From contig NZ_CP047569.1 in NCBI RefSeq assembly GCF_009903625.1, positions 3,202,501-3,266,500 on the forward strand: a DNA stretch of 64,000 bases. The letters run 5' to 3'. The position numbers and the translations under genes are program-made. The notes under the pieces are model-generated. The model saw nothing but the letters and a program-made list of their open reading frames with translations, searched no databases and was not told where the DNA came from. Shown here one piece after another: positions 1 through 64,000 of this stretch (positions are counted from its first letter, which is position 1; each line of letters opens with the position of its first letter). This DNA comes from Microbulbifer sp. ALW1 (GTDB lineage: Bacteria > Pseudomonadota > Gammaproteobacteria > Pseudomonadales > Cellvibrionaceae).

Positions 1-102
1 TTCGATGATATTGAATAGCCAAGGGGGGAGATCACCGCACAAAACGTCCAGCGTTTGAAAGCCATTTACGCCGAGGCTCAGATCACTCCGGCCTCACTGT
101 AA
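1..102 (+). other. Tail of an unrecognised or decayed reading frame at the window edge
   Basis: A frame running from the left edge ends in TAA at 100-102 and would encode a C-terminus reading ITAQNVQRLKAIYAEAQIT. The same frame has a TAG at 16-18. It is therefore either a remnant of a broken gene or a chance frame. I do not recognise the peptide. It looks more protein-like than the sequence that follows, but 27 codons cannot settle this. Confidence 0.2.
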
Positions 103-584
103 ATTGAAAGCGGCAGGATGGGCGCGGATTCAGCGCCTGCCCTTCCCGCCCTTCCCCCCATAATTAACCTGGAGCTGGTGCTGTACACTTCGGCCGAGTT
201 TCGGGATTTAAATCAAAAACGAAAGACTGTAATACACTTTTCTGAACTGCTTAATTCAAAGACCTCCTCACAGAATTCAACCAGAAAAGATTGCGATTCA
301 ATGAGAACTTGGTGAGCACATTTCAACTAGACGGGAAAAACTTGGGCTTTAGTACTTTTTTGACGCTAGCCCCAAAAAAGCCAAGCACCAATAATTGACT
401 CTGACACGAATTATTCTGGTACGAATGATACCTGTGATGTCGCGGCGCAATTCGTCGCGGAGTTGACAAGCGACCCTTGAATGAACAGTCAAGCTGAGCG
501 AATATGACCGCGCCCGAATGAGGAGTGTTCGCGCCGCCGAACAGTAAACATCGGCAACCTAATAACAGCCAGGGAGGCAAGACA
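103..584. other. Gene-poor stretch with one hairpin
   Basis: No convincing gene is seen in these roughly 480 bases. A 65-codon frame at 118-315 has no Shine-Dalgarno sequence and no recognisable content. Around 341-387 an imperfect inverted repeat (CTTTTTTG facing CCAAAAAAG, inside an outer CTTGG/CCAAG pairing) could be a weak terminator or a decayed repeat. Confidence 0.3.
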
Positions 585-1433
585 GTGACTCTCCATCTCC
601 AAGTTACCAAGCAAACCTTCGCCAACCGCATGCGCGATGTCTGGAAGGACTGGAACCGCCCCGGCGGAAGCCGGACAACCCGTCGGCGGCAGTCGATCGA
701 GCAGGCGATTCGCGGCATGACGACCTTCATGCCCACGCCGGCAGTATCCCACAACAATCTGGGCCCGGGCCTATGCGGCTCCTTCAGTTGGGGCAGCTGG
801 CGCTTGAGGCTAAACGCCAACTACACCAACAACGCCAATCTGATCTACGAGGACTTCGTCGAACTGTGCGCAACCATCTACCACGAGACCCGCCACAGCG
901 AGCAGTTCTTCCGTATCTCGCAGGGTCTCGCGGGCGGCGAAATCGAATTCCCCGACCAGAGCTCGAGTTCCAAGATAAACGCCCACACCAGTGTCAATGG
1001 CATGGGCACGGTTCAGGATCGAATCCGGATGTTCAAGGATGTCAGCCAGGGCACCGACGTGACCGCGACGCCCCAGATGATCTCCAGATGGCTCAGCGTG
1101 CCGCTGAACGTGTCCAATCAAGCCTCCCAGAACGCGCGCAACAACTTTCGGACCTTCTGCGGGACGGCCCGTCCGATCTGGTTCAAGCGTACCACCATCA
1201 AACTCGAGGTCGAGGAGTGGATGCGGGAGTGCTACAAAACCACCCTCTCCGGGGTCGGCAACTTCGCTCAGAGCGATCACTCGCCATGGAATTTCTACGC
1301 TAACCAGCCCACCGAGCGTGACGCGCACGGCATCGAAGACGACGTAACCGGGCTAATCGAAACCGCCGTCGGCGTCCGCGTCGCCCAATACGGTAACCGG
1401 CGCCGCAGCAGCAGCAAGTTCAACCACCTGTAA
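585..1433 (+). CDS. Putative metallopeptidase-like protein with HExxH motif
   Basis: A 282-residue protein with no signal peptide or membrane segment. I chose the GTG at 585 because GGGAGG lies 8 bases upstream. A longer frame from 525 lacks such a site. Residues 100-104 read HETRH inside YHETRHSEQFF, the HExxH zinc-peptidase signature. E244 or D246 in the late segment PTERDAHGIED could serve as a third metal ligand. This pattern (HExxH, then a C-terminal ExDA-type helix) recalls DUF4157-like peptidase domains, but I cannot assign a family. No immunity or secretion gene is visible. It may form a unit with the small membrane-anchored protein about 200 bases downstream. The peptidase role is inferred from the motif alone. 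Confidence 0.6.
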   Translation: MTLHLQVTKQTFANRMRDVWKDWNRPGGSRTTRRRQSIEQAIRGMTTFMPTPAVSHNNLGPGLCGSFSWGSWRLRLNANYTNNANLIYEDFVELCATIYHETRHSEQFFRISQGLAGGEIEFPDQSSSSKINAHTSVNGMGTVQDRIRMFKDVSQGTDVTATPQMISRWLSVPLNVSNQASQNARNNFRTFCGTARPIWFKRTTIKLEVEEWMRECYKTTLSGVGNFAQSDHSPWNFYANQPTERDAHGIEDDVTGLIETAVGVRVAQYGNRRRSSSKFNHL

Positions 1434-1468
1434 GACACCGCTGCCAGGGTTTCCGAGCCGAATAGATA

Positions 1469-1535
1469 GGGCCAGACCAACATTATCGAGTGAATCTTGT
1501 TGTGCTTACGCGATTCAAAAATGTTGATCTGGCCC
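1469..1535. repeat. Inverted repeat, REP-like, 16-bp arms
   Basis: GGGCCAGACCAACATT at 1469-1484 faces AATGTTGATCTGGCCC at 1520-1535. The arms match at 15 of 16 positions, with a 35-base spacer. The core of the right arm (TTGATCTGGCCCC) recurs in similar form at 3805-3820 and 5840-5855, close to the two transposase-like genes, so this is probably a copy of a dispersed palindromic element associated with them. Confidence 0.6.
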
Positions 1536-1631
1536 CTTTTATTTCAACTGAGAAAAATTCTTCGTTTCACATTCATCTCAAATCAGACGGATAGAATAAG
1601 CTCTTCAACGATTGCATGAGGATATAAGGAC

Positions 1632-2231
1632 ATGTCTATTAACGAGCACGCGACCAAGGAACAAGTAAGTCGACTGGTTAACACCGCTCTGGCAGCGATT
1701 AAAAACAAGGATAAAAATCCGAACTGGAATCAGACTCTGAATCAGACCATGGATCAACTCGCCCTGATCAGCCGGAACCTGAATACTGCCAAACATGGCG
1801 TACAGCACTTTGGTAGAGTGATGGCGACCGACGCCCATGGACACAACGCCTACCGAGCCAATCAATCCGTAAACTCGAAGCTAGGAACACTCTCATCCCT
1901 TGAAGACTTCCTCGCCAAAGAATGGAAAAAAATTGGTGATGCGATTAAAGCGGATATGAGAAAGCTACCGACGGAAGGCAAGACCGAATTGGAACTCCTG
2001 GATATGCTTGCGGGAGAAGTTGAGTCATTCGATAAGTTACTCAAGCAAAACGTCAGCCAGGTTTCAAAGCACCAGTCCAACCCTCATCAAACGATGATCA
2101 TTCAAAGAGAAATCACCCAATTAAAAGCAATGCCTGCTCTTACGGCGCCAAGCATGCTTATTCTCATTTCCATAGGCATTCGGCTATTTGCGATGTTCGT
2201 TGGAGCCAAAAACGTGAATAGCAGTAAATAG
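1632..2231 (+). CDS. Hypothetical protein with C-terminal membrane helix
   Basis: A 199-residue protein of no recognised family. The ATG is preceded by a purine-rich AAGGA site. Most of it is polar and predicted helical, with many Asn, Gln and Lys. Residues around 171-190 (APSMLILISIGIRLFAMFVG) form one hydrophobic segment near the end, so it could be a tail-anchored inner-membrane protein. It lies downstream of and parallel to the HExxH protein, separated by an inverted repeat. An effector/partner or toxin/immunity relation is possible but only inferred from position. Confidence 0.55.
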   Translation: MSINEHATKEQVSRLVNTALAAIKNKDKNPNWNQTLNQTMDQLALISRNLNTAKHGVQHFGRVMATDAHGHNAYRANQSVNSKLGTLSSLEDFLAKEWKKIGDAIKADMRKLPTEGKTELELLDMLAGEVESFDKLLKQNVSQVSKHQSNPHQTMIIQREITQLKAMPALTAPSMLILISIGIRLFAMFVGAKNVNSSK

Positions 2232-2261
2232 TCGCGATTTCCCTTTATTTATTAGAAAGGA

Positions 2262-3299
2262 TCAATCGATCTGGCGGCGAGCCTCATTAGACCGGTGGGT
2301 GAGCGGCTCACGCACCCGGCTTACCTGATCGCGCTTGTCCGTTTTCTTTTTGGGCTTCTTTTCCTTTTTCTTTTTCTTTGGTTGTTCGCTCTTTGGTTTC
2401 TCGCTCTCAGGTTCCTCGTTCTTTGGTTGCTTGCCCTTCTGGGGCGGAGCTGGCTTCGCGGCAGTATTGCGCCGATCTTTAGGCGCATTGCGCTGGGGCT
2501 GGCCGCGCTGGGTTTGCGGTTTGGGCCTTTCGCTTACCGTGCGCCGATCAGTTGCCGGACGCTCTACTGCAGGAACAACTCTTGGGACGCGATTGCCGGT
2601 GGGCTTGTCCGCAACTTTGACTACCCGCTCGTCCCGACTTGGATTCTGACGTGGATTCGGGCGTTCATTACGGCGATCCTCTCTCCGGTTATCTAGGCTC
2701 CGGTTATCTAGGCTCCGGTTATCCACCTGAGACGCCCGCCGCTTTGACTCGGCTGTACGAGCAAATCCATGTTCACCGCCTCGGCCACGATCCAGGTCCT
2801 GCCCACGACGATCCTGGCGTTCCTCACGGCGATCATGTCGATTCCCGTTGCCTTCATGCCGCTCCCGCCGGTTGTAACCGTCGTCATGATCGTGCCGGCG
2901 TGGCGGTCTGTAGTCGCGTCCTCCGGCATAGCGATGGCCGTGACGGCGCAAGCGCGTATGCCAGCGATCATTGAAGTTTGTCGAGATATAGAAATTGGGG
3001 GCCGGATACCAACGGCCACCCCAGTGACTGGCACTGATCCAGTGGTCCTGATACCAACGATAGTAACGCCCCTGTCGATAGAAAACGTCGCTGCGGTCGT
3101 AGAATACGTAAACACCGAGGGTATCGTCATAGTAGCGATAGCCGGGATCGGTGATCACTGTATAGGAGTAAACCGGAGGCGCCTTGCGGACATAGGTGCC
3201 CCCGCCGATCACCGGCGGAGCTGCTGGGTAGGTGACACAGCCACCGAGCGTCAAAGCGATGGTGAGAGCGGCGAGTAATCGGTATGGGACCTGGCGCAT
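2262..3299 (-). CDS. Arg-rich putative lipoprotein
   Basis: A 345-residue protein with a lipoprotein signal peptide: basic start MRQVPYRLL, hydrophobic stretch, then the lipobox LGGC at about 18-21. The ATG has AAGGAAAA upstream. Residues 40-130 are rich in Tyr, Trp and Arg (RYYRWYQDHWISASHWGGRW), with repeated aromatic motifs. From about 130 on the chain is low-complexity: Arg/Asp/Asn-rich, then Pro/Lys/Glu-rich (KKKKKEKKPKKKTDKRDQ). A DNRSL unit is tandemly repeated. It is probably anchored in the outer membrane with a disordered, charged tail. The function is unknown; similar basic envelope proteins occur in many gammaproteobacteria. Confidence 0.7.
   Translation of the reverse strand: MRQVPYRLLAALTIALTLGGCVTYPAAPPVIGGGTYVRKAPPVYSYTVITDPGYRYYDDTLGVYVFYDRSDVFYRQGRYYRWYQDHWISASHWGGRWYPAPNFYISTNFNDRWHTRLRRHGHRYAGGRDYRPPRRHDHDDGYNRRERHEGNGNRHDRREERQDRRGQDLDRGRGGEHGFARTAESKRRASQVDNRSLDNRSLDNRREDRRNERPNPRQNPSRDERVVKVADKPTGNRVPRVVPAVERPATDRRTVSERPKPQTQRGQPQRNAPKDRRNTAAKPAPPQKGKQPKNEEPESEKPKSEQPKKKKKEKKPKKKTDKRDQVSRVREPLTHRSNEARRQID
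2683..2724. repeat. 15-bp tandem repeat inside the lipoprotein gene
   Basis: CTCCGGTTATCTAGG occurs at 2683-2697 and 2698-2712, followed by a third partial copy from 2713. On the coding (minus) strand each unit encodes five residues (DNRSL), so copy-number change would keep the frame. Confidence 0.8.
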
Positions 3300-3439
3300 G
3301 GTGCGTTTTCCTTGGATTCACACCTGCTTTTTAACCCGCCGCAACTGAATCGACCCTGAATTTACTCGCAAAAGAACAGAGACAACCAATGTTCACGGCA
3401 AAGTGATGCGCACCCAGCCCAGCGCCCTGCCCCGCAGTT

Positions 3440-3737
3440 CCCGGCGCCGATACTACCGGCTGAAGTAACGCACATAAATACGCCCAAGGGCCGGCATCAC
3501 CTTGCTTACACCCTGATCAGACCACGGAGTTACCAGTAGGTGCAGGTGATTGGTCATCAACACCCAGGTATGTACCTGAATTTCGAACTCCTTGGCAAAC
3601 TGTTTTAGTCAACCGGCGTAGGCGATCATGTCCTGCCCTGAACAGAAGCACACCTGCCGGTTGTTGACCCTCTGTATGACATGCTGCGGAACCCCTGCCG
3701 GTCCGAGGCGAGGCTATCTGGCCATCGAGTTTTCCAT
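3440..3737 (-). pseudogene. REP-associated (Y1) transposase remnant
   Basis: Reading the minus strand from an ATG at 3737 gives a recognisable N-terminal half of a REP-associated tyrosine transposase: GPAGVPQHVIQRVNNRQ, then VHTWVLMTNHLHLLVTPW with the HLH metal-binding motif, then MPALGRIYVRYFSR. In-frame stops interrupt it: TAG after the eighth codon, TGA where the family usually has Trp after YAG, and TAG at 3453-3455. Beyond this the expected catalytic-Tyr region is absent. It is thus a decayed, inactive copy. An intact but divergent member lies at 5964. Confidence 0.75.
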
Positions 3738-4149
3738 TACCTTTTTGCCATGACCTTAGACTAATGGATGGAGAAGTCAGTGGATGCTAATGGGTGTCAC
3801 AATGTTGATCTGCCTCCATTTATTCTGACGACGCAGCCTCACCCCCCGGTAATGTCGAAAACTACAAATGCGTGTCGCTTCTCATTGTCAGTAGGCACTA
3901 CCTCGACATGCAGCTCCCCGGCACCGAATACGTACTTGCAGCCATCAAGCCGACTACAAAGTCATATTTTCAATTTGGAAATTTGAATTAATTCTCACCG
4001 ACTATAAAGTGTGATTTCGAAATTTTCGAAATTGCCAACAAGTATTTCTAAACTATGAATTTAGGAAGAATCGCGAAATTAGCTCACATACCAATTTATG
4101 GTTTTACGGAGAAGCTCCAACCCAAAAACCAACAAAGTGGAAAATATCT
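3738..4149. other. AT-rich intergenic stretch
   Basis: No gene is seen. A 72-codon frame at 3768 has no recognisable content. TTGATCTGCCTCCATT at 3805-3820 matches the repeat core seen at 1524 and 5840. From about 3960 the sequence becomes markedly A+T-rich, with poly-A/T tracts and near-direct repeats of GAAATTTTCGAAATT type, plausibly the promoter region of the orphan gene at 4150. Confidence 0.4.
3805..3820 (+). repeat. RAYT-associated repeat core
   Basis: TTGATCTGCCTCCATT lies about 70 bases beyond the 5' end of the transposase remnant. It differs from the copy at 5840-5855 (TTAATCTGCCCCCATT) at two positions and resembles the arm at 1524-1539. No full palindrome is left here. Confidence 0.45.
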
Positions 4150-5712
4150 ATGCCGAAATATGAATTGAAAAAAACAGAAGAAAATGAAATAAGTGTATTT
4201 TCATTTTCCGGCACTGCAAAAGGAAAGTTTGACGAAACCCATATTGTTGGCTCTGAAGTTGTGCGCGGAACCCCTTCAGAAGAAGCAAAAGATCGAGCTA
4301 GAAGAGTCCGCAATATAGTGGAACTGGTTGACCCCAAAAACCTATCTACTGACTCAATCCGCTTTATACTGGATGGCCTGCGAAATGTGAGCAAGGGTGA
4401 CCGCCTAACAGACGAAGAACTCAGGGAGTTTCGAGATCACATTCGCATTGAATCTGACCGCATTGAAAAAATCAAAGAAAAAGAAGACGTCGACTACCAA
4501 CTTGGAACAGTACAGCTGCCAGATTTAACTGAAGGAATTGCAGGCATTTCCCCTATCGTTCTATCTGGATGGTGGCAACAGGGCCTTGAATTTCAAGAGC
4601 GGAATTGCAGATGGTCGCTATTAAGCAGAACCAGTAAGCATTTCATTGAGATCCTTAGCATCAATTACGATGAGTCAAAAGAAAATTTGACCTCTTATAG
4701 GATTACAGAAACGCAAACCACCCGATTGGTAGAAGAAATAAAAAGGATTATAAGATACAACCTAAGCTCATCGATTACTCTGGAAAGCTTGGGAATTACG
4801 TCTACCGCAAGCCTGGATTCTGAAGCGGTCCACAATAAAATTACTGAACGAGTAACCAACCTGCATTATGTACTGGTCGTTACTCATATAACCTTGAAAG
4901 TCACACTAAGGATGCGCAGACGAATAGACTACCAAGAAACTTGGGGCTGGGCTGGCGAAGATTGTCCGATGAGTACTTATGTGCCTGAACGACGTTCTTA
5001 TTCGCTCTACGGGGATATTCGCTCTTATGAATTCACCCACGAGGCAGATTATTTTCTACTTCGTCAGGATCTGGAGCACGCTAATGAGGTCACAGAAGAG
5101 TACTGGTGGAAACGCTCCAAAGATGACTTTCTTGACCGGCTAGGACGTTCATTCGGGCGTCCCACAAATCCCGGTGGCCCTCCGCGTGTTCCGCCTTGGA
5201 TGCCTGAACTGCCCTGGCCTCCCAATGCGCCGCCGACCACACCGGCTATTGCATCAACTTTGACAGCAGCGACCGGTAGCTCCCCCACCTCCATCACAGG
5301 AGGAAATCAGGAAGATTGCTTTCTTCAATCCAGACTTCTGGTTGAGGTTAGCGGTTATATGGACCCGGCAAAACGTGTCAGCATTGATTTCACTATCGAA
5401 TCATCTGGCGATACATTGCAACGCCGAAACAACCAACGAGTTGTATTGAATAACCCGCCCAATCCAGTGCAACGTAGATTTGATAGAGTAAGTATCACCG
5501 TACCGGAAGGGTGTATTCAGGGGTTCACTCTAACCTACAAATTCAAAATCAGAATCGAAGATGAACATAACAACTCAATTGATACCAAAGAGCACTCATT
5601 GGATATCTACTTACCACAATGCCAGGGATCCACGGAACAAGACGAAACTGTAAAAATGAACTACGGAGACATAAAATTGACCCTAACCCTCAACAATATG
5701 AGTTGCCTCTAA
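4150..5712 (+). CDS. Orphan protein of unknown function
   Basis: A 520-residue protein that I do not recognise. It has no signal peptide and no membrane helix. Residues 1-150 are charged and mostly helical. Residues 165-310 look like an alpha/beta or beta-rich domain with several Trp (GWWQQGLEFQERNCRW). A Pro-rich linker at about 345-370 (PGGPPRVPPWMPELPWPP) separates a C-terminal beta-rich domain of about 150 residues with scattered Cys. The gene is clearly more A+T-rich than the surrounding backbone, which points to recent transfer. It stands alone, with no co-directional neighbour in contact. It could be a structural, carrier or defence-related protein; I cannot choose. Confidence 0.6.
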   Translation: MPKYELKKTEENEISVFSFSGTAKGKFDETHIVGSEVVRGTPSEEAKDRARRVRNIVELVDPKNLSTDSIRFILDGLRNVSKGDRLTDEELREFRDHIRIESDRIEKIKEKEDVDYQLGTVQLPDLTEGIAGISPIVLSGWWQQGLEFQERNCRWSLLSRTSKHFIEILSINYDESKENLTSYRITETQTTRLVEEIKRIIRYNLSSSITLESLGITSTASLDSEAVHNKITERVTNLHYVLVVTHITLKVTLRMRRRIDYQETWGWAGEDCPMSTYVPERRSYSLYGDIRSYEFTHEADYFLLRQDLEHANEVTEEYWWKRSKDDFLDRLGRSFGRPTNPGGPPRVPPWMPELPWPPNAPPTTPAIASTLTAATGSSPTSITGGNQEDCFLQSRLLVEVSGYMDPAKRVSIDFTIESSGDTLQRRNNQRVVLNNPPNPVQRRFDRVSITVPEGCIQGFTLTYKFKIRIEDEHNNSIDTKEHSLDIYLPQCQGSTEQDETVKMNYGDIKLTLTLNNMSCL

Positions 5713-5963
5713 TCTTTGGTAGTTCAGACTTGACCTGACAGTTACCGGTTTTCAGAAAATGGATACCCAGCCCAGCCCATTGCAGCCATAGACGGACCAG
5801 AAATACTCGCCCGGATCGCGGCACTACCAATAGGTGGACTTAATCTGCCCCCATTCGATAACAATGGGACCCCCAAAGAAGAAAAGGCATCCTACGCCAA
5901 ACACTTGCATTTAACATAATTCATCGAAAAATACTGGCTATATATACAGCATCATTAATAGCC
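5713..5963. other. Short gap with degenerate RAYT-linked repeats
   Basis: No gene is seen. ACCCAGCCCAGC near 5766 matches the sequence beside the transposase remnant near 3412, and TTAATCTGCCCCCATT at 5840-5855 matches the repeat core at 3805. These shared pieces probably belong to the element that carries the transposase starting at 5964. Confidence 0.4.
5840..5855 (+). repeat. RAYT-associated repeat core
   Basis: TTAATCTGCCCCCATT, about 110 bases upstream of the intact transposase. Compare TTGATCTGCCTCCATT at 3805 and TTGATCTGGCCCCTTT at 1524. Confidence 0.45.
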
Positions 5964-6956
5964 ATGACCCAACCGCGATCAAACCTGATTGATCCAAGTA
6001 CAACGCCCTACTATCACTGCGTTTCCCGCTGTGTACGCCGCGCTTTTCTTTGCGGGCGTGATGAGCGCACCGGGCAGTGCTTTGAGCACCGTCGACAATG
6101 GATAGAAGACCGGCTGCTGAAACTTTCCGGAATATTCGCCCTGGATGTTTGTTCGTATGCCGTCATGAGCAACCATTATCATGTCGTGTTATTCGTGAAC
6201 CAGCAACAGGCTGACGGTTGGGACCTGCTAGAGGTGGTGTCTCGATGGCATCGGCTGTGCAAAGGCTCTGCCTTATCGCAGCGTTTTTACCGTGGGGAGC
6301 CCCTGGATTCTGCCGAACTTGCACGACTGTCTGAGGTAGCCAAAATCTGGAAGACACGGCTGAGTGATATCAGTTGGTTTATGCGCTACTTGAACGAGTT
6401 TATTGCACGGGAATCCAATCGCGAAGACCAGTGTAGCGGGCGATTCTGGGAGGGCCGTTTTAAATCCCAAGCATTACTGGACGAAAAGGTCCTGGCAGCC
6501 TGTATGGCTTATGTCGACCTTAATCCAATCCGCGCGAAAATGGCCGAAACCCCAGAGACATCGGACCATACCTCAATCAAGCAACGTATCCTCTCTGCAA
6601 AACAGGCACAGCAGCCCACCACGCTGCTGCCTTTTGTCGGGAATCCCAAAGAACCCATGCCTACAGGCCTACCGTTTCGGCTAGAGGACTATATTGAATT
6701 GGTGGACTGGAGCGGACGCTGCCTACGAGAAGATAAGCGGGGAGCAATCAACGAAAAACTTCCTCCCATTCTCGATCGCCTGCAAATTGATCCAAAGCAA
6801 TGGACCTATCTGAATAGAAATTTTGAAAGCCGGTTTAAATCCCTGGTAGGCACTGGCCATTCTGTACGCACCGCTTGCGAGCAATTTGGCAAGCGCTGGG
6901 TGCACGGAATTCGCGAGTGCGAACGGCTCTTGTCATCACCTCCCGCAATACCTTAA
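5964..6956 (+). CDS. REP-associated tyrosine transposase (Y1 family)
   Basis: A 330-residue single-strand DNA transposase of the IS200/REP-associated type. Known relatives cut and join palindromic repeats through a tyrosine. The N-terminal Y1 domain starts with YYHCVSRCVRRAFLCG. The metal-binding HYH is at 71-73 (SNHYHVV), and the catalytic tyrosine is probably Y183 in ACMAYVDLNPIRA. RFWEGRFKSQALL is also typical. A C-terminal extension of about 100 residues is usual for this long subtype. The gene is intact, unlike the remnant at 3440, and has repeat-like sequences upstream. No Shine-Dalgarno is obvious. Confidence 0.85.
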   Translation: MTQPRSNLIDPSTTPYYHCVSRCVRRAFLCGRDERTGQCFEHRRQWIEDRLLKLSGIFALDVCSYAVMSNHYHVVLFVNQQQADGWDLLEVVSRWHRLCKGSALSQRFYRGEPLDSAELARLSEVAKIWKTRLSDISWFMRYLNEFIARESNREDQCSGRFWEGRFKSQALLDEKVLAACMAYVDLNPIRAKMAETPETSDHTSIKQRILSAKQAQQPTTLLPFVGNPKEPMPTGLPFRLEDYIELVDWSGRCLREDKRGAINEKLPPILDRLQIDPKQWTYLNRNFESRFKSLVGTGHSVRTACEQFGKRWVHGIRECERLLSSPPAIP

Positions 6957-7164
6957 CCCCTACTCTCTCCACCCTTTGAATTGCATCGCAGGTCAGCTGC
7001 GAGCGTACACTTCGTGTGCGGCCCACCCAATCATACGGAATGCGTGATAAAAACCACACGAGCCTGCCCTTCCAACAATGACTTCTTGCGCGCAAGCAAA
7101 AATACTCGTGACGGACGTTTTCTGCTGTTAGGCACTATTTGTGGGTGTCCTTTTTATTTTGTCA

Positions 7165-8034
7165 TCAAACTGCCGAACTCACAGCCTCAGAAAAATCAGG
7201 ACTTTCAGAAAGCGCCTTCATCAAAACCACGCGCCAGTGATTCAACCCATACAACTGCTCCTCGGACGATAAGCACTGCTGTATAAACCCACTAATGTTA
7301 TCTCCCCCGTTTTTAAGATGGCTAACGCAAACATTAAATACCTCTGATATTTCATCGCTTGCCAATTCGTTATATGTATCCACCAAATTTAATCGCTCAT
7401 AGTGTGCAGACAAAACGCTCCAAACACCGTCCAAAATACCGGCAGGTCTTTGGATCGAAAAGATTGCTCCTACAGCATTTATGCCCGTCCTAGTCTGCAA
7501 GCTCACCATCAAATATTGACTTTCAGGTATTTGATCACTATAAAAATGCAAGTAAACTCGATTTACAGCATTCTTCCAGTTGCTACTTTTTGTCTGATTG
7601 CAATCCGCACAGCAAGGCACCAGGTTTAACACATGGACCGACAACTCCGGAAATTTTGATTCTGGAAGGTAATGATCATAAGTTTTTGGAAGAGTAACCC
7701 CACAATAAGGGCATCGCTTTAAAAGCCTTTTCGGCTGAGTCCCCTCTATCAACGTAAAAATCTCTTTAAGTTTAGCTGTACGACCTTTATAACAGCTCAA
7801 CAAATCATCTTTATGCAGTGCTAGTGAATGGTCTTCTTGAAAATCAAACAATAAGTTTTGCCGCACTGCTTGTTCGAATAAATCATATCGACTAAGGATT
7901 TGCCCCTCCAAGCTCAAAAGATTAACTTTTGTTTCATTCACCTCCCCTTTTATTGTGTTATTTTTCGCATTAACAACATCTTTATGTCTTTGCGAGTATG
8001 GAACATTGGATGAAGGGACTTCTAATTTTCTCAT
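7165..8034 (-). CDS. ptuB: HNH endonuclease, Septu PtuB-like
   Basis: A 289-residue protein with a central HNH nuclease domain. C108/C111 (RCPYCG) and C142/C145 (CADC) form two CxxC zinc knuckles. D120-H121 (TYDHYLPESKFPE) is the catalytic start, N137 lies in VLNLVPCC and N146 follows CADC. The order CPYC, DHYLPxSxxPE, NLVPCC, CN is the one I know from HNH partners of defence ATPases such as PtuB of Septu and of retron-linked PtuAB. Its ATG overlaps the stop of the upstream ATPase by four bases, so the two are translationally coupled. The likely role is cutting of nucleic acid under control of the ATPase during phage infection. The symbol rests on domain pairing, not on alignment. Confidence 0.65.
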   Translation of the reverse strand: MRKLEVPSSNVPYSQRHKDVVNAKNNTIKGEVNETKVNLLSLEGQILSRYDLFEQAVRQNLLFDFQEDHSLALHKDDLLSCYKGRTAKLKEIFTLIEGTQPKRLLKRCPYCGVTLPKTYDHYLPESKFPELSVHVLNLVPCCADCNQTKSSNWKNAVNRVYLHFYSDQIPESQYLMVSLQTRTGINAVGAIFSIQRPAGILDGVWSVLSAHYERLNLVDTYNELASDEISEVFNVCVSHLKNGGDNISGFIQQCLSSEEQLYGLNHWRVVLMKALSESPDFSEAVSSAV

Positions 8035-9479
8035 CTTTCACTACCATACTGCGCCAACAAATATGCTTTAGCGTTAAAACTTAGGCCGCTATCAAATAAT
8101 TTATCTACAGCCTCAGGTGTATATTTTTTTGCGAGTCTTTTTAATACGCTTTTATAGTGATTATTTATTGAAACCGTATCAAAAACATGCTTAGTTAACT
8201 CGGAGATACTCTCACCAAAAGTTTCAAAGCTCATCAATGAAGAAATAGTACTATTCCCCTCACGGGTTAATAGAATTACTCTTTTTCTAGGGATTTCCTG
8301 GATAACAATTGGCGAATGCGTAGCAATAATTGCAAACGAATTGTACTTCTTTAGCATTTTATTCATAACATTAAATAAATGCGCTACAGCATTTGGATGC
8401 AAGTGCGTTTCTGGCTCATCAAATAGAACCAGTGTGTTTTCTTGAATCCGCGCAACAAGCGCCGTTACGAAATGAGCCAAAATTGATTGACCTGAACTCA
8501 TCAAAGACAATGCATCACTATCAATTTTTGAATCAACTTCACGCTCAAGTTTAGAAATAAATTTACCACTTGTATCGTCCAGAATTTCAGACATAAATGA
8601 AACCCAAGCATCCTCCCTACCTAACTCGACAATTTTAGCCAGATTACTTTTGTAATTTTCCAAAAGCGATGTTTTTGACAGCCCCCCTCTTTCATTCCTA
8701 ATCCCACAGTAGACATAGCTTACCTGAGGGTTTTTAGGCCGTATAAATTTATCAAAAGCACTATAAGAAATTGTTATCACTCGACTAAATATCGGGCGCT
8801 CACCTTCGAACCTTTGATTTTTTTCATCAATCGCTTTCTGTGAAATCCTTCCGACCTGCACCAGATCCTTTGCTAAAGCCGCCATTAGCTGAGTTTTCCC
8901 CACTGCGTTCCGGCCAATTAAACCGACTATCCTTCCAGGTAGAACATCACGCTCATCAAAGTCCACACTTATAGTAAATGGACTATCCGCACCTTCGATA
9001 TGGGCAGTATATTCAAAGGAAAAGTGTTCTGTATATTTTTCGCCCGAAATAATGGAACGACCGAATCTAAATGAACTCCTGGCACCATTTTCTCTAAAAA
9101 GTGCGTTTCTATATGCAGACGCACTCTCAAATGGTTCCGCTTTTATTGGCTTCCATGAAATATCATTTAGCGATTCCAAAACCTCTTCGGACTCTTCACT
9201 GCCAACAGCACTTAGCAGCGACCGATAAAAATCCAAATCTTGCCCCAAACTTATATAAGTCTCACCAAGGTTAGAAAACTCATCAGGTAGATCAGTAACA
9301 TTCTTATCTTTTTGCAAAATTTTAACTGTACCAATCTCTACACTCTCATACTTTGTTTTATGGTAAGTTAGATGGAAACTGCATTTTGTGCCAAAATCAT
9401 CCCAACTGTCGATTGTCAAACTAAAAATAGGATACGTCACCCCAAACAAAGATTCTCTAAATCCTTTAACCTTAAACAT
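8031..9479 (-). CDS. ptuA: AAA/ABC-type defence ATPase, Septu PtuA-like
   Basis: A 482-residue ATPase of the RecF/SMC-like AAA_15/AAA_21 group. Walker A is GRNAVGKT at 189-196, an ABC-like signature SSGQ lies near 327, and Walker B is LVLFDEPETHLHP near 347. A switch-region His follows in IIATHSPIVIQEIP. The 190 residues before Walker A carry a beta-rich N-terminal region and no known fused nuclease. The length fits PtuA. It precedes and overlaps the HNH gene, which is the Septu gene order. There is no reverse transcriptase or structured RNA nearby, so it is not an obvious retron. Other ATPase/HNH pairs exist, so the subtype is uncertain. The A+T-rich composition suggests acquisition by transfer. 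Confidence 0.7.
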   Translation of the reverse strand: MFKVKGFRESLFGVTYPIFSLTIDSWDDFGTKCSFHLTYHKTKYESVEIGTVKILQKDKNVTDLPDEFSNLGETYISLGQDLDFYRSLLSAVGSEESEEVLESLNDISWKPIKAEPFESASAYRNALFRENGARSSFRFGRSIISGEKYTEHFSFEYTAHIEGADSPFTISVDFDERDVLPGRIVGLIGRNAVGKTQLMAALAKDLVQVGRISQKAIDEKNQRFEGERPIFSRVITISYSAFDKFIRPKNPQVSYVYCGIRNERGGLSKTSLLENYKSNLAKIVELGREDAWVSFMSEILDDTSGKFISKLEREVDSKIDSDALSLMSSGQSILAHFVTALVARIQENTLVLFDEPETHLHPNAVAHLFNVMNKMLKKYNSFAIIATHSPIVIQEIPRKRVILLTREGNSTISSLMSFETFGESISELTKHVFDTVSINNHYKSVLKRLAKKYTPEAVDKLFDSGLSFNAKAYLLAQYGSER

Positions 9480-9590
9480 AAGTCTTCAACCTTACAGCTT
9501 TAAAATCATTTATGATGCCCAAAATATTTAGACACGAGACACAATTAATATGAGACGATTTATTTCCGATTTGCTCTAAGAAGCCAGCGC

Positions 9591-11618
9591 TCAAACTGTG
9601 GCACATGCATCAAGTAACTCTACCGCTCCGAATTTAATTAGTGCTTCTGCTGTGGAATCGTAGATCCTGGGATCACGAGAGGGATCTTCTGACGAACCTT
9701 TGGGGACCCATATCACTAGCCCCTCGCGACCCCGGGTCATGAGCACACGATAAGAATTAGTAATGAATCGTTGACGATCAGCGCTAACTCTCGCCCAACT
9801 ATTGCCCCTGAACTGCCTATGCATCCAGGAAGCCCCATTCCATACCAAGTCACCACCCCAGCACAATCCAACGAAATCCAGTTCAAGACCTTGGGCTGTG
9901 TATTCATTAGCAGGTACTTCAAGAGCAAAGGAAGAACGAACATCGCCTCGCTGATTCAAATACCATTGAGCGATTGCGCTTCCGTCAGTGGCATTTAGAG
10001 TAACTCCGAAGCCCTCCGCTCGGAGTCGCCGAGCACCAGAACTTGCGACCAACCCAAATCTGCGCTCTCCTCGCGTTCTTTTCTTCAACCACTTTCGAGC
10101 GGAATCTATAGATCTAGATACGACAATGGGGTAATCGCCGAGCCGAGCTGCCAATTCCCTAGCTTCAGAAACTTTCCCATCCAACACGAACGACACCCAA
10201 CGACTCAACGAAGGGGAACGAAAACTTCGAAGAGGAACGTTCAATTCGAGGTCTGCCTCGACAACGACTTCATCAACACCGGAAAGGCTTCCTGCTCCAA
10301 GATTCGCAGTCGCATCCGACCCGACTAGAAAATCGGGTGGGCCGTAAATCTTCCAGCCAGCAAGCTCAGTAGGCGGTAGCGCCCTCAACGCCTTACCCCA
10401 CTCAGCAATACCATTTTCCCCAACATTGATTTCTTGCCCACCTCCCACCAAGGCGACGATGGAACACCAATCTGGGTGGCGCCCCATAATGTCCAGGAGG
10501 AGCTTTGGCTCCGAGGATGGTCGCCCGAATTTCTTGCGACCGTAATCTTCATCCCAGGCACGTTGAGCTTCGTCAAATACAATCACATGCTCATGAGGTG
10601 CTAAGCCTGAATCATTCGTTAAATATTCACGTAAAAAATCTATAATGTGCTGAATTCGAGTCCTAACCGAATTTCTAGCTTCGGCGAGAGCAGGCTTTTC
10701 TCCTCGCGCCCTTCTTCTCTCGGTCTCATCTCTTGCAAGGGCCTCACGGAGGACTGTCACCAACGGTGTATTTCCGGATAGATAAATAATATCGCCTTGG
10801 TCCTCGACCCCAGTTTCAACTGCGCTATGCACAACCTCTAATCCAGCGAGGGTCTTTCCCGAACCAGGTACACCAGCCAAAAAAACGAGGGAACGCCCCC
10901 CCTTCCGCTTGGTATCCTCAATTATTTCGACCACACGCTTAGCAGTCTCCTTCAAATTCGTCGCATCAGCCTGCGCAATCTCGCGAACGTCATGACCAGT
11001 AAACAATGTTGTTGCTGCGTCGATCACCGTCGGTATTGGACGGTATGGGCCAGATGCCCATTCCCGGATTTGGTATTTTCGTGAGGGACTGGCAGTGGAA
11101 ATACGATCAAGGAATATTCTAAAACCTGATCTTCCAATGCAATGTACATCCGCGACAGCACCTGCATTAATTTCCGGGACATACGCTTCCGTCTCAGCTT
11201 CAGTACACCAAAGTACCGGAATAAGACTTACACCGGAGCTCGCAGCATGAAAATCTCTGAGGTCGAGTGCATACTCTTCAACTTGACGCCGGTCGACAGA
11301 CAGGAATTTTGACTCTCCTACTTTTAGCTCAACCACCAAAATTGCCGCTGGCGCCAAGATCACAACATCTATTCGACGCCTAAGTCGATAAAGTGGATAT
11401 TCGAGAAGAACAGTCCACCCTGCCACATCTGACTGCTGTTCCGACAATGCACGCAACTCACATTGCAGCTTAGGAATGCTCACATTCCATGCTTCAGTCT
11501 GACTCGTATATTGCGACAAAAATCCGTCTGCAGCGTACTTGGCATGCAGCTCAGCGGAGACCGATTCGACTGGAGTTCGAATGAAATCTTCAATACTTGA
11601 TGAATAGTACGATGTCAT
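9591..11618 (-). CDS. DUF2075-type helicase with N-terminal nuclease domain
   Basis: A 675-residue protein. Residues 80-105 (RRRIDVVILAPAAILVVELK) show the D...ExK core of a PD-(D/E)xK nuclease. A P-loop helicase module follows: Walker A GVPGSGKT near 245-252, Walker B VIVFDEAQRAWD near 345, and a C-terminal ANEYTAQGLELDFVGLCWGGD segment with VLMTRGREGLVIWVP, typical of the DUF2075 (Schlafen-like) family. Such proteins are common in defence islands. It is transcribed towards the ptuA-like gene with a gap of 111 bases, so the three genes may be one unit. The nuclease and helicase activities are inferred from motifs. Confidence 0.75.
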   Translation of the reverse strand: MTSYYSSSIEDFIRTPVESVSAELHAKYAADGFLSQYTSQTEAWNVSIPKLQCELRALSEQQSDVAGWTVLLEYPLYRLRRRIDVVILAPAAILVVELKVGESKFLSVDRRQVEEYALDLRDFHAASSGVSLIPVLWCTEAETEAYVPEINAGAVADVHCIGRSGFRIFLDRISTASPSRKYQIREWASGPYRPIPTVIDAATTLFTGHDVREIAQADATNLKETAKRVVEIIEDTKRKGGRSLVFLAGVPGSGKTLAGLEVVHSAVETGVEDQGDIIYLSGNTPLVTVLREALARDETERRRARGEKPALAEARNSVRTRIQHIIDFLREYLTNDSGLAPHEHVIVFDEAQRAWDEDYGRKKFGRPSSEPKLLLDIMGRHPDWCSIVALVGGGQEINVGENGIAEWGKALRALPPTELAGWKIYGPPDFLVGSDATANLGAGSLSGVDEVVVEADLELNVPLRSFRSPSLSRWVSFVLDGKVSEARELAARLGDYPIVVSRSIDSARKWLKKRTRGERRFGLVASSGARRLRAEGFGVTLNATDGSAIAQWYLNQRGDVRSSFALEVPANEYTAQGLELDFVGLCWGGDLVWNGASWMHRQFRGNSWARVSADRQRFITNSYRVLMTRGREGLVIWVPKGSSEDPSRDPRIYDSTAEALIKFGAVELLDACATV

Positions 11619-11844
11619 AACTTCGAAGATTACCAGATTGAATATTGAGCAATATGCGCCTTAATTCTGCTTCAATTTGACGCGATGGGCTTTAGAACTA
11701 ATGACAACCTTAAACCAGTACCCCCTAAGTTTTGAAGCACTAGTTTCCTCTAGTACGGTTAGTCTCAGTGGACCCTTTTGATCCGTTAGAGATCGCCTTT
11801 GCATCGGAGGCGCACAAGTAATAAACAGCACTCTTCGAGCACAA
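11619..11844. other. Boundary between accessory block and core operon
   Basis: No gene is seen. A possible 80-codon minus frame (11661-11903) crosses the terminator hairpin and has no recognisable content. A short inverted pair (ACTAG...CTAGT near 11741-11757) is present. The change in base composition makes this the likely right edge of the acquired region, but I see no integrase and no att-like duplication. Confidence 0.35.
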
Positions 11845-11876
11845 AAAAAGCGAACCCCGCAAGAGGTTCGCTTTTT
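11845..11876. terminator. Bidirectional rho-independent terminator
   Basis: AAAAAGCGAACC at 11845-11856 and GGTTCGCTTTTT at 11865-11876 form a 12-bp perfect stem with an 8-base loop. A- and T-tracts lie on both sides, so it can stop transcription from either strand. It lies about 60 bases after prpF and ends the propionate operon. Confidence 0.85.
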
Positions 11877-11937
11877 CAACTTCCGGAGCAGCTTTAACCG
11901 CACACTCCGCTATTGGCAGTCACTACTGCAAATTGGA

Positions 11938-13119
11938 CTAGAAACTGTCACCGGGCACCCGCACCCAACCTTCCATCAGAATCCGCGCACTGCGACTCAT
12001 AATGGCCTTGGTGGCAGTCCACTGCCCGTTGGCCACTTCCGCTTCCGCGCCAACGCGCAAGGTGCCAGACGGATGGCCGAAAGTCACCGCATTGCGCTCC
12101 CCTCCCCCAGCGGCCAGATTGACCAGGGTGCCGGGAATGGCTGCGGCGGTGCCGATGGCCACCGCAGCGGTGCCCATCATGGCGTGGTGCAGTTTGCCCA
12201 TGGACAGGGCCCGCACCAACAGGTCGATATCCCCTGCTGCCACTTCCTTACCGCTGGAGGCCGCATAGCCCTTGGGTGCCGCGACGAACGCGACCTTGGG
12301 GGTATGCTGGCGAGCGGCTGCCTCTTCCACTTTTTCGATCAGGCCCATGGCCTTCGCACCATAAGCACGAATAGTCTCGAACATGGCCAGGGCCTTGTCG
12401 TCACCGTTGATGGCTTCCTGCAGCTCGGTGCCGGTGTAACCGATATCTGCGGCGTTGACGAAAATGGTCGGGATGCCGGCGTTGATCATGGTGGCTTTCA
12501 GGGTGCCGACGCCGGGCACTTCCAGGTCGTCCACCAGGTTGCCGGTGGGGAACATCGCCCCTTCCCCGTCGGCCGGGTCCATGAATTCGATCTGCACTTC
12601 GGCGGCCGGGAAGGTGACGCCGTCCAGTTCGAAATCACCGGTCTCCTGCACTTCCCCATTGGTGATGGGTACGTGGGCGATGATGGTTTTCTTGATGTTC
12701 GCCTGCCAGATGCGCACGGTGCAGATGCCGTTCACTGGAACACGCGCTGCATCGACAAAACCGCTGTTGATCGCGAAGGCGCCGACGGCGGCGGTGAGGT
12801 TGCCGCAGTTGCCGGACCAGTCCACGAACGGCTTGTCGATGGAGACCTGGCCGAACAGGTAATCCACGTCGTGCTCCGGCTGCTCGCTCTTCGACAGGAT
12901 GACGGTTTTGCTGGTGCTGGAGGTGGCTCCGCCCATGCCGTCGGTCTGCTTGCCGTAGGGATCGGGGCTGCCGATCACCCGCAGCAAGAAGTTGTCGCGC
13001 GCGGCGCCCTGAACTTGTGCGGATTCCGGGAGGTCCTGCAGACGGAAGAACACACCCTTGCTGGTGCCGCCACGCATGTAGGTGGCGGGCACTTTGATCT
13101 GAGGGGCAAAGGTTGTCAT
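11938..13119 (-). CDS. prpF: 2-methylaconitate cis-trans isomerase
   Basis: A 393-residue PrpF. It isomerises the 2-methylaconitate made by AcnD so that the next hydration step of the 2-methylcitrate cycle can proceed. The family hallmark TYMRGGTSKGVFF stands at the N-terminus and the SGNCGN segment (DWSGNCGNLTAAVG) follows, in a diaminopimelate-epimerase fold. The length is typical. Its ATG overlaps the acnD stop by four bases, and in known genomes prpF goes with acnD rather than with prpD, as here. It is the last gene of the operon and is followed by a strong hairpin. Confidence 0.95.
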   Translation of the reverse strand: MTTFAPQIKVPATYMRGGTSKGVFFRLQDLPESAQVQGAARDNFLLRVIGSPDPYGKQTDGMGGATSSTSKTVILSKSEQPEHDVDYLFGQVSIDKPFVDWSGNCGNLTAAVGAFAINSGFVDAARVPVNGICTVRIWQANIKKTIIAHVPITNGEVQETGDFELDGVTFPAAEVQIEFMDPADGEGAMFPTGNLVDDLEVPGVGTLKATMINAGIPTIFVNAADIGYTGTELQEAINGDDKALAMFETIRAYGAKAMGLIEKVEEAAARQHTPKVAFVAAPKGYAASSGKEVAAGDIDLLVRALSMGKLHHAMMGTAAVAIGTAAAIPGTLVNLAAGGGERNAVTFGHPSGTLRVGAEAEVANGQWTATKAIMSRSARILMEGWVRVPGDSF

Positions 13120-15716
13120 TGCGCGGCACCTTCGGCTTCGAGGAAGTCGTTGGCGAAGCGCTGCAGTACACCGCCGGCGTCATAGATTGACACTTCTTCG
13201 GCGGTATCCAGGCGGCATTTCACCGGCACTTCTACGGTCTCACCGTCTTTCCGGTGGATCAGCAGGGTGAGGGTTGCGCCTGGGGTGCGGTCGCCGAGTA
13301 CGTCGAAGGTCTCGGTACCGTCGATACCCAGAGTCTCGCGGGTAATACCCGGCTGGAATTCCAGCGGCAGCACGCCCATGCCGATCAGGTTGGTACGGTG
13401 AATGCGCTCGAAGCCTTCCGCCACAATCGCTTCCACACCGGCGAGGCGCACGCCTTTCGCGGCCCAGTCGCGGGAGGAGCCCTGGCCGTAGTCGGCGCCG
13501 GCGATAATGATCAGCGGCTGCTTGCGGTCCATGTAGGTTTCGATGGCTTCCCACATGCGGGTGACCTTGCCTTCCGGCTCGATACGCGCGAGAGAGCCCT
13601 GCTTCACTGCACCGTTTTCGTCGCGAACCATTTCGTTCAACAGTTTCGGGTTGGCGAAGGTGGCGCGCTGGGCGGTGAGGTGATCGCCGCGGTGCGTGGC
13701 ATAGGAGTTGAAGTCCTCTTCCGGCAGGCCCATTTTTGCTAGGTATTCACCGGCGGCACTGCTGGCCAAAATCGCGTTGGACGGCGACAGGTGGTCGGTG
13801 GTGATGTTGTCACCCAGCACGGCCAGCGGGCGCATGCCTTTGAGGCTACGCTCGCCTGCAAGCGCGCCTTCCCAGTAAGGCGGGCGGCGGATGTAGGTAC
13901 TCTGCGGGCGCCAGTGGTACAGCGGCTCGCCGCGTTCCGCTTCCTCTTTAGCCAGATCAAACATCGGGATGTAGACCTCGCGGAACTGCTCGGGCTTCAC
14001 GCTCTGTTTGACGATCGCGTCGATCTCTTCGTCGCTCGGCCAGATATCTTTCAGGGTCACCGGGTTGCCGTCTTTGTCGTGGCCCAATACATCTTTTTCG
14101 ATATCGAAGCGGATGGTGCCGGCGATGGCGTAGGCAACCACCAACGGCGGCGAGGCCAGGAACGCCTGCTTGGCATAGGGGTGAATACGGCCGTCAAAGT
14201 TGCGGTTGCCGGACAGTACGGCGGTGGCGTACAGGTCGCGGTCGATCACTTCTTTCTGGATTTTCGGGTCCAGCGCGCCGCTCATGCCGTTACAGGTGGT
14301 GCAGGCAAACGCGACCACGTCGAAGCCCTGCTGCTGCAGTTCCGGCAGCAGGTTGGCTTCTTCCAGGTACATTTTTACGGTTTTGGAACCCGGTGCCAGG
14401 GAGGTCTTTACCCAGGGCTTGCGGGTCAGGCCGAGCTTGTTGGCGTTACGCGCGATCAGGCCCGCGGCAATCATGTTGCGCGGGTTGCTGGTGTTGGTGC
14501 AGCTGGTGATCGCGGCGATGATCACGGCACCGTCTGGCATCAGGCCTTCTTCTTCCTTCCATTCTTTCGCAATGCCGCGGTTGGCCAGTTCGGACACCGG
14601 CAACAGTGCGTGCGGGTTGGACGGGCCGGCCAGGTTGCGGCCGACGGAAGACAGGTCAAATTTGAGTACGCGCTCGTATTCGGCATTCTTCAGACTGTCT
14701 GCCCACAGGCCGGTTTCTTTCGCGAACTTTTCTACCAGAGCTACCTGCTCGTCGTCGCGGCCGGTCAGCTTCAGGTAGTCGATGGTCTGCTCGTCGATGG
14801 CGAACATGCCAGCAGTGGCGCCGTATTCGGGCGTCATGTTGGCGATGGTGGCGCGGTCGCCCAGGCTCAGGCTGGAGGCGCCTTCGCCGAAGAATTCGAG
14901 ATACGCACCCACTACGCGCTCGCGGCGCAGGAATTCGGTCAGCGCCAGCACCATGTCGGTACCGGTGATGCCGGGCTGCAGTTTGCCGGTCAGCTCGACG
15001 CCGACGATGTCGGGCAGGCGCATGTAGGAGGCGCGGCCGAGCATCACGCTTTCGGCCTCTAAACCACCCACGCCCACGGAGATTACGCCGAGCGCATCCA
15101 CCATCGGGGTGTGGCTGTCGGTGCCCACACAAGTATCCGGGAAGGCAACACCATTTTTCACCTGCACCACCGGAGACATTTTCTCCAGGTTGATCTGGTG
15201 CATGATGCCGTTGCCGGGCGGAATCACATCGACGTTTTCAAACGCGGTTTTGGTCCAGTTGATGAAGTGGAAGCGGTCTTCGTTGCGGCGCTCTTCCACT
15301 GCGCGGTTCTTTTCGAACGCGTCTTTTTCAAAACCGGGGTGTTCGACGGCCAGGGAGTGGTCGACGATCAGCTGGGTGGGCACGACCGGGTTTACTTTGG
15401 CGGGGTCACCGCCCTTTTCGGCGATGGCGTCGCGCAGGCCGGCGAGGTCCACCAGTGCGGTCTGGCCGAGAATATCGTGGCAGACGACGCGCGCTGGGAA
15501 CCAGGGGAAGTCGAGGTCGCGCTTGCGTTCGATGATCTGCTTGAGGGCGTCGGTGAGTTTTTCCGGCTCACAACGGCGCACGAGGTTTTCCGCCAGGATA
15601 CGGGAGGTATACGGCAGTTTTTCATAGCTACCCGGCTGGATGTTTTCGACTGCTTCTCTTGTGTCGAAATAATCCAGGTCTGTGCCGGGGAGTTTTTTTC
15701 TGAATTCGGTATTCAT
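13116..15716 (-). CDS. acnD: Fe/S-dependent 2-methylisocitrate dehydratase
   Basis: An 866-residue aconitase-family enzyme that dehydrates 2-methylcitrate. The three [4Fe-4S] ligand cysteines lie in SCTNTSNP and ACTTCNG. The swivel domain near the C-terminus carries ADYGQGSSRDWAAKGVRLAG. The start MNTEFRKKLPGTDLDYFD matches AcnD proteins rather than AcnA. Together with prpF it replaces PrpD. It is the fourth gene of the operon. A 175-base gap before it contains a strong palindromic repeat. Several long frames on the opposite strand are shadows of its GC-rich codons. Confidence 0.95.
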   Translation of the reverse strand: MNTEFRKKLPGTDLDYFDTREAVENIQPGSYEKLPYTSRILAENLVRRCEPEKLTDALKQIIERKRDLDFPWFPARVVCHDILGQTALVDLAGLRDAIAEKGGDPAKVNPVVPTQLIVDHSLAVEHPGFEKDAFEKNRAVEERRNEDRFHFINWTKTAFENVDVIPPGNGIMHQINLEKMSPVVQVKNGVAFPDTCVGTDSHTPMVDALGVISVGVGGLEAESVMLGRASYMRLPDIVGVELTGKLQPGITGTDMVLALTEFLRRERVVGAYLEFFGEGASSLSLGDRATIANMTPEYGATAGMFAIDEQTIDYLKLTGRDDEQVALVEKFAKETGLWADSLKNAEYERVLKFDLSSVGRNLAGPSNPHALLPVSELANRGIAKEWKEEEGLMPDGAVIIAAITSCTNTSNPRNMIAAGLIARNANKLGLTRKPWVKTSLAPGSKTVKMYLEEANLLPELQQQGFDVVAFACTTCNGMSGALDPKIQKEVIDRDLYATAVLSGNRNFDGRIHPYAKQAFLASPPLVVAYAIAGTIRFDIEKDVLGHDKDGNPVTLKDIWPSDEEIDAIVKQSVKPEQFREVYIPMFDLAKEEAERGEPLYHWRPQSTYIRRPPYWEGALAGERSLKGMRPLAVLGDNITTDHLSPSNAILASSAAGEYLAKMGLPEEDFNSYATHRGDHLTAQRATFANPKLLNEMVRDENGAVKQGSLARIEPEGKVTRMWEAIETYMDRKQPLIIIAGADYGQGSSRDWAAKGVRLAGVEAIVAEGFERIHRTNLIGMGVLPLEFQPGITRETLGIDGTETFDVLGDRTPGATLTLLIHRKDGETVEVPVKCRLDTAEEVSIYDAGGVLQRFANDFLEAEGAAQ

Positions 15717-15759
15717 TGAGGATCACGCAATCGGGTGGTTGAGTGGCGGCACTGCTACC

Positions 15760-15849
15760 GGGGTCCCTTTTGCAGGACACGCCGTGAACCCATCCATGGG
15801 GGCTTGGCTGCGAGATCCCTCTCGCAGACAGTCCTGCAAAAGGGACCCC
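15760..15849. repeat. Nested palindromic intergenic element
   Basis: GGGGTCCCTTTTGCAGGAC at 15760-15778 is matched perfectly by its reverse complement at 15831-15849. Inside, CTGCGAGA (15808-15815) and TCTCGCAG (15820-15827) form a second perfect stem with a 4-base loop. The whole sits between prpC and acnD. It has the form of a small non-coding mobile repeat (MITE or REP-like) and could also act as an RNA hairpin that sets relative expression inside the operon. Confidence 0.8.
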
Positions 15850-15891
15850 AGCATCAGTGCCTTCGCATCGCGTTCTGTGGTTTCGATCGTG

Positions 15892-17016
15892 TTAGCGATC
15901 CGCGATCGGCGTTACTTTGCGCAGTTCCGGACCGGTGTATTCCGCGCTCGGGCGGATGATGCGGTTATCGGCGCGCTGTTCGAATACGTGGGCGGCCCAG
16001 CCGGTTACGCGACTCATCACAAAGATCGGCGTAAACAGTTTGGTGGGGATGCCCATGAAGTGGTACGCGGATGCGTGGAAGAAGTCGGCGTTACAGAACA
16101 GCTTCTTCTCGCGCCACATCACTTCTTCGCAGCGTACGGATACCGGGTACAGCACATCGTCGCCAACGTCGGCGGCCAGTTTTTCGGACCACTGCTTGAT
16201 GATGGCGTTGCGCGGGTCGGATTCGGTGTAGACCGCGTGGCCGAAGCCCATGATCTTTTCCTTGCGCTCGAGCATGCCCATCAGTTCTTTTTCTGCTTCG
16301 TCGGCAGAAGAGAAACGCTCGATCAGTTCCATCGCTGCTTCGTTGGCGCCGCCGTGCAGCGGGCCACGCAGGGAGCCGATGGCGCCGGTGATGCAGCTGA
16401 ACAGGTCAGACAGGGTGGAGGCACAGACGCGCGCGGTGAAGGTGGAGGCGTTGAACTCGTGCTCTGCGTACAGGATCAGGGAGACGTTCATTACCTGTGC
16501 GTGCAGGTCGTTCGGCTTTTCGCCACGCAGCATGTGCAGGAAGTGGCCGCCGATGGAGTCGTCATCGGTTTCGGTTTCGATGCGCACGCCGTCGTGGGTG
16601 TAGCGGTACCAGTAACAGATGATGGACGGGAATGCGGCCAGCAGGCGGTTGGCGCGGTCCTGTTGCTGGTCGAAAGACTCTTCGCCTTCCAGGTTGCCCA
16701 GCATGGAGCAGCCGGTGCGCATGACGTCCATCGGGTGTGCGTCGGCGGGGATGCGCTCGAGCACTTCGCGCAGGGCCAGCGGCAGGCCGCGCATGGTTTT
16801 GAGTATGCCTTTGTAGTCCGCCAGCTGCGCTGCGGTGGGCAGTTCGCCGTTGAAGATCAGGTAGGCGACTTCTTCGAACTCGCAGTTTTCTGCCAGGTCT
16901 TTTACGTCGTAGCCGCAGTAGGTCAGGCCGGAGCCGGATACGCCTACGGTGGAAAGTGCGGTTTTACCAGCTACCTGGCCACGCAGGCCTGCTCCGCCAA
17001 CTTTTTTCTCTGCCAT
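15892..17016 (-). CDS. prpC: 2-methylcitrate synthase
   Basis: A 374-residue citrate-synthase-family enzyme condensing propionyl-CoA with oxaloacetate. The catalytic regions are visible: GPLHGGANEAAMELIERF and GFGHAVYTESDPRNAIIKQW, with the active-site His in each, and a late Asp region FHASAYHFMGIPTKLFTPIFV. The length matches PrpC rather than the longer GltA. The start MAEKKVGGAGLRGQVAGKTA is the common PrpC beginning. It follows prpB with a gap of 103 bases that includes a REP-like palindrome. Confidence 0.95.
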   Translation of the reverse strand: MAEKKVGGAGLRGQVAGKTALSTVGVSGSGLTYCGYDVKDLAENCEFEEVAYLIFNGELPTAAQLADYKGILKTMRGLPLALREVLERIPADAHPMDVMRTGCSMLGNLEGEESFDQQQDRANRLLAAFPSIICYWYRYTHDGVRIETETDDDSIGGHFLHMLRGEKPNDLHAQVMNVSLILYAEHEFNASTFTARVCASTLSDLFSCITGAIGSLRGPLHGGANEAAMELIERFSSADEAEKELMGMLERKEKIMGFGHAVYTESDPRNAIIKQWSEKLAADVGDDVLYPVSVRCEEVMWREKKLFCNADFFHASAYHFMGIPTKLFTPIFVMSRVTGWAAHVFEQRADNRIIRPSAEYTGPELRKVTPIADR

Positions 17017-17050
17017 CTCTATTTTCCCCTATCGATTTAAGTTTTTACTT

Positions 17051-17078
17051 CGTCATACCGGCGTATGCCGGGATGACG
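17051..17078. repeat. REP-like palindrome between prpB and prpC
   Basis: CGTCATACCGGC faces GCCGGGATGACG around GTAT, a 12-bp imperfect stem with two mismatched positions. The CGTCAT...ATGACG type is a widely dispersed intergenic repeat in many proteobacteria. Confidence 0.65.
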
Positions 17079-17119
17079 CTGGGTACAAATTACTTTTTAA
17101 GCTCTTACTTCTTAAACCC

Positions 17120-17998
17120 TTACTTCTTAAACAGCGCATCGAGCTTGTCTTCAAACTCGTGGTAGTTCAGGTAGTCGTACAGTTCTGCGCGGGTCTGCAT
17201 TGTGTCGACCACCGCTTGCTGGTCGCCCTGCTTCAGGATGCTGCTGTAGACGTTTTCCGCGGCTTTGTTCATGGCGCGGAAGGCGGACAGCGGGTACAGG
17301 ACCATGTCGGCGCCGGACTCACCCAGCTCGGCCTTGTTGTACAGCTTGGTTTTACCGAACTCGGTGATGTTCGCCAGGATCGGTACATTCAACGCATCTT
17401 TGAACGCGCGGTAGTGTTCCAGTTCGGTCACGGCTTCGGCGAAGATGCCGTCGGCGCCAGCTTCGATACACGCCTGGGCGCGGTCGATGGCAGCTTCGAG
17501 ACCTTCCTGTGCGAAGGAATCGGTGCGCGCCATAATGAAAAAGTCGTCATCGGTACGGGCATCAACGGCCGCCTTGATACGGTCGACCATTTCCTCTTTG
17601 GAAACGATCTCTTTGTTCGGGCGGTGGCCACAGCGCTTCTGCGCTACCTGGTCTTCGATATGTACTGCGGCGGCGCCGGCGCGGATCATTTCCTTGATGG
17701 TGCGGGCAATATTGAAGGCGCCACCCCAGCCGGTGTCGATATCGACCAGCAGCGGCAGATTGGTGGCGGCGGTGATACGACGTACGTCTTCCAGCACGTT
17801 GTCCAGGCTGGTCATACCCAGGTCCGGCAGACCGTAAGAGGCATTGGCGACGCCGGCACCAGACAGGTAGATGGCCTGGTGGCCGATGCGCTCGGCCATA
17901 ATGGCGGTGTAGGCGTTGATGGTGCCGACGACCTGCAGTGGCTGGTTGTCTTTCAGGGCCTGGCGAAAGCGTGCGCCGGCGGATTCTGGTCTGCTCAT
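17120..17998 (-). CDS. prpB: 2-methylisocitrate lyase
   Basis: A 292-residue enzyme of the isocitrate lyase/PEP mutase superfamily. It splits 2-methylisocitrate into pyruvate and succinate, the last step of the cycle. The catalytic loop KRCGH is seen in [19 protein letters not shown]. The metal-binding acidic residues lie in [21 protein letters not shown]. The start [15 protein letters not shown] and the length fit the family. It is the first enzyme gene after the regulator, 46 bases downstream. Confidence 0.95.
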
Positions 17999-18044
17999 AG
18001 ACTTGCCCTTTTCTCTTAATCAGTTTTGGCTTAATCGATTTTCG

Positions 18045-18779
18045 TTAATCGGTTCTGGAAAGTTTCTTTTCGATATTGCTGCGCGACGCGCGGATGTGGC
18101 GGCGCATCAGAATTTCTGCCAGTTCACCGTCGCCGGCTTCGATGGCTTCGATAATGTGGCTGTGTTCGCGGAAGGCGCGGTGCGCGCGCGGGCTGGCCAT
18201 GCCGAGCTGATAGCGGTACATGCGCACGCGGAAATAGAGTTTGTTGCACAGGGTGTCGATCAACAGGTCGTTATTGGAGGCCTGCACAATGCGGAAGTGG
18301 AAGTCGAAGTCCCCTTCCGGCTGGAAGTAGGCGGTGCCTTTTTGCAGTTCTTCCTGCTGCTCGTGGCGATGGAGCATCTGGCGAAGTTCCACCAGGTCTT
18401 CCTCGGTGCGGTTTTCGGCTGCCAGGCGGCAGGCCATGCCCTCTAACGCCTCACGCACATCGTAAATTTCCAGCAGGCCGCGTTCGGTCAGTTCCACTAC
18501 CCGCGCGCCGACATTCACTTTGCGCTCAATCAGGCTGAGGGACTCGAGCCGCATCAGGGCTTCGCGCAGGCTGCCGCGGCTGGCATCGAAGCGCCGCGCC
18601 AGTTCCGGCTCGCTGATCTTGCTGCCGGCGGCAATACGGCCTTCAACGATTTCACTGCGCAATGTCAGGAACAGGCGATCCGCCAGGCTCTGCGACCGGG
18701 ATTCGGTCTTGCCTGTTACAGCGACAGCGGTGTCCAGCCCGCTACCAGACTCCTGGGATTTGGTGACCTGCCCTTCCAT
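18045..18779 (-). CDS. prpR: GntR/FCD-family regulator of the propionate operon
   Basis: A 244-residue transcription factor. Residues 35-95 form a GntR winged helix (EIVEGRIAAGSKISEPELAR and RFDASRGSLREALMRLESL). The rest is a helical FCD effector domain (DVREALEGMACRLAAEN, then HFRIVQASNNDLLIDTLCNKLYFRVRMYR). It heads the prpBC-acnD-prpF genes in the same direction, the position of the GntR-type propionate regulator in Shewanella-like gammaproteobacteria. It probably represses the operon until 2-methylcitrate or a related ligand binds. The ligand is not seen from sequence. The symbol follows position; enteric prpR is an unrelated sigma-54 activator. Confidence 0.85.
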   Translation of the reverse strand: MEGQVTKSQESGSGLDTAVAVTGKTESRSQSLADRLFLTLRSEIVEGRIAAGSKISEPELARRFDASRGSLREALMRLESLSLIERKVNVGARVVELTERGLLEIYDVREALEGMACRLAAENRTEEDLVELRQMLHRHEQQEELQKGTAYFQPEGDFDFHFRIVQASNNDLLIDTLCNKLYFRVRMYRYQLGMASPRAHRAFREHSHIIEAIEAGDGELAEILMRRHIRASRSNIEKKLSRTD

Positions 18780-18823
18780 CTATTTCAGCTCCGTGAGCGC
18801 CAAACTCGTTGCCGACTTCAGAT

Positions 18824-18831
18824 TGTCGACA
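18824..18831. promoter_or_regulatory. Candidate GntR operator upstream of prpR
   Basis: TGTCGACA is a perfect 8-bp palindrome about 45 bases upstream of the prpR start, and TATAAA on the minus strand overlaps its far side. FCD-type GntR proteins commonly bind TTGTCGACAA-like sites, so autoregulation is plausible. This is inference from one site. Confidence 0.4.
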
Positions 18832-19241
18832 CTTTATAGAGTTGCAGAGCTTAAATAGCCACTTTTCTTGCGTCAACCGCATTTTCTGTCAACACATTGG
18901 CATTTTGCGACTGACTGGAAGGTCACAAGACTATTGGGCGCTGAATGGAATGGGATTTCGGGGATGGGCACCGCTGAGAGGCCTGCCTGGCTTACAAGAC
19001 AGAGCTCAGCGGGCTGGCTGATCCGACCAAGCGACGGTCAATTGGGGACAAGCCGGAAATGACGTCCGCAAGAATAGTAGTCTTGAAAAAGTGATATGGG
19101 CATAATAGCGCCCGCACTGACTGGTACGACCTTCGATAGTTCGTCACAATAACGCCCTGCCACTCTATTCTTAGAGGATGCTTAAGGGGCTAATGTCAGA
19201 TTCCGGAACACCCAGTCGAGAGTATCGAGCAGATATACATC
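18832..19241. other. Divergent intergenic region, prpR to DUF2062 gene
   Basis: About 400 bases without a convincing gene. Two short frames (from 18809 and 18868) lack ribosome-binding sites and recognisable content. The region must hold the promoters of the propionate operon and of the gene at 19242. I see no tRNA-like fold or terminator. Confidence 0.4.
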
Positions 19242-19778
19242 ATGCCTAAAAGTATTATCAGGCGCTGGCTGCCAACTCCCGAACAGGTACGCGCCAACAA
19301 TGGGCTGAAGTTTCTCGGCACCCTGCTGCACGACCCCAACCTCTTCCACCTGAATCGCCACTCGGTCTCTGTGGCCTTTGCCGTGGGCATTTTCACCAGT
19401 TTCCTGCCCCTACCCGGCCAGATGCTGATCGCCGCGCTGCTCGCGCTCTGGTTCCGCTGCAATCTGCCGCTGTCGATGGCGCTGGTGTGGATCAGCAATC
19501 CGGTGACCATGCCGGCAATTTTCTACAGCACCTACAAGCTCGGCGCCTGGATGCTGGGCACCCCGCCACTGGCGTTCAAAATCGAGTTATCGTGGGAATG
19601 GCTGACGGAGGAAGTGGGAAGAATCTGGTTGCCACTATTCTCGGGCTCCCTGATCTGCGGCATTTTCTTTGCCGCGGTGGCCTATTTTGCGATGCAGGCC
19701 ATCTGGCGCTGGCATGTCGTGAAACGCTGGAAGTCCCGGCTGGCGCAGCGCAAGTCGCAGCTCAGCCAGGACAGCTAA
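19242..19778 (+). CDS. DUF2062 membrane protein
   Basis: A 178-residue inner-membrane protein of the DUF2062 family. The family pattern is clear: HLNRHSVSVAFAVGIFTSFLPLPGQM in the first membrane segment, then LALWFRCNLPLSMALVWISNPVTMPAIFYSTYKLG. The last segment (LFSGSLICGIFFAAVAYFAMQAIW) is followed by a basic tail. Three to four membrane helices are likely. The biochemical role of the family is not known. The gene faces lolE with only 20 bases between the stops. Confidence 0.85.
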   Translation: MPKSIIRRWLPTPEQVRANNGLKFLGTLLHDPNLFHLNRHSVSVAFAVGIFTSFLPLPGQMLIAALLALWFRCNLPLSMALVWISNPVTMPAIFYSTYKLGAWMLGTPPLAFKIELSWEWLTEEVGRIWLPLFSGSLICGIFFAAVAYFAMQAIWRWHVVKRWKSRLAQRKSQLSQDS

Positions 19779-19798
19779 TTCTTACTAAGAAATCCCGG

Positions 19799-21067
19799 TC
19801 AGTAATCCTGACGCAGGGCCGCTGCCGGTTGTACCCGGCTGGCCTGGAAGGCGGGATACAGGGTTGCGATCAGGCTCAACAGGAATCCCGCCCCCACCAC
19901 CAGCGCCACATCACTCCACTGCAATTCTGACGGCAGGTAGTCCACCGGGTACACGTCTGACTTCAAAAACTGGATGCCAAACAGGGATTCCAGACCGGAC
20001 ACCAAATCCGTGACCAGCAGCGAACCGATCACCCCGAGCAATCCTCCGACCAGCACACCGACAAGGCCAACCAGGGCGCCCTGGCTGACAAACGTCAGCA
20101 GAATTTCCCGGGTGCTGGCACCCATGGTGCGCAGAATGGCGATATCGCCATGCTTGTCGATGACCACCATCACCAGGGTGGAAACCACATTGAACGCGGC
20201 GATGGCGATGATCAGGAACACCAGCAGGCTGACCAGGTTGCGCGACATCTGAATCGCCTGATACAGGTTGCCGTGGGTACCGGTCCAGTCGTTGCCGTAA
20301 AAGCCCTCAACCGGAAGCTGCCTCAACAGGTGCTGGAACACCGCAAAGGAGCGCAGCATATTGTCTACCCGCATCTGCACCCCGGCACCGCCGGCGCCAC
20401 CGGCGAGGGCCTTGGCCTGCGACCAGTCCACGATTGCCAGGGAGTGATCCAGCGCGGTGCCGGAATGGAATATGTCCACCACCTTGAAGCCCGCCAATTG
20501 CGCGGCGGCGCGACCGCCGGATTCGCTGCTCCCGCTCTGGGGCACAATCACTGACAGCTGTTCACCAACGGCAATCTCCAGTTTGTCGGCAATACCGCGG
20601 CCGAGAATGATGCCCGGCTCAGCAGGATCACTGGTAAGCGCGGCAAAGCTGCCGGGCTGCAGGAAATCGCCGATGGTCGATACATTGACGATGGTTTCCG
20701 GGTTCACGCCCTGTACCAGTAGCGGCGTTACTTCCAGGCCGTTGCGGGCGAGACCGTTGACCTGCCACACCTCGGCAGCAGAGGTTACGCCTTCGGTGGC
20801 CGCCACCTGATCGCGCACGGAGGTCCAGTCGATATCCGGACTCGCGTTGTACACAGTGGCATGCGGCATGATGCCGAGAATGCGCTCGCGCAATTCGCGG
20901 TCGAAGCCGTTCATCACCGACATCACCACGATCATCAGCGCCACGCCGAGAATCAAACCGATCATGGACAGGCCGGAAATAAACGACACCAGGCCGGCGG
21001 AGTCTTCACCGCTGCGCTGGGCACCGGCGTAACGCAGACCGACAAATGCGGGTAATGGCTTAAACAT
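19799..21067 (-). CDS. lolE: Lipoprotein-releasing ABC transporter permease LolE
   Basis: A 422-residue permease of the LolCDE complex, which extracts outer-membrane lipoproteins from the inner membrane and hands them to LolA. One N-terminal helix (LSMIGLILGVALMIVVMSVMN) is followed by the conserved GFDRELRERILGIMPH. A large periplasmic domain comes next, then three C-terminal helices. Gene order lolC-lolD-lolE is the basis for calling this one LolE. The two permeases are paralogues, so C and E could be swapped. It starts 23 bases after the lolD stop. Confidence 0.9.
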   Translation of the reverse strand: MFKPLPAFVGLRYAGAQRSGEDSAGLVSFISGLSMIGLILGVALMIVVMSVMNGFDRELRERILGIMPHATVYNASPDIDWTSVRDQVAATEGVTSAAEVWQVNGLARNGLEVTPLLVQGVNPETIVNVSTIGDFLQPGSFAALTSDPAEPGIILGRGIADKLEIAVGEQLSVIVPQSGSSESGGRAAAQLAGFKVVDIFHSGTALDHSLAIVDWSQAKALAGGAGGAGVQMRVDNMLRSFAVFQHLLRQLPVEGFYGNDWTGTHGNLYQAIQMSRNLVSLLVFLIIAIAAFNVVSTLVMVVIDKHGDIAILRTMGASTREILLTFVSQGALVGLVGVLVGGLLGVIGSLLVTDLVSGLESLFGIQFLKSDVYPVDYLPSELQWSDVALVVGAGFLLSLIATLYPAFQASRVQPAAALRQDY

Positions 21068-21090
21068 TTTTCGCCTTAATCATTCTTCGC

Positions 21091-21840
21091 TTAAACACCG
21101 TCGCCCTGCTGCCAACTTTCAATCAGCTCGCCATCCACCAGATGCAGGCAGCGATCCAGCGCGCCGGCGAGTTCCGGATCGTGGGTGACGATCACAAAAC
21201 TGATCCCGGTCTCTTGGTTGAGTCGATCCATCAGTTTGTGGATTTCGTGGGCGGTCGAGCGGTCAAGGTTACCGGTGGGCTCGTCCATCAACACGCAGGC
21301 GGGACGTGCAACCAGTGCCCGCGCGATGGCCACGCGCTGGCGCTCCCCGCCGGAAAGCTGTGCCGGTTTGTGGTCGAGGCGTTGCCCCAGACCAACCGCT
21401 TCCAGCATTTCGGTGGCCGCCGCGCGCGCCTCTGACACGGAGCGCTTGCCGATCAGCAGTGGCATCGCCACATTTTCCAGCGCGGTAAATTCATTCAACA
21501 GGTGGTGAAACTGATACACAAAACCCAGGCTGCTGTTACGCAGCCAGCCGCGCTCATTGGCATTCAGGCTGGCGAGGTTTTGCCCACCCACCCAGACTTC
21601 ACCAGAGGTGGGCGTATCCAGGCCACCGAGCAGGTTCAACAGGGTGGATTTACCGGAGCCCGAGGCGCCGACAATGGCGAGGCGCTCCCCTTTCGGCACC
21701 TGCAGTTCGACACCGCGCAGTACATCCAGCTGATTGTTGCCCTGGCGATAGGTTTTCGTCAGTTGATGGCAAGCCAGCACTGCATCAACGGCGCCCTGAG
21801 GGCGAGATTCTTCTGGGTGGATTTCCACTTTGCTATTCAT
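21091..21840 (-). CDS. lolD: Lipoprotein-releasing ABC transporter ATPase LolD
   Basis: A 249-residue ABC ATPase that powers lipoprotein release. Walker A is GASGSGKST, the signature LSGGERQR and Walker [12 protein letters not shown], with the switch His in [10 protein letters not shown]. The segment [18 protein letters not shown] is typical of the LolD/MacB/FtsE group. It sits between its two permease genes. An N-terminal extension of about 20 residues precedes the domain, so a later start is possible. Confidence 0.95.
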
Positions 21841-21904
21841 CTATTTTGTCCGGTTGATGGGAGCAACGCGCTGCGCCACCATTTTCATCGCTCGAGTTTG
21901 GGCG

Positions 21905-23146
21905 CTATTCGTAGCGCAGGGCTTCCGCTGGCTCAATCTGCGCCGCGCGCCATGCGGGGAACAGCGTCGCCAGCAGGCTCATGATCACCGCCGCACTCAA
22001 CACCAGGACGGCGTCGGCTGTGCGAAATTCCGAGGGCAGGAAGCTGACAAAGAAAACACGGGGGTCAAAGATCTGCGCGCCCACCAGGTTTTCGATCCAG
22101 GAAACCAGGTCGGTCAGGTTGAGGGCAATCAGGGTGCCCAGTATCGCGCCGATAATCGCACCGATGATGCCGATGGCACTGCCCTGCACGATAAACACCG
22201 CCATGATCTGGCGGGATGTCAGCCCCAGGGTGCGCAACACCGCAATATCCGAGCGCTTGTCCGCCACCATCAACACCAGTGCAGATACGATATTGAACGC
22301 CGCCACCGCCACAATGATCATCAGCATCAGGGTGACAACGGTTTTTTCCATCTTCACCGCCTGGAACAGGCTGCCCTGGGAGTGGCTCCAGTCTTCACCG
22401 CTAAACCCCTCGCCCAGTGACGCCGCGTATCCCTCAACACGCCCCAGCGCGTTGTTCATGTCGTCGAATTTCAGCTGCAGGCCCTGAACCTTGCCCGGCA
22501 TGCGCAACAGGCGCGCGGCATCGTCTAGATGCATCAGCGCCATGTTCTGATCCACCTGGGCACCAACAGAGAAAACGCCGGCGACGGTGAAGCGTTTGGT
22601 TCGGGGGAAAATGCCAGCGGGTGTGATCGTTACTTCCGGCAGGGTGAGAATGACGCTATCGCCGGGAATCACACCCAGCTGACGGGCGAGAATACGCCCC
22701 AGAACGATTTTGTAGCTGCGGGACTCCAGCGCATCCAAAGTGCCCATCAGCATGTGTTCGCCAACGGCGGAAACTTCCCGCAGCGCGACGGGGTCCACCC
22801 CCTGAAACTCCACGCCCTGGGATTGGTTATTGGCACCCAGCAGGGCAAAACCGCGCACGAAGGGGCTGGCGGCGATGACATGGGGCAGCTGCTTCAGTCG
22901 GTCTGCGGCGCCGGACCAGTCTTCGAGACCGCCCTGCTCTTCCACAAAGCCGTGTGGCACTACCGACAGGATTCGGGTTTTCAGTTCACGGTCGAAGCCG
23001 TTCATCACCGAAGTCACCACGATCAGTGCAAACACCCCGAGCGCCATTCCCAGCAACGAGAAACCGTTGATAAAAGAAATGAACTGCTGCCGGCGGCGAG
23101 CGGCCACGTAGCGCAGGCCGATATAGAGAGGAACTGGTTTTATCAT
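21905..23146 (-). CDS. lolC: Lipoprotein-releasing ABC transporter permease LolC
   Basis: A 413-residue permease, first gene of lolCDE. The start MIKPVPLYIGLRYVAARRRQ, first helix FSLLGMALGVFALIVVTSVM and the conserved GFDRELKTRILSVVPHGF are family features. Three C-terminal helices begin near VTLMLMIIVAVAAFNIVSAL. The last residues EPAEALRYE are a common LolC/E ending. In the complex, LolC is the subunit that contacts LolA; this cannot be checked from sequence alone. The gap to lolD is 64 bases. Confidence 0.9.
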   Translation of the reverse strand: MIKPVPLYIGLRYVAARRRQQFISFINGFSLLGMALGVFALIVVTSVMNGFDRELKTRILSVVPHGFVEEQGGLEDWSGAADRLKQLPHVIAASPFVRGFALLGANNQSQGVEFQGVDPVALREVSAVGEHMLMGTLDALESRSYKIVLGRILARQLGVIPGDSVILTLPEVTITPAGIFPRTKRFTVAGVFSVGAQVDQNMALMHLDDAARLLRMPGKVQGLQLKFDDMNNALGRVEGYAASLGEGFSGEDWSHSQGSLFQAVKMEKTVVTLMLMIIVAVAAFNIVSALVLMVADKRSDIAVLRTLGLTSRQIMAVFIVQGSAIGIIGAIIGAILGTLIALNLTDLVSWIENLVGAQIFDPRVFFVSFLPSEFRTADAVLVLSAAVIMSLLATLFPAWRAAQIEPAEALRYE

Positions 23147-23242
23147 GCCGTTGATTTAAGCGGAAAAACGCCAAGAAATCCAAGTATTTAGGCCCATTTC
23201 CGGATCAGAATGGGAACACCATTGCAGCTTCGACCGGCAAAT

Positions 23243-24874
23243 TCAGCGGGGATTCCATTTCAGCAATTTTTTGTTGAGAAGCGTCAGCTTTTCCTCATCC
23301 CACCCCGCCGGTGCCACCAGCTGGTGCCAGGCGTGCACATAGTCCGCCGGGGCGTAACTGTGCCCATACCCCATGGGCGCGATTCCCGCGTGCATATCCA
23401 TCCCGAGCTGCAACATGGTCACTATGGGGTACCACTGCAGATCCGGTGATACATCCCGCGCCCGGGGCTTTTCCATCCAGGCCGGTTTGCGATAGGCCGC
23501 GCCGGGGTCGAAGAACACGATCGGGTCGCTGCCGTGCTGCAGATACGCCAGGCGGAAATTGCCCCACTTCGCCTTGCCTTTCTGGTAACCGCCAAAGTGG
23601 TTGCCAAAGCGCACCACGGCGCCGCCACGGAACTGCGGCAACCAGGCAGGCGAGCCCTTATCCCGCTCAGCAGTCACCTGGCGCCAGGTATCGCTGCGAA
23701 ACGGCGGCCCGGCCCACAGCGCCCCGTCGAAGGGGTCGTCGATGATGTCGTAAAAGTCGAAGGAGCGATCAGAGTTGAGCGCCCCCAGGCTCAAACCGAA
23801 CAGGTACAGCCGCGGGCGCGCACTTTTCGGCATGCTGCTCCAGTATCCGTAAATGGACTGAAACAGCGCCTGGGCCGTTTCCCGCCCGTAGGCGTCCTGG
23901 GTCATCAGCGCGATGGGGCTGGGCAAGTAGGAGTACTGACCGGCAACGCTGGCGACATCACCGCCGAGCAGGTACTCAATCGAATTGATTGCCCCCGGGT
24001 CAACCCAGCCGGTGCCGGTGGGTGTAATCAGGATCAGGTAGGGACGGTCAAATCCCCCTACCCGTTTCAGCTCGTCCAGTGCCAGCTGCGCCCGCTTCGC
24101 TGGGGTATCTGCCGCATTCAAACCCACATAGACCCGGATGGGATCTTTGGCGGTGCCCGTGACCTCGGCAATATCCTTGGCCATGGGCCGCAGCGCCAGA
24201 TACCGGCGCCCCTGGTGGCCCATATCCTGCCAGCGCAACAGTGACGCCGAGCTGCCGGGATCCATAGGGTCACTGGGGGTTTTCATCTCCGGCACTATTT
24301 TGGCATCCAGACGCTGGTAGATGCCGTCGACGGTGCGCAGGGCGGAGGTAAGAACAACTTCGCTGAAAATCGCCCAGAACAGGGCAATAGCGCCGACAAA
24401 CCCCGCAAACAGGGCGATTCGCTCAGGGATCCGGCGCTCGAACTTGCGGGAAAGGAAGTGGAACAATCGCCGGAACAGCTTGCCAATTCCAAGGCACAGC
24501 AGGAATACCAGCCCCGCCACCACCGCAATGGTCAGCGGGCGAACACCGGAAACCTCCTCCAGCTCCATCAATGCCCGCACCGAGTTTTGCCATTTTGTCG
24601 CCTGCAGCAGGAAGCCCAGCGCCAACAGCAGCGAGAAGATGATTGCGACCCAGCGCAGCAGCCTTTGGGTTCTGGCTCCCACACTAGGAATTTGCAGAAA
24701 GCCCCACAACCAGGCGACAAAAACACCCACCGCGTAACCCGCCGCGAGCGAAAACCCGGAAATTACGCCCTGTACGACGCCCTCGCGAGGAATCAGCGAA
24801 GGCGTCAGGGAAATAGCAAAGAAGATGGTGCCAACCAGCAATCCTGCCGATGAAAAGTAGTGTGCAAGCCGCAT
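23243..24874 (-). CDS. Membrane alpha/beta-hydrolase family protein
   Basis: A 543-residue protein of the Abhydrolase_9 type. I chose the ATG at 24874 (MRLAHYFSSAGLLVGTIFFA), which begins directly with a membrane helix. A frame from 25090 adds 72 low-quality residues and runs into the divergent gene's promoter. Four or five N-terminal membrane helices are followed by a hydrolase domain from about residue 220. The nucleophile elbow is probably GLSLGA (LYLFGLSLGALNSDRSFD). The family is found in many proteobacteria and actinobacteria; the substrate is unknown. Confidence 0.8.
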   Translation of the reverse strand: MRLAHYFSSAGLLVGTIFFAISLTPSLIPREGVVQGVISGFSLAAGYAVGVFVAWLWGFLQIPSVGARTQRLLRWVAIIFSLLLALGFLLQATKWQNSVRALMELEEVSGVRPLTIAVVAGLVFLLCLGIGKLFRRLFHFLSRKFERRIPERIALFAGFVGAIALFWAIFSEVVLTSALRTVDGIYQRLDAKIVPEMKTPSDPMDPGSSASLLRWQDMGHQGRRYLALRPMAKDIAEVTGTAKDPIRVYVGLNAADTPAKRAQLALDELKRVGGFDRPYLILITPTGTGWVDPGAINSIEYLLGGDVASVAGQYSYLPSPIALMTQDAYGRETAQALFQSIYGYWSSMPKSARPRLYLFGLSLGALNSDRSFDFYDIIDDPFDGALWAGPPFRSDTWRQVTAERDKGSPAWLPQFRGGAVVRFGNHFGGYQKGKAKWGNFRLAYLQHGSDPIVFFDPGAAYRKPAWMEKPRARDVSPDLQWYPIVTMLQLGMDMHAGIAPMGYGHSYAPADYVHAWHQLVAPAGWDEEKLTLLNKKLLKWNPR

Positions 24875-25111
24875 CCGTGCCTGTCCGGTGGGTCGTGTAC
24901 GAAGGGTCGAAAATGAAGAGTCGAGTACGAGTTTCAGCCTAGCACAAAGAACAACAGCGCCGCGGTGCCCGCCACCTGTGCGTTCGGGCCCTCGAGGCGC
25001 GGCAGGTGTCGGTAAAATAGACGGGGAGAAAAACGTGAAGAATGCCGCATGTTTCGGCACAATATCTGCTTTAATGCTCGATAACGCCAATAATCAAACT
25101 GGAGAGCCCGT

Positions 25112-25414
25112 ATGTTCTCAACCCGCCTCCTCGCAAAATCCTCCCTGGCCGCGCTACTGAGCGCTGCTTTTTTCATCAGCTCTACCATTCAGGCAGAAAC
25201 CGTGGAAGTTCCCGTTGGCAGCCAGGGTACTGCTGCCGAGGCCAGCCACCTGCGCGGTAAGAAGCAGGAGCAAGTTACCTCGGAACTGGGCGAGCCCCTG
25301 AACATCCAGGGCCCGGTTGGCGAGCCTGCGATCACCCGCTGGGAATATGCCAACTTTTACGTTTATTTCGAATTCGACCGGGTGCTGCATACCGTTAAAA
25401 AGCATCAGGGCTAA
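25112..25414 (+). CDS. Small secreted protein
   Basis: A 100-residue protein with a clear Sec signal peptide: MFSTRLLAKSSLAALLSAAF, cleavage probably after IQA at about 28. GGAGAG precedes the ATG by a proper distance. The mature part of about 70 residues (LRGKKQEQVTSELGEPLNIQ, then ITRWEYANFYVYFEFDRVLH) resembles the short BamE/SmpA-like fold, in which a Gx(4)V...LGxP segment is followed by a Trp-Tyr beta hairpin. That resemblance is only visual. The location is periplasmic or envelope. It is divergent from the hydrolase gene. Confidence 0.75.
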   Translation: MFSTRLLAKSSLAALLSAAFFISSTIQAETVEVPVGSQGTAAEASHLRGKKQEQVTSELGEPLNIQGPVGEPAITRWEYANFYVYFEFDRVLHTVKKHQG

Positions 25415-25479
25415 ACCCGCGCCTACCGGTGTTACTCCTCCTTTCGAAGTTCCACCCCGCCCTCTTCCTGCCCTAATCT

Positions 25480-25511
25480 GCAGGCGACAATGTGGCCACC
25501 CTGTCGCCTGC
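25480..25511. repeat. 10-bp perfect inverted repeat upstream of the oxidase gene
   Basis: GCAGGCGACA at 25480-25489 and TGTCGCCTGC at 25502-25511 with a 12-base loop. There is no T-run, so it is not a classic terminator for the preceding gene. It lies 55 bases before the oxidase start and could be an operator or a leader hairpin. Confidence 0.6.
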
Positions 25512-25565
25512 TAGACTCATCTTGGGTCGAGGCAACCCTGTTGTGTTCCCGCCTCCCCGCTGACA

Positions 25566-26282
25566 GTGAATTCTTCACAGAACCAAGCGGCAAGTATGAG
25601 CAAAACCGAGCGTACGCGAATAACCCCGAATCGCGAGGCCTACGAATGTCTCGACCCAGAAAGCCTACAGCTGGATAAGCGGCTTTCGCCCAGTGGTGCC
25701 TCGGATCGTTTTGCGCTCGCAATGGTCAATATCCTGCGCTTTATTGCCGACACTTTCTTCGCCAAACGGTATGGCAATCGCGCTATCGTCCTGGAAACGG
25801 TTGCAGCGGTTCCTGGCATGGTAGGCGGCACCCTGCAGCACCTGAAATGCCTGCGCCGGCTTTGCGATGACGACGGCTGGATTTTTACGCTACTGGATGA
25901 AGCGGAAAATGAACGCATGCACCTGATGACGTTCATGGAGATCATCAACCCGACCTGGTACGAGCGGCTTATCGTGGTGATCGTGCAGGCCGTTTTTTAC
26001 AACGCATTCTTCCTGCTGTATCTGATTTCCGATAAAACCGCACACCGGCTGGTGGGATATTTTGAAGAGGAAGCGGTGGTCAGCTATACGCTGTACCTGG
26101 AGCGTATCGACAGTGGCCACGAGGAAAATGTGCCAGCCCCTCAGGTGGCGATTGACTATTGGGGCCTGTCGGAAGACGCGCGATTGCGCGACGTGGTGGA
26201 AATCATCCGCGCGGACGAGGTAATGCACCGCGACACCAACCACGAGTATGCCGACCTGATCCGGGCCGGTAAGCATTTTTGA
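25566..26282 (+). CDS. aox: Alternative (cyanide-resistant) ubiquinol oxidase
   Basis: A 238-residue di-iron membrane-bound oxidase that passes electrons from ubiquinol to oxygen without pumping protons. All iron ligands are visible: E78 (VLETVAAVPG), E116 and H119 (NERMHLM), E168 (YFEEEAVVSY), E218 and H221 (RADEVMHRD). Hydrophobic segments at about 85-100 and 135-155 fit the interfacial membrane helices. The start is uncertain: GTG at 25566 or ATG at 25596 (MSKTERT), neither with a strong ribosome site. In marine bacteria such as Vibrio this oxidase is linked to nitric oxide or respiratory stress; no such site is evident here. It stands alone. Confidence 0.9.
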   Translation: MNSSQNQAASMSKTERTRITPNREAYECLDPESLQLDKRLSPSGASDRFALAMVNILRFIADTFFAKRYGNRAIVLETVAAVPGMVGGTLQHLKCLRRLCDDDGWIFTLLDEAENERMHLMTFMEIINPTWYERLIVVIVQAVFYNAFFLLYLISDKTAHRLVGYFEEEAVVSYTLYLERIDSGHEENVPAPQVAIDYWGLSEDARLRDVVEIIRADEVMHRDTNHEYADLIRAGKHF

Positions 26283-26321
26283 CTGCCTTCAGAAAATGAC
26301 AGGCAGCCAATTGCCAATCGT

Positions 26322-26789
26322 TCAGTAGAGAAACGTTGCTGTACCGGTGGCGATCAGCTCATCGCTATCGTTGTGCAGTTCCATTCGAGTGACCACCAGC
26401 TTGTTGCCAACACGCAGAATCGACCCGCCGCACACGAAGCGCTCACCCCGACCAGGCTTTAGATAATCAACCCGCATATCCACCGTGCCCAAACGCATGA
26501 GCCGCTGGATTTTTTCTTCCCAGTCGATAGCACCACCCATACGCTGGTAGGCCGCCACCATTGCGGTAAAACCGCCCACCTGATCCAGCGCCGTGGCTAT
26601 CACACCACCGTGCAGAATGTTGTGGTAATGGTTGCCGATCAATTGCGGCTTGCGCAAAAAGGTCGCCGACAGCGTCTGCGCTTCAAAATCCACCTCGTGT
26701 AGCTTGAGGCCGATCTCGCGGACAAAGGGCACCTCTTCAAAGACGCCCTCGATCAGCTGGAAAAACTCGTTATAGGATGGCTCTGTCAC
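26322..26789 (-). CDS. Hotdog-fold thioesterase
   Basis: A 155-residue PaaI/YigI-like acyl-CoA thioesterase. The family signature is [22 protein letters not shown], with the catalytic Asp or Glu in the helix after HGG. Sheet strands such as [10 protein letters not shown] and [20 protein letters not shown] follow. The ATG overlaps the sthA stop by four bases, so it is expressed with the transhydrogenase. The substrate is unknown. It faces the oxidase gene tail to tail. Confidence 0.85.
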
Positions 26790-28183
26790 AGCCGCGTCAC
26801 CCGGTTAAGTCCGTCCAGCGCCGCACTGCGATAGGCTTCCGCCATGGTGGGATAGTTAAAGGTGGTATTCACAAAGAAGTCGATACTGTTATTCGGTGCC
26901 GGCTGCTTCATGATGGCCTGGCCGATATGCACGATTTCCGCGGCCTCGGCCCCGAAGCAGTGAATACCCAGGATTTCCCGCGTTTCAATGTGGAACAGGA
27001 TCTTGAGCATGCCCACACGTTCACCGGAAATCTGTGCGCGCGCGGTGTGCTTGAACAGCGCACGGCCAACTTCGTAGGGCACTTTGGCATTGGTCAGTTC
27101 GGTCTCCGTCTGACCAACGGATGAAATTTCCGGAAGGGTGTAGATCCCGGTCGGCGCATCTTCAATAACTCGGTGACCGCGACCAACAACGGCCGCCGCC
27201 ACTGCCCTGCCCTGGTCATAAGAGGCACTGGCCAGGCTCGGCCAACCGATCACATCCCCCACCGCGTAAATATTTTCTACCGACGTGCAGTAATGCTCAT
27301 CGACTGCCAACTGCCCGCGGTGATTCGCTTCGAGACCGACATTTTCCAGCCCCAGGGAACCGGTGTTACCGGAACGGCCGTTACACCAGAGCAGCGCATC
27401 GGCAGAAATGCGTTTGCCGGACTGCATTTCCATGGTGACACCGCGATCGGTGCCGATCACTTTCGCGTACTCCTCGCGGTGACGCACGGTAACGCCCATA
27501 TCACGCAGGTGATAGCTGAGTGCGTCGGAAATCTCGTCATCGAGGAATTCCAGCAGATGATTACGGCTGTTGATCAGATCCACTTTCATGCCGAGCGCGG
27601 CAAAAATGGAGGCGTATTCACAACCGATTACACCGGCGCCGTAAATGATGATGGCCTGGGGCGTGTGCGCCATATCCAGAATGGTATCGCTGTCGTACAC
27701 CCGCGGATGATTGAAATCCACATCTGCCGGTCGATAAGGGCGCGAGCCGGTCGCGACAATAATTTTATCGGCGGTGACAATTTCCTTGGCACCGTCTACC
27801 AGCTGCACCACAACACTGTTGGCATCCTGGAACCGGGCCTCACCGACAATCAGCTCAACCCGATTGCGCGCATAAAAGCTGGTGTGCATTTCCACCTGAT
27901 AGGAAATGACCTTGTTGACCGTTTCCATGACCTGGGGAAAAGTGAGGCGGCGCGGTTCGCCCAACGCGCGGAAAACACTCTGGGTGTTGTAACGCATCAA
28001 CTGTTTGACCGAGTGACGCAACGCCTTTGAGGGAATAGTGCCCTTGTGGGTACAGTTGCCCCCGACTGAACTGCTGCGCTCAATTACCGCAACACGCAGG
28101 CCTTTCTTGGACGCACTCATTGCCGCCGCTTCACCCGCCGGGCCCGAGCCAATAATTACCAGATCGTACTTGGAAACTGCCAT
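26786..28183 (-). CDS. sthA: Soluble pyridine nucleotide transhydrogenase
   Basis: A 465-residue FAD flavoprotein moving hydride between NADPH and NAD+. The N-terminal dinucleotide motif [17 protein letters not shown] is present, as is SthA's diagnostic [20 protein letters not shown], in which the redox disulphide of lipoamide dehydrogenase is missing one Cys. [20 protein letters not shown] is the NAD(P)-binding motif and [20 protein letters not shown] the second FAD motif. It follows the nqr-apbE-nqrM cluster on the same strand with a 64-base gap holding a weak hairpin, which links NADPH/NADH balance to the Na+ pump. Confidence 0.95.
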
Positions 28184-28219
28184 TGATTTTCTGTCTTTGC
28201 TTTTATAAAGAATTTATTG

Positions 28220-28242
28220 GGCGCACCTGGTCAGAGTGCGCC
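28220..28242 (-). terminator. Hairpin between nqrM and sthA
   Basis: GGCGCAC and GTGCGCC form a 7-bp perfect stem with a 9-base loop just after the nqrM stop. The downstream T-run on the minus strand is poor, so termination is probably partial. Confidence 0.4.
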
Positions 28243-28247
28243 ATCCA

Positions 28248-28508
28248 TCAGGATTTTTTGTTCGGCTTGCTGGTTGCATCGTAGGCAAGGTCCGACGCGG
28301 AAACTGCTGCCGCTTTTGCCGCCTGCCGCTGCTGTTCCTTTTCACATTCTTCGTCGTCACCGCCGCAGATATCGCAGTCACGCTTCATGCCGATATTGTT
28401 CAGGCCACCACAGGAACCCTTGAGCGGCTTGTTCTGCACAATGGCGCCGAGCGCCATACCGGTCACAATGAGAACCAGAGTAATGAATGCAAGAATATAA
28501 ATAGTCAC
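28248..28508 (-). CDS. nqrM: Na+-NQR maturation protein NqrM
   Basis: An 86-residue protein with one N-terminal membrane helix (YILAFITLVLIVTGMALGAIV) followed by four Cys in GSCGGLN and CDICGGDD. In Vibrio, NqrM is needed to place the iron centre between NqrD and NqrE. The position directly after apbE at the end of the nqr cluster is the usual one. A Lys/Gln/Ala-rich tail follows the Cys motif. Confidence 0.95.
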   Translation of the reverse strand: MTIYILAFITLVLIVTGMALGAIVQNKPLKGSCGGLNNIGMKRDCDICGGDDEECEKEQQRQAAKAAAVSASDLAYDATSKPNKKS

Positions 28509-28510
28509 GG

Positions 28511-29533
28511 TTACCTCCCCTGACTTTCAAGGTAGGGCTTGAAAGCGCTGCTAACACGCTCTTCGAACCCGGAATCGGTTTTTACCAGCAGAAACACCGC
28601 CAGATTGGCCTGCTCTGCCAATTTTAACGCCGCATCGGCGCCCATCACATTGAGTGCCGTGGCGTAGCCATCGGCTTCGGCACAGGTGTCCGCCACCACG
28701 GTGACCGACGCGAGCTTATGCTCCACCGGACGCCCAGTCCGCGGATCGATGGTATGCGCATATCGCTTACCGTCGCGCTCGTAGTAGTTGCGGTAGTCAC
28801 CAGAGGTAGCAATTCCTTTACCGCTCACCTGTATTGGCTTCTGCACGACCTGCCCTGCGTTAGGACGCTCAATGCCCACACGCCAGGCTATCCCCTGGGG
28901 ATTAACTCCAGCGGTACGTAGTTCACCGCCGACTTCCACCAGGTAATTGGTAATACCCCTGGATTCCAACAGATCAGCGACGCGGTCGACACCATGCCCT
29001 TTTGCAATGGCAGAGAGGTCGACTTTCACCGGCCGTGTTTTGCGTAACTGGCGGTCGTTGAGCACCAGCGCATCGGAGCCAATTTGAGCCAAAATGGCTG
29101 AAATCTGCTGCTCTGCAGGAATGGCCTCCGGCTCGGGGTCCGGGCCAAAGCCCCACAGATTCACCAGCGGGCCGACGGTGACATCAAAGGCACCATCGCT
29201 GTCCTGGTAGATTTTCAGGGACTGCGCAATGACCTCAGCGAGATGCTGGGAAATTTCTACCGACTCACCCGGTGCTGTGGCATTAAAGCGCATCAGTTCA
29301 GAGTCCGGGATATAGGTGGACATCTCCTGGTTTACCGCCGCCAATTCGGCATCCACCGCCGACTGCAATTCTGCCTTTTTCATCCCGTCAGGCACATCCA
29401 CCACGGTGAGGTGGTAGGCGGTACCCATGGTCGGGCCGCTGAGCTTCCAGCTTTGCTTTTGCGGTGAACAGGCCGCCACGGCAAACAGCAAGGCTGCCAA
29501 GGTCAGCCAACGGAAAAGAAACCCACTGCGCAC
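28511..29533 (-). CDS. apbE: FMN:protein transferase ApbE
   Basis: About 340 residues. This is the lipoprotein flavin transferase that attaches FMN to Thr of NqrB and NqrC. I prefer the GTG at 29533, which gives MRSGFLFRWLTLAALLFAV and then lipobox VAAC. An ATG at 29596 adds 21 residues encoded across a terminator-like hairpin. Neither has a good ribosome site. Family motifs are visible: GPTMGTAYHLTV, AIAKGHGVDRVADLLESRG, GGELRTAGVNPQG, TIDPRTGRPVEHKLASVTVV and ADGYATALNVMGADAAL with its metal-binding Asp/Thr. It lies between nqrF and nqrM. Confidence 0.9.
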   Translation of the reverse strand: MRSGFLFRWLTLAALLFAVAACSPQKQSWKLSGPTMGTAYHLTVVDVPDGMKKAELQSAVDAELAAVNQEMSTYIPDSELMRFNATAPGESVEISQHLAEVIAQSLKIYQDSDGAFDVTVGPLVNLWGFGPDPEPEAIPAEQQISAILAQIGSDALVLNDRQLRKTRPVKVDLSAIAKGHGVDRVADLLESRGITNYLVEVGGELRTAGVNPQGIAWRVGIERPNAGQVVQKPIQVSGKGIATSGDYRNYYERDGKRYAHTIDPRTGRPVEHKLASVTVVADTCAEADGYATALNVMGADAALKLAEQANLAVFLLVKTDSGFEERVSSAFKPYLESQGR

Positions 29534-29535
29534 AA

Positions 29536-29568
29536 ACAAAAACAGGGCCGAATGCAGCGGCCCTGTTT
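29536..29568 (-). terminator. Terminator-like hairpin between nqrF and apbE
   Basis: On the minus strand AAACAGGGCCG pairs with CGGCCCTGTTT around a 7-base loop and is followed by TTTTTGTTTG. This is a good intrinsic terminator shape 35-65 bases after the nqrF stop. It would lower apbE-nqrM transcription relative to the six pump subunits. Confidence 0.7.
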
Positions 29569-29602
29569 CTGTGGATGTATTGATACGTCCAATCATGCGC
29601 GA

Positions 29603-30829
29603 TCAGCCGCCGAAGTCGTCGAGCAGGATGTTGTCATCCTCAACGCCCAGGTCCTTCAGCATGTTGATCACCGCCGCGTTCATCATGGGCGGCCCACACA
29701 TGTAGTACTCACAGTCTTCCGGCGCCGGGTGGTCCTTCAGGTAGTTTTCGTACACTACGTTGTGGATGAAGCCGGTGTAACCGGTCCAGTTGTCTTCCGG
29801 CTGCGGATCCGACAGGGCGATGTGCCACTTGAAGTTGTCGAACTCGTCCTGAAGGCCGTTGTAATCGTCCTCGTAGAACATCTCGCGCAGGGAGCGCGCA
29901 CCGTACCAGAAGCTGATCTTACGCTTGGAGTTCAGGCGCTTCAGCTGGTCGAAGATGTGCGAACGCATCGGCGCCATACCGGCACCACCACCGATGAAGA
30001 CCATTTCGTTGTCGGTGTCCTTGGCGAAGAACTCACCAAAGGGACCGTACACACGCATTTTGTCGCCCGGCTTCAGATTGAAGACGTAGGAAGACATCTG
30101 GCCCGGCGGAATGCCTTCAGAGCGCGGCGGCGGAGTAGCGATACGGATGTTGAACTTAACAACGCCCTTCTCTTCCGGGTAGTTGGCCATGGAATAGGCG
30201 CGTACTACCGGCTCGGTCACCTTGGACTCCAGCTTGAAGAAGCCGAAGTGCTCCCAGTCGCCACGGTACTCTTTTTCGATTTCGAAATCGGAGAACTTCA
30301 CGTGGTGGGGTGGCGCTTCCAGCTGTACGTAACCGCCAGCACGGAAGTCTACGTTTTCGCCTTCTGGCAGCTTCAGGGTCAGCTCTTTAATGAAGGTGGC
30401 CACGTTCGGGTTGGATTCCACAGTGCATTCCCACTGCTTCACACCAAACACCTCTTCAGGCACTTCGATCTTCATATCCTGCTTAACCGCCACCTGACAG
30501 GACAGGCGCTTGCCGGCTTTTGCTTCACGCGGGGTGAAGTGGGCCGCTTCGGTCGGCAGCATGTCACCACCGCCCTCGGTCACTTTACACACGCACTGGG
30601 CGCAGCTACCGCCACCGCCACAGGCAGATGCCAGGAACAGGTTGTTGGCTGCCAGGGTTTGCAACAGTTTGCCACCCGCCGGCACGGTGAGGGTTTTCTC
30701 ACCGTTAACCAGGATGTTGACGTCACCGGTGTTCACCAGGCGAGAGCGGGCAACCAGAATGATGGCCACCAGCGCCAGCACGATCACGGTGAACATGCCT
30801 ACGCCAAAATAAATATCCGTTAATTCCAT
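29603..30829 (-). CDS. nqrF: Na+-translocating NADH:quinone reductase subunit F
   Basis: A 408-residue electron-entry subunit. An N-terminal membrane helix ([19 protein letters not shown]) is followed by a ferredoxin domain with the [2Fe-2S] cysteines in [13 protein letters not shown] and a later Cys in [11 protein letters not shown] binding is [11 protein letters not shown], and NADH binding is [18 protein letters not shown]. The C-terminal [21 protein letters not shown] is characteristic. It takes hydride from NADH and passes single electrons into the membrane subunits. Confidence 0.97.
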
Positions 30830-30847
30830 ACTATTCGACCTCCCCGC

Positions 30848-31456
30848 TTAGATATCGATGCCGCCGAAGGACATGAAGCCCAGCGACATGAGACCAACGG
30901 TAATGAAGGTGATACCCAGGCCTTTCAGACCTTCAGGCACGTCACTGTACTTCATGCGCTCGCGAATACCCGCCAGAGCGGTAATCGCCAGTGCCCAGCC
31001 GAGGCCGGCGCCGAAGCCGTAAGCAACAGATTCACCAAAATTGTATTCGCGCTCCACCATGAACAGAGAGGCACCCATGATGGCGCAGTTCACGGTAATC
31101 AGCGGCAGGAATACACCCAGGGCGTTGTAGAGCGCCGGTACGTATTTATCCAGGAACATTTCCAGGATCTGTACCAGAGCGGCAATTACGCCGATGTAAG
31201 ACAGCAGGCCAAGGAAGCTCAGGTCCACATCCGGGTAACCGGCCCAGGCCAGCGCGCCGTCTTTCAGCAGGTAGGTGTAAATCAGGTTGTTCACGGGCAC
31301 GGTGATGGTCAGTACCACAACCACCGCAACACCGAGACCAACCGCCGCTTCAACCTTCTTGGATACCGCGAGGAAGGTACACATCCCGAGGAAGAAGGCC
31401 AGCGCCATGTTTTCAACGAAAACCGCGCGGATGATCAGAGAAATAAAATGTTCCAT
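30848..31456 (-). CDS. nqrE: Na+-translocating NADH:quinone reductase subunit E
   Basis: A 202-residue integral membrane subunit with six predicted helices, related to RnfA. Start [20 protein letters not shown] and [20 protein letters not shown] are typical. The conserved Cys in these segments and in [11 protein letters not shown] helps bind the intramembrane iron centre with NqrD. It sits 18 bases before nqrF. Confidence 0.97.
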
Positions 31457-31459
31457 CTA

Positions 31460-32134
31460 TCAGGCCTCCTGTTGCGCCGGCAGAACTTTGGAGTTCGGCG
31501 CAATCTTGAACTCTTGCTCTTCCACCTGTGCAGGCTTCCAGGTACGGATTGCCCAGATGAACAGGCCGATCAGGAAGAATGCGCTCGGCGGCAGCAGCAG
31601 CATACCGTTCGGTACATACCAGCCACCGTTATTCACGGTAGACAGGAGCTCGATACCAAACAGCTTGCCAGCACCGAAGAGTTCACGCACAACGGCGAGA
31701 CCGATCAGGATGACACTGTAACCAAGACCGTTACCGATACCATCGAAGAAACTGTCCTTGGGACCGTGCTTCATGGCGAAGGCTTCAGCGCGGCCCATCA
31801 CGATACAGTTGGTAATAATCAGACCAACGAATACGGAGAGCTGCTTGGAGATGTCAAAGGCATAAGCCTTGAGGATCTGGTCTACCACGATTACCAGCGA
31901 AGCAATCACCGTCATCTGCACGATGATCCGGATGCTGTTGGGAATCTGCTTGCGGATTAAGGAAACCGACAAGTTTGAAAACGCGGTTACTGTGGTCAAC
32001 GCGACGCACATCACCAGCGTTACCGCCAGAGAGCTGGTTACCGCCAGCGCGGAACAGATACCAAGAATCTGCAACGCGATGGGGTTATTGTTAAAAATCG
32101 GCTCCAGCAGAGTGTCTTTTAATTTCATGCTCAT
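31460..32134 (-). CDS. nqrD: Na+-translocating NADH:quinone reductase subunit D
   Basis: A 224-residue membrane subunit with about six helices, related to Rnf[21 protein letters not shown] and [18 protein letters not shown] carry the conserved Cys residues expected at the iron centre shared with NqrE. It has the usual length, and only three bases separate it from nqrE. Confidence 0.97.
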
Positions 32135-32136
32135 GC

Positions 32137-32919
32137 TTATGCCTCCCCTGCTTTCAGGTTTTTCAGGAAGGGACCGAAGCCCTCACTTCCCAGCCAGAAG
32201 TTGATCAGGTTGTTGACACCGCGGCTGGTCAAGGTAGCACCAGACAGGCCATCAACCTGATGCGCGGCATTCGCACTGCTCGGGTCGACACTGCCTTTGA
32301 TTACGCTGATGTCCACAGACCCATCGGCGTTAAAGACCTGCTTACCTTCCCACAGGGATTTCCAGCGAGGGTTGTCTACTTCACCGCCCAGTCCGGGAGT
32401 TTCCTTGTGCTCGTAAAAGCCAAGGCCGGCAACGGTTTTGAGATCATTTTCCAGCGCCAGGAAGCCGTACATTTGGCCCCAGAGTCCAGCACCACGAACA
32501 GGCAAGATAACGCGCTGCAGCTCACCATTTTTCTCCACCAGGTATACCTCTTTGGTATTTTCCCGACGAATAATGTTGGCCGTGTCCTGGTCCGCAGACA
32601 GTCTTTCACTGGCATCGGAGACTTTGGCCGCTGCGCGACCGCTGCCACCTGCCGGTGCTTCGTCGGTGAACTTACCAGTACGCAGATCTACGTACTTGGT
32701 AGTCACGGACTCAAACGTGTCTTCAATGACCTTGGCATTTTTCTGATCGGCATCGATCAAACCGCCAGCCATCAGTACGTTGCGCTTACGGTCCAGTGCG
32801 GCGTTCGCTTCTTGCTGAGGCTTGAGCATGACTGCCGCAGTGGAAACCACCACGGAACAGACGATACACAGCACCAGTGCAACGATCAGAGTACCTTTTA
32901 CTGAATCTTTATTAGCCAC
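32137..32919 (-). CDS. nqrC: Na+-translocating NADH:quinone reductase subunit C
   Basis: About 260 residues, with one N-terminal membrane helix ([20 protein letters not shown]) and a periplasmic FMN domain. The Thr that carries covalent FMN is in [16 protein letters not shown] chose GTG at 32919 (VANKDSVKG) because GGAGG lies 7 bases upstream. A start at 32964 would add 15 residues overlapping nqrB further. The chosen start overlaps the nqrB stop by 8 bases. Confidence 0.95.
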
Positions 32920-34123
32920 GTGCCAACCTCCGTTTGATATGGGACTGCACCACGAAGTGGTCAAACAGCGGCGCGAACAGGTTGGCGAACAGGATCGCCA
33001 GCATCATGCCTTCCGGGAAGGCCGGGTTCACAACGCGGATCAAAACGCACATTACGCCAATGAGAATGCCGTACCACCAGCGACCTGCGTCGGTCATAGC
33101 AGCGGATACCGGGTCGGTGGTCATGAAGATCAGACCAAAGGCGAAGCCGCCCACAACCAGGTGCCAGTACCAGGGCACAGCGAACATGGAGTTGGTTTCA
33201 GAACCAATCATGTTGAACAGCGTGGCGGTGGCCATCATGCCCAGCAGAGTACCGGCAACGATGCGCCAGCTGGCGATCTTCATGCCAATCAGGATCACGC
33301 CGGCAATCAGCATCGCCAGGGTTGAGGTTTCACCAATGGAACCGTGCATGTTGCCGAGAAAAGCATCCATCCAGGTCAATTGTCCGCTGGGTACGCCGAC
33401 AATACCGTTCTGGATACCTTCGCTGGCCATCACGGACAGCGCGGTAGCGCCGGTATAACCGTCAACGGCAGTCCACACCAGGTCACCAGACATGGCAGCC
33501 GGGTAGGCAAAGAACAGGAAGGCACGGCCGGTCAGTGCCGGGTTCAGGAAGTTTTTACCGGTACCACCGAAGACTTCCTTACCAATAACCACACCAAAGC
33601 TGATACCCAGCGCCACCATCCACAGCGGCAGATCCGGCGGACAGGTCAGGGCAAACAGGATGGAGGTGACGAAGAAACCTTCGTTCACTTCGTGGCCACG
33701 GATCGCCGCGAACAGAACTTCCCAGATACCGCCGACAATAAAGGTCACGGCATAAATCGGCAGGAAGTACATGGCGCCGTAGACAAGGTTGTCCCACAGG
33801 CTGTTGGCATCGTAACCGGTGAGTGCACCGATGATGGCGTGGCGCCAGCCGGTCAGCTCAGGGTTGCTCATGCCGTCAATAATGGTGTTCGCCTGGAAAC
33901 CGACGTTCCACATACCGTAGAACATTGGAATCATGGCGCAGGCCCACACGGTGATCATGATGCGCTTCAGGTCGATACCGTCGCGCACGTGTGCGGTGGA
34001 CTTGGTGCGGTCCGCAGGCTGGAAGAGACCGGTGTCGATCGCTTCGTACAGTGCGTACCATTTTTCGTATTTACCGCCTTTGTGGAAGTGCGGTTCCATG
34101 TTGTCGAGTAATTTACGCAACAT
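32912..34123 (-). CDS. nqrB: Na+-translocating NADH:quinone reductase subunit B
   Basis: A 403-residue membrane subunit, related to RnfD, with about ten helices. Covalent FMN is expected on the Thr of [10 protein letters not shown]. The start [22 protein letters not shown] is conserved and precedes the first helix. In the pump it binds riboflavin and forms the main Na+ path. Two bases separate it from nqrA. Confidence 0.97.
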
Positions 34124-34125
34124 CC

Positions 34126-35466
34126 TTAACCCTCCTTCTCAATACGGGTCAGGTTGTCCCGCAAAATGGGACCGAAGTCGTACTTGCCCGGACATACAAA
34201 GGTGCACAGCGCCAGATCTTCTTCATCCAGTTCCAGTGCGCCCAGCTGTTGAGCCACCTGGGTATCACCAACAATCAGTGCACGCAGCAGCTGGGTTGGC
34301 AGAATATTCAGGGGCACCACACGCTCGTAGGTACCGATCGGCATCAGTGCGCGCTCGGAGCCATTGGTGCTGGTGGTGAAGTTGAACAGCTTGCTTTTCA
34401 GGAAGCGGGATACGTAGATCGGCAGGATCGAGAAGCGATTCGCACCCGGCGTGAAGTAATGCAGCATCGGGCGCTCGCGGCCCTCTTCCAGCACACTCAC
34501 CTGGTTGTGGTAGCGACCGAGGTACGCCAGCGGACCCGCAGCGGTGCGACCACCGAATACAGAGCCGGAAACCAGACGGTTGTCATTACCCGCGGTCTCA
34601 CCAGCGGTCAGCGCTGTCAGGTCGGCACCCAGACGGGTACGCAGCAGTCGCGGCTTGGTGACTTGCGGGCCACCCAGGGCAACCACGCGGTCGGTGAACA
34701 GTTTGCCGGTTTCGAACAGCTTGCCTACGGCAATCACGTCCTGGTAACCGATAGTCCAGACCTGACGGCCGGGCTTGACCGGGTGCAGGAAGTGGATATG
34801 GGTACCGGAAAGACCAGCGGGGTGGGGGCCGGCGAAGGCTTCGCGCTGTACGCTGGCGGCGCTGGGAACCGGGATATCGGCGTCAGGCGCGGTACACACG
34901 AAGGTCTTCTCTGCCAGTTTGGAGAGAATCTCAACACCCTGGGCAAAGGCATCGCGCTGCTCGGCAATGATCACAGCAGGATCAGCGGCCAGCGGATTGG
35001 TGTCCATGGCGTTAATAAAGAGTGCAGAAGGCTGCGCGGTCAGGGCCGGCACCTTGCTGTACGGACGGGTGCGCAGTGCGGTCCAGAGGCCGGACTCCAC
35101 CAGGTTTACACGCACCTGCTCCGAAGTGAGGCTGGACAGCTGGTCAGCGCTATAGCTGGCGAACTGCTCTGCTTCATCACCGTCCACTTCAATGACCACC
35201 GACTGCAGCACCCGACGGGCACCACGATTGATGGCAACCACGCGGCCTGCGGCCGGCGCGGTGTAGCGAACACCTTCGGTTTTCTTATCGGTGAACAGCA
35301 ACTGTCCGAGTTTGACGCTATCCCCTTCCGCAACTGCCATGGTGGGCTTCATCCCGTTGTAATCGGGACCAATCACCGCAACAGTCTTGGCTGCAGGGCC
35401 ATCATGGATGACCTGCTCGGGCGCGCCGGATATGGGTAAATCCAATCCCCGACGGATCTTTCTCAT
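34126..35466 (-). CDS. nqrA: Na+-translocating NADH:quinone reductase subunit A
   Basis: A 446-residue peripheral subunit, related to RnfC but without its iron-sulphur clusters. The start [18 protein letters not shown], the [17 protein letters not shown] segment and [23 protein letters not shown] motifs ([15 protein letters not shown]) are typical. It is the first gene of the operon. A leader of about 260 bases precedes it. Confidence 0.97.
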
Positions 35467-35738
35467 ACGCCTGTGCCTAAGTTCTAATGTTGATAGGTTT
35501 AAGAGGTTTAAAAATTTCTAGGTTAAAAAAACACTAAAAAATGAAGAACCCGTCGCGGGGGCTTAGGCCGTGGTCTGCCTGGGAGTGGACACATAAAGAG
35601 TAGCCACTACCGGGAGGCACCACTGGAATGGAGAAGTTGCTCACCGCTCGGGCCGCAACCGATCTGCTATTGCCCTGGCAAGTCGCAGTCATTGCGCAAA
35701 AATTTCCCGGCACACGGCAGCCCCGCAAAATCGCGCGC
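35467..35738 (-). other. Long 5' leader of the nqr operon
   Basis: About 260 bases between a promoter-like TATAAT and nqrA. No gene is supported on either strand. The leader contains a U-rich stretch and GC-rich pieces (CCCCCGCGACGGG) that could fold. I do not recognise a known riboswitch in it. Confidence 0.35.
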
Positions 35739-35768
35739 ATTATAAGTAGGGGATAGAGGCTTTACCAG
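35739..35768 (-). promoter_or_regulatory. Candidate nqrA promoter
   Basis: The minus strand reads TATAAT at 35744-35739, a perfect -10 box. The -35 region about 17 bases upstream (GGTAAA-like) is weak. It is the best sigma-70 site in the gap before nqrA. Confidence 0.4.
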
Positions 35769-35940
35769 AGCGAATGGGGCCAAAAGGGCCAAACGGAGGG
35801 AAAATTTTGCTGAAAAAACAACAACTTTAGTTGGAGATGGTGCTTCCGGCACATACGCGCCAGTCCTTCGAATTCAACGCCAGTCTGGCGCCTTAGACCT
35901 CTGCCCGACCAATTCTCGGTACGGAGGTCCCAGACAGCAA

Positions 35941-35963
35941 GGAGGGCGGATTGACCGCCCTCC
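35941..35963. terminator. GC-rich hairpin after the gap gene
   Basis: GGAGGGCGG and CCGCCCTCC form a 9-bp perfect stem with a 5-base loop, about 27 bases after the dehydrogenase stop. The T-run on the minus strand is poor, but the position suggests a terminator. Confidence 0.55.
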
Positions 35964-35989
35964 CCCGTCGTCACTCAGTCCTGAAGAAC

Positions 35990-37447
35990 TCAGTCTTTCT
36001 TCGGGAACAGCTCGTAACGTACACCGGCCATGTCTTCCAGGCAGCGAACCACCTGGCAGCTGTAGCCGAATTCGTTGTCGTACCAGCAGTAGAGGACGGC
36101 ATTATCGCCATCTACGATGGTGGCAATGGAATCGAACACGCAGGCACGGCGGGAGCCGACGAAGTCGCTGGATACCACTTCCGGAGAATTGGTAAAGTCA
36201 ATTTGCTGACGCAGCGGTGAGTGCAGTGCCACATCGCGCATATAGTCATTCAGCTCATCCTTGGTGGTCTCCTTGCCCAAACGCAGGTTCAGGATAGCCA
36301 TGGAGACGTTCGGAGTCGGTACGCGGATGGCATTACCGGTGAGCTTACCCTTCAGTTCCGGCAGCGCCTTGGACACGGCCTTGGCAGCGCCGGTCTCCGT
36401 CAGCACCATGTTCAGGGCTGCGGAACGGCCGCGACGCTCACCTTTGTGGTAGTTGTCGATCAGGTTCTGGTCGTTGGTGTAGGCATGCACAGTTTCCACG
36501 TGACCGTGCTGCACGCCGTACTTGTCCATCATCGCCTTCAGTACCGGCACGATGGCGTTGGTGGTACAGGAGGCCGCAGACAGGATCTTGTCGTCCGCCG
36601 TGATATCGCCGTTGTTGATACCGTAAACGATGTTCTTCAGGTCGCCTTTGCCCGGAGCGGTCAGCAGCACCTTGGCAGCGCCCTTGCTCTCCAGGTGCTG
36701 GGCCAGACCCTCTTCATCGCGCCATACGCCGGTACTGTCGACGATCAGGGCATTGTTGATGCCGTACTGGGTGTAATCCACTTCCTGCGGGGAGTTGGCG
36801 TAGATGACTTTCACTTCATTGCCGTTGCAGATCAGTGTATTGGTCTCTTCGTCCACACGGATGGTGCCATTGAAGGCGCCGTGTACGGAGTCGCGGCGCA
36901 GCAGAGAGGCGCGCTTGACCAGGTCGTTCGCCGCACTACCCTTGCGCAGCACGATTGCGCGCAGGCGCAGCACATCGCCACTGCCCGCTTTTTCGATCAG
37001 CAGGCGCGCTACAAGACGGCCGATACGGCCGAAACCGTAGATCACGACATCCTGGGATTCCGGCAGTGGCTTGCCAGCGCCAGAGGCATCGGACAGCTCT
37101 TCGCGGACGAAGTCTTCAATGCTCAGGCCACGCTGGTCGCGCATGTATTTGTTGGTCAGGGTGCCCAGGTCAATGTGGACCGGACCCAGTTCCAGTTTGC
37201 AGATGGCCTCGAGAACCGGAAAGGTCTCAAACTCAGACAGCTCGTTCTCTTCAACCTGACGCACAAAGCGGTGCGCCTTCATGATGCTGAGTACGGAGCG
37301 GTTCACCAGGTTCTGGCCGTACATATAAATGCCGACGTTACTTTCCCGGTTAAGCTTACCAATCATTGGAATCATGGATTCCGCCAGCGCTTCACGCGCC
37401 TTCCAATCCTTGAAAAAGTCAGCGGGCTTTGGTCGCTTCTGAGTCAC
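35990..37447 (-). CDS. gap: Glyceraldehyde-3-phosphate dehydrogenase, long form
   Basis: A 485-residue NAD(P)-dependent dehydrogenase of glycolysis/gluconeogenesis. It is longer than the usual 330 residues because of an N-terminal helical extension of about 125 residues (FFKDWKAREALAESMIPMIG onward). The NAD fold starts at VVIYGFGRIGRLVARLL. The catalytic Cys is in SAASCTTNAIVPVL and the active-site His in the segment VHAYTNDQNLIDN, with the phosphate site in ALPELKGKLTGNAIRVPTPN. GTG at 37447 is preferred because AGAGGT stands upstream. This long class is common in marine gammaproteobacteria. A HexR-like operator lies about 180 bases upstream. Confidence 0.9.
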   Translation of the reverse strand: MTQKRPKPADFFKDWKAREALAESMIPMIGKLNRESNVGIYMYGQNLVNRSVLSIMKAHRFVRQVEENELSEFETFPVLEAICKLELGPVHIDLGTLTNKYMRDQRGLSIEDFVREELSDASGAGKPLPESQDVVIYGFGRIGRLVARLLIEKAGSGDVLRLRAIVLRKGSAANDLVKRASLLRRDSVHGAFNGTIRVDEETNTLICNGNEVKVIYANSPQEVDYTQYGINNALIVDSTGVWRDEEGLAQHLESKGAAKVLLTAPGKGDLKNIVYGINNGDITADDKILSAASCTTNAIVPVLKAMMDKYGVQHGHVETVHAYTNDQNLIDNYHKGERRGRSAALNMVLTETGAAKAVSKALPELKGKLTGNAIRVPTPNVSMAILNLRLGKETTKDELNDYMRDVALHSPLRQQIDFTNSPEVVSSDFVGSRRACVFDSIATIVDGDNAVLYCWYDNEFGYSCQVVRCLEDMAGVRYELFPKKD

Positions 37448-37802
37448 TGTCAGACACCTCTGCAAAATGAAAAATAGGATCCTGCCGGCCCCGGAATCAA
37501 TGGCTAATTCACTGCCTATTTCAATGATAGGGGAAGGCTGAAAAACAGCCCTCTGGCCGACGGCTGGCGCATTATGTGGATTCGATATGGGGTGCGCAAC
37601 CGAGCAAAAAATGGCCTAAAAACTGTAGTTAAACTACATTTTTTCAGCGTGAAATTTTCCACTGGCAACGGCCGCTCCTGCGTCATTTACGCAGGCGGTC
37701 GAGGCCCTGAAAAGCAGCAAACCTGCAGCCGCAGCCGTTCGCCGCTACAATAGCGCCCTCCCCGGCCGCCAGCGGTCAGAAAGCACGGAATTATAAGGAA
37801 AC
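37448..37802. other. Divergent promoter region, gap and mfd
   Basis: About 350 bases without a gene; it contains the HexR-like palindrome at 37624. AAGGAA just before 37803 is a good ribosome site for the likely original mfd start. Confidence 0.5.
37624..37638. promoter_or_regulatory. HexR-like operator
   Basis: TGTAGTTAAACTACA is a perfect 15-bp palindrome around a single central base. It fits the HexR consensus TGTARTWWWAYTACA as I know it from gammaproteobacteria. HexR controls central carbon genes, including glyceraldehyde-3-phosphate dehydrogenase in some lineages, and the site lies upstream of gap. The hexR gene itself is not in the window. Confidence 0.65.
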
Positions 37803-37933
37803 ATGAGTCAACTCCCCCCTTTATCCCCCCCGCTTTTCGAACAAAGAATGACCGGCAATTCTGGGGCCAGCTGCACGGCGCTAGTGCCGCCCTGGCAATC
37901 CTGAGCGCGGCCAAAGCGAGCCCCGCCCCCACC

Positions 37934-40900
37934 TTGCTGATTGCACGCAACAGTCAGGAAGCGCACCAACTTGAGGTGCAGCTGAAATTTTTTAACAAGC
38001 CGCGTCGAGATGGGGGATCAGAAGATCTCTACAGCGACGATGAGGAAGCACTGGAAATTATCCAGTTTCCAGACTGGGAAATTCTGCCCTACGACACCTT
38101 CTCGCCGCACCAGGACATCATCTCTGACCGCCTGGCCACGCTGTATCGCTTGCCGCAAATGGGGAGTGGTGTGGTTATCGCCCCGGTCAGCACACTGCTG
38201 CACCGCCTGGCCCCCAAAGACTATGTGGCTGGCAATGCCCTGATATTGAGTGAAGGGCAGAAGTTTGACCTCAACGCCCAGCGCCGCCTACTGGAACAGG
38301 CGGGCTACCACTGCGTCGATACCGTGTATGAGCACGGCGAATTTGCCGTGCGCGGCGCGCTGATGGATATCTACCCCATGGGCAGCACCCTGCCCTACCG
38401 CATCGACCTGTTCGATGACGAGATCGAGTCCCTCCGCACCTTCGACCCGGAAGATCAGCGCACCATTGACCGGGTGGAAGAGATCCACCTGCTGCCTGCA
38501 CGGGAATTCCCCATGCACAAGCCGGCACTGGCCAAGTTCCTTGAGCGCTGGCACGAGCATTTTGACTGCGACCCGGGCCCGGTCTCCATCTATCAGGACA
38601 TCAGCGCCGGAATCGCGCCGGCGGGCATCGAATATTATTTACCGCTGTTTTTTGACCAGTGCGCGAGCCTGTTCGATTACTTGCCAGCCAACAGCAACCT
38701 CTTTATCCAGGGCGACATCAAACAGCCAGTTGAATCTTTCTGGCGCGAAGCGGAAAACCGCTATCAAAGCCGCCGCGGTGATCTCACCCGCCCGATACTT
38801 GAACCCCGCAAGGTGCTGCTGGACATCGATGAGTTTTACGCGGCCCTGAAATCCCAGGCACGCGCCTTCTTTTCCACGGAGACACTTCCGGAAGCGGAAG
38901 GCAATTACAACTTTGCCTGCAAGGCACCGCCGAGCCTGCCGGTAAATGGCCATTCCGACCAGCCGCTACAGAAGCTCGAAGCCTATTTGATGGAATACCA
39001 GGGGCGGGTTCTGTTCTGCGCAGAAAGCGGTGGTCGCCGGGAAGCCTTATTGGATCTGTTGAACGGCATCCGCCTGAAGCCAAAAACTTTTGACAGCTGG
39101 CAAAGCTTCCTGGCAAGCGATGAGCGTTACGGTATTACAGTAGCCCCTATCGATCAGGGACTGCTGCTCGATGAGCCGCAACTCAACCTGATCGCCGAGC
39201 CACAACTGTTTGGCGACCGGGTGCTGCAACAACGGCGACGCCGCAAAGCCAAGGAAGACGCCGACAACGCGGTTAAAAACCTGGCGGAACTGCGCATCGG
39301 CGCGCCGGTGGTACACATCGACCACGGGGTGGGCCGCTACAAAGGTTTGCAAAGCCTGGAGATCGATGGCCAGCAAGCGGAATTCCTTACCCTGGAATAC
39401 GGGGACGGCGCCAAACTGTATGTGCCGGTTGCCAGCCTGCACCTGATTAGCCGCTACTCTGGTGCCGATGAAGAGCTGGCGCCGCTGCACAAACTCGGCA
39501 GCGAGCAATGGCAAAAGGCCAAACGCAAAGCGGCGGAAAAAGTCCGCGATGCCGCTGCCGAATTGCTGGACATTTACGCGCGCCGGGAAGCCCGGGTAGG
39601 CCACGCCTTTGCCGACCCGGGCATGGCTTACCGTGAATTCGCCAGTGGATTCCCCTTTGAAGAAACCCCGGATCAGCAGCTGGCGATTGAAGCGGTTGTT
39701 GGCGATATGCTGTCGAAAAAGCCCATGGATCGACTGGTGTGCGGCGATGTGGGCTTCGGCAAAACCGAAGTCGCCATGCGCGCAGCGTTCGTCGCTGCCC
39801 ATGCAGGCAAGCAAGTGGCCATGCTGGTGCCCACCACCCTGCTCGCCCAGCAGCACTACCAGTCACTGCAGGATCGCTTTGCCGATTGGCCGCTCACGGT
39901 TGAAGTCATCTCCCGTTTCCGCAGCAGCAAGGAAGTCGATGCCATCAAAGAGCGTATCGCGGAAGGTAAAGTGGATATTCTCGTGGGCACCCACAAGTTG
40001 CTGCAGAGCGACCTCAAATTCAAAAACCTGGGCCTGCTGATCATCGACGAGGAGCACCGTTTCGGGGTTCGCCAGAAAGAAAAGCTGAAGAGCCTGCGCT
40101 CGGAAGTCGACATCCTGAACCTCACCGCCACGCCCATCCCGCGCACCCTGAACATGGCCATGGCCGGTATTCGCGACCTTTCTGTGATCGCCACGCCACC
40201 GGCGCGCCGGCTGTCGGTGAAAACCTTTGTGCGTGAACGCGATGAACCCCTGATCAAAGAAGCGATACTGCGGGAGATACTGCGCGGTGGTCAGGTGTAC
40301 TTCCTGCACAATGAAGTCAAAAGCATCGAACGTGTCGCGCGCGAGCTACAGGAACTGGTGCCGGAAGCACGCATCGGCATCGGCCACGGCCAGATGCGCG
40401 AGCGCGAGCTGGAACAGGTAATGAGCGACTTCTACCACAAGCGCTTCAATGTGCTGGTGTGCACCACCATTATCGAAACCGGTATCGACATCCCCACCGC
40501 CAATACTATTTTGATTGAGCGCGCCGACAAATTCGGTCTCGCCCAGCTGCACCAGCTGCGTGGACGCGTTGGCCGCTCCCACCACCAGGCTTACGCCTAC
40601 CTGCTGACGCCAAACAAACGGGCAATGACCAACGATGCGGTCAAACGCCTGGAGGCCATCAGTGAGGCCCAGGACCTGGGTGCCGGCTTCACCCTCGCCA
40701 CCCACGACCTGGAAATTCGCGGCGCCGGCGAACTGCTGGGTGAAGAGCAAAGCGGGCAGATTCAGAGCGTCGGCTTCAACCTGTATATGGAAATGCTCGA
40801 CCACGCCGTCAAAGCCATCCGCGAGGGGCGCACACCCAATATCGACGAGCCACTGGAATCGCCAGCAGTGGATGTCAATCTGCGCGTGCCTGCCCTGATC

Positions 40901-41299
40901 CCGGAGGACTATCTGCCGGATGTGCACAGCCGCCTGATCATGTACAAGCGCATCGCCAACGCCGAAGACAAGGACGCACTCAAGGAGCTGCAGGTAGAAA
41001 TGATCGACCGCTTTGGCCTGCTGCCGGAGCCGCTGAAACACCTGTTCCGGATCACCGAAATCAAGCTCAACGCCAACCAGATGGGTATCCGCAAGCTGGA
41101 GGCTTCCGCCAGCCGTGGTCGCATCGAGTTTGCCGACAACGCCAAGGTAGACCCGCTGACACTGGTCAAACTGGTGCAGACCCGCCCCACCAGCTTCCAG
41201 CTGCAGGGCGCCAACCAGTTGAACTTCAGCCTGGATGAAGGCGGCCCGGAACAACGCCTGCAGCAGGTGACCGAAGTTCTGCAACAGCTGTCTCAATAG
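37934..41299 (+). CDS. mfd: Transcription-repair coupling factor Mfd, apparent 5' frameshift
   Basis: At least 1121 residues. Mfd removes stalled RNA polymerase and recruits UvrA. It has a UvrB-like N-terminus, a CarD-like polymerase-binding domain (APVVHIDHGVGRYKGLQSLE), and a RecG-like motor with Walker A GDVGFGKTE, the DEEHRFGV box and RGRVGRSHHQAYAYLL. The frame as written has only a TTG at 37934. An ATG at 37803 with AAGGAA upstream begins MSQLPPLSP but is in another frame. Reading on in the mfd frame gives NDRQFWGQLHGASAAL, which looks like the missing N-terminus. One base is missing between about 37825 and 37846, probably in C7 (37825-37831) or AAA (37843-37845). The restored protein would be about 1165 residues. 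Confidence 0.92.
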   Translation: MLIARNSQEAHQLEVQLKFFNKPRRDGGSEDLYSDDEEALEIIQFPDWEILPYDTFSPHQDIISDRLATLYRLPQMGSGVVIAPVSTLLHRLAPKDYVAGNALILSEGQKFDLNAQRRLLEQAGYHCVDTVYEHGEFAVRGALMDIYPMGSTLPYRIDLFDDEIESLRTFDPEDQRTIDRVEEIHLLPAREFPMHKPALAKFLERWHEHFDCDPGPVSIYQDISAGIAPAGIEYYLPLFFDQCASLFDYLPANSNLFIQGDIKQPVESFWREAENRYQSRRGDLTRPILEPRKVLLDIDEFYAALKSQARAFFSTETLPEAEGNYNFACKAPPSLPVNGHSDQPLQKLEAYLMEYQGRVLFCAESGGRREALLDLLNGIRLKPKTFDSWQSFLASDERYGITVAPIDQGLLLDEPQLNLIAEPQLFGDRVLQQRRRRKAKEDADNAVKNLAELRIGAPVVHIDHGVGRYKGLQSLEIDGQQAEFLTLEYGDGAKLYVPVASLHLISRYSGADEELAPLHKLGSEQWQKAKRKAAEKVRDAAAELLDIYARREARVGHAFADPGMAYREFASGFPFEETPDQQLAIEAVVGDMLSKKPMDRLVCGDVGFGKTEVAMRAAFVAAHAGKQVAMLVPTTLLAQQHYQSLQDRFADWPLTVEVISRFRSSKEVDAIKERIAEGKVDILVGTHKLLQSDLKFKNLGLLIIDEEHRFGVRQKEKLKSLRSEVDILNLTATPIPRTLNMAMAGIRDLSVIATPPARRLSVKTFVRERDEPLIKEAILREILRGGQVYFLHNEVKSIERVARELQELVPEARIGIGHGQMRERELEQVMSDFYHKRFNVLVCTTIIETGIDIPTANTILIERADKFGLAQLHQLRGRVGRSHHQAYAYLLTPNKRAMTNDAVKRLEAISEAQDLGAGFTLATHDLEIRGAGELLGEEQSGQIQSVGFNLYMEMLDHAVKAIREGRTPNIDEPLESPAVDVNLRVPALIPEDYLPDVHSRLIMYKRIANAEDKDALKELQVEMIDRFGLLPEPLKHLFRITEIKLNANQMGIRKLEASASRGRIEFADNAKVDPLTLVKLVQTRPTSFQLQGANQLNFSLDEGGPEQRLQQVTEVLQQLSQ

Positions 41300-41430
41300 G
41301 GGCAGCTGGTTGCGGAACTGGGGTGCCAATCGGTGATAAGATGGACGAATTCCAAACTGGTGAATTAGCCGCCTCCCTCCCACACCTCAGAGCGGGTGCG
41401 GCGGACAACAACGACAACAGTGGTATCGAA

Positions 41431-42438
41431 ATGATGACCAATTCAGCAATCAAGGTCACACAAAAAGTCCAGCAGCGGGGACTCAAGCAACTCGCAGGAC
41501 TCCTGCTACTGACCCTGGCTACCGCCGGCGCAGAAGCCGCCAGCTATGCCGGCACTCAGTTCGAGATTGAGATGGTGGTATTTGCACGGGACAACGGGAT
41601 GAACCAGTCCCGGGAAAACTGGCCGAGCGCGCCCCATCTCGCGTACGACGATCGCTGGGTGGATTTCGATACCCCTTCACGCTCCAACCCGATGTCACCG
41701 CAGTTGTTGCCAGCGCCCAACCAGTTGGACAACAAAGTCGCGGCACTGAAGCGCAGTGCAGGCTACCGGGTGCTCTTCCACAAAACCTGGAGACAGGTGC
41801 TGCAGCAAGAGCGCAACGCCCCCGCCGTGCTGATCAGTGGCGGCGCACCCAGTGATAACCACCATGAACTGGAAGGCAGTGTCACCCTCAGCGTGTCCCG
41901 CTACCTCCATCTCAGCACCGACCTGTGGCTGAGCGAATGGCTGCCGCAATCTGCTGAAATGCCAACGGCGGACAATTCCGGATTCGGTTATCAGCAGGCC
42001 GCCACAGCGGCAGCGACACAAGGCATTCGGGTTCCAACTCGCCCGAGAGCCGCCATCAGCGTGAATTCTTCCCTGGCCGGCGAAGAACCCCTGAGTCTGG
42101 GAGGCACCCAGTCAGCTTCAGAAAGTAATGGCTATGGCACTGCGAGCACCACTGACAACTACGCAAACGGCACAGACGCAGCGGTATTCCGCAGCGGCAA
42201 CCGTTTTTCAGACACCCCGATCGGTGAATCGGTTGACCCCGCTGAACACGCACCCAGTGAAAAGCTGGCCGCACGGGTAGCAGTACTGCAGGAAGAGCGA
42301 CGCCTGCGCAGTGGCGAACTGCATTATATCGATCACCCCAAGTTGGGTGTGCTGATCGAGGTACGGACGGTTGCGCAGCAGCAGGAACCCTCCAGCGATG
42401 ACCTGCAGCAGGACGAAGAACCACTGGATCTCAATTAA
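41431..42438 (+). CDS. csiV: CsiV-family envelope protein
   Basis: A 335-residue secreted protein. I chose ATG at 41431 because the signal peptide (LKQLAGLLLLTLATAGAEA) then lies near the start. The mature part begins SYAGTQFEIEMVVFARDNG, matching the CsiV pattern in which a short beta strand is followed by ExWP (ENWPSAP). A later segment, YRVLFHKTWRQ, is also typical, as is the ending LGVLIEVR. CsiV binds peptidoglycan and in Vibrio is linked to LpoA-dependent D-amino-acid stress. In many gammaproteobacteria it follows mfd, as here. A Ser/Thr/Asn-rich middle region is low complexity. Confidence 0.8.
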   Translation: MMTNSAIKVTQKVQQRGLKQLAGLLLLTLATAGAEAASYAGTQFEIEMVVFARDNGMNQSRENWPSAPHLAYDDRWVDFDTPSRSNPMSPQLLPAPNQLDNKVAALKRSAGYRVLFHKTWRQVLQQERNAPAVLISGGAPSDNHHELEGSVTLSVSRYLHLSTDLWLSEWLPQSAEMPTADNSGFGYQQAATAAATQGIRVPTRPRAAISVNSSLAGEEPLSLGGTQSASESNGYGTASTTDNYANGTDAAVFRSGNRFSDTPIGESVDPAEHAPSEKLAARVAVLQEERRLRSGELHYIDHPKLGVLIEVRTVAQQQEPSSDDLQQDEEPLDLN

Positions 42439-42491
42439 CGCAAAGCCCGGATAGAACCTCGAATAGAAACCAGAATAGAAACCCAGCGAAC

Positions 42492-42514
42492 ACGGCCCAT
42501 CACGGGCCGTTTTC
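42492..42514 (+). terminator. Rho-independent terminator after csiV
   Basis: ACGGCCC and GGGCCGT form a 7-bp perfect stem with a 5-base loop, followed by TTTCC. It lies 54 bases after the csiV stop. Confidence 0.65.
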
Positions 42515-42575
42515 CGTTAGGGGTAAAACTCGGTTAACCTTGTGGCAAATCATAAAAATCAGGCCAACTCGCTAT

Positions 42576-43811
42576 ATGATCACTAACGACGCCATTATTC
42601 TCGGCATGCTCGCGGCCATTCTCGGCTTTGTTTTCTACACTGCCAGCAGCGAACAACGCTTTTGGAAACGTTTTTACCGTTTTGTCCCCGCCCTGCTCCT
42701 TTGTTATTTCCTGCCGTCGCTGCTCACCACCTTCCATATCATCGACGCCCACAACTCGAACCTCTACTTCGTCGCCTCCCGCTACCTGCTGCCCGCCAGC
42801 CTGGTACTGCTGACACTGAGCATCGACCTCAAAGGCATCATCAACCTCGGCCCCAAAGCCCTGATCCTGTTCCTGACCGGTACGCTCGGCATTGTGATTG
42901 GCGGCCCACTGGCGTTGCTGATCATGTCAGCCATTAACCCCGACATGCTGAATGGCAACGGACCGGATGCTATCTGGCGCGGCATGACAACCGTGGCTGG
43001 CAGCTGGATTGGTGGCGGTGCCAACCAGGCGGCGATGAAGGAGATTTTCGACGTGGGCGGCCAGGTGTTTTCCGCCATGGTGGCGGTAGACGTGATCATC
43101 GCCAACCTGTGGATGGCGGTTCTGCTGATCATGGCCGGCAATGCAAAGGAAATGGATGCCCGCCGCGGCGCTGACACCAGTGCCATTGATACATTGCGGG
43201 AGCGGGTCGAGCACATGCAGCGCAAACATGCGCGCATTCCGAGCCTGCAGGACCTGATGCTGATTGCCGCCGTCGGCTTCGGCATTACCGGCATCGCCCA
43301 CGCCTGTGCCGACTTCCTGGCACCCTGGTTCCAGGCCAACGCGCCGCAACTGGCCCGCTTCAGCTTCACCAGCCAGTTCTTCTGGCTGATCATCATTGCC
43401 ACTACCCTCGGTATCGCCATGGCATTTTCCCCGGCGAAAAAGCTGGAGGGAGCCGGAGCCTCCAAAGTGGGCTCCATCTTTATCTACTTTCTTGTCGCCA
43501 CCATCGGCACCCACATGGACATTACCGCTCTCAAAGAAAGCCCGGAACTGTTTGTGCTGGGATTGATCTGGATGGCGATCCACGCCGGGCTGATGCTGCT
43601 GGTTGCGAAACTGATCAAGGCACCCACATTCTTTATGGCGGTAGGCAGCCAGGCCAACGTCGGCGGTGCGGCTTCCGCACCCGTGGTCGCCGCCGCCTTC
43701 CACCCTTCCCTTGCACCGGTTGGGGTTTTGCTGGCGGTGATGGGCTACGCCCTGGGCACCTACGCCGCCTGGTTCTGCGGACAACTGTTGCGCGTAGTGG
43801 GTGCCGGCTGA
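42576..43811 (+). CDS. DUF819 family membrane protein
   Basis: A 411-residue integral membrane protein with about ten to twelve helices. The DUF819 pattern is plain: FVASRYLLPASLVLLTLSID in the first half and GSWIGGGANQAAMKEIFDVG near 145. ANVGGAASAPVVAAAFHPSL follows in the second half. The paired GGGAN/GGxAS repeats suggest an inverted-repeat transporter fold. The substrate is unknown; the family is annotated only as a membrane protein. ATG at 42576 (MITNDAIILG) is preferred over a TTG at 42540; neither has a strong ribosome site. Confidence 0.85.
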   Translation: MITNDAIILGMLAAILGFVFYTASSEQRFWKRFYRFVPALLLCYFLPSLLTTFHIIDAHNSNLYFVASRYLLPASLVLLTLSIDLKGIINLGPKALILFLTGTLGIVIGGPLALLIMSAINPDMLNGNGPDAIWRGMTTVAGSWIGGGANQAAMKEIFDVGGQVFSAMVAVDVIIANLWMAVLLIMAGNAKEMDARRGADTSAIDTLRERVEHMQRKHARIPSLQDLMLIAAVGFGITGIAHACADFLAPWFQANAPQLARFSFTSQFFWLIIIATTLGIAMAFSPAKKLEGAGASKVGSIFIYFLVATIGTHMDITALKESPELFVLGLIWMAIHAGLMLLVAKLIKAPTFFMAVGSQANVGGAASAPVVAAAFHPSLAPVGVLLAVMGYALGTYAAWFCGQLLRVVGAG

Positions 43812-43862
43812 TTCGTGCCGGGGGCGGTCTCTCACTGCGACGCCCCCGAATGACCAGTAACA

Positions 43863-43909
43863 AAAAAGCCCGCACCTTTCGGACTCTTACCGGAAGGTGC
43901 GGGCTTTTT
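43863..43909. terminator. Strong bidirectional terminator
   Basis: AAAAAGCCCGCACCTT and AAGGTGCGGGCTTTTT form a 16-bp stem around a 15-base loop. It lies between the DUF819 gene and the convergent cold-shock gene and can serve both. Confidence 0.9.
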
Positions 43910-44054
43910 CATGACCCTTGCGAAAAGGTCAGCAATATAAAACGCTGGTTAACGCACAAGCGCCAAAACCATTTTGACCGTTTTGCCGGGCAAAATTCAT
44001 CGAAGTTTGAGCGCGCGTCTCACTAACAGGCTTACAGGTCTTACGACGATCAGC

Positions 44055-44270
44055 TTATTCGCAGGGAACGACGTCTTCCGCCAACAGGCCTTTATCACCC
44101 TGCTGCATTTCGAACTCTACGGACTGTCCCTCGTTGAGGGTTTTGTAACCATCACCGCGAATGCTGCGGTAGTGAACAAAAATATCTTCAGCACCCTCTG
44201 AGCAGGTGATAAATCCATAACCCCGGGCATTGTTAAACCACTTCACGGTACCCGTAACGCGATCACTCAT
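44055..44270 (-). CDS. Cold-shock domain protein
   Basis: A 71-residue single OB-fold nucleic-acid chaperone. RNP1 is [12 protein letters not shown] and RNP2 DIFVHYRSI. The sequence is closer to CspD-type proteins ([16 protein letters not shown], then [20 protein letters not shown]) than to CspA. It binds single-stranded RNA or DNA. The 300-base gap upstream may hold a structured leader, as is common for this family. Confidence 0.93.
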
Positions 44271-44574
44271 TAAGCCAACCTCATTTATTGTTATTGCGTC
44301 TGCCTCGGTTGCGGGCAGAACGCCTACCCCATTTGCAGCGGCCGGAGTGTCGTATCTGCGTAACTTACGATCAAACGATCACTGCAGCCGTTACCTCGAA
44401 GTACTTCCCCATTGCAACCGGAGAAAGTCGTTACTGATTCTTAGATAAATCTGCGCCAGTGTCTAGGTTTCCACGTGAAATTAATGTTACTTCTCGGTAA
44501 CAATGCGCAACAATTCACCAAATTTGGCCGAAAATCACCGAAAGCTTTGACATATCATGCTCTCGCGCAGCAAG
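44271..44574. other. Intergenic region upstream of the cold-shock gene
   Basis: No gene is seen in about 300 bases. It presumably carries the promoter and 5' leader of the cold-shock gene (minus strand). No terminator is seen for the MscS gene, which ends at its far side. Confidence 0.35.
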
Positions 44575-45711
44575 TCACTTAGCTGTCACTCCAGCACCAA
44601 GTGTCATTCGGCTATCGTTGGCCAACGCAAGTTCCGGCAAGTCCGCAATATGCAGAGTGGATGTCGGGAAGGCACAAGAGGCGCCGCGACCCTCAACGAT
44701 CTGCAGAATCTTCAACAGTACATCCTGCTTGATCTCGTGGTAGCGGATCCAGTCCGTCGTTTTGGTGAAGGTGTATATAAAGAAATCCAGAGAGGACGGC
44801 GCGAAAGAATTGAAGTTCACGATCAACGTCTGGTTAGTATCAATCTCCGGGTGCTGCTGAAGCATCGCCCTAACATCATCCACGATTGGCGCCATCAACA
44901 GGGCGTCGTCGTAGCGAATACCAATGGTTTCGTAGATGCGGCGGTTCAGCATGCGCGAGGGGTTTTCTACCGAGATCTGGGTAAACACGCCATTGGGAAT
45001 ATAGAGCGGGCGTTTGTCGAAGGTACGGATTCGCGTCAACCGCCAACCGATATCCTCTACGGTCCCCTCAATTTCCCTGTCTGGCGAACGCACCCAATCT
45101 CCCACTTTGAAAGGGCGATCGAGATAAATCATCAAGCCACCAAAAAAATTCGCCAGCAAGTCCTTGGCGGCAAAACCGATCGCCAAACCACCGATACCCC
45201 CCATGGCCAGCACGCCACTCACGCTGTAGCCGAGACGCTGCATAATGACCATCGCGGCGGTAATCATGATGGAGGCGCGAATCAGCTTGCCAATGGCACG
45301 CACAGTGGTTGTATCAATGGGTTTGCGTACAAATCGCGGGTCGGCAAGGTTCAGCTCAACCTCTTTGGCAAAGCGCAGTGCAAACCAGGTTATCACTACC
45401 ACAAAGCCGATAGCCCTGGGCTTTCCAGCCAGCCAGGTCAATACCTCTGCATCCGTGGACGCTCCCGCGCGTGCAGCGGCGAGCGATAACCCAAGCAACC
45501 AGATCAGTATCGACGCTGGTGGGTTGATGGAATTGACCAGTGCATCATCCCAGGGATTGACGGTGCGCGCGGCGCGCTCGCGCAAACGACTAACGAACAG
45601 GCTCAATACCCAGGACGCCATCGCGGTAATCAGTACAACGATAAACACTTCGGCAATCCAGAAACGGTCATCCCCGACGAGAGAGCGCAAAAACGCTTTG
45701 GCTGACTCCAC
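44575..45711 (-). CDS. MscS-family mechanosensitive channel
   Basis: A 378-residue membrane protein. Three to four N-terminal helices (FWIAEVFIVVLITAMASWVL and following) lead to the pore helix region GVLAMGGIGGLAIGFAAKDL. The conserved beta domain continues NFFGGLMIYLDRPFKVGDWV and GTVEDIGWRLTRIRTFD. These are hallmarks of MscS small-conductance channels, which open under membrane tension to release solutes. The extra N-terminal helices place it with the YbdG/YnaI-like group. It stands alone. Confidence 0.92.
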   Translation of the reverse strand: MESAKAFLRSLVGDDRFWIAEVFIVVLITAMASWVLSLFVSRLRERAARTVNPWDDALVNSINPPASILIWLLGLSLAAARAGASTDAEVLTWLAGKPRAIGFVVVITWFALRFAKEVELNLADPRFVRKPIDTTTVRAIGKLIRASIMITAAMVIMQRLGYSVSGVLAMGGIGGLAIGFAAKDLLANFFGGLMIYLDRPFKVGDWVRSPDREIEGTVEDIGWRLTRIRTFDKRPLYIPNGVFTQISVENPSRMLNRRIYETIGIRYDDALLMAPIVDDVRAMLQQHPEIDTNQTLIVNFNSFAPSSLDFFIYTFTKTTDWIRYHEIKQDVLLKILQIVEGRGASCAFPTSTLHIADLPELALANDSRMTLGAGVTAK

Positions 45712-45762
45712 AAATTACTCCATTCACTGCTTTCTAATGATCGGTGGCGTTATTGTGCGCAT

Positions 45763-46776
45763 TTACATCCAGGATGCCAGCCATTCCCGGGTTGAATGCC
45801 AGCGGGGAGACTGTTCCAGCGCTTCCCAACTGCGTATCTGCGGTTGGCCGCGCATCCGCTCCAGACGCGCGCTGGAGGCCGGGTCGGGCGTATAGCCCTC
45901 AAGCGCCGCCAGTACTTCGATCGCTCCCTCGCGATTGTTACAGACAACCCCCATATCGCAGCCCGCATGCATGGCAGCGCGAATACGCTCGGCATAGCCC
46001 CCTGCCGCACCCGCGCCCTCCATGGTCAGGTCATCACTGAAAATCACACCGTCAAATCCAAAGCGCTTGCGCAATACCTCCTGCAACCAGAAGCGTGAGA
46101 AGCCCACGGGATTCTCATCCACATTGGCAAAATGGATATGTGCCGGCATTACGGCGTCCAGCTCACCGGCGAGCATACACTCTTCGAATGGCTTGCAATC
46201 AGAAGCCAATACAGATTCCAGCGGGCGCTGGTCTACGGGTAATTCTTCATGGCTATCTTCGAGCACCTGGCCATGGCCGGGAAAATGCTTTCCGGTCGTT
46301 GCCATGCCCGCCTCGTGCATCCCCGCCATAAACGGCCGCGCCTTTTCTGCTAACATCAGCGGATCTTTGGCGAAACTGCGATCGCCGACGATTCGGCAAA
46401 AATCGTCATCCGCATCCAGCACCGGGGCAAAACTGAAATCCACACCCACGGCCAGCAGCTCGGCGGCCAGCAACCAGCCAACATCTTTCAGCTGGGTGGT
46501 ATCCGCGTGGGCTGCCAGCGCCTGCATCGAAGGTATTCGGGTGAAGTTGTCGCGAAAGCGCTGCACTCGCCCACCCTCCTGGTCAACTGCGAGTAAAATT
46601 TCCGGGCGAACACCGCGAATATCGGCGATCAGCGCTTCCAGCTGCGGCCGATCGCGGTAATTACGTGCAAAAAATATCAGGCCACCCACCTGTGGATGCC
46701 GCAATAAATCCCGATCCTCTAGGGTAAGCTCGGTACCTTCGACATCAATCATTACCGGACCGATCTGAACAGACAT
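45763..46776 (-). CDS. nagZ: Beta-N-acetylhexosaminidase NagZ
   Basis: A 337-residue cytoplasmic glycosidase of family GH3, acting in peptidoglycan recycling by removing GlcNAc from muropeptides. The family loop KHFPGHG (TTGKHFPGHGQVLEDSHEE) carries the catalytic His, and the nucleophile Asp is in GFDGVIFSDDLTMEGA. ATG at 46776 (MSVQIGPVMIDVEG) has AGGA upstream; a frame from 46806 adds ten residues without support. It follows psrA on the same strand, the same neighbours as in Pseudomonas. Confidence 0.95.
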   Translation of the reverse strand: MSVQIGPVMIDVEGTELTLEDRDLLRHPQVGGLIFFARNYRDRPQLEALIADIRGVRPEILLAVDQEGGRVQRFRDNFTRIPSMQALAAHADTTQLKDVGWLLAAELLAVGVDFSFAPVLDADDDFCRIVGDRSFAKDPLMLAEKARPFMAGMHEAGMATTGKHFPGHGQVLEDSHEELPVDQRPLESVLASDCKPFEECMLAGELDAVMPAHIHFANVDENPVGFSRFWLQEVLRKRFGFDGVIFSDDLTMEGAGAAGGYAERIRAAMHAGCDMGVVCNNREGAIEVLAALEGYTPDPASSARLERMRGQPQIRSWEALEQSPRWHSTREWLASWM

Positions 46777-46852
46777 GGTCTTCCTGCTCCTTTGATTAAT
46801 TTGCACGCGCCAGGATTAATTTGTACGCGCCAGGCGCCACGGCTGTGCGCGG

Positions 46853-47491
46853 CTATTCCTTCGGCTCGGGCGCAGTCAACATGGCCGAAGCAGCGGGCGC
46901 CAGCCGGGCAAGGGTTTCTTCCAGACTGCTCTCTGCACCGAAATCCTCCCGAAGGATAGCTTCAATGGCGTCGAAGCTCGACAGAGAAAATATGGTGGCG
47001 CCCAGCATGAAATAAAGGCGCCAGTAGAAGGTCACCGGGTCGACCTGAGGTAAGGCATTGGCAAGCTGGCCCGCAAACCGCCGGTAGCTGGATCCATAGC
47101 GCGAAACGATAAACCGCCGCAGGTGGCCCTGGGACTGGGTATAAGCCAGCCCCAGTAAACGCATGAAGCGCTTGGGATCGCGCCCCTCTCTGGCGAGACC
47201 GGCCAGTGCGACCCGATACAGGCTCTGCAGGAGGTCATCCACCTGTAAACACTCGTCCTGAAGCTCTCGGCGGCTCAACTCCCGATCCAGATGCTCCGTA
47301 AAAGGCGTAAGGAAACGCTCAAATACGGCCTGGATTAACTCTTTTTTCGAACCAAAATGGTAGTTTACCGCGGCCAGATTCACCCCGGCGGTGCTGGTGA
47401 TGGTGCGCAGCGAGGTTTCAGTAAAGCCGCGCTCGGCAAATAGTACCTCGGCGGCATCCAGGATTCGCTTGACGGTTTCCAGCTGACTCAT
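46853..47491 (-). CDS. psrA: TetR-family regulator PsrA
   Basis: A 212-residue repressor. The N-terminal helix-turn-helix reads ETVKRILDAAEVLFAERGF and TSLRTITSTAGVNLAAVNYH, then FGSKKELIQAVFERFL, very close to Pseudomonas PsrA as I recall it. PsrA senses long-chain fatty acids and controls beta-oxidation and stationary-phase genes. The ligand domain is all-helical. Its place between nagZ and lexA repeats the Pseudomonas order. A PsrA-like AAAC-N4-GTTT site sits directly upstream, so autorepression is likely. Confidence 0.85.
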   Translation of the reverse strand: MSQLETVKRILDAAEVLFAERGFTETSLRTITSTAGVNLAAVNYHFGSKKELIQAVFERFLTPFTEHLDRELSRRELQDECLQVDDLLQSLYRVALAGLAREGRDPKRFMRLLGLAYTQSQGHLRRFIVSRYGSSYRRFAGQLANALPQVDPVTFYWRLYFMLGATIFSLSSFDAIEAILREDFGAESSLEETLARLAPAASAMLTAPEPKE

Positions 47492-47889
47492 ACCAATTCA
47501 AACCAACAATTAAAACGCTTGTTTAAGGGCCTGAGACTAGCATAGTCGGCACCAATTGGAACATCCGTCTCCCCTGCCCCAAAAGCGGTTTAAGCAGCCG
47601 CGCGCTTCAATCCACCGAAATTTGCCCTGGCGATCACAAAGCACCCAGGGAATCCCGAAATCGCGACCTCCCGGATACCAAGCAGCCGGCACCGACACTA
47701 GATTGAATTTAAAGACTGAGGAAATTGCTCGAAACGGAACTTCGAAAGAGGCGCGGGATTTGCTGTAACAGCCGCTATTGATTCCTGAACCGGCCGCCGT
47801 GGTAGTGACGATGGCGATGGGGACGGGATTTCATAGTAGCGCGGCAACAAAGGGCCCCTAACGATTGATAACGACAGGAGGGCCGCGCC
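47492..47889. other. Intergenic region between psrA and the DUF6763 gene
   Basis: About 400 bases. A 70-codon frame at 47556 has no recognisable content and no ribosome site. The left end carries the PsrA-like site; the right end has AGGAGG just before 47890. Nothing else is identified. Confidence 0.4.
47513..47524. promoter_or_regulatory. PsrA-like operator
   Basis: AAACGCTTGTTT is an AAAC/GTTT palindrome with a 4-base spacer, 22 bases upstream of the psrA start. It fits the known PsrA consensus (S)AAAC-N2-4-GTTT(S) except at the flanking bases. Confidence 0.5.
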
Positions 47890-48222
47890 ATGGCCAGAAT
47901 TGCTCCGGAAATTGGCAGCTGGTTCGAAAACTTCCAATCTGGTGAATTGTTTGAAGTGGTGGCAGTAGACCACCCCTCTCGCACCATTGAAGTTCAATAC
48001 ATCGACGGCGCACTGGATGAAATTGACTTTCTCAGTTGGCCGCGACTACCGGTGATTGGTGCAGCACCTCCGGAAGATGCCAACGCCGGATATGGCAGCC
48101 TCGCGCGCGAAATGCAGGATGATGAGGATGCCGGATTCAAAAGTCCCTTATTTTCGCCCGCCCAAAGCGCCATCGACAAACTGGAAGGCGAATCTTTTCC
48201 CGGCACCGATGAAAGTATTTAA
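47890..48222 (+). CDS. DUF6763 family protein
   Basis: A 110-residue acidic protein. The start MARIAPEIGSWFENFQSGEL followed by FEVVAVDHPSRTIEVQYIDG and LDEIDFLSWPRL matches the DUF6763 pattern I know from gammaproteobacteria: a small beta-barrel-like domain followed by an acidic tail with PPEDA. AGGAGG stands 7-8 bases upstream. The function is unknown. Confidence 0.75.
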   Translation: MARIAPEIGSWFENFQSGELFEVVAVDHPSRTIEVQYIDGALDEIDFLSWPRLPVIGAAPPEDANAGYGSLAREMQDDEDAGFKSPLFSPAQSAIDKLEGESFPGTDESI

Positions 48223-48241
48223 CTGAGCGGTAGAGAGCCCA

Positions 48242-48883
48242 TCAAATATCGCGCTCGCGAATATACTCCACGATGATCTCTGCCGCCTCCTCGACCGTGT
48301 CAACCAATTTGAACAGGTTCAGATCACCGGCATCAATGCATTCCCGGTCCAAAACCGTTTCCATCAGCCAGTCGATTAATCCCGCCCAGTAGCGCTTCCC
48401 TACCAGAACAATGGGAAAGCGTCGGACTTTTTGCGTCTGTACCAGCGTCAGCGCCTCAAACAGTTCATCCAGGGTTCCGTACCCGCCGGGCATGGCGATA
48501 AAGCCAACGGCATGTTTCACGAACATGAATTTCCGCACAAAGAAGTAGCGAAAGTGCAGACTGATATCGAGATAGGGATTCGGCGTCTGCTCAAATGGCA
48601 ATTCAATATTCAGGCCGATTGAGGCACCAGCCTGGGTAAATGCACCGCGATTGCAGGCCTCCATAATCCCGGGGCCGCCGCCGGTAATAACCGGCACCCC
48701 TTCACTGGCAAGCAACTCGCCCAGGCGCACACCTTCCTGATACTCCACCGCATCTTCACGGAATCTTGCACTGCCGAAAACCGTCACCGCGCCCTTCAAT
48801 GTAATCAGGCGCTCGATACCATCGACGAGTTCCGATTGAATTCGCAGCACGCGCCACGCTTCTGGCATTTTTGCGTCCAGCAT
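48242..48883 (-). CDS. LOG-family nucleotide hydrolase-like protein (TIGR00730)
   Basis: A 213-residue Rossmann-fold protein of the LONELY GUY type, which includes cytokinin-forming phosphoribohydrolases and PpnN-like nucleosidases. GGGPGIMEA and MPGGYGTLDELFEALTLVQT are the nucleotide-binding and catalytic motifs. ATG at 48883 (MLDAKMPEAWRV) has AAGGAG upstream. A frame from 48961 would run into the lexA promoter side. The natural substrate is not known. It is divergent from lexA. Confidence 0.9.
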   Translation of the reverse strand: MLDAKMPEAWRVLRIQSELVDGIERLITLKGAVTVFGSARFREDAVEYQEGVRLGELLASEGVPVITGGGPGIMEACNRGAFTQAGASIGLNIELPFEQTPNPYLDISLHFRYFFVRKFMFVKHAVGFIAMPGGYGTLDELFEALTLVQTQKVRRFPIVLVGKRYWAGLIDWLMETVLDRECIDAGDLNLFKLVDTVEEAAEIIVEYIRERDI

Positions 48884-49012
48884 ATGCCTTCTCCTTATTG
48901 CCCGACTCCCCTCCTGGGGAACTGGATGCCCATACAACCTGAAAGCCGACAGGTACCCCAAGTCTAGCAGCTAGCCCACACACTCCCCCGGAAGATTGCG
49001 TGCAAGAGAAAT

Positions 49013-49028
49013 CTGTATATAATCCCAG
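49013..49028. promoter_or_regulatory. SOS box 1 upstream of lexA
   Basis: CTGTATATAATCCCAG has the CTG-N10-CAG form of a LexA site. The half near the gene is weak. It is 36 bases upstream of the lexA start. Confidence 0.7.
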
Positions 49029-49031
49029 CAA

Positions 49032-49047
49032 CTGTATAAAAATACAG
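49032..49047. promoter_or_regulatory. SOS box 2 upstream of lexA
   Basis: CTGTATAAAAATACAG is a near-perfect gammaproteobacterial LexA operator, 17 bases before the lexA start. Two tandem boxes, with 19 bases between their left ends, fit tight autoregulation of lexA. Confidence 0.93.
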
Positions 49048-49064
49048 ACAACAGGAAAGTGCGC

Positions 49065-49673
49065 ATGACAAACCTTACCGCTCGCCAGGCCCAGGTACTG
49101 GAACTGATCAAAACGTATCTGGACGATACCGGATACCCACCCACCAGAGCTGAGATTGCCCAGGAGCTCGGTTTCCGCTCTCCGAATGCGGCAGAGGAAC
49201 ACCTCAAAGCACTGGCGCGTAAAGGCGCAATTGAAATGGTCGCCGGCGCCTCACGCGGTATCCGGATTCCAGACCACCAGAGCGGCTTGCCCATTGTTGG
49301 CCGGGTCGCGGCAGGTAATCCGGTACTGGCGGAAGAAAATATTGAAGAGTATTGCGAGATCCCGGCGGAGTTTTTCCACCCACCGGCGGACTATCTGCTG
49401 CGGGTACACGGCATGAGCATGAAGAACGCCGGTATTTTTGATGGCGACCTGCTGGCCGTACAACGCACGGACAACATCCGCAATGGCCAGATAGTAGTGG
49501 CACGGATTGAAGATGAAGTGACCGTGAAGCGGTTCAAGCGACGCGGCAACCAGGCAACCATCCAGCTGTTGCCGGAGAATGATGACTTCGATGTTATTCA
49601 GGTGGATATGCGTGACAAGAATTTCGCCATTGAAGGTTTGGCGGTTGGTGTGATTCGTCAGAATCCCTTTTAA
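49065..49673 (+). CDS. lexA: SOS repressor LexA
   Basis: A 202-residue repressor of the DNA-damage regulon. The winged helix-turn-helix starts [20 protein letters not shown] with [20 protein letters not shown]. The self-cleavage site is A83-G84 (GRVAAGNPV), the catalytic Ser is S118 (GMSMKNAG) and the Lys K155 (EVTVKRF). ATG at 49065 follows AGGAAAG. Two SOS boxes lie directly upstream. sulA, which follows lexA in Pseudomonas, is missing; a terminator comes instead. Confidence 0.97.
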
Positions 49674-49701
49674 GGCATCGCTTTCGGCACCTTCCAGACA
49701 T

Positions 49702-49732
49702 AAAAAAACAGGGCCTCAAGCCCTGTTTTTTT
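49702..49732. terminator. Rho-independent terminator after lexA
   Basis: ACAGGGC and GCCCTGT form a 7-bp stem with loop CTCAA, flanked by A7 and T7 so that it works both ways. Confidence 0.88.
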
Positions 49733-49837
49733 ATGCGTCTTTCACGGCCTTTGATACACGATTCGCCCCGTATCTTTCCGTTACAGCCCGTTACAGCGGC
49801 CGAAATCACCGACGCTGCGGGGTACGTTCGAGCAAGC

Positions 49838-50095
49838 TCAGTGTACCGTGTGCTCGGTCACATCCACGTCTTCCTCGAAGGATTCCGGCTCCGCTTCCAG
49901 CTCGTTCACATCCTGCACCGCCTCAATTCCCGCCTCCAGCATAGCGCGGGCAATGGCAATCTTGTGCTCACGTAAAAACTCGAGGCTCTCCGCTGAGAAA
50001 TGAATACGCACCAGCGGGTCTCCCTTGTGACCAGCGCGTCGCAGCGCCACATCACCATTGGACAACTCGATGATTTCGTAGGTCTCAGAAGACAT
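49838..50095 (-). CDS. Conserved small acidic protein
   Basis: An 85-residue protein. SSETYEIIELSNGDVALRRA and GDPLVRIHFSAESLEFLREH suggest a short beta hairpin followed by a helix with AIARAMLEAGIEAVQDV, then an acidic tail. I know similar small proteins near topA/lexA in gammaproteobacteria but no function. It faces lexA's terminator and follows the gene at 50176 on the same strand. Confidence 0.75.
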   Translation of the reverse strand: MSSETYEIIELSNGDVALRRAGHKGDPLVRIHFSAESLEFLREHKIAIARAMLEAGIEAVQDVNELEAEPESFEEDVDVTEHTVH

Positions 50096-50175
50096 TCACT
50101 TCTCCAGTTACAGCATGATTTTCCGCCATTGTAACACAGGGGGAAGTGATTAATCTGCGGCGCCCGCTGAAGGCG

Positions 50176-50694
50176 CTACCACTCTTCGCCTTGTACCCGC
50201 TGCCGCTGCACCAGCTCGGTAAGCCCCCGCAACCAGCGGTTGAGGCACTCGGGGTCCACCGCGACCGGCATATCTTCCAGTTGCCGCACCGGAATCAGTG
50301 TTTGTACGCCCGCCCCTCCGTCAGGCCCCTGCCCGGCGCTAGCCGGAAGCTTCCAGAGCCCACTCCAAGCAGCTGCCAGCGGGTAAAACCAGCTATCCGG
50401 GTTTTCCGCCAAGCTCACCAGCTCGCCGACGTCCGCACTGAATTTGCCCCGGGCCGTCAGCAGGCTCTGCAGCGCCGCTGCGGATTCCGGCACAACACCA
50501 GTGCCCAGACCCAGCTGGTGGGACTGCTCGCCGAGAAAAGCACGATATGCCCGCCACAGTTGCAATAACGCCCCTTCCTGCAAAGCAGCTTGCAGGAAGG
50601 GGTTTTCGGTATTGCCCTGCTCATCCAGCGACTGGAGCAGAATCTGGCATTTGCGCAGGGCCGAGGCCACTGTGCCGGTATAGGGGTTACTCAA
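50176..50694 (-). CDS. Hypothetical protein, DUF6586-like
   Basis: A 172-residue, largely helical protein with no signal peptide. The repeated Leu-rich segments ASALRKCQILLQSLDEQ and LQEGALLQLWRAYRAFLGEQ are like those of a helical-bundle protein found beside topA in Pseudomonas (DUF6586), a match made by position and style only. It begins 16 bases after the topA stop, so the two are probably co-transcribed. The function is unknown. Confidence 0.6.
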   Translation of the reverse strand: MSNPYTGTVASALRKCQILLQSLDEQGNTENPFLQAALQEGALLQLWRAYRAFLGEQSHQLGLGTGVVPESAAALQSLLTARGKFSADVGELVSLAENPDSWFYPLAAAWSGLWKLPASAGQGPDGGAGVQTLIPVRQLEDMPVAVDPECLNRWLRGLTELVQRQRVQGEEW

Positions 50695-50709
50695 GTACAG
50701 GCCTACCCT

Positions 50710-53469
50710 TTAGGAATTTTCTTTAGGGGATTTCTTGGCGGCCGCTTTTTTGGCCGGCGCCTTTTTAGCCGCAGCTTTCTTGGCTGGTGCCTTTTTTGCA
50801 GCCGCCTTTTTCGCGGGTGCTTTCTTTGCAGCAGCCTTCTTCGCTGGGGCTTCTACTTCCCATTTCCCATTGTTGTAGAAGGCCTTCCAGCCCGTCGCTT
50901 TACCCTCTTCCTCACTCTGAACGTACTGTTCCTGGGTCTTGCGACTGAAACGGACCACCGTATCCCGCCCCTCGTTGTCTTCCGTGGGCGCGGAAAACAG
51001 GAAGCTGTACTTGGGATCTATCTCATCTTTGTGGGGCAGCAACTCCTTCACCAGAGGCGCGCGCGTCTCCCGGTTTTTCGGGAACTGGCTCGCTGCCAGG
51101 AAGAGGCCGGAAGCGCCATCCCGAAGGATGTAGGTATCCTCGACTTTTTCGCAGGCGAGCTCTGGCATGGGCACCGGGTCCATTTTTGGGGGCGCCGGTT
51201 GTCCGCTTTTCAACAATTTGCGGGTGTTTTTGCAGCTTTCATTGGTACAGCCAAAATATTTGCCGAAACGGCCGGACTTCAGCTGCATATCACTGCCACA
51301 TTTGTCGCACTCGATCAGCGGGCCATCATAGCCCTTGATCTTGAAGGTGCCCTTCTCCACCTCAAAACCATTGCAGTCTGGGTTGTTACCGCAGATATGC
51401 AGTTTGCGGTGTTCATCCACCAGGTAGCTGTCCATGGCGGTGCCGCACTTGCCACAACGGCGCTTGTCGCGCAGCTGGCGAGTTTCTGCATCCTCGTCCT
51501 TGTCCGCATCCACCGCTTCTTCACCAGACACCAGGTTCATGGTGTTGGTACAGCGCTCTTTCGGCGGCAGCGCATAACCGGAACAGCCCAGGAAGACGCC
51601 GGTGGAGCCGGTGCGAATCTGCATATGACGACCGCACTGGCTGCACTCGATATCCGTATCCGTCGGCGAGTTGCGGCGCATGCCGCCCTCTTTGTCCTGC
51701 GCCACTTCCAGTCGCTGGCTAAAGTCGGAATAGAACTCGTTAAGCAGGTCTTTCCAGCCTTTTTTGCCCTCTGCCACCGTATCCAGGGACTCTTCCAGGC
51801 TGGCGGTAAAACCGTAATCCATCAGGTTTTTGAAGCTTTCGCTCAGGCGGTCGGTAACGATATCGCCCATTTTTTCCGCGTAGAAACGACGGTTTTCCAG
51901 CCGTACGTAGCCGCGATCCTGAATGGTGGAAATAATCGATGCGTAGGTGGACGGCCGGCCGATGCCGCGCTTTTCCAGCTCTTTAACCAACGCCGCTTCA
52001 CTGAAACGCGCCGGCGGCTTGGTGAAATGCTGCTTCGGATCCAGCTTTTTGAGGTTGAGCTTTTCACCCACCTTGATATCGGGCAGTACCAGGTCTTCGT
52101 CTTTTTTGGTCTGCGCCGGTGCCACTTTCAGAAAGCCGTCAAAGCGAATTACCCGGCCGCGGGTACGCAGCTCAAAGTCACCCGCCGTTACCACGACCGA
52201 GGTGGAAGTAAACTGGGCGGGTGTCATCTGACAGGCCACAAACTGCTGCCAGATCAAGGTGTACAGACGCTCAGCATCGCGCTCCATGCCGGACAGCATG
52301 TTCGGCTTTACCCGCACGTCGGATGGGCGAATCGCCTCGTGCGCTTCCTGTGCCCCCTCTTTGCTGCTATAGCGATTGGGGTTTTCCGGCAGATATTTAT
52401 CGCCGTAATTCTCACCAATAAATTCGCGCACGGAAGACACGGCTTCGGCACTCAGGTTGGTGGAGTCGGTACGCATATAGGTGATGTAGCCCGCTTCGTA
52501 CAAGCGCTGGGCCATCATCATGGTTTTCTTCACGCTAAAGCCCAGGCGGTTACTGGCAGCCTGCTGCAGCGTTGAGGTAATAAAGGGTGCACCGGGCTTG
52601 GAGCTGGTGGGCTTGTCATCCCGGGCGCTCACAGTGAAGTCGCTGGTCTGCAGCGCCTTCAGCGCGGCCATGGCCTGCTCTTCGTTAGTGGGCTTGAAGG
52701 CATCACCGGCCTGTTTTTTCACTTCCAGGCGCAGGGCGTCGGACTTGGCGGTTTGCGTGTCGGCAAACAGGGTCCAGTATTCTTCGGGAATAAACGCGCG
52801 TATCTCACGCTCGCGCTCAACTACAAGACGCACCGCGACCGACTGCACGCGGCCAGCGGAAAGGCCGCGCGCGACCTTCTCCCACAACAGCGGAGAAACC
52901 ATGTAGCCCACGATACGATCGAGGAAACGCCGCGCCTGCTGCGCATTGACCCGATCAATATCCAGTGGGCCCGGGTCTTTAAAGGCTTCCTGAATCGCAG
53001 ATTTGGTAATTTCGTTAAACACGACGCGACGATAGCGACTGTCATCACCGCCAATTGACTCGCGCAAGTGCCAGGCAATGGCCTCCCCTTCGCGGTCCAA
53101 GTCCGTCGCGAGATAGATATGATCGGCGTTGGCGGCGAGCTTGCGCAGCTCATCGACCACCTTTTCCTTGCCCGGCAGGATCTCGTAGTGGGCTTCCCAG
53201 TTGTGATCCGGGTCGATACCCATGCGCTTGATCAGCTGCTCGCGGCTTTTCTTGCGCTTGTAGATCTCTTTGTCTTCCGGAGACAGCTTGCGGGTTTCCG
53301 CCGCTCTGCGAGCACGCTCTTTGGCATCCACCGGCTGTTTGCTGGAGGCGCCAGTAGGAAGATCCCGGATATGACCGATACTGGACTTCACGACAAAGTC
53401 CTTTCCGAGATACTTGTTGATCGTTTTCGCCTTCGCCGGCGACTCGACGATGACCAGTGATTTACCCAT
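50710..53469 (-). CDS. topA: DNA topoisomerase I
   Basis: A 919-residue type IA topoisomerase that relaxes negative supercoils. TOPRIM domain: [20 protein letters not shown] and [15 protein letters not shown] with the acidic triad. The catalytic Tyr is in [13 protein letters not shown]. Three C-terminal zinc-ribbon domains show [21 protein letters not shown] and CDKCGSDM. The end is a low-complexity Lys/Ala/Pro tail of about 45 residues (AKKAPAKKA repeats), as in several marine gammaproteobacteria, probably for DNA binding. A 661-codon frame on the opposite strand is a shadow. Confidence 0.97.
50728..50850. repeat. Imperfect tandem repeat encoding the TopA tail
   Basis: GCCGCC/TTTTTT-type units of about 24-30 bases alternate over some 120 bases and encode [13 protein letters not shown] blocks. 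The DNA copies have drifted at third positions while the peptide repeat is kept. Confidence 0.7.
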
Positions 53470-53824
53470 AAGCTTTTGATTTTTAATAAAAAATTTACTG
53501 CATTAGCACTTTCGGCAGCAGCCGGCTTTGGCAGTGCGCTGCGCGAATATATATGCTTCGCCCCCGGTGTGGTCAAGCAAGCGTCACAATTTGGTGACCA
53601 ATTAGCCTGTGAAGTGAACCCCTGTGACCGGTAATTTGACCGTTGGTTCACCACATACTCTGCACCAAAAGCCGCTACAAGAACTGCCTGCAGCCATCCC
53701 TTGACACGCCCCTCACTTCAACCCGCTCGCCCCCTCTAATAAAGAAGCACGAGCATCCGCTTAATCGCTAGAAACAGTAGACTACTTCTAGCCGGTAACC
53801 AGCGGACATTTCAGTCGCCGACTT
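53470..53824. other. Intergenic region upstream of topA
   Basis: No gene is seen. It is A+T-rich near topA, and GGTGACC/GGTCAC-like half sites occur around 53593-53650 without forming a clear operator. Confidence 0.35.
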
Positions 53825-54349
53825 TCAGGAGGACTCGGACTCGCCACGCTGGGGCTGGCGAATCGCCTCTTCGATCACGGGACGCAAGGACGCCAATCCC
53901 TCCTGAATTGCCTTGAATCCCGAATCGCCGCTGCGCTCCCGCCACTGCACGCCCAAGCCGCTGTCATTGGCGAATATCGCCGTCGCATCGGAGGGTAGCA
54001 GTGACACCAGCTCTTTCAATGGCGACATTGCCGCCTCTGGCGGCTGCCGTCCCTTGCGCCAGTCCCAAAGCCCATCAAAATGCATTTCATGGGACATACG
54101 CTGCAATTCCAGCCCCCACCCCGTCTGCAGACGCCTCGGGTTGCGCCACTGGGAAAAGTAAACCGCGGCATTGCCCTGGCCCTGTGATGCGGGCAAGGGT
54201 TGCATTTGCACCTTGAGGCCAGCACTTGCTGCACCTTGGCGCAGCTCCGCCAGTTTGCGATCGCGGCTACTGGGTTTGAGCCACATAACCGGCCCGATCA
54301 CCAGCGCAACCGCAAGTATGATAACGACGATAGGCACCCAACTAGCCAT
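53825..54349 (-). CDS. Hypothetical single-pass membrane protein
   Basis: A 174-residue protein with an N-terminal membrane helix (WVPIVVIILAVALVIGPVMW) and a soluble domain with LRQGAASAGLKVQMQPLPAS and GLELQRMSHEMHFDGLW. Related proteins sit near topA in other gammaproteobacteria, but I know no function. Orientation: N-terminus probably outside or as an uncleaved anchor, with the bulk either cytoplasmic or periplasmic. It is transcribed alone. Confidence 0.7.
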   Translation of the reverse strand: MASWVPIVVIILAVALVIGPVMWLKPSSRDRKLAELRQGAASAGLKVQMQPLPASQGQGNAAVYFSQWRNPRRLQTGWGLELQRMSHEMHFDGLWDWRKGRQPPEAAMSPLKELVSLLPSDATAIFANDSGLGVQWRERSGDSGFKAIQEGLASLRPVIEEAIRQPQRGESESS

Positions 54350-54616
54350 AACCTTTCCCTGTCGAATTGGTTGAATCTACGACTTTGCCATTAAGTGGTT
54401 TCGGTAATTTGTTTCTGCGGTAAGAGTCCGAACCATGTAAAAGGCACTGTTTTGCCCGATCGACGGCGACCGTCCATCGATGACAGGCGCGCATTTTTCC
54501 CTACTAGCCCGCGGTTGTGTCAAGTCCGTTTTTTTAAAGTAGACTCAAAGAGGCTTCGAGGCACAGCGCAATAAAGCGGTGCCTCGCATGAAATTCACCC
54601 AAATTGCGGGAACACT

Positions 54617-55060
54617 ATGGCAGGCTACAACAACATTCTGGTTGGACTGGACCTTTCTAAAGAATCCGCACAGGTACTGGATCGCGCTGCACAGATTGCC
54701 GCCTGCAGCGGCGCGCAAATGAGCCTTGCGCATATCATCGAACCCCTGACGTTTGCCTATGGCGGCGACATCCCCATGGACCTCTCTGAAGTCCAGGAAC
54801 AACTGCAAAATCAGGCAAAAGAACAGTTACGCAGGGCGGCAGCGGCACACCAGATTGCCCCCGAGCGCCAGCATGTGGTACTCGGGCAACCGGCGACGGA
54901 GCTGCATCGGCTGGCGGAAGACACCGGGTGTGATCTCATTGTCATTGGCAGCCACGGCCGCCACGGGCTGGCACTACTGCTCGGCTCTACCGCCAATGGC
55001 GTACTGCACGGCGCCAGCTGCGATGTGCTTGCGGTGCGGGTGCACGCTCCCGAAGAGTGA
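54617..55060 (+). CDS. Universal stress protein (UspA family)
   Basis: A 147-residue single-domain stress protein. NILVGLDLSKESAQVLDRAA is the start of the fold. The ATP-binding loop G-x2-G-x9-G-(S/T) is present as GSHGRHGLALLLGSTANGVL, so it is of the nucleotide-binding subclass. It ends CDVLAVRV as usual. It is followed by a strong terminator. Confidence 0.93.
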   Translation: MAGYNNILVGLDLSKESAQVLDRAAQIAACSGAQMSLAHIIEPLTFAYGGDIPMDLSEVQEQLQNQAKEQLRRAAAAHQIAPERQHVVLGQPATELHRLAEDTGCDLIVIGSHGRHGLALLLGSTANGVLHGASCDVLAVRVHAPEE

Positions 55061-55135
55061 GCAATTGCGTGAAGCTCTAGCCGCCCAAATGAGCGTTTTG
55101 GCAGCGATGAAATACAACCTATTAATTCGAACTTA

Positions 55136-55161
55136 AAAAGGGGCGCTAATGCGCCCCTTTT
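55136..55161. terminator. Bidirectional terminator
   Basis: AAAAGGGGCGC and GCGCCCCTTTT form an 11-bp perfect stem with a TAAT loop between the stress protein and uup. Confidence 0.92.
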
Positions 55162-55194
55162 GCTAAAAACAGCGTGCTATCAAGGTAGTTTCGA

Positions 55195-57087
55195 CTACAT
55201 ACTGTCCAACTCTGCCCAGCGCTCAAAGGCGACTTCCAGCGCCTGCTGCAACTCCGCCAGTTGCTGGAGTTTTGCCTGCACCAAGGCGTTTTCCTGCTGA
55301 TAAAAATCTGGTGCGGCCATCGCTTCCTCCAGTGCCGCAATATCGTTTTCCAGTGTTTCTATCTGCCCTGGCAGGGCGTCCAGCTCCCGCTGCAACTTGT
55401 AACTGAGTTTTTTACTTTTGGCGGCTTTTACCGGCTCTGGCGCTGCACTCACAGATTCCTTTGCAGTGTCTTCCGCTTTGTCTTTCTTGCGCGACTTGAG
55501 CTGCTCTTCCGCGCTCAGGAAACGTCCACCCTGGCGCACGAAGTCCTGATAGCCACCCACGTACTCACGCACTACACCCTCGCCCTCAAAGGCCAGACAG
55601 CTCTCCACGACATTGTCCAGGAAGGCGCGGTCGTGGCTTACCAGCAGTACCGTACCGGGGAAATCGAGCAGCAGCTGCTCCAGCAGTTCCAGGGTTTCTA
55701 CATCCAGGTCATTGGTCGGTTCATCCAGCACCAGAATATTGGCGGGCTGGCTGAACAATTTGGCTAACAGTGCACGGTTGCGCTCACCACCGCTGAGCGC
55801 ACCGACTTTGGTTCTGGCTTTGACACCAGTGAAAAGGAAATCGCTTAGATAGGACATTACGTGCCGACTGCTGCCGCCCACGTCGATGTTTTCGCGCCCC
55901 TCGGCGATGTTATCAATCACCGTCATCTCGGGGTTCAGCACGTCCCGGCGCTGGTCAAAATAGGCAACTTGCTGCTTGGTGCCGAGTCGAATATCACCGG
56001 ACTGGGGCTGTAACTCACCCAGCAACAACCGGATCAGGGTACTTTTGCCAGCACCATTGGGGCCGATAAGACCGACCTTGTCACCGCGCATCAGCGTGAA
56101 ATCCAGGTCGCGGACCAGCGGAATCGTCTCACCCTGCTCATTTTCAAAGCCGAAGGTAACACCCGTCATCTCCGCAACCAGCTTACCGGAGCGCTCACCG
56201 GAATCCAGCGACATCCGCGCCACGCCCTGGCGCTCCCTGCGCGATTGACGCTCCTTGCGCAGCGCCTGCAAAGCCCTTACCCGCCCTTCATTGCGCGTGC
56301 GTCTGGCCTTGATGCCCTGGCGGATCCAGGTCTCTTCCTGTGCCAGTTTTTTATCGAACAGGGCGTCGTTGCGCGCCTCTTCCTCCAGCAACTTTTCCTT
56401 TTCGCTCTGGTAACGGTCAAATCCGCAGTTGAACACCCGCAGTATCCCGCGATCGAGGTCCCACACGGTGTTCGCAAGGCGTTCCGCCAGCGCGCGGTCG
56501 TGGCTGACAAACAACAGCGCCCCGCGATAGCTGCCAAGAAAGTTCTCCAGCCATTCCACGGCGGCAATATCCAGGTGGTTGGTGGGCTCGTCGAGAATCA
56601 GCAAATCCGGCTCGGTGACCAGGGCGCGAGCCAGGGCGGCGCGGCGCTGCCAGCCACCAGATAAATCGGAGACTCGAGCTTCTTCATCCAGGTCCAGGCG
56701 GTCCAGCACGCTGTCAATCTTGGCCAGTAACTCCCAACCGTGGGCGCCTTCAATCTTCGCCTGCAGGTCCGGGTTCTGGTTGTCCCGGTATTCCGCGAGC
56801 CAGCCGCCTACGTCACCGAGGCCTTCCGCTACATAGCGGTACACGGTGTCTGTGCAATCCTCGGGCAATGCCTGGTCCAGGGTGGCGAGGACGATCCCGG
56901 TCTGGCGTATGATCTCACCCTCGTCCGGATCCCCTTTGCCTCCGATGAGGCTCAACAGGCTGGATTTACCCTCCCCGTTCCGGCCCACCAGACAAATACG
57001 ATCTCCGCGCTCAACTTTGGCGTTGACGTGATCCGCCAGCACCTGAACGCCATAGCGTAAACAAACGCCATCCAACTGAAGCAACAT
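55195..57087 (-). CDS. uup: ABC-F ATPase Uup
   Basis: A 630-residue protein with two ABC cassettes and no membrane part. Cassette 1 has GRNGEGKSS, LSGGWQRR and LLILDEPTNHLD; cassette 2 has GPNGAGKST, LSGGERNR and ILVLDEPTNDLD. The linker between them is the charged ABC-F arm. A C-terminal coiled coil (KKLSYKLQRELDALPGQIET onward) defines Uup, which binds DNA and ribosomes. ATG at 57087 (MLLQLDGV) is preferred over one three codons upstream. Confidence 0.93.
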   Translation of the reverse strand: MLLQLDGVCLRYGVQVLADHVNAKVERGDRICLVGRNGEGKSSLLSLIGGKGDPDEGEIIRQTGIVLATLDQALPEDCTDTVYRYVAEGLGDVGGWLAEYRDNQNPDLQAKIEGAHGWELLAKIDSVLDRLDLDEEARVSDLSGGWQRRAALARALVTEPDLLILDEPTNHLDIAAVEWLENFLGSYRGALLFVSHDRALAERLANTVWDLDRGILRVFNCGFDRYQSEKEKLLEEEARNDALFDKKLAQEETWIRQGIKARRTRNEGRVRALQALRKERQSRRERQGVARMSLDSGERSGKLVAEMTGVTFGFENEQGETIPLVRDLDFTLMRGDKVGLIGPNGAGKSTLIRLLLGELQPQSGDIRLGTKQQVAYFDQRRDVLNPEMTVIDNIAEGRENIDVGGSSRHVMSYLSDFLFTGVKARTKVGALSGGERNRALLAKLFSQPANILVLDEPTNDLDVETLELLEQLLLDFPGTVLLVSHDRAFLDNVVESCLAFEGEGVVREYVGGYQDFVRQGGRFLSAEEQLKSRKKDKAEDTAKESVSAAPEPVKAAKSKKLSYKLQRELDALPGQIETLENDIAALEEAMAAPDFYQQENALVQAKLQQLAELQQALEVAFERWAELDSM

Positions 57088-57181
57088 AAATAACAACTAC
57101 AATGGTTTTGGGTGAAAAAGGACATTTTACGCTTTATTCTCCGCCTCACGAATAAGCGATTTCTCAATCGGGTTTTTTAGT

Positions 57182-59260
57182 ATGTCGATTGGCAGCACAG
57201 GACTCGCCGCTCTCCTGTCAGTATGCGCCATAGCCAGCCTCGCGATACCGGGGCTGGCGCGGGCTCAACACACGCCGACGGCCGACGCCGCAGCCCCACA
57301 ACTGGCGGTGGCAGACGTTAAAACGGCACCCGCCAGGCGGAAAAAAGAAAACAAGGATATCAAAGAGGCGGAAGCCGCCGTGGCCCAGCGCGAAAAACTG
57401 CAGCAAGCCAGAATGGCCATCGCCCACAACGATCAGCGGCGCCTGAATCAGCTAAAGAAAGAGCTGAGCGACTACCCCCTACTCCCCTACATCGACTATT
57501 GGGCGATCAGCAAAAACCTTGCGCGCCTGCCCTACGACGATATTGACCGATTCCTTGAAAAATATGACGGCACCGCCATTGGCGACTGGATGCGCGTGCG
57601 GGTACTGCGCGAACTGGGCGGCCGTGAGCGTTTTAGCGCCTACCTGAAGTACTACCGCCCGGAGCAAATCAAGCGCACCCAACTGCGCTGCTACTACGTC
57701 GATGCCCTATCCCGGCACGGTGACAAGCAGCAAGCCTATGAAATGATTGAAGCGCTGTGGACCGTAGGTGCCTCCCAACCCAAAGAGTGTGACCCGGCTT
57801 TCAGCCGCTGGATGAAAGATGGCGGACTCACCCCGGCGCTCGCGTGGAAGCGGCATGCACTATCGGTGCAAGCCGGCAATCTGGACCTCGCTGGCTACAT
57901 CGCCCGCAAACTGGACAAAGGCACTGCAAATCGCGCGGAGCTGATGCGCAATGTGTATCGCAAACCGGAGCAAATCCTCAATTACGACCGTTTTATCAAA
58001 GATGACGCAGAATACCGCGATATCGTCGCCATCGGCCTGAATCGGCTGGCCTCAAGGGAGCCTGACAAAGCCAGCGAGGCCTGGCAACGCTACAGCGCCA
58101 GCTACCTGTTTTCCGATGAAGAGCGAGACAAATTCCTGCGGCACCTGGCCCTGCAGTACGCCCGCCAGGACGACCAGGCAGGCCTGGAGAAGCTGATCAA
58201 GTCCCACCCGAGCTTCTACGATCAACGCACCGCCGAGTGGCTGATCCGGCAGTCTCTCCGGGGAATGGACTGGGCGCAGGTGGAATTCTGGATAGACCAG
58301 CTCCCCAAAGACGACCAGAACCTGGACCGCTGGCTTTACTGGAAAGCCCGCGCCATCAATGAACAGAACACCAAGAAAGATCCCCAGCGCCAGGCACTGG
58401 CCGACAAGCTGTACCAAAAAGCGGCGGCGGAGCGCAGTTATTATGGCTTTCTGGCGTCGGACACCATTGGCAAGGAATACAGTTTTGTAGACCGCCCGGC
58501 GCCGATTACGCCCGAACTGGTCGATGCTGTTGCCAACCGTGCGGATATGCAGCGGGCCAGAGAGTTACAGGCGATTGGTGAGTTTTACCACGCGCGGCGT
58601 GAGTGGGATTACGCCACCGAGAAAATGACCACAGAAGAATTGATGACCGCGGGCAAGATCGCCAGCTCCTGGGGCTGGTATCACAAATCCATTCAGTCCA
58701 TTCTCGCGGCAGACTACCTGGACGACCTGGAGTTGCGCTTCCCGCTGGCGTTTTCTGACATTGTTACCGATGTCGCCAAACGCATGGGCAAGAAAACCGC
58801 TCTGGACTCGTATCTCGTGCTGGCGGTGGCCCGCCAGGAAAGCCATTTCAGCCATGATGCCAAATCCCACGCCGGCGCTATGGGCCTGATGCAGCTACTG
58901 CCCTCGACCGCCGAAGCAACAGCGCGCAAAGCGGGCGTGCCCTACCGGCGCAGCTGGGACCTGCTGAACCCGGATACCAACATCAATCTGGGCGCCTTTT
59001 ACCTGAACTCGTTACTGAACCGCTTCGACAACAACCGCTTCCTTGCCGCAGCCGCCTACAACGCCGGCCCCACGCGGGTGTCCGGCTGGCTCAAGGACAC
59101 GGACAAAAAGCTGCCGTTTGATGTATGGATTGAAACCATTCCCTACAGCGAAACCCGCAAGTATGTGCAGAACGTCTTGTCCTACTCGGTGATTTACGCC
59201 TATCGCAGCGGCGACAAATCAACACTACTGCGGAAAAACGAAGCGGAAGCGCGACTCTGA
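57182..59260 (+). CDS. slt: Soluble lytic murein transglycosylase
   Basis: A 692-residue periplasmic enzyme cutting the glycan strands of peptidoglycan. Signal peptide: LAALLSVCAIASLAIPGLAR, cleavage near residue 29. A long helical superhelix of U-shaped repeats makes up residues 80-480. The goose-lysozyme domain begins ARQESHFSHDAKSHAGAMGL with the catalytic Glu in RQES. MQLLPSTA, AAYNAGPTRV and the final ETRKYVQNVLSYSVIYAYR follow. It is divergent from uup. Confidence 0.95.
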   Translation: MSIGSTGLAALLSVCAIASLAIPGLARAQHTPTADAAAPQLAVADVKTAPARRKKENKDIKEAEAAVAQREKLQQARMAIAHNDQRRLNQLKKELSDYPLLPYIDYWAISKNLARLPYDDIDRFLEKYDGTAIGDWMRVRVLRELGGRERFSAYLKYYRPEQIKRTQLRCYYVDALSRHGDKQQAYEMIEALWTVGASQPKECDPAFSRWMKDGGLTPALAWKRHALSVQAGNLDLAGYIARKLDKGTANRAELMRNVYRKPEQILNYDRFIKDDAEYRDIVAIGLNRLASREPDKASEAWQRYSASYLFSDEERDKFLRHLALQYARQDDQAGLEKLIKSHPSFYDQRTAEWLIRQSLRGMDWAQVEFWIDQLPKDDQNLDRWLYWKARAINEQNTKKDPQRQALADKLYQKAAAERSYYGFLASDTIGKEYSFVDRPAPITPELVDAVANRADMQRARELQAIGEFYHARREWDYATEKMTTEELMTAGKIASSWGWYHKSIQSILAADYLDDLELRFPLAFSDIVTDVAKRMGKKTALDSYLVLAVARQESHFSHDAKSHAGAMGLMQLLPSTAEATARKAGVPYRRSWDLLNPDTNINLGAFYLNSLLNRFDNNRFLAAAAYNAGPTRVSGWLKDTDKKLPFDVWIETIPYSETRKYVQNVLSYSVIYAYRSGDKSTLLRKNEAEARL

Positions 59261-59280
59261 GCCCGGCCCAGCGGCCGGGC
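59261..59280 (+). terminator. GC hairpin after slt
   Basis: GCCCGGCC and GGCCGGGC with loop CAGC begin at the base after the slt stop. There is no T-run, so termination strength is uncertain. Confidence 0.45.
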
Positions 59281-59366
59281 AAATATGAAGGGTATTAAGG
59301 TGGTGAGATGGAGAAATGCAGAGGTGAAGAAATGAATAGGAAAGAAAAAAGTTAAGAATCGGCAGC

Positions 59367-59645
59367 TCAGGCTTTACTGACCCGCTCCCCGAGCCACTGC
59401 TCAAGCTCACTGGCAGTAAACGGCCAGCAGAGCACATCCGTTACATCCCCCAGCCCTACCACTGGGATACTCCAGCCGAATAGGCGAGACAATTCCGCAT
59501 CGTCCGCGATATCCACCGGCACAAGCCGCAACTGGAATGGCTCCAGTAACGGCCAGATTTCCACCTTGGCCTTCTCACACAGACTGCAGCCAAGGGTGGT
59601 ATAGAGAATCAATGTACGATCTGCCACGGGGCTAGCTCCACTCAA
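59367..59645 (-). CDS. Glutaredoxin-like (DUF836) protein
   Basis: A 92-residue thioredoxin-fold protein. LYTTLGCSLCEKAKVEIWPL carries a CxxC redox pair (CSLC) and cis-Pro SIPVVGLG follows. This small class (DUF836) lacks the GSH-binding TVP motif of true glutaredoxins. It is just downstream of the FHA gene, nine bases apart, on the same strand. Confidence 0.85.
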   Translation of the reverse strand: MSGASPVADRTLILYTTLGCSLCEKAKVEIWPLLEPFQLRLVPVDIADDAELSRLFGWSIPVVGLGDVTDVLCWPFTASELEQWLGERVSKA

Positions 59646-59654
59646 TCAGGGGAC

Positions 59655-60545
59655 CTAGAGCATACCCTGCGCCTGGGCCCAGAAATAGCCGGCCACTGCA
59701 GCCCCAGCCACAATCGCGCACACCCAAATCCAGCGGCTCCCGCCGGCAGACTCGGTATAGGCAGGACTCGCCACCGCATGCTGGTAACCGTTATTAGTGG
59801 AACCCGGTGCGCCGCCTATTGCAGGCGCCTTGTCGCTACCCCGAGCCCGCTGTATCGCCTGTCCAAGCGCCGCGCTCTGCTGCGCCGCATCCGGCAATGA
59901 CACGGCCTGACGCACGGTAGTTTTGTCCAGATCGTCGGCCGGGCCCACAACACTGAAGCTGAGGCTGTCAAAGCGCAACTCATCTCCCCGGCGCACTCGG
60001 CTCTCGGTGACCCGCTGATTGTTCAGGAAGGTGCCATTGGCCGATCCCAGGTCCACCACAAACAGCAGGCCTTCACGCACTTCAAGACGTGCGTGCCGAC
60101 GCGACAGGTGGGACATCGCAAAGGTGAGATCGCAATCATCCGAACGCCCTACAACGCTGGTCTCGCGCACCGGAAAGACCCGACCAACAATCGCCGGATG
60201 ATTCGCCCGCAGCGCCCAAGACACATTGGACGCGGCACCCGCCGCCTTCATTCGGGTAATTTTGGGGTCAATCACCGCGAGTGTGCGGCCGCCAAGCTGC
60301 ACCCGGTCATTTCGCTGCAGAGGGCAACTACCCTCGACCGCCTTGCCGTTTACCGACACCTGCCCCTTGCCCGCAAGGTTGTGCAGTACGAGCTCTTCGC
60401 CCTCCACATGGATCTCGGCATGGACTTTGGCGATTGCGGCGTCAGCCAGCGTCAGGTCGCACTGACTGGCCCGGCCGATTGTGACCTTGGGTGCCACCAG
60501 CCACACACTTTGGCTGGCATCTTTCACGTCACAAAGTTTTAGCAT
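59655..60545 (-). CDS. Protein with two FHA domains and a C-terminal membrane anchor
   Basis: A 296-residue protein. FHA 1 covers about 18-90 (VTIGRASQCDLTLADAAIAK, with an atypical KVHAEI); FHA 2 covers about 118-200 and is canonical (SVVGRSDDCDLTF, SRRHARLEV, GSANGTFLNNQRV). FHA domains bind phosphothreonine. A Ser/Ala/Gly-rich linker leads to a single helix, WIWVCAIVAGAAVAGYFW. The gene is divergent from the PP2C phosphatase and the kinase, so it is the probable reader of their signalling. Confidence 0.88.
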   Translation of the reverse strand: MLKLCDVKDASQSVWLVAPKVTIGRASQCDLTLADAAIAKVHAEIHVEGEELVLHNLAGKGQVSVNGKAVEGSCPLQRNDRVQLGGRTLAVIDPKITRMKAAGAASNVSWALRANHPAIVGRVFPVRETSVVGRSDDCDLTFAMSHLSRRHARLEVREGLLFVVDLGSANGTFLNNQRVTESRVRRGDELRFDSLSFSVVGPADDLDKTTVRQAVSLPDAAQQSAALGQAIQRARGSDKAPAIGGAPGSTNNGYQHAVASPAYTESAGGSRWIWVCAIVAGAAVAGYFWAQAQGML

Positions 60546-60840
60546 TGTCTAGGCTTCCTTGATTGCGCGCGACAGCGTACAATTTTTAACCAGAGGCAGT
60601 TTTACGACCCCTGCCGAATCTTTCAGTGAGCCCAAAAGGGCCTTTGGCCCCTTGATATTTGAGGCTCAGGTGCTGGAGAGCGTGCGAAGAAGTTTATCAC
60701 GGGCATTTTCGTTAGCCTGTGATTCGGTTTGCAGCTTACAATGCCCACAGGCTCTAGTATGTGAAGTGTCGGACGCCGCATGGAATTTCGCGGTAGTGCA
60801 CTTTCGACAATAACGACAGGTAACAGGTAGTTGCATACCA
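60546..60840. other. Divergent intergenic region of the phospho-signalling cluster
   Basis: About 295 bases with no gene. It must carry the promoters for the FHA gene and for the phosphatase-kinase pair. No operator palindrome is obvious. Confidence 0.4.
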
Positions 60841-61821
60841 GTGAGTGAAGCCAACGTACGGGAACGCCCCAGTGGCGTGAGCCAACCCGCCGTCAGCGTA
60901 ACGAAGCGCAGTGCGGGAGCCACCCATGCCGGATATCGCCGGGATCAGAACGAGGATGCGTTCTGGGGCGACGAGAGCCGGGGCGTCTGGGTGGTCGCGG
61001 ATGGGCTTGGCGGCCATCAGGCCGGTGAAATTGCCAGCCAGACCGTCGTCGAAGAGATACAGCGTTCCTCTGCCACCGACCGCCATTACGAACAGGCGCT
61101 CAGACGAGCACACGCCCTGCTCGTTGGTGACGAGAACAGCGCAACCGCTATGGGCACCACCGCGGTGGTGGTCGCCGAAGACGGCAATTACTTCCATATA
61201 TTCTGGGTGGGTGACAGCCGGGCTTACCTATGGACACCTGCCAGCGCAGATGCGGTAAATAGCCCTCACAATGACCCTCACCACGCCGGCCAGCACGGAA
61301 CACTCAAACAGCTGACAGTGGATCACTCCTATGTCCAGATGCTGGTAGATTCCGGGGCCATTAACCAGCAGGAAGCCGCCAGTCACCCCAACCGCCACGT
61401 CATTACCCGTTGCATCGGCGGCTCCACTAACCCCAGCCTCGAAATTGATCGTGCCTCTTTTTCCTGGAACCCCGGGCAAAAGCTGCTGCTGTGCAGCGAT
61501 GGACTCAGCAACGATGTGACTGCCGCAGAAATTTGCCAGGTACTCGCCACCAACACTGACAACCAGCGCGCCAGCGAACTGCTGATTGCGGCGGCACTGG
61601 ATGCCGGTGGTCGCGACAACATTACCGTGCAGGTGATCAGCTCCCCAGACAGCGCGAGCGAAGATAAAGATTCCGAAAACCGGAACTCCCGCACACAGCG
61701 CCGGCAACCTACGTCCCGGCAATCCAATCCGTTCGCGGGCACACTTGCTGTGAGAATCGCTACACTTGCGATTGTTTTTTCACTCAGTGTTTACGCAGCC
61801 TGGCAGCTGCTGAACGGATAG
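60841..61821 (+). CDS. PP2C-family Ser/Thr phosphatase
   Basis: A 326-residue metal-dependent phosphatase. The PPM motifs are in order: GYRRDQNEDAFW, GVWVVADGLGGHQAGEIAS, FHIFWVGDSRAYLW, LLLCSDGLSND and GGRDNITVQVI, each giving metal-binding Asp residues. A C-terminal membrane helix (IATLAIVFSLSVYAAWQLL) anchors it. GTG at 60841 is taken as start; AGGTAG lies slightly far upstream. The kinase gene starts 17 bases after its stop, so it probably dephosphorylates the kinase and its targets, like Stp1 or PppA. Confidence 0.92.
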   Translation: MSEANVRERPSGVSQPAVSVTKRSAGATHAGYRRDQNEDAFWGDESRGVWVVADGLGGHQAGEIASQTVVEEIQRSSATDRHYEQALRRAHALLVGDENSATAMGTTAVVVAEDGNYFHIFWVGDSRAYLWTPASADAVNSPHNDPHHAGQHGTLKQLTVDHSYVQMLVDSGAINQQEAASHPNRHVITRCIGGSTNPSLEIDRASFSWNPGQKLLLCSDGLSNDVTAAEICQVLATNTDNQRASELLIAAALDAGGRDNITVQVISSPDSASEDKDSENRNSRTQRRQPTSRQSNPFAGTLAVRIATLAIVFSLSVYAAWQLLNG

Positions 61822-61838
61822 ATTAGGGACAAGCTCGA

Positions 61839-64000
61839 ATGGAAGTTGTCAGCAGCGGCGCCGCCTCGCTGGAGATTCCCGGCTACCAGATCCTGAAGAA
61901 AATCAATCAGGGCGGCATGTCCACGGTTTACCTGGCAACCCAGCGCAGCATGGGCCGCCAGGTGGCACTCAAAGTCATGTCGCCGGTGCTGAATGCGGAT
62001 CCGATTTTCAGCGAGCGCTTCCAGCGTGAGGCCAATATTGTTGGCCAGCTTTCCCACCCCAACATCGTTGCCATTCACGATATTGGCCGCTACCGCAGCC
62101 TCAATTACATCGCCATGGACTACCTCCCTGGCGGCTCCGTTGCCGATGCGCTGACCAAGGGCGCCATAGAGCCATTAGAAGCACTACACATTACCCGCCA
62201 GATCGCCATGGCGCTGGATCACGCCAGCAACAAGGGCTATGTGCACCGGGATCTAAAACCGGAAAATATTCTGTTCCGCGAAGATGGCTCCGCCGTTCTC
62301 ACCGACTTCGGCGTCGCCCGCGCGGTGGCGCGCACCACCCGTATGACCAATACCGGCATGGTTGTTGGCACGCCGCACTATATGAGCCCGGAACAGGCTC
62401 GCGGCGCTGCCGTAGATGGCCGCGCTGACCTCTACAGCCTGGGGGTGGTGTTCTACGAAATGCTCACCAGTGCAGTGCCCTTCCAGGCCGAGGAAGCGGT
62501 CGCCATCGCCATCAAGCACCTGACCGACCCCATTCCCCGCCTGCCCGCCCGCCACTCCCTGTACCAGGGGCTGATCGAGCGATTCCTGGCAAAAGATCCG
62601 GAGCACCGGTTTCAGCGCGGTCTCGATGTGGTGGACGCCATCGACCAGCTGCTCGCGGCACTGGATGGAAAAACGCCCACTTCCACCACCAAGCTGAACA
62701 ATACCTCAGTGCGGGTTTCCAGCCTGTTGCGCGCCCTGCTGATGACGCTTTACGGCACACTCAGCGACCGCCTGAGCGCCGCATGGGCCCGCTGGCGCCA
62801 CCAGCCGCTGCATGAACAGAATCCCCGTGCAGAGCAACAAACCATCATGCGCATTCAACAGGTAATGCAGCAGCAAGTGGCACCGGTAAAACGCCGGTCC
62901 TGGTTATTTGCGGGCATGCTATGCGTGAGTCTGACGCTCGTTTGGGTACTTTTCAGTTTGTTCAGTCAAAAATTCCAGTGGCAGACCGAGCCCGGCCTGG
63001 TCAAAGATGCCGTGGGCATTACCTCGCAAATCCTGTTGCCAGAGCCGGCACCCGCGCCTCAAGAAACCGTCGCGAAAATTCCCGGACCTGTGGTGCCTGC
63101 GCATTCATCCGCGGCAACTGACCACAGCGATACCCTCGCCAACCAGTTGCGCCCCATCCTCAGAACACAGGACACGAGCCGGGAAGCTGACCACGAGGAA
63201 AATGGCCGCGCTGCCGCCACTCAGCCGGCAACGCCCTTATCCGTAGACGCACCCGCCCAAATCACGGACGCGAATACCCCCGGCGCCGCCCCCACAACAG
63301 TCCAGGCAGCCCCCCGGACGCCGGAAGAAACACCAGAAGAAGCGCCACCCAGTTACGCACTGAAGGTTTCTGTGCAGCCCGGCGATGCCCGCATTCGCAT
63401 CATGAACATAGTGCCGCGCTACTCGCCCGGCATCTCGCTGGAACCCGGGCGCTACGATATCGAGGTGAGCAAACCCGGCTACAGCACCCTGCGGCGCTGG
63501 ATCGAAATCGACTCGGCCGACGTTAATCTCGCGGTGCAGCTGGAGCGCAAATACTTCCCCGGCAGAAGCTTTCAGTCTCCGCTGGAGTCCGGAGGCCAGG
63601 GACCAGAGATGGTAGTGGTGTCTCCTGGGAGTTTCACCATGGGCAGTAAAGGTCGCCCGTTTACCAGCCCGGAACACAAAATTACGATCAGCCGCCCCTA
63701 CGCCATCGGCGCCCACGAAATCACCTTCAATGATTACGACCGCTACGCCAAAGCCACGGGGCGCTCTCTGCCCAGCGATGAAAATTGGGGCCGCGGAACC
63801 CGACCAGCAGTCAATGTCAGCTGGCAGGACGCGCGGCGCTACGCCCAGTGGTTAAGTGAACAGACCGGCCAGAAGTACCGGTTGGCCAGTGAAGCAGAGT
63901 GGGAATTTGCCGCGCGTGCCGGTACCAACACGCCCTTCTGGTGGGGCAGCGGCAGCGCCAAAGGCAAGGCTAACTGCCGCCGCGGTTGCGCCAGCGAATT
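61839..64000 (+). CDS. Ser/Thr protein kinase with PEGA and formylglycine-enzyme-like domains (3' end outside window)
   Basis: 720 codons lie inside the window and there is no stop. The kinase domain, about 14-280, has a Gly loop INQGGMSTVYLA, VALKVM, HRDLKPENIL (catalytic Asp), DFG in VLTDFGVARA, and GTPHYMSPEQ. A single membrane helix lies near 355-375 (LFAGMLCVSLTLVWVLFSLF). A Pro/Ala/Thr-rich stretch leads to a PEGA domain near 508-572 (SVQPGDARIRIMNIVP...PGRYDIEVSKPGYSTLRRWI). From about 590 comes a SUMF1/FGE-like domain (PEMVVVSPGSFTMGSKG, then NVSWQDARRYAQWLS and SEAEWEFAARAGTNT). The kinase faces the cytoplasm and PEGA/FGE the periplasm, so it is a likely envelope sensor. Confidence 0.9.
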   Translation, partial: MEVVSSGAASLEIPGYQILKKINQGGMSTVYLATQRSMGRQVALKVMSPVLNADPIFSERFQREANIVGQLSHPNIVAIHDIGRYRSLNYIAMDYLPGGSVADALTKGAIEPLEALHITRQIAMALDHASNKGYVHRDLKPENILFREDGSAVLTDFGVARAVARTTRMTNTGMVVGTPHYMSPEQARGAAVDGRADLYSLGVVFYEMLTSAVPFQAEEAVAIAIKHLTDPIPRLPARHSLYQGLIERFLAKDPEHRFQRGLDVVDAIDQLLAALDGKTPTSTTKLNNTSVRVSSLLRALLMTLYGTLSDRLSAAWARWRHQPLHEQNPRAEQQTIMRIQQVMQQQVAPVKRRSWLFAGMLCVSLTLVWVLFSLFSQKFQWQTEPGLVKDAVGITSQILLPEPAPAPQETVAKIPGPVVPAHSSAATDHSDTLANQLRPILRTQDTSREADHEENGRAAATQPATPLSVDAPAQITDANTPGAAPTTVQAAPRTPEETPEEAPPSYALKVSVQPGDARIRIMNIVPRYSPGISLEPGRYDIEVSKPGYSTLRRWIEIDSADVNLAVQLERKYFPGRSFQSPLESGGQGPEMVVVSPGSFTMGSKGRPFTSPEHKITISRPYAIGAHEITFNDYDRYAKATGRSLPSDENWGRGTRPAVNVSWQDARRYAQWLSEQTGQKYRLASEAEWEFAARAGTNTPFWWGSGSAKGKANCRRGCASE

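Follow-up and report, generated by a model that had tools for sequence, protein, structure and literature searches.

Two adjacent genes in the 64-kb stretch of DNA analysed here (the window) probably encode a two-gene defence system of the PDC-M01 type, a Septu-like relative to which the ea59 and ea31 genes of phage lambda would also belong. The genes encode an ABC ATPase and an HNH endonuclease and form a real, intact and consistently paired module. Our best explanation rests on the intact catalytic residues, the near-universal pairing and correlated divergence of the two proteins, the similarity of their folds to PtuA and PtuB, and the position of the pair in a genomic spot where defence genes are frequent. 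PDC-M01 was already known as a database candidate; what was added here is the membership of the lambda genes and the genomic hotspot.

Both genes were located on the minus strand, with the ATPase gene (8031..9479, 482 aa) preceding the HNH gene (7165..8034, 289 aa), and both were open reading frames with an ATG start. An earlier reading of this DNA, made from the letters alone (the sequence-only reading), had described a four-base overlap, and the stop codon of the ATPase gene and the start codon of the HNH gene indeed shared the bases ATGA (8031..8034, minus strand). The motifs named by that reading were also recovered: Walker A GRNAVGKT at ATPase residues 189-196 (8892..8915, minus strand), Walker B DEPETHLHP within the Walker B and D-loop segment LFDEPETHLHP at residues 352-362 (8394..8426, minus strand) and, in the 289-aa frame, two CxxC knuckles, CPYCG (108-112) and CADCN (142-146), together with DHYLPESKFPE (120-130). 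Additionally, the ATPase possessed a signature SSGQ (328-331) and an H-loop THSP (387-390), and the HNH protein had N137 within its HNH/zinc core, which ran from CPYC to CADCN (residues 108-146; 7597..7713, minus strand). The ATPase was composed of an N-terminal extension (about residues 1-150), an ABC ATPase core (about 150-435) and a helical C-terminus. When the pair's 2,315 bp were shuffled by single bases 300 times, no shuffle contained a stop-to-stop frame of 289 aa or longer. The A+T richness noted earlier was evident, with a GC content of 0.38 and 0.40 in the two genes versus 0.63 in the adjoining prpF gene. A promoter scan returned 5 sites, against 8.4 expected from chance.

Judged by profile matches, the pair is a member of PDC-M01. 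Namely, the best PADLOC matches were PDC-M01A for the ATPase (PDLC04244, E 6.8e-141, residues 15-476) and PDC-M01B for the HNH protein (PDLC04266, E 4e-63, residues 17-284), both near full length and in adjacent genes, and no tested feature set the pair apart from this candidate of PADLOC-DB 2.0.0 in profiles, order or adjacency. The profile search against defence-system models that had been proposed earlier led in this way to a candidate defence family, and the kind, which the sequence-only reading had considered a possibly new subtype, is already represented in PADLOC. In the consulted sections of a Bacillus cereus survey, PDC systems are described as unpublished PADLOC candidates, and 41 loci were called Septu and PDC-M01 at once (PMC11811056); PDC-M01 is also named in an annotation table in the accessible part of another article (PMC11758030). 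The PDC-M01B model PDLC04264 at E 1e-12 detected 7 of 398 Pseudomonadota genomes, this one included, to which other models of the family may add. The HNH protein matched Pfam HNH at 22.2 bits (cut-off 21.4), the matches to the ATPase core included AriA in PADLOC and AAA_21/AAA_15 in Pfam, and neither protein had a Toprim match in Pfam at E<=1. In PHROGs, the window ATPase and Ea59 were assigned to phrog_8066, and the window HNH protein and Ea31 to phrog_10378.

The sequence-only reading had called the pair Septu-like, and its composition, gene order and predicted folds agreed with this, whereas its best profiles were those of PDC-M01 and the NCBI cut-offs for PtuA, PtuB and TIGR02646 were missed widely. 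The NCBIfam models PtuA and PtuB, which describe the retron Ec78 effector, gave 40.2 of 500 bits for the ATPase and 15.4 of 150 bits for the HNH protein. TIGR02646 gave 13.4 bits for the latter (cut-off 52.15), a cut-off also missed by the HNH partners of Septu-type ATPases at four other loci (L107, L108, L109 and L123; 32-43 bits). No PtuB model was present among the best 25 of 50 PADLOC rows for the HNH protein; since all 25 were PDC-M01B, no PtuB model can exceed about 43 bits on it. The PtuA1 model PDLC00282 covered ATPase residues 21-474 (E 1.7e-73). Because this model fitted lambda Ea59 far better (5.4e-184), we infer that it is an Ea59-type model. The other PtuA models among the best 25 PADLOC rows had their best stretch within ATPase residues 278-453. 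Some PADLOC models named PtuA were 520-733 positions long, so the label spans longer proteins too.

The predicted folds pointed to PtuA for the ATPase (pLDDT 85.7) and to PtuB for the HNH protein (pLDDT 95.6) as the top matches, and the best row for each protein came from retron I-A PtuAB (9o4a, 9u9y), tied with Septu chains. Kinship with PtuB rests on the fold and not on sequence, since a profile built from the HNH alignment and searched against solved sequences returned HNH cores, the strongest at E 0.025, including RNA-guided nucleases, and no PtuB. Residues 1-150 of the ATPase (9030..9479, minus strand), its N-terminal extension, were unmatched in the solved structure of Septu PtuA (8ee4): residue 152 of the ATPase model aligned with 8ee4 residue 1, and residues 43-62 of the retron PtuA aligned with model residues 150-151. 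The Walker A lysine was K195 in the window ATPase versus K41 in a PtuA-like ATPase of a sibling genome (L188), and it is given as K43 for Septu EcB88 in the available text of one report (PMC13096335). Unlike in PtuA of established function, the ABC domain of the window ATPase was far from the N-terminus. The N-terminal extension, in which the sequence-only reading had rightly seen nothing familiar, was conserved within the family, with R129 kept in 81 of 81 rows, S77 in 80 and W26, D28 and D106 in 79 each. In a largely Bacteroidota group of PDC-M01A (L024-L051 and others), the ATPases were about 640 residues long and had Walker A around residue 345, with some 150 additional residues at the N-terminus.

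When 84,980 species genomes were scanned with a pattern, 171 relatives were confirmed, of which the best 80 were kept. An HNH gene was located directly downstream in 77 of the 80 loci; two of the remaining three stopped at a contig end, and one had no ORF under table 11. The overlap was exactly four bases in 34 of the 78 pairs measured, lambda included. Across the window, lambda and the related loci, HNH residues C108, C111, H121, N137, C142, C145 and N146 were invariant (79/79 rows), as were ATPase residues G189, N191, G194, K195, S328, G330, D354 and E355 (81/81 rows). H388 of the ATPase was kept in 80 of 81 rows with one gap, and other motif letters varied (T196 in 69/81, Q331 in 61/81). 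Moreover, the identity matrices of the ATPases and the HNH proteins correlated at 0.93 over 79 loci, a value unmatched in 1000 permutations. There was no sign of a third gene: 525 ORFs lying within 6 kb of the pair at 79 loci included no family that recurred at more than 4 loci. Set A1 comprised 56 of 120 listed ATPases, from a search that scored 7,997 candidates and found 1,595, and set A2 comprised 55 of 84 HNH proteins.

A quick tree of 57 rows placed 37 PDC-M01A rows, including the window ATPase and Ea59, on one side of a branch (support 99) and 11 PtuA rows on one side of another (support 89). The rows were drawn from 32 of the 79 loci on genome contigs that had an ORF, the window, lambda, 3 further PDC-M01A proteins, 11 PtuA proteins (9 of them checked with PADLOC) and 9 other ATPases. 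When PDC-M01A and all PtuA rows were held together, the likelihood was 1.9 above that of the free tree (p-AU 0.63), and holding PDC-M01A with the L188 PtuA alone gave p-AU 0.36. Neither grouping was rejected, so PDC-M01A may have originated from within PtuA.

The ea59 and ea31 genes are located in the dispensable b region of lambda. In the lambda genome (NC_001416, 4935-7399), ea59 (525 aa) is followed by ea31 (296 aa, annotated as an HNH endonuclease) with a four-base overlap, and Ea59 matched PDC-M01A at 3.9e-201 and Ea31 matched PDC-M01B at 5.8e-113. By this sequence evidence, the lambda genes are the same type of ATPase/HNH pair as that of the window: the two families agreed in PADLOC and in PHROGs, and so did the order and the overlap. 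The lambda pair differed in being phage-borne, in its identity to the window proteins (25% for the ATPase and Ea59, 23% for the HNH protein and Ea31) and in the subgroup of PDC-M01A into which its ATPase fell in the tree. A tblastn search of 50,697 phage records found a relative of the ATPase in 25; in 19 of these the match spanned 80% or more of the ATPase, and most of the rows were lambda and its kin. A scan of viral contigs with the ATPase as the single query returned no confirmed relative, and the 50 Foldseek matches listed against viral models were generic ATPase matches that did not include Ea59. The lambda pair itself had a match of 99% or more in 91 of the 5,426 complete genomes of E. 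coli; 68 of the 91 had at least 80% of the pair in one place. In the excerpts of the ea59 literature covered here, which did not extend to Krishnan 2020 (ABC ATPase classification) or Li 2024 (PtuAB structure), the gene appeared in deletion constructs, in statements of non-essentiality with the label 'ATP-dependent endonuclease', as a PCR site and in one interaction count, and these excerpts gave it no biological role beyond that label.

The pair was located in a variable spot (3300..11937, unstranded and given as context beyond the pair) between a gene at 2262-3299, which had a lipobox-like start when inspected by eye, and prpF (11938-13119). All 40 genomes of the genus that were searched, the window's included, had prpF, and 23 of 40 had the gene at 2262-3299. 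Setting aside the window's own match and one genome with the flanks on different contigs left 21 sibling spots (L186-L206), with intervals of about 2.7 to 16 kb. The pair, the neighbouring helicase gene and a gene for a 520-aa protein were absent from all 21. In 10 of the 21 spots, a protein matched a defence family, known or candidate, over nearly the full length, versus 0 of 10 control ORFs from 19.8-59.3 kb of the window, one of which had a partial DpdF match (5.7e-17). The 30 cargo proteins scanned were a selection of ORFs with at least one per spot, and a spot was counted if one protein matched at E < 1e-39 over most of the profile. The matches were PtuA and PtuB (L188), SIR2 and HerA (L189, L192), NsnA/PD-T4-2 (L187, L194, L198), Ppl (L195), Lamassu LmuA and LmuB (L197), the unpublished candidate PDC-S06, which the count includes (L200), and Hachiman HamB (L202). 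Two weaker matches, in L186 (an ATPase, 8e-29) and L191 (4e-17), were below the counting threshold. The PtuA-like ATPase of L188, called Septu by PADLOC, had PARIS AriA as its best match among solved sequences (1.6e-10), followed by Septu PtuA 8ee4 (4.2e-7). The interval beside prpF is therefore worth searching for defence genes in this genus. The label of a candidate defence pair is well supported, because the composition, order and folds are Septu-like and the same spot in siblings repeatedly holds defence genes.

Within the spot, a 520-aa protein (4150-5712, plus strand) had no significant match in Pfam, PADLOC, NCBIfam or PHROGs. The presence of neighbouring mobile elements, another earlier claim, was only weakly supported, by one transposase-like gene (5964-6956, plus strand) whose match to a REP-associated tyrosine transposase stayed below the cut-off, at 39.4 bits versus 80. 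This gene was single-copy in the genome and recurred at 95% in two sibling spots, L186 (G020) and, as a shorter copy, L192 (G033). The claim found no backing in tRNA or integrase genes: the 64-kb window contained no tRNA, the proteins scanned included no integrase, and repeats marking insertion ends were not evident when searched for. The retron I-A systems (Ec78/Eco7, Ec83) share the best fold rows of both proteins. Unlike these systems, the spot had no reverse transcriptase among the five ORFs of at least 100 aa chosen from it (PADLOC, Pfam, NCBIfam) and no Rfam match to a retron RNA; four sub-threshold matches were taken as chance, and Rfam may lack some retron RNAs.

In E. coli, the closest relative was found in strain C5 (68% DNA identity over 84%; 1 of 5,426 genomes). 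It adjoined a recombinase gene and was about 4-6 kb from genes for a Drt8 reverse transcriptase and PDC-S15. The C5 island (L208, 10001-21950), located near setB, contained the PDC-M01 pair, two recombinase genes, a Drt8-type and a second reverse transcriptase, and PDC-S15.

By analogy with PtuAB, the ATPase would bind ATP through an ABC-type dimer and carry the HNH protein in a complex, in which the nuclease would be kept inactive in the uninfected cell. In this arrangement, the ATPase should both hold and license the HNH nuclease. A change induced by the phage might switch the nuclease on, and since the N-terminal extension is conserved, our guess is that it acts as the sensor that reads this change. 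The HNH nuclease would then abort the infection by cutting a nucleic acid needed by the phage or the cell, either phage DNA or a tRNA. We consider such abortive cleavage of tRNA or DNA most likely because of what has been reported for PtuAB from retron-Eco7, retron-Eco4 and Septu and for WonAB. In the sections consulted of one study, retron-Eco7 PtuAB depletes tRNA-Tyr, with direct or indirect action left open, the PtuAB of retron-Eco4 probably does not act on tRNA, and DNA cutting is cited for the Septu of ATCC 25922 (PMC11555353). For Septu EcB88, cleavage of tRNA-Tyr and a requirement for Walker and HNH residues are stated in the available part of another (PMC13096335). WonAB (PD-T4-4), likewise an ABC ATPase with a nuclease, is modelled to halt translation and acts by abortive infection according to the portion consulted (PMC12137116); its WonB is a PD-(D/E)xK nuclease, whereas the window partner is HNH by Pfam and fold. 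OLD, Gabija GajA and PARIS AriA have a related ATPase core, but the window pair had an HNH partner and no detected Toprim domain.

Several other explanations overlap with the best one, so their probabilities are not exclusive. The pair might simply be a divergent PtuA and PtuB that form the known PtuAB assembly with no distinct sensing step, a reading that is compatible with ours and that we consider unlikely. The shared order and overlap, the PDLC00282 match over residues 21-474, the folds, the joint grouping at p-AU 0.63 and the doubly called Bacillus cereus loci would all fit it. However, PDLC00282 looks Ea59-type, the NCBI scores were far too low, both window proteins had extended N-termini relative to Septu, and PDC-M01A formed its own group. 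We conclude that the pair probably works like Septu, with identity to Septu itself at the level of a candidate. The pair might also serve competition between mobile elements, for example by superinfection exclusion or plasmid interference, and not broad cellular phage defence. Its relatives in lambda and beside a recombinase gene in C5, an integrase-like neighbour seen by eye in 4 of 79 loci, and 93 plasmid records with a relative of the E. coli ATPase point this way. We nevertheless regard it as unlikely, since the window copy (on a single 4.68-Mb contig) and the C5 copy are chromosomal, the sibling spots hold anti-phage genes, and the plasmid relatives were at most 37% identical in the 30 of 93 listed.

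An addiction pair resembling a toxin-antitoxin module, with an ATPase that does no more than restrain a toxic HNH nuclease and with defence as an incidental effect, would account for a nuclease and its partner sharing one overlapping operon. It would also agree with the growth arrest caused by retron-Eco7 PtuAB when the retron is missing; in the same partially consulted study, however, neither protein alone arrests growth (PMC11555353). The invariant catalytic residues of the ATPase would be superfluous for simple restraint, which makes this reading quite improbable. Least probable, and very remote in our view, is a three-gene system that includes the upstream Schlafen-type gene (9591..11618, minus strand), 111 bases away on the same strand and in the same spot. 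This gene had a Schlafen group 3 helicase domain (PF09848), matched its own single-gene candidate PDC-S41 (PDLC05014, E 2.1e-216) and had a sub-cut-off NERD match. It had no relative among the neighbour ORFs within 6 kb of the 79 related loci, and its GC content was 0.50 versus 0.38-0.40 in the pair. We treat it as a separate, second candidate defence gene.

The preferred reading, a PDC-M01 defence pair, places an unpublished candidate structurally beside Septu with its differences shown and links it with ea59 and ea31, which have been known in lambda for a long time. A bolder extension, which we put forward tentatively as possible, is that PDC-M01 represents a separate class of ABC-ATPase-HNH immune complexes, that its conserved N-terminal domain (W26, D28, S77, D106, R129) is the infection sensor and that a working copy of ea59-ea31 shields lambda lysogens from other phages. 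To our knowledge, these genes are not known to have such a protective role. If true, it would be a role in the best-studied temperate phage, and the function of the whole family could be tested with ordinary laboratory lambda lysogens. Distant PDC-M01 pairs were also observed away from the prpF spot in three siblings that are other species of the genus (L084, L086 and L087 in G014, G029 and G035), and the L084 pair grouped with lambda Ea59.
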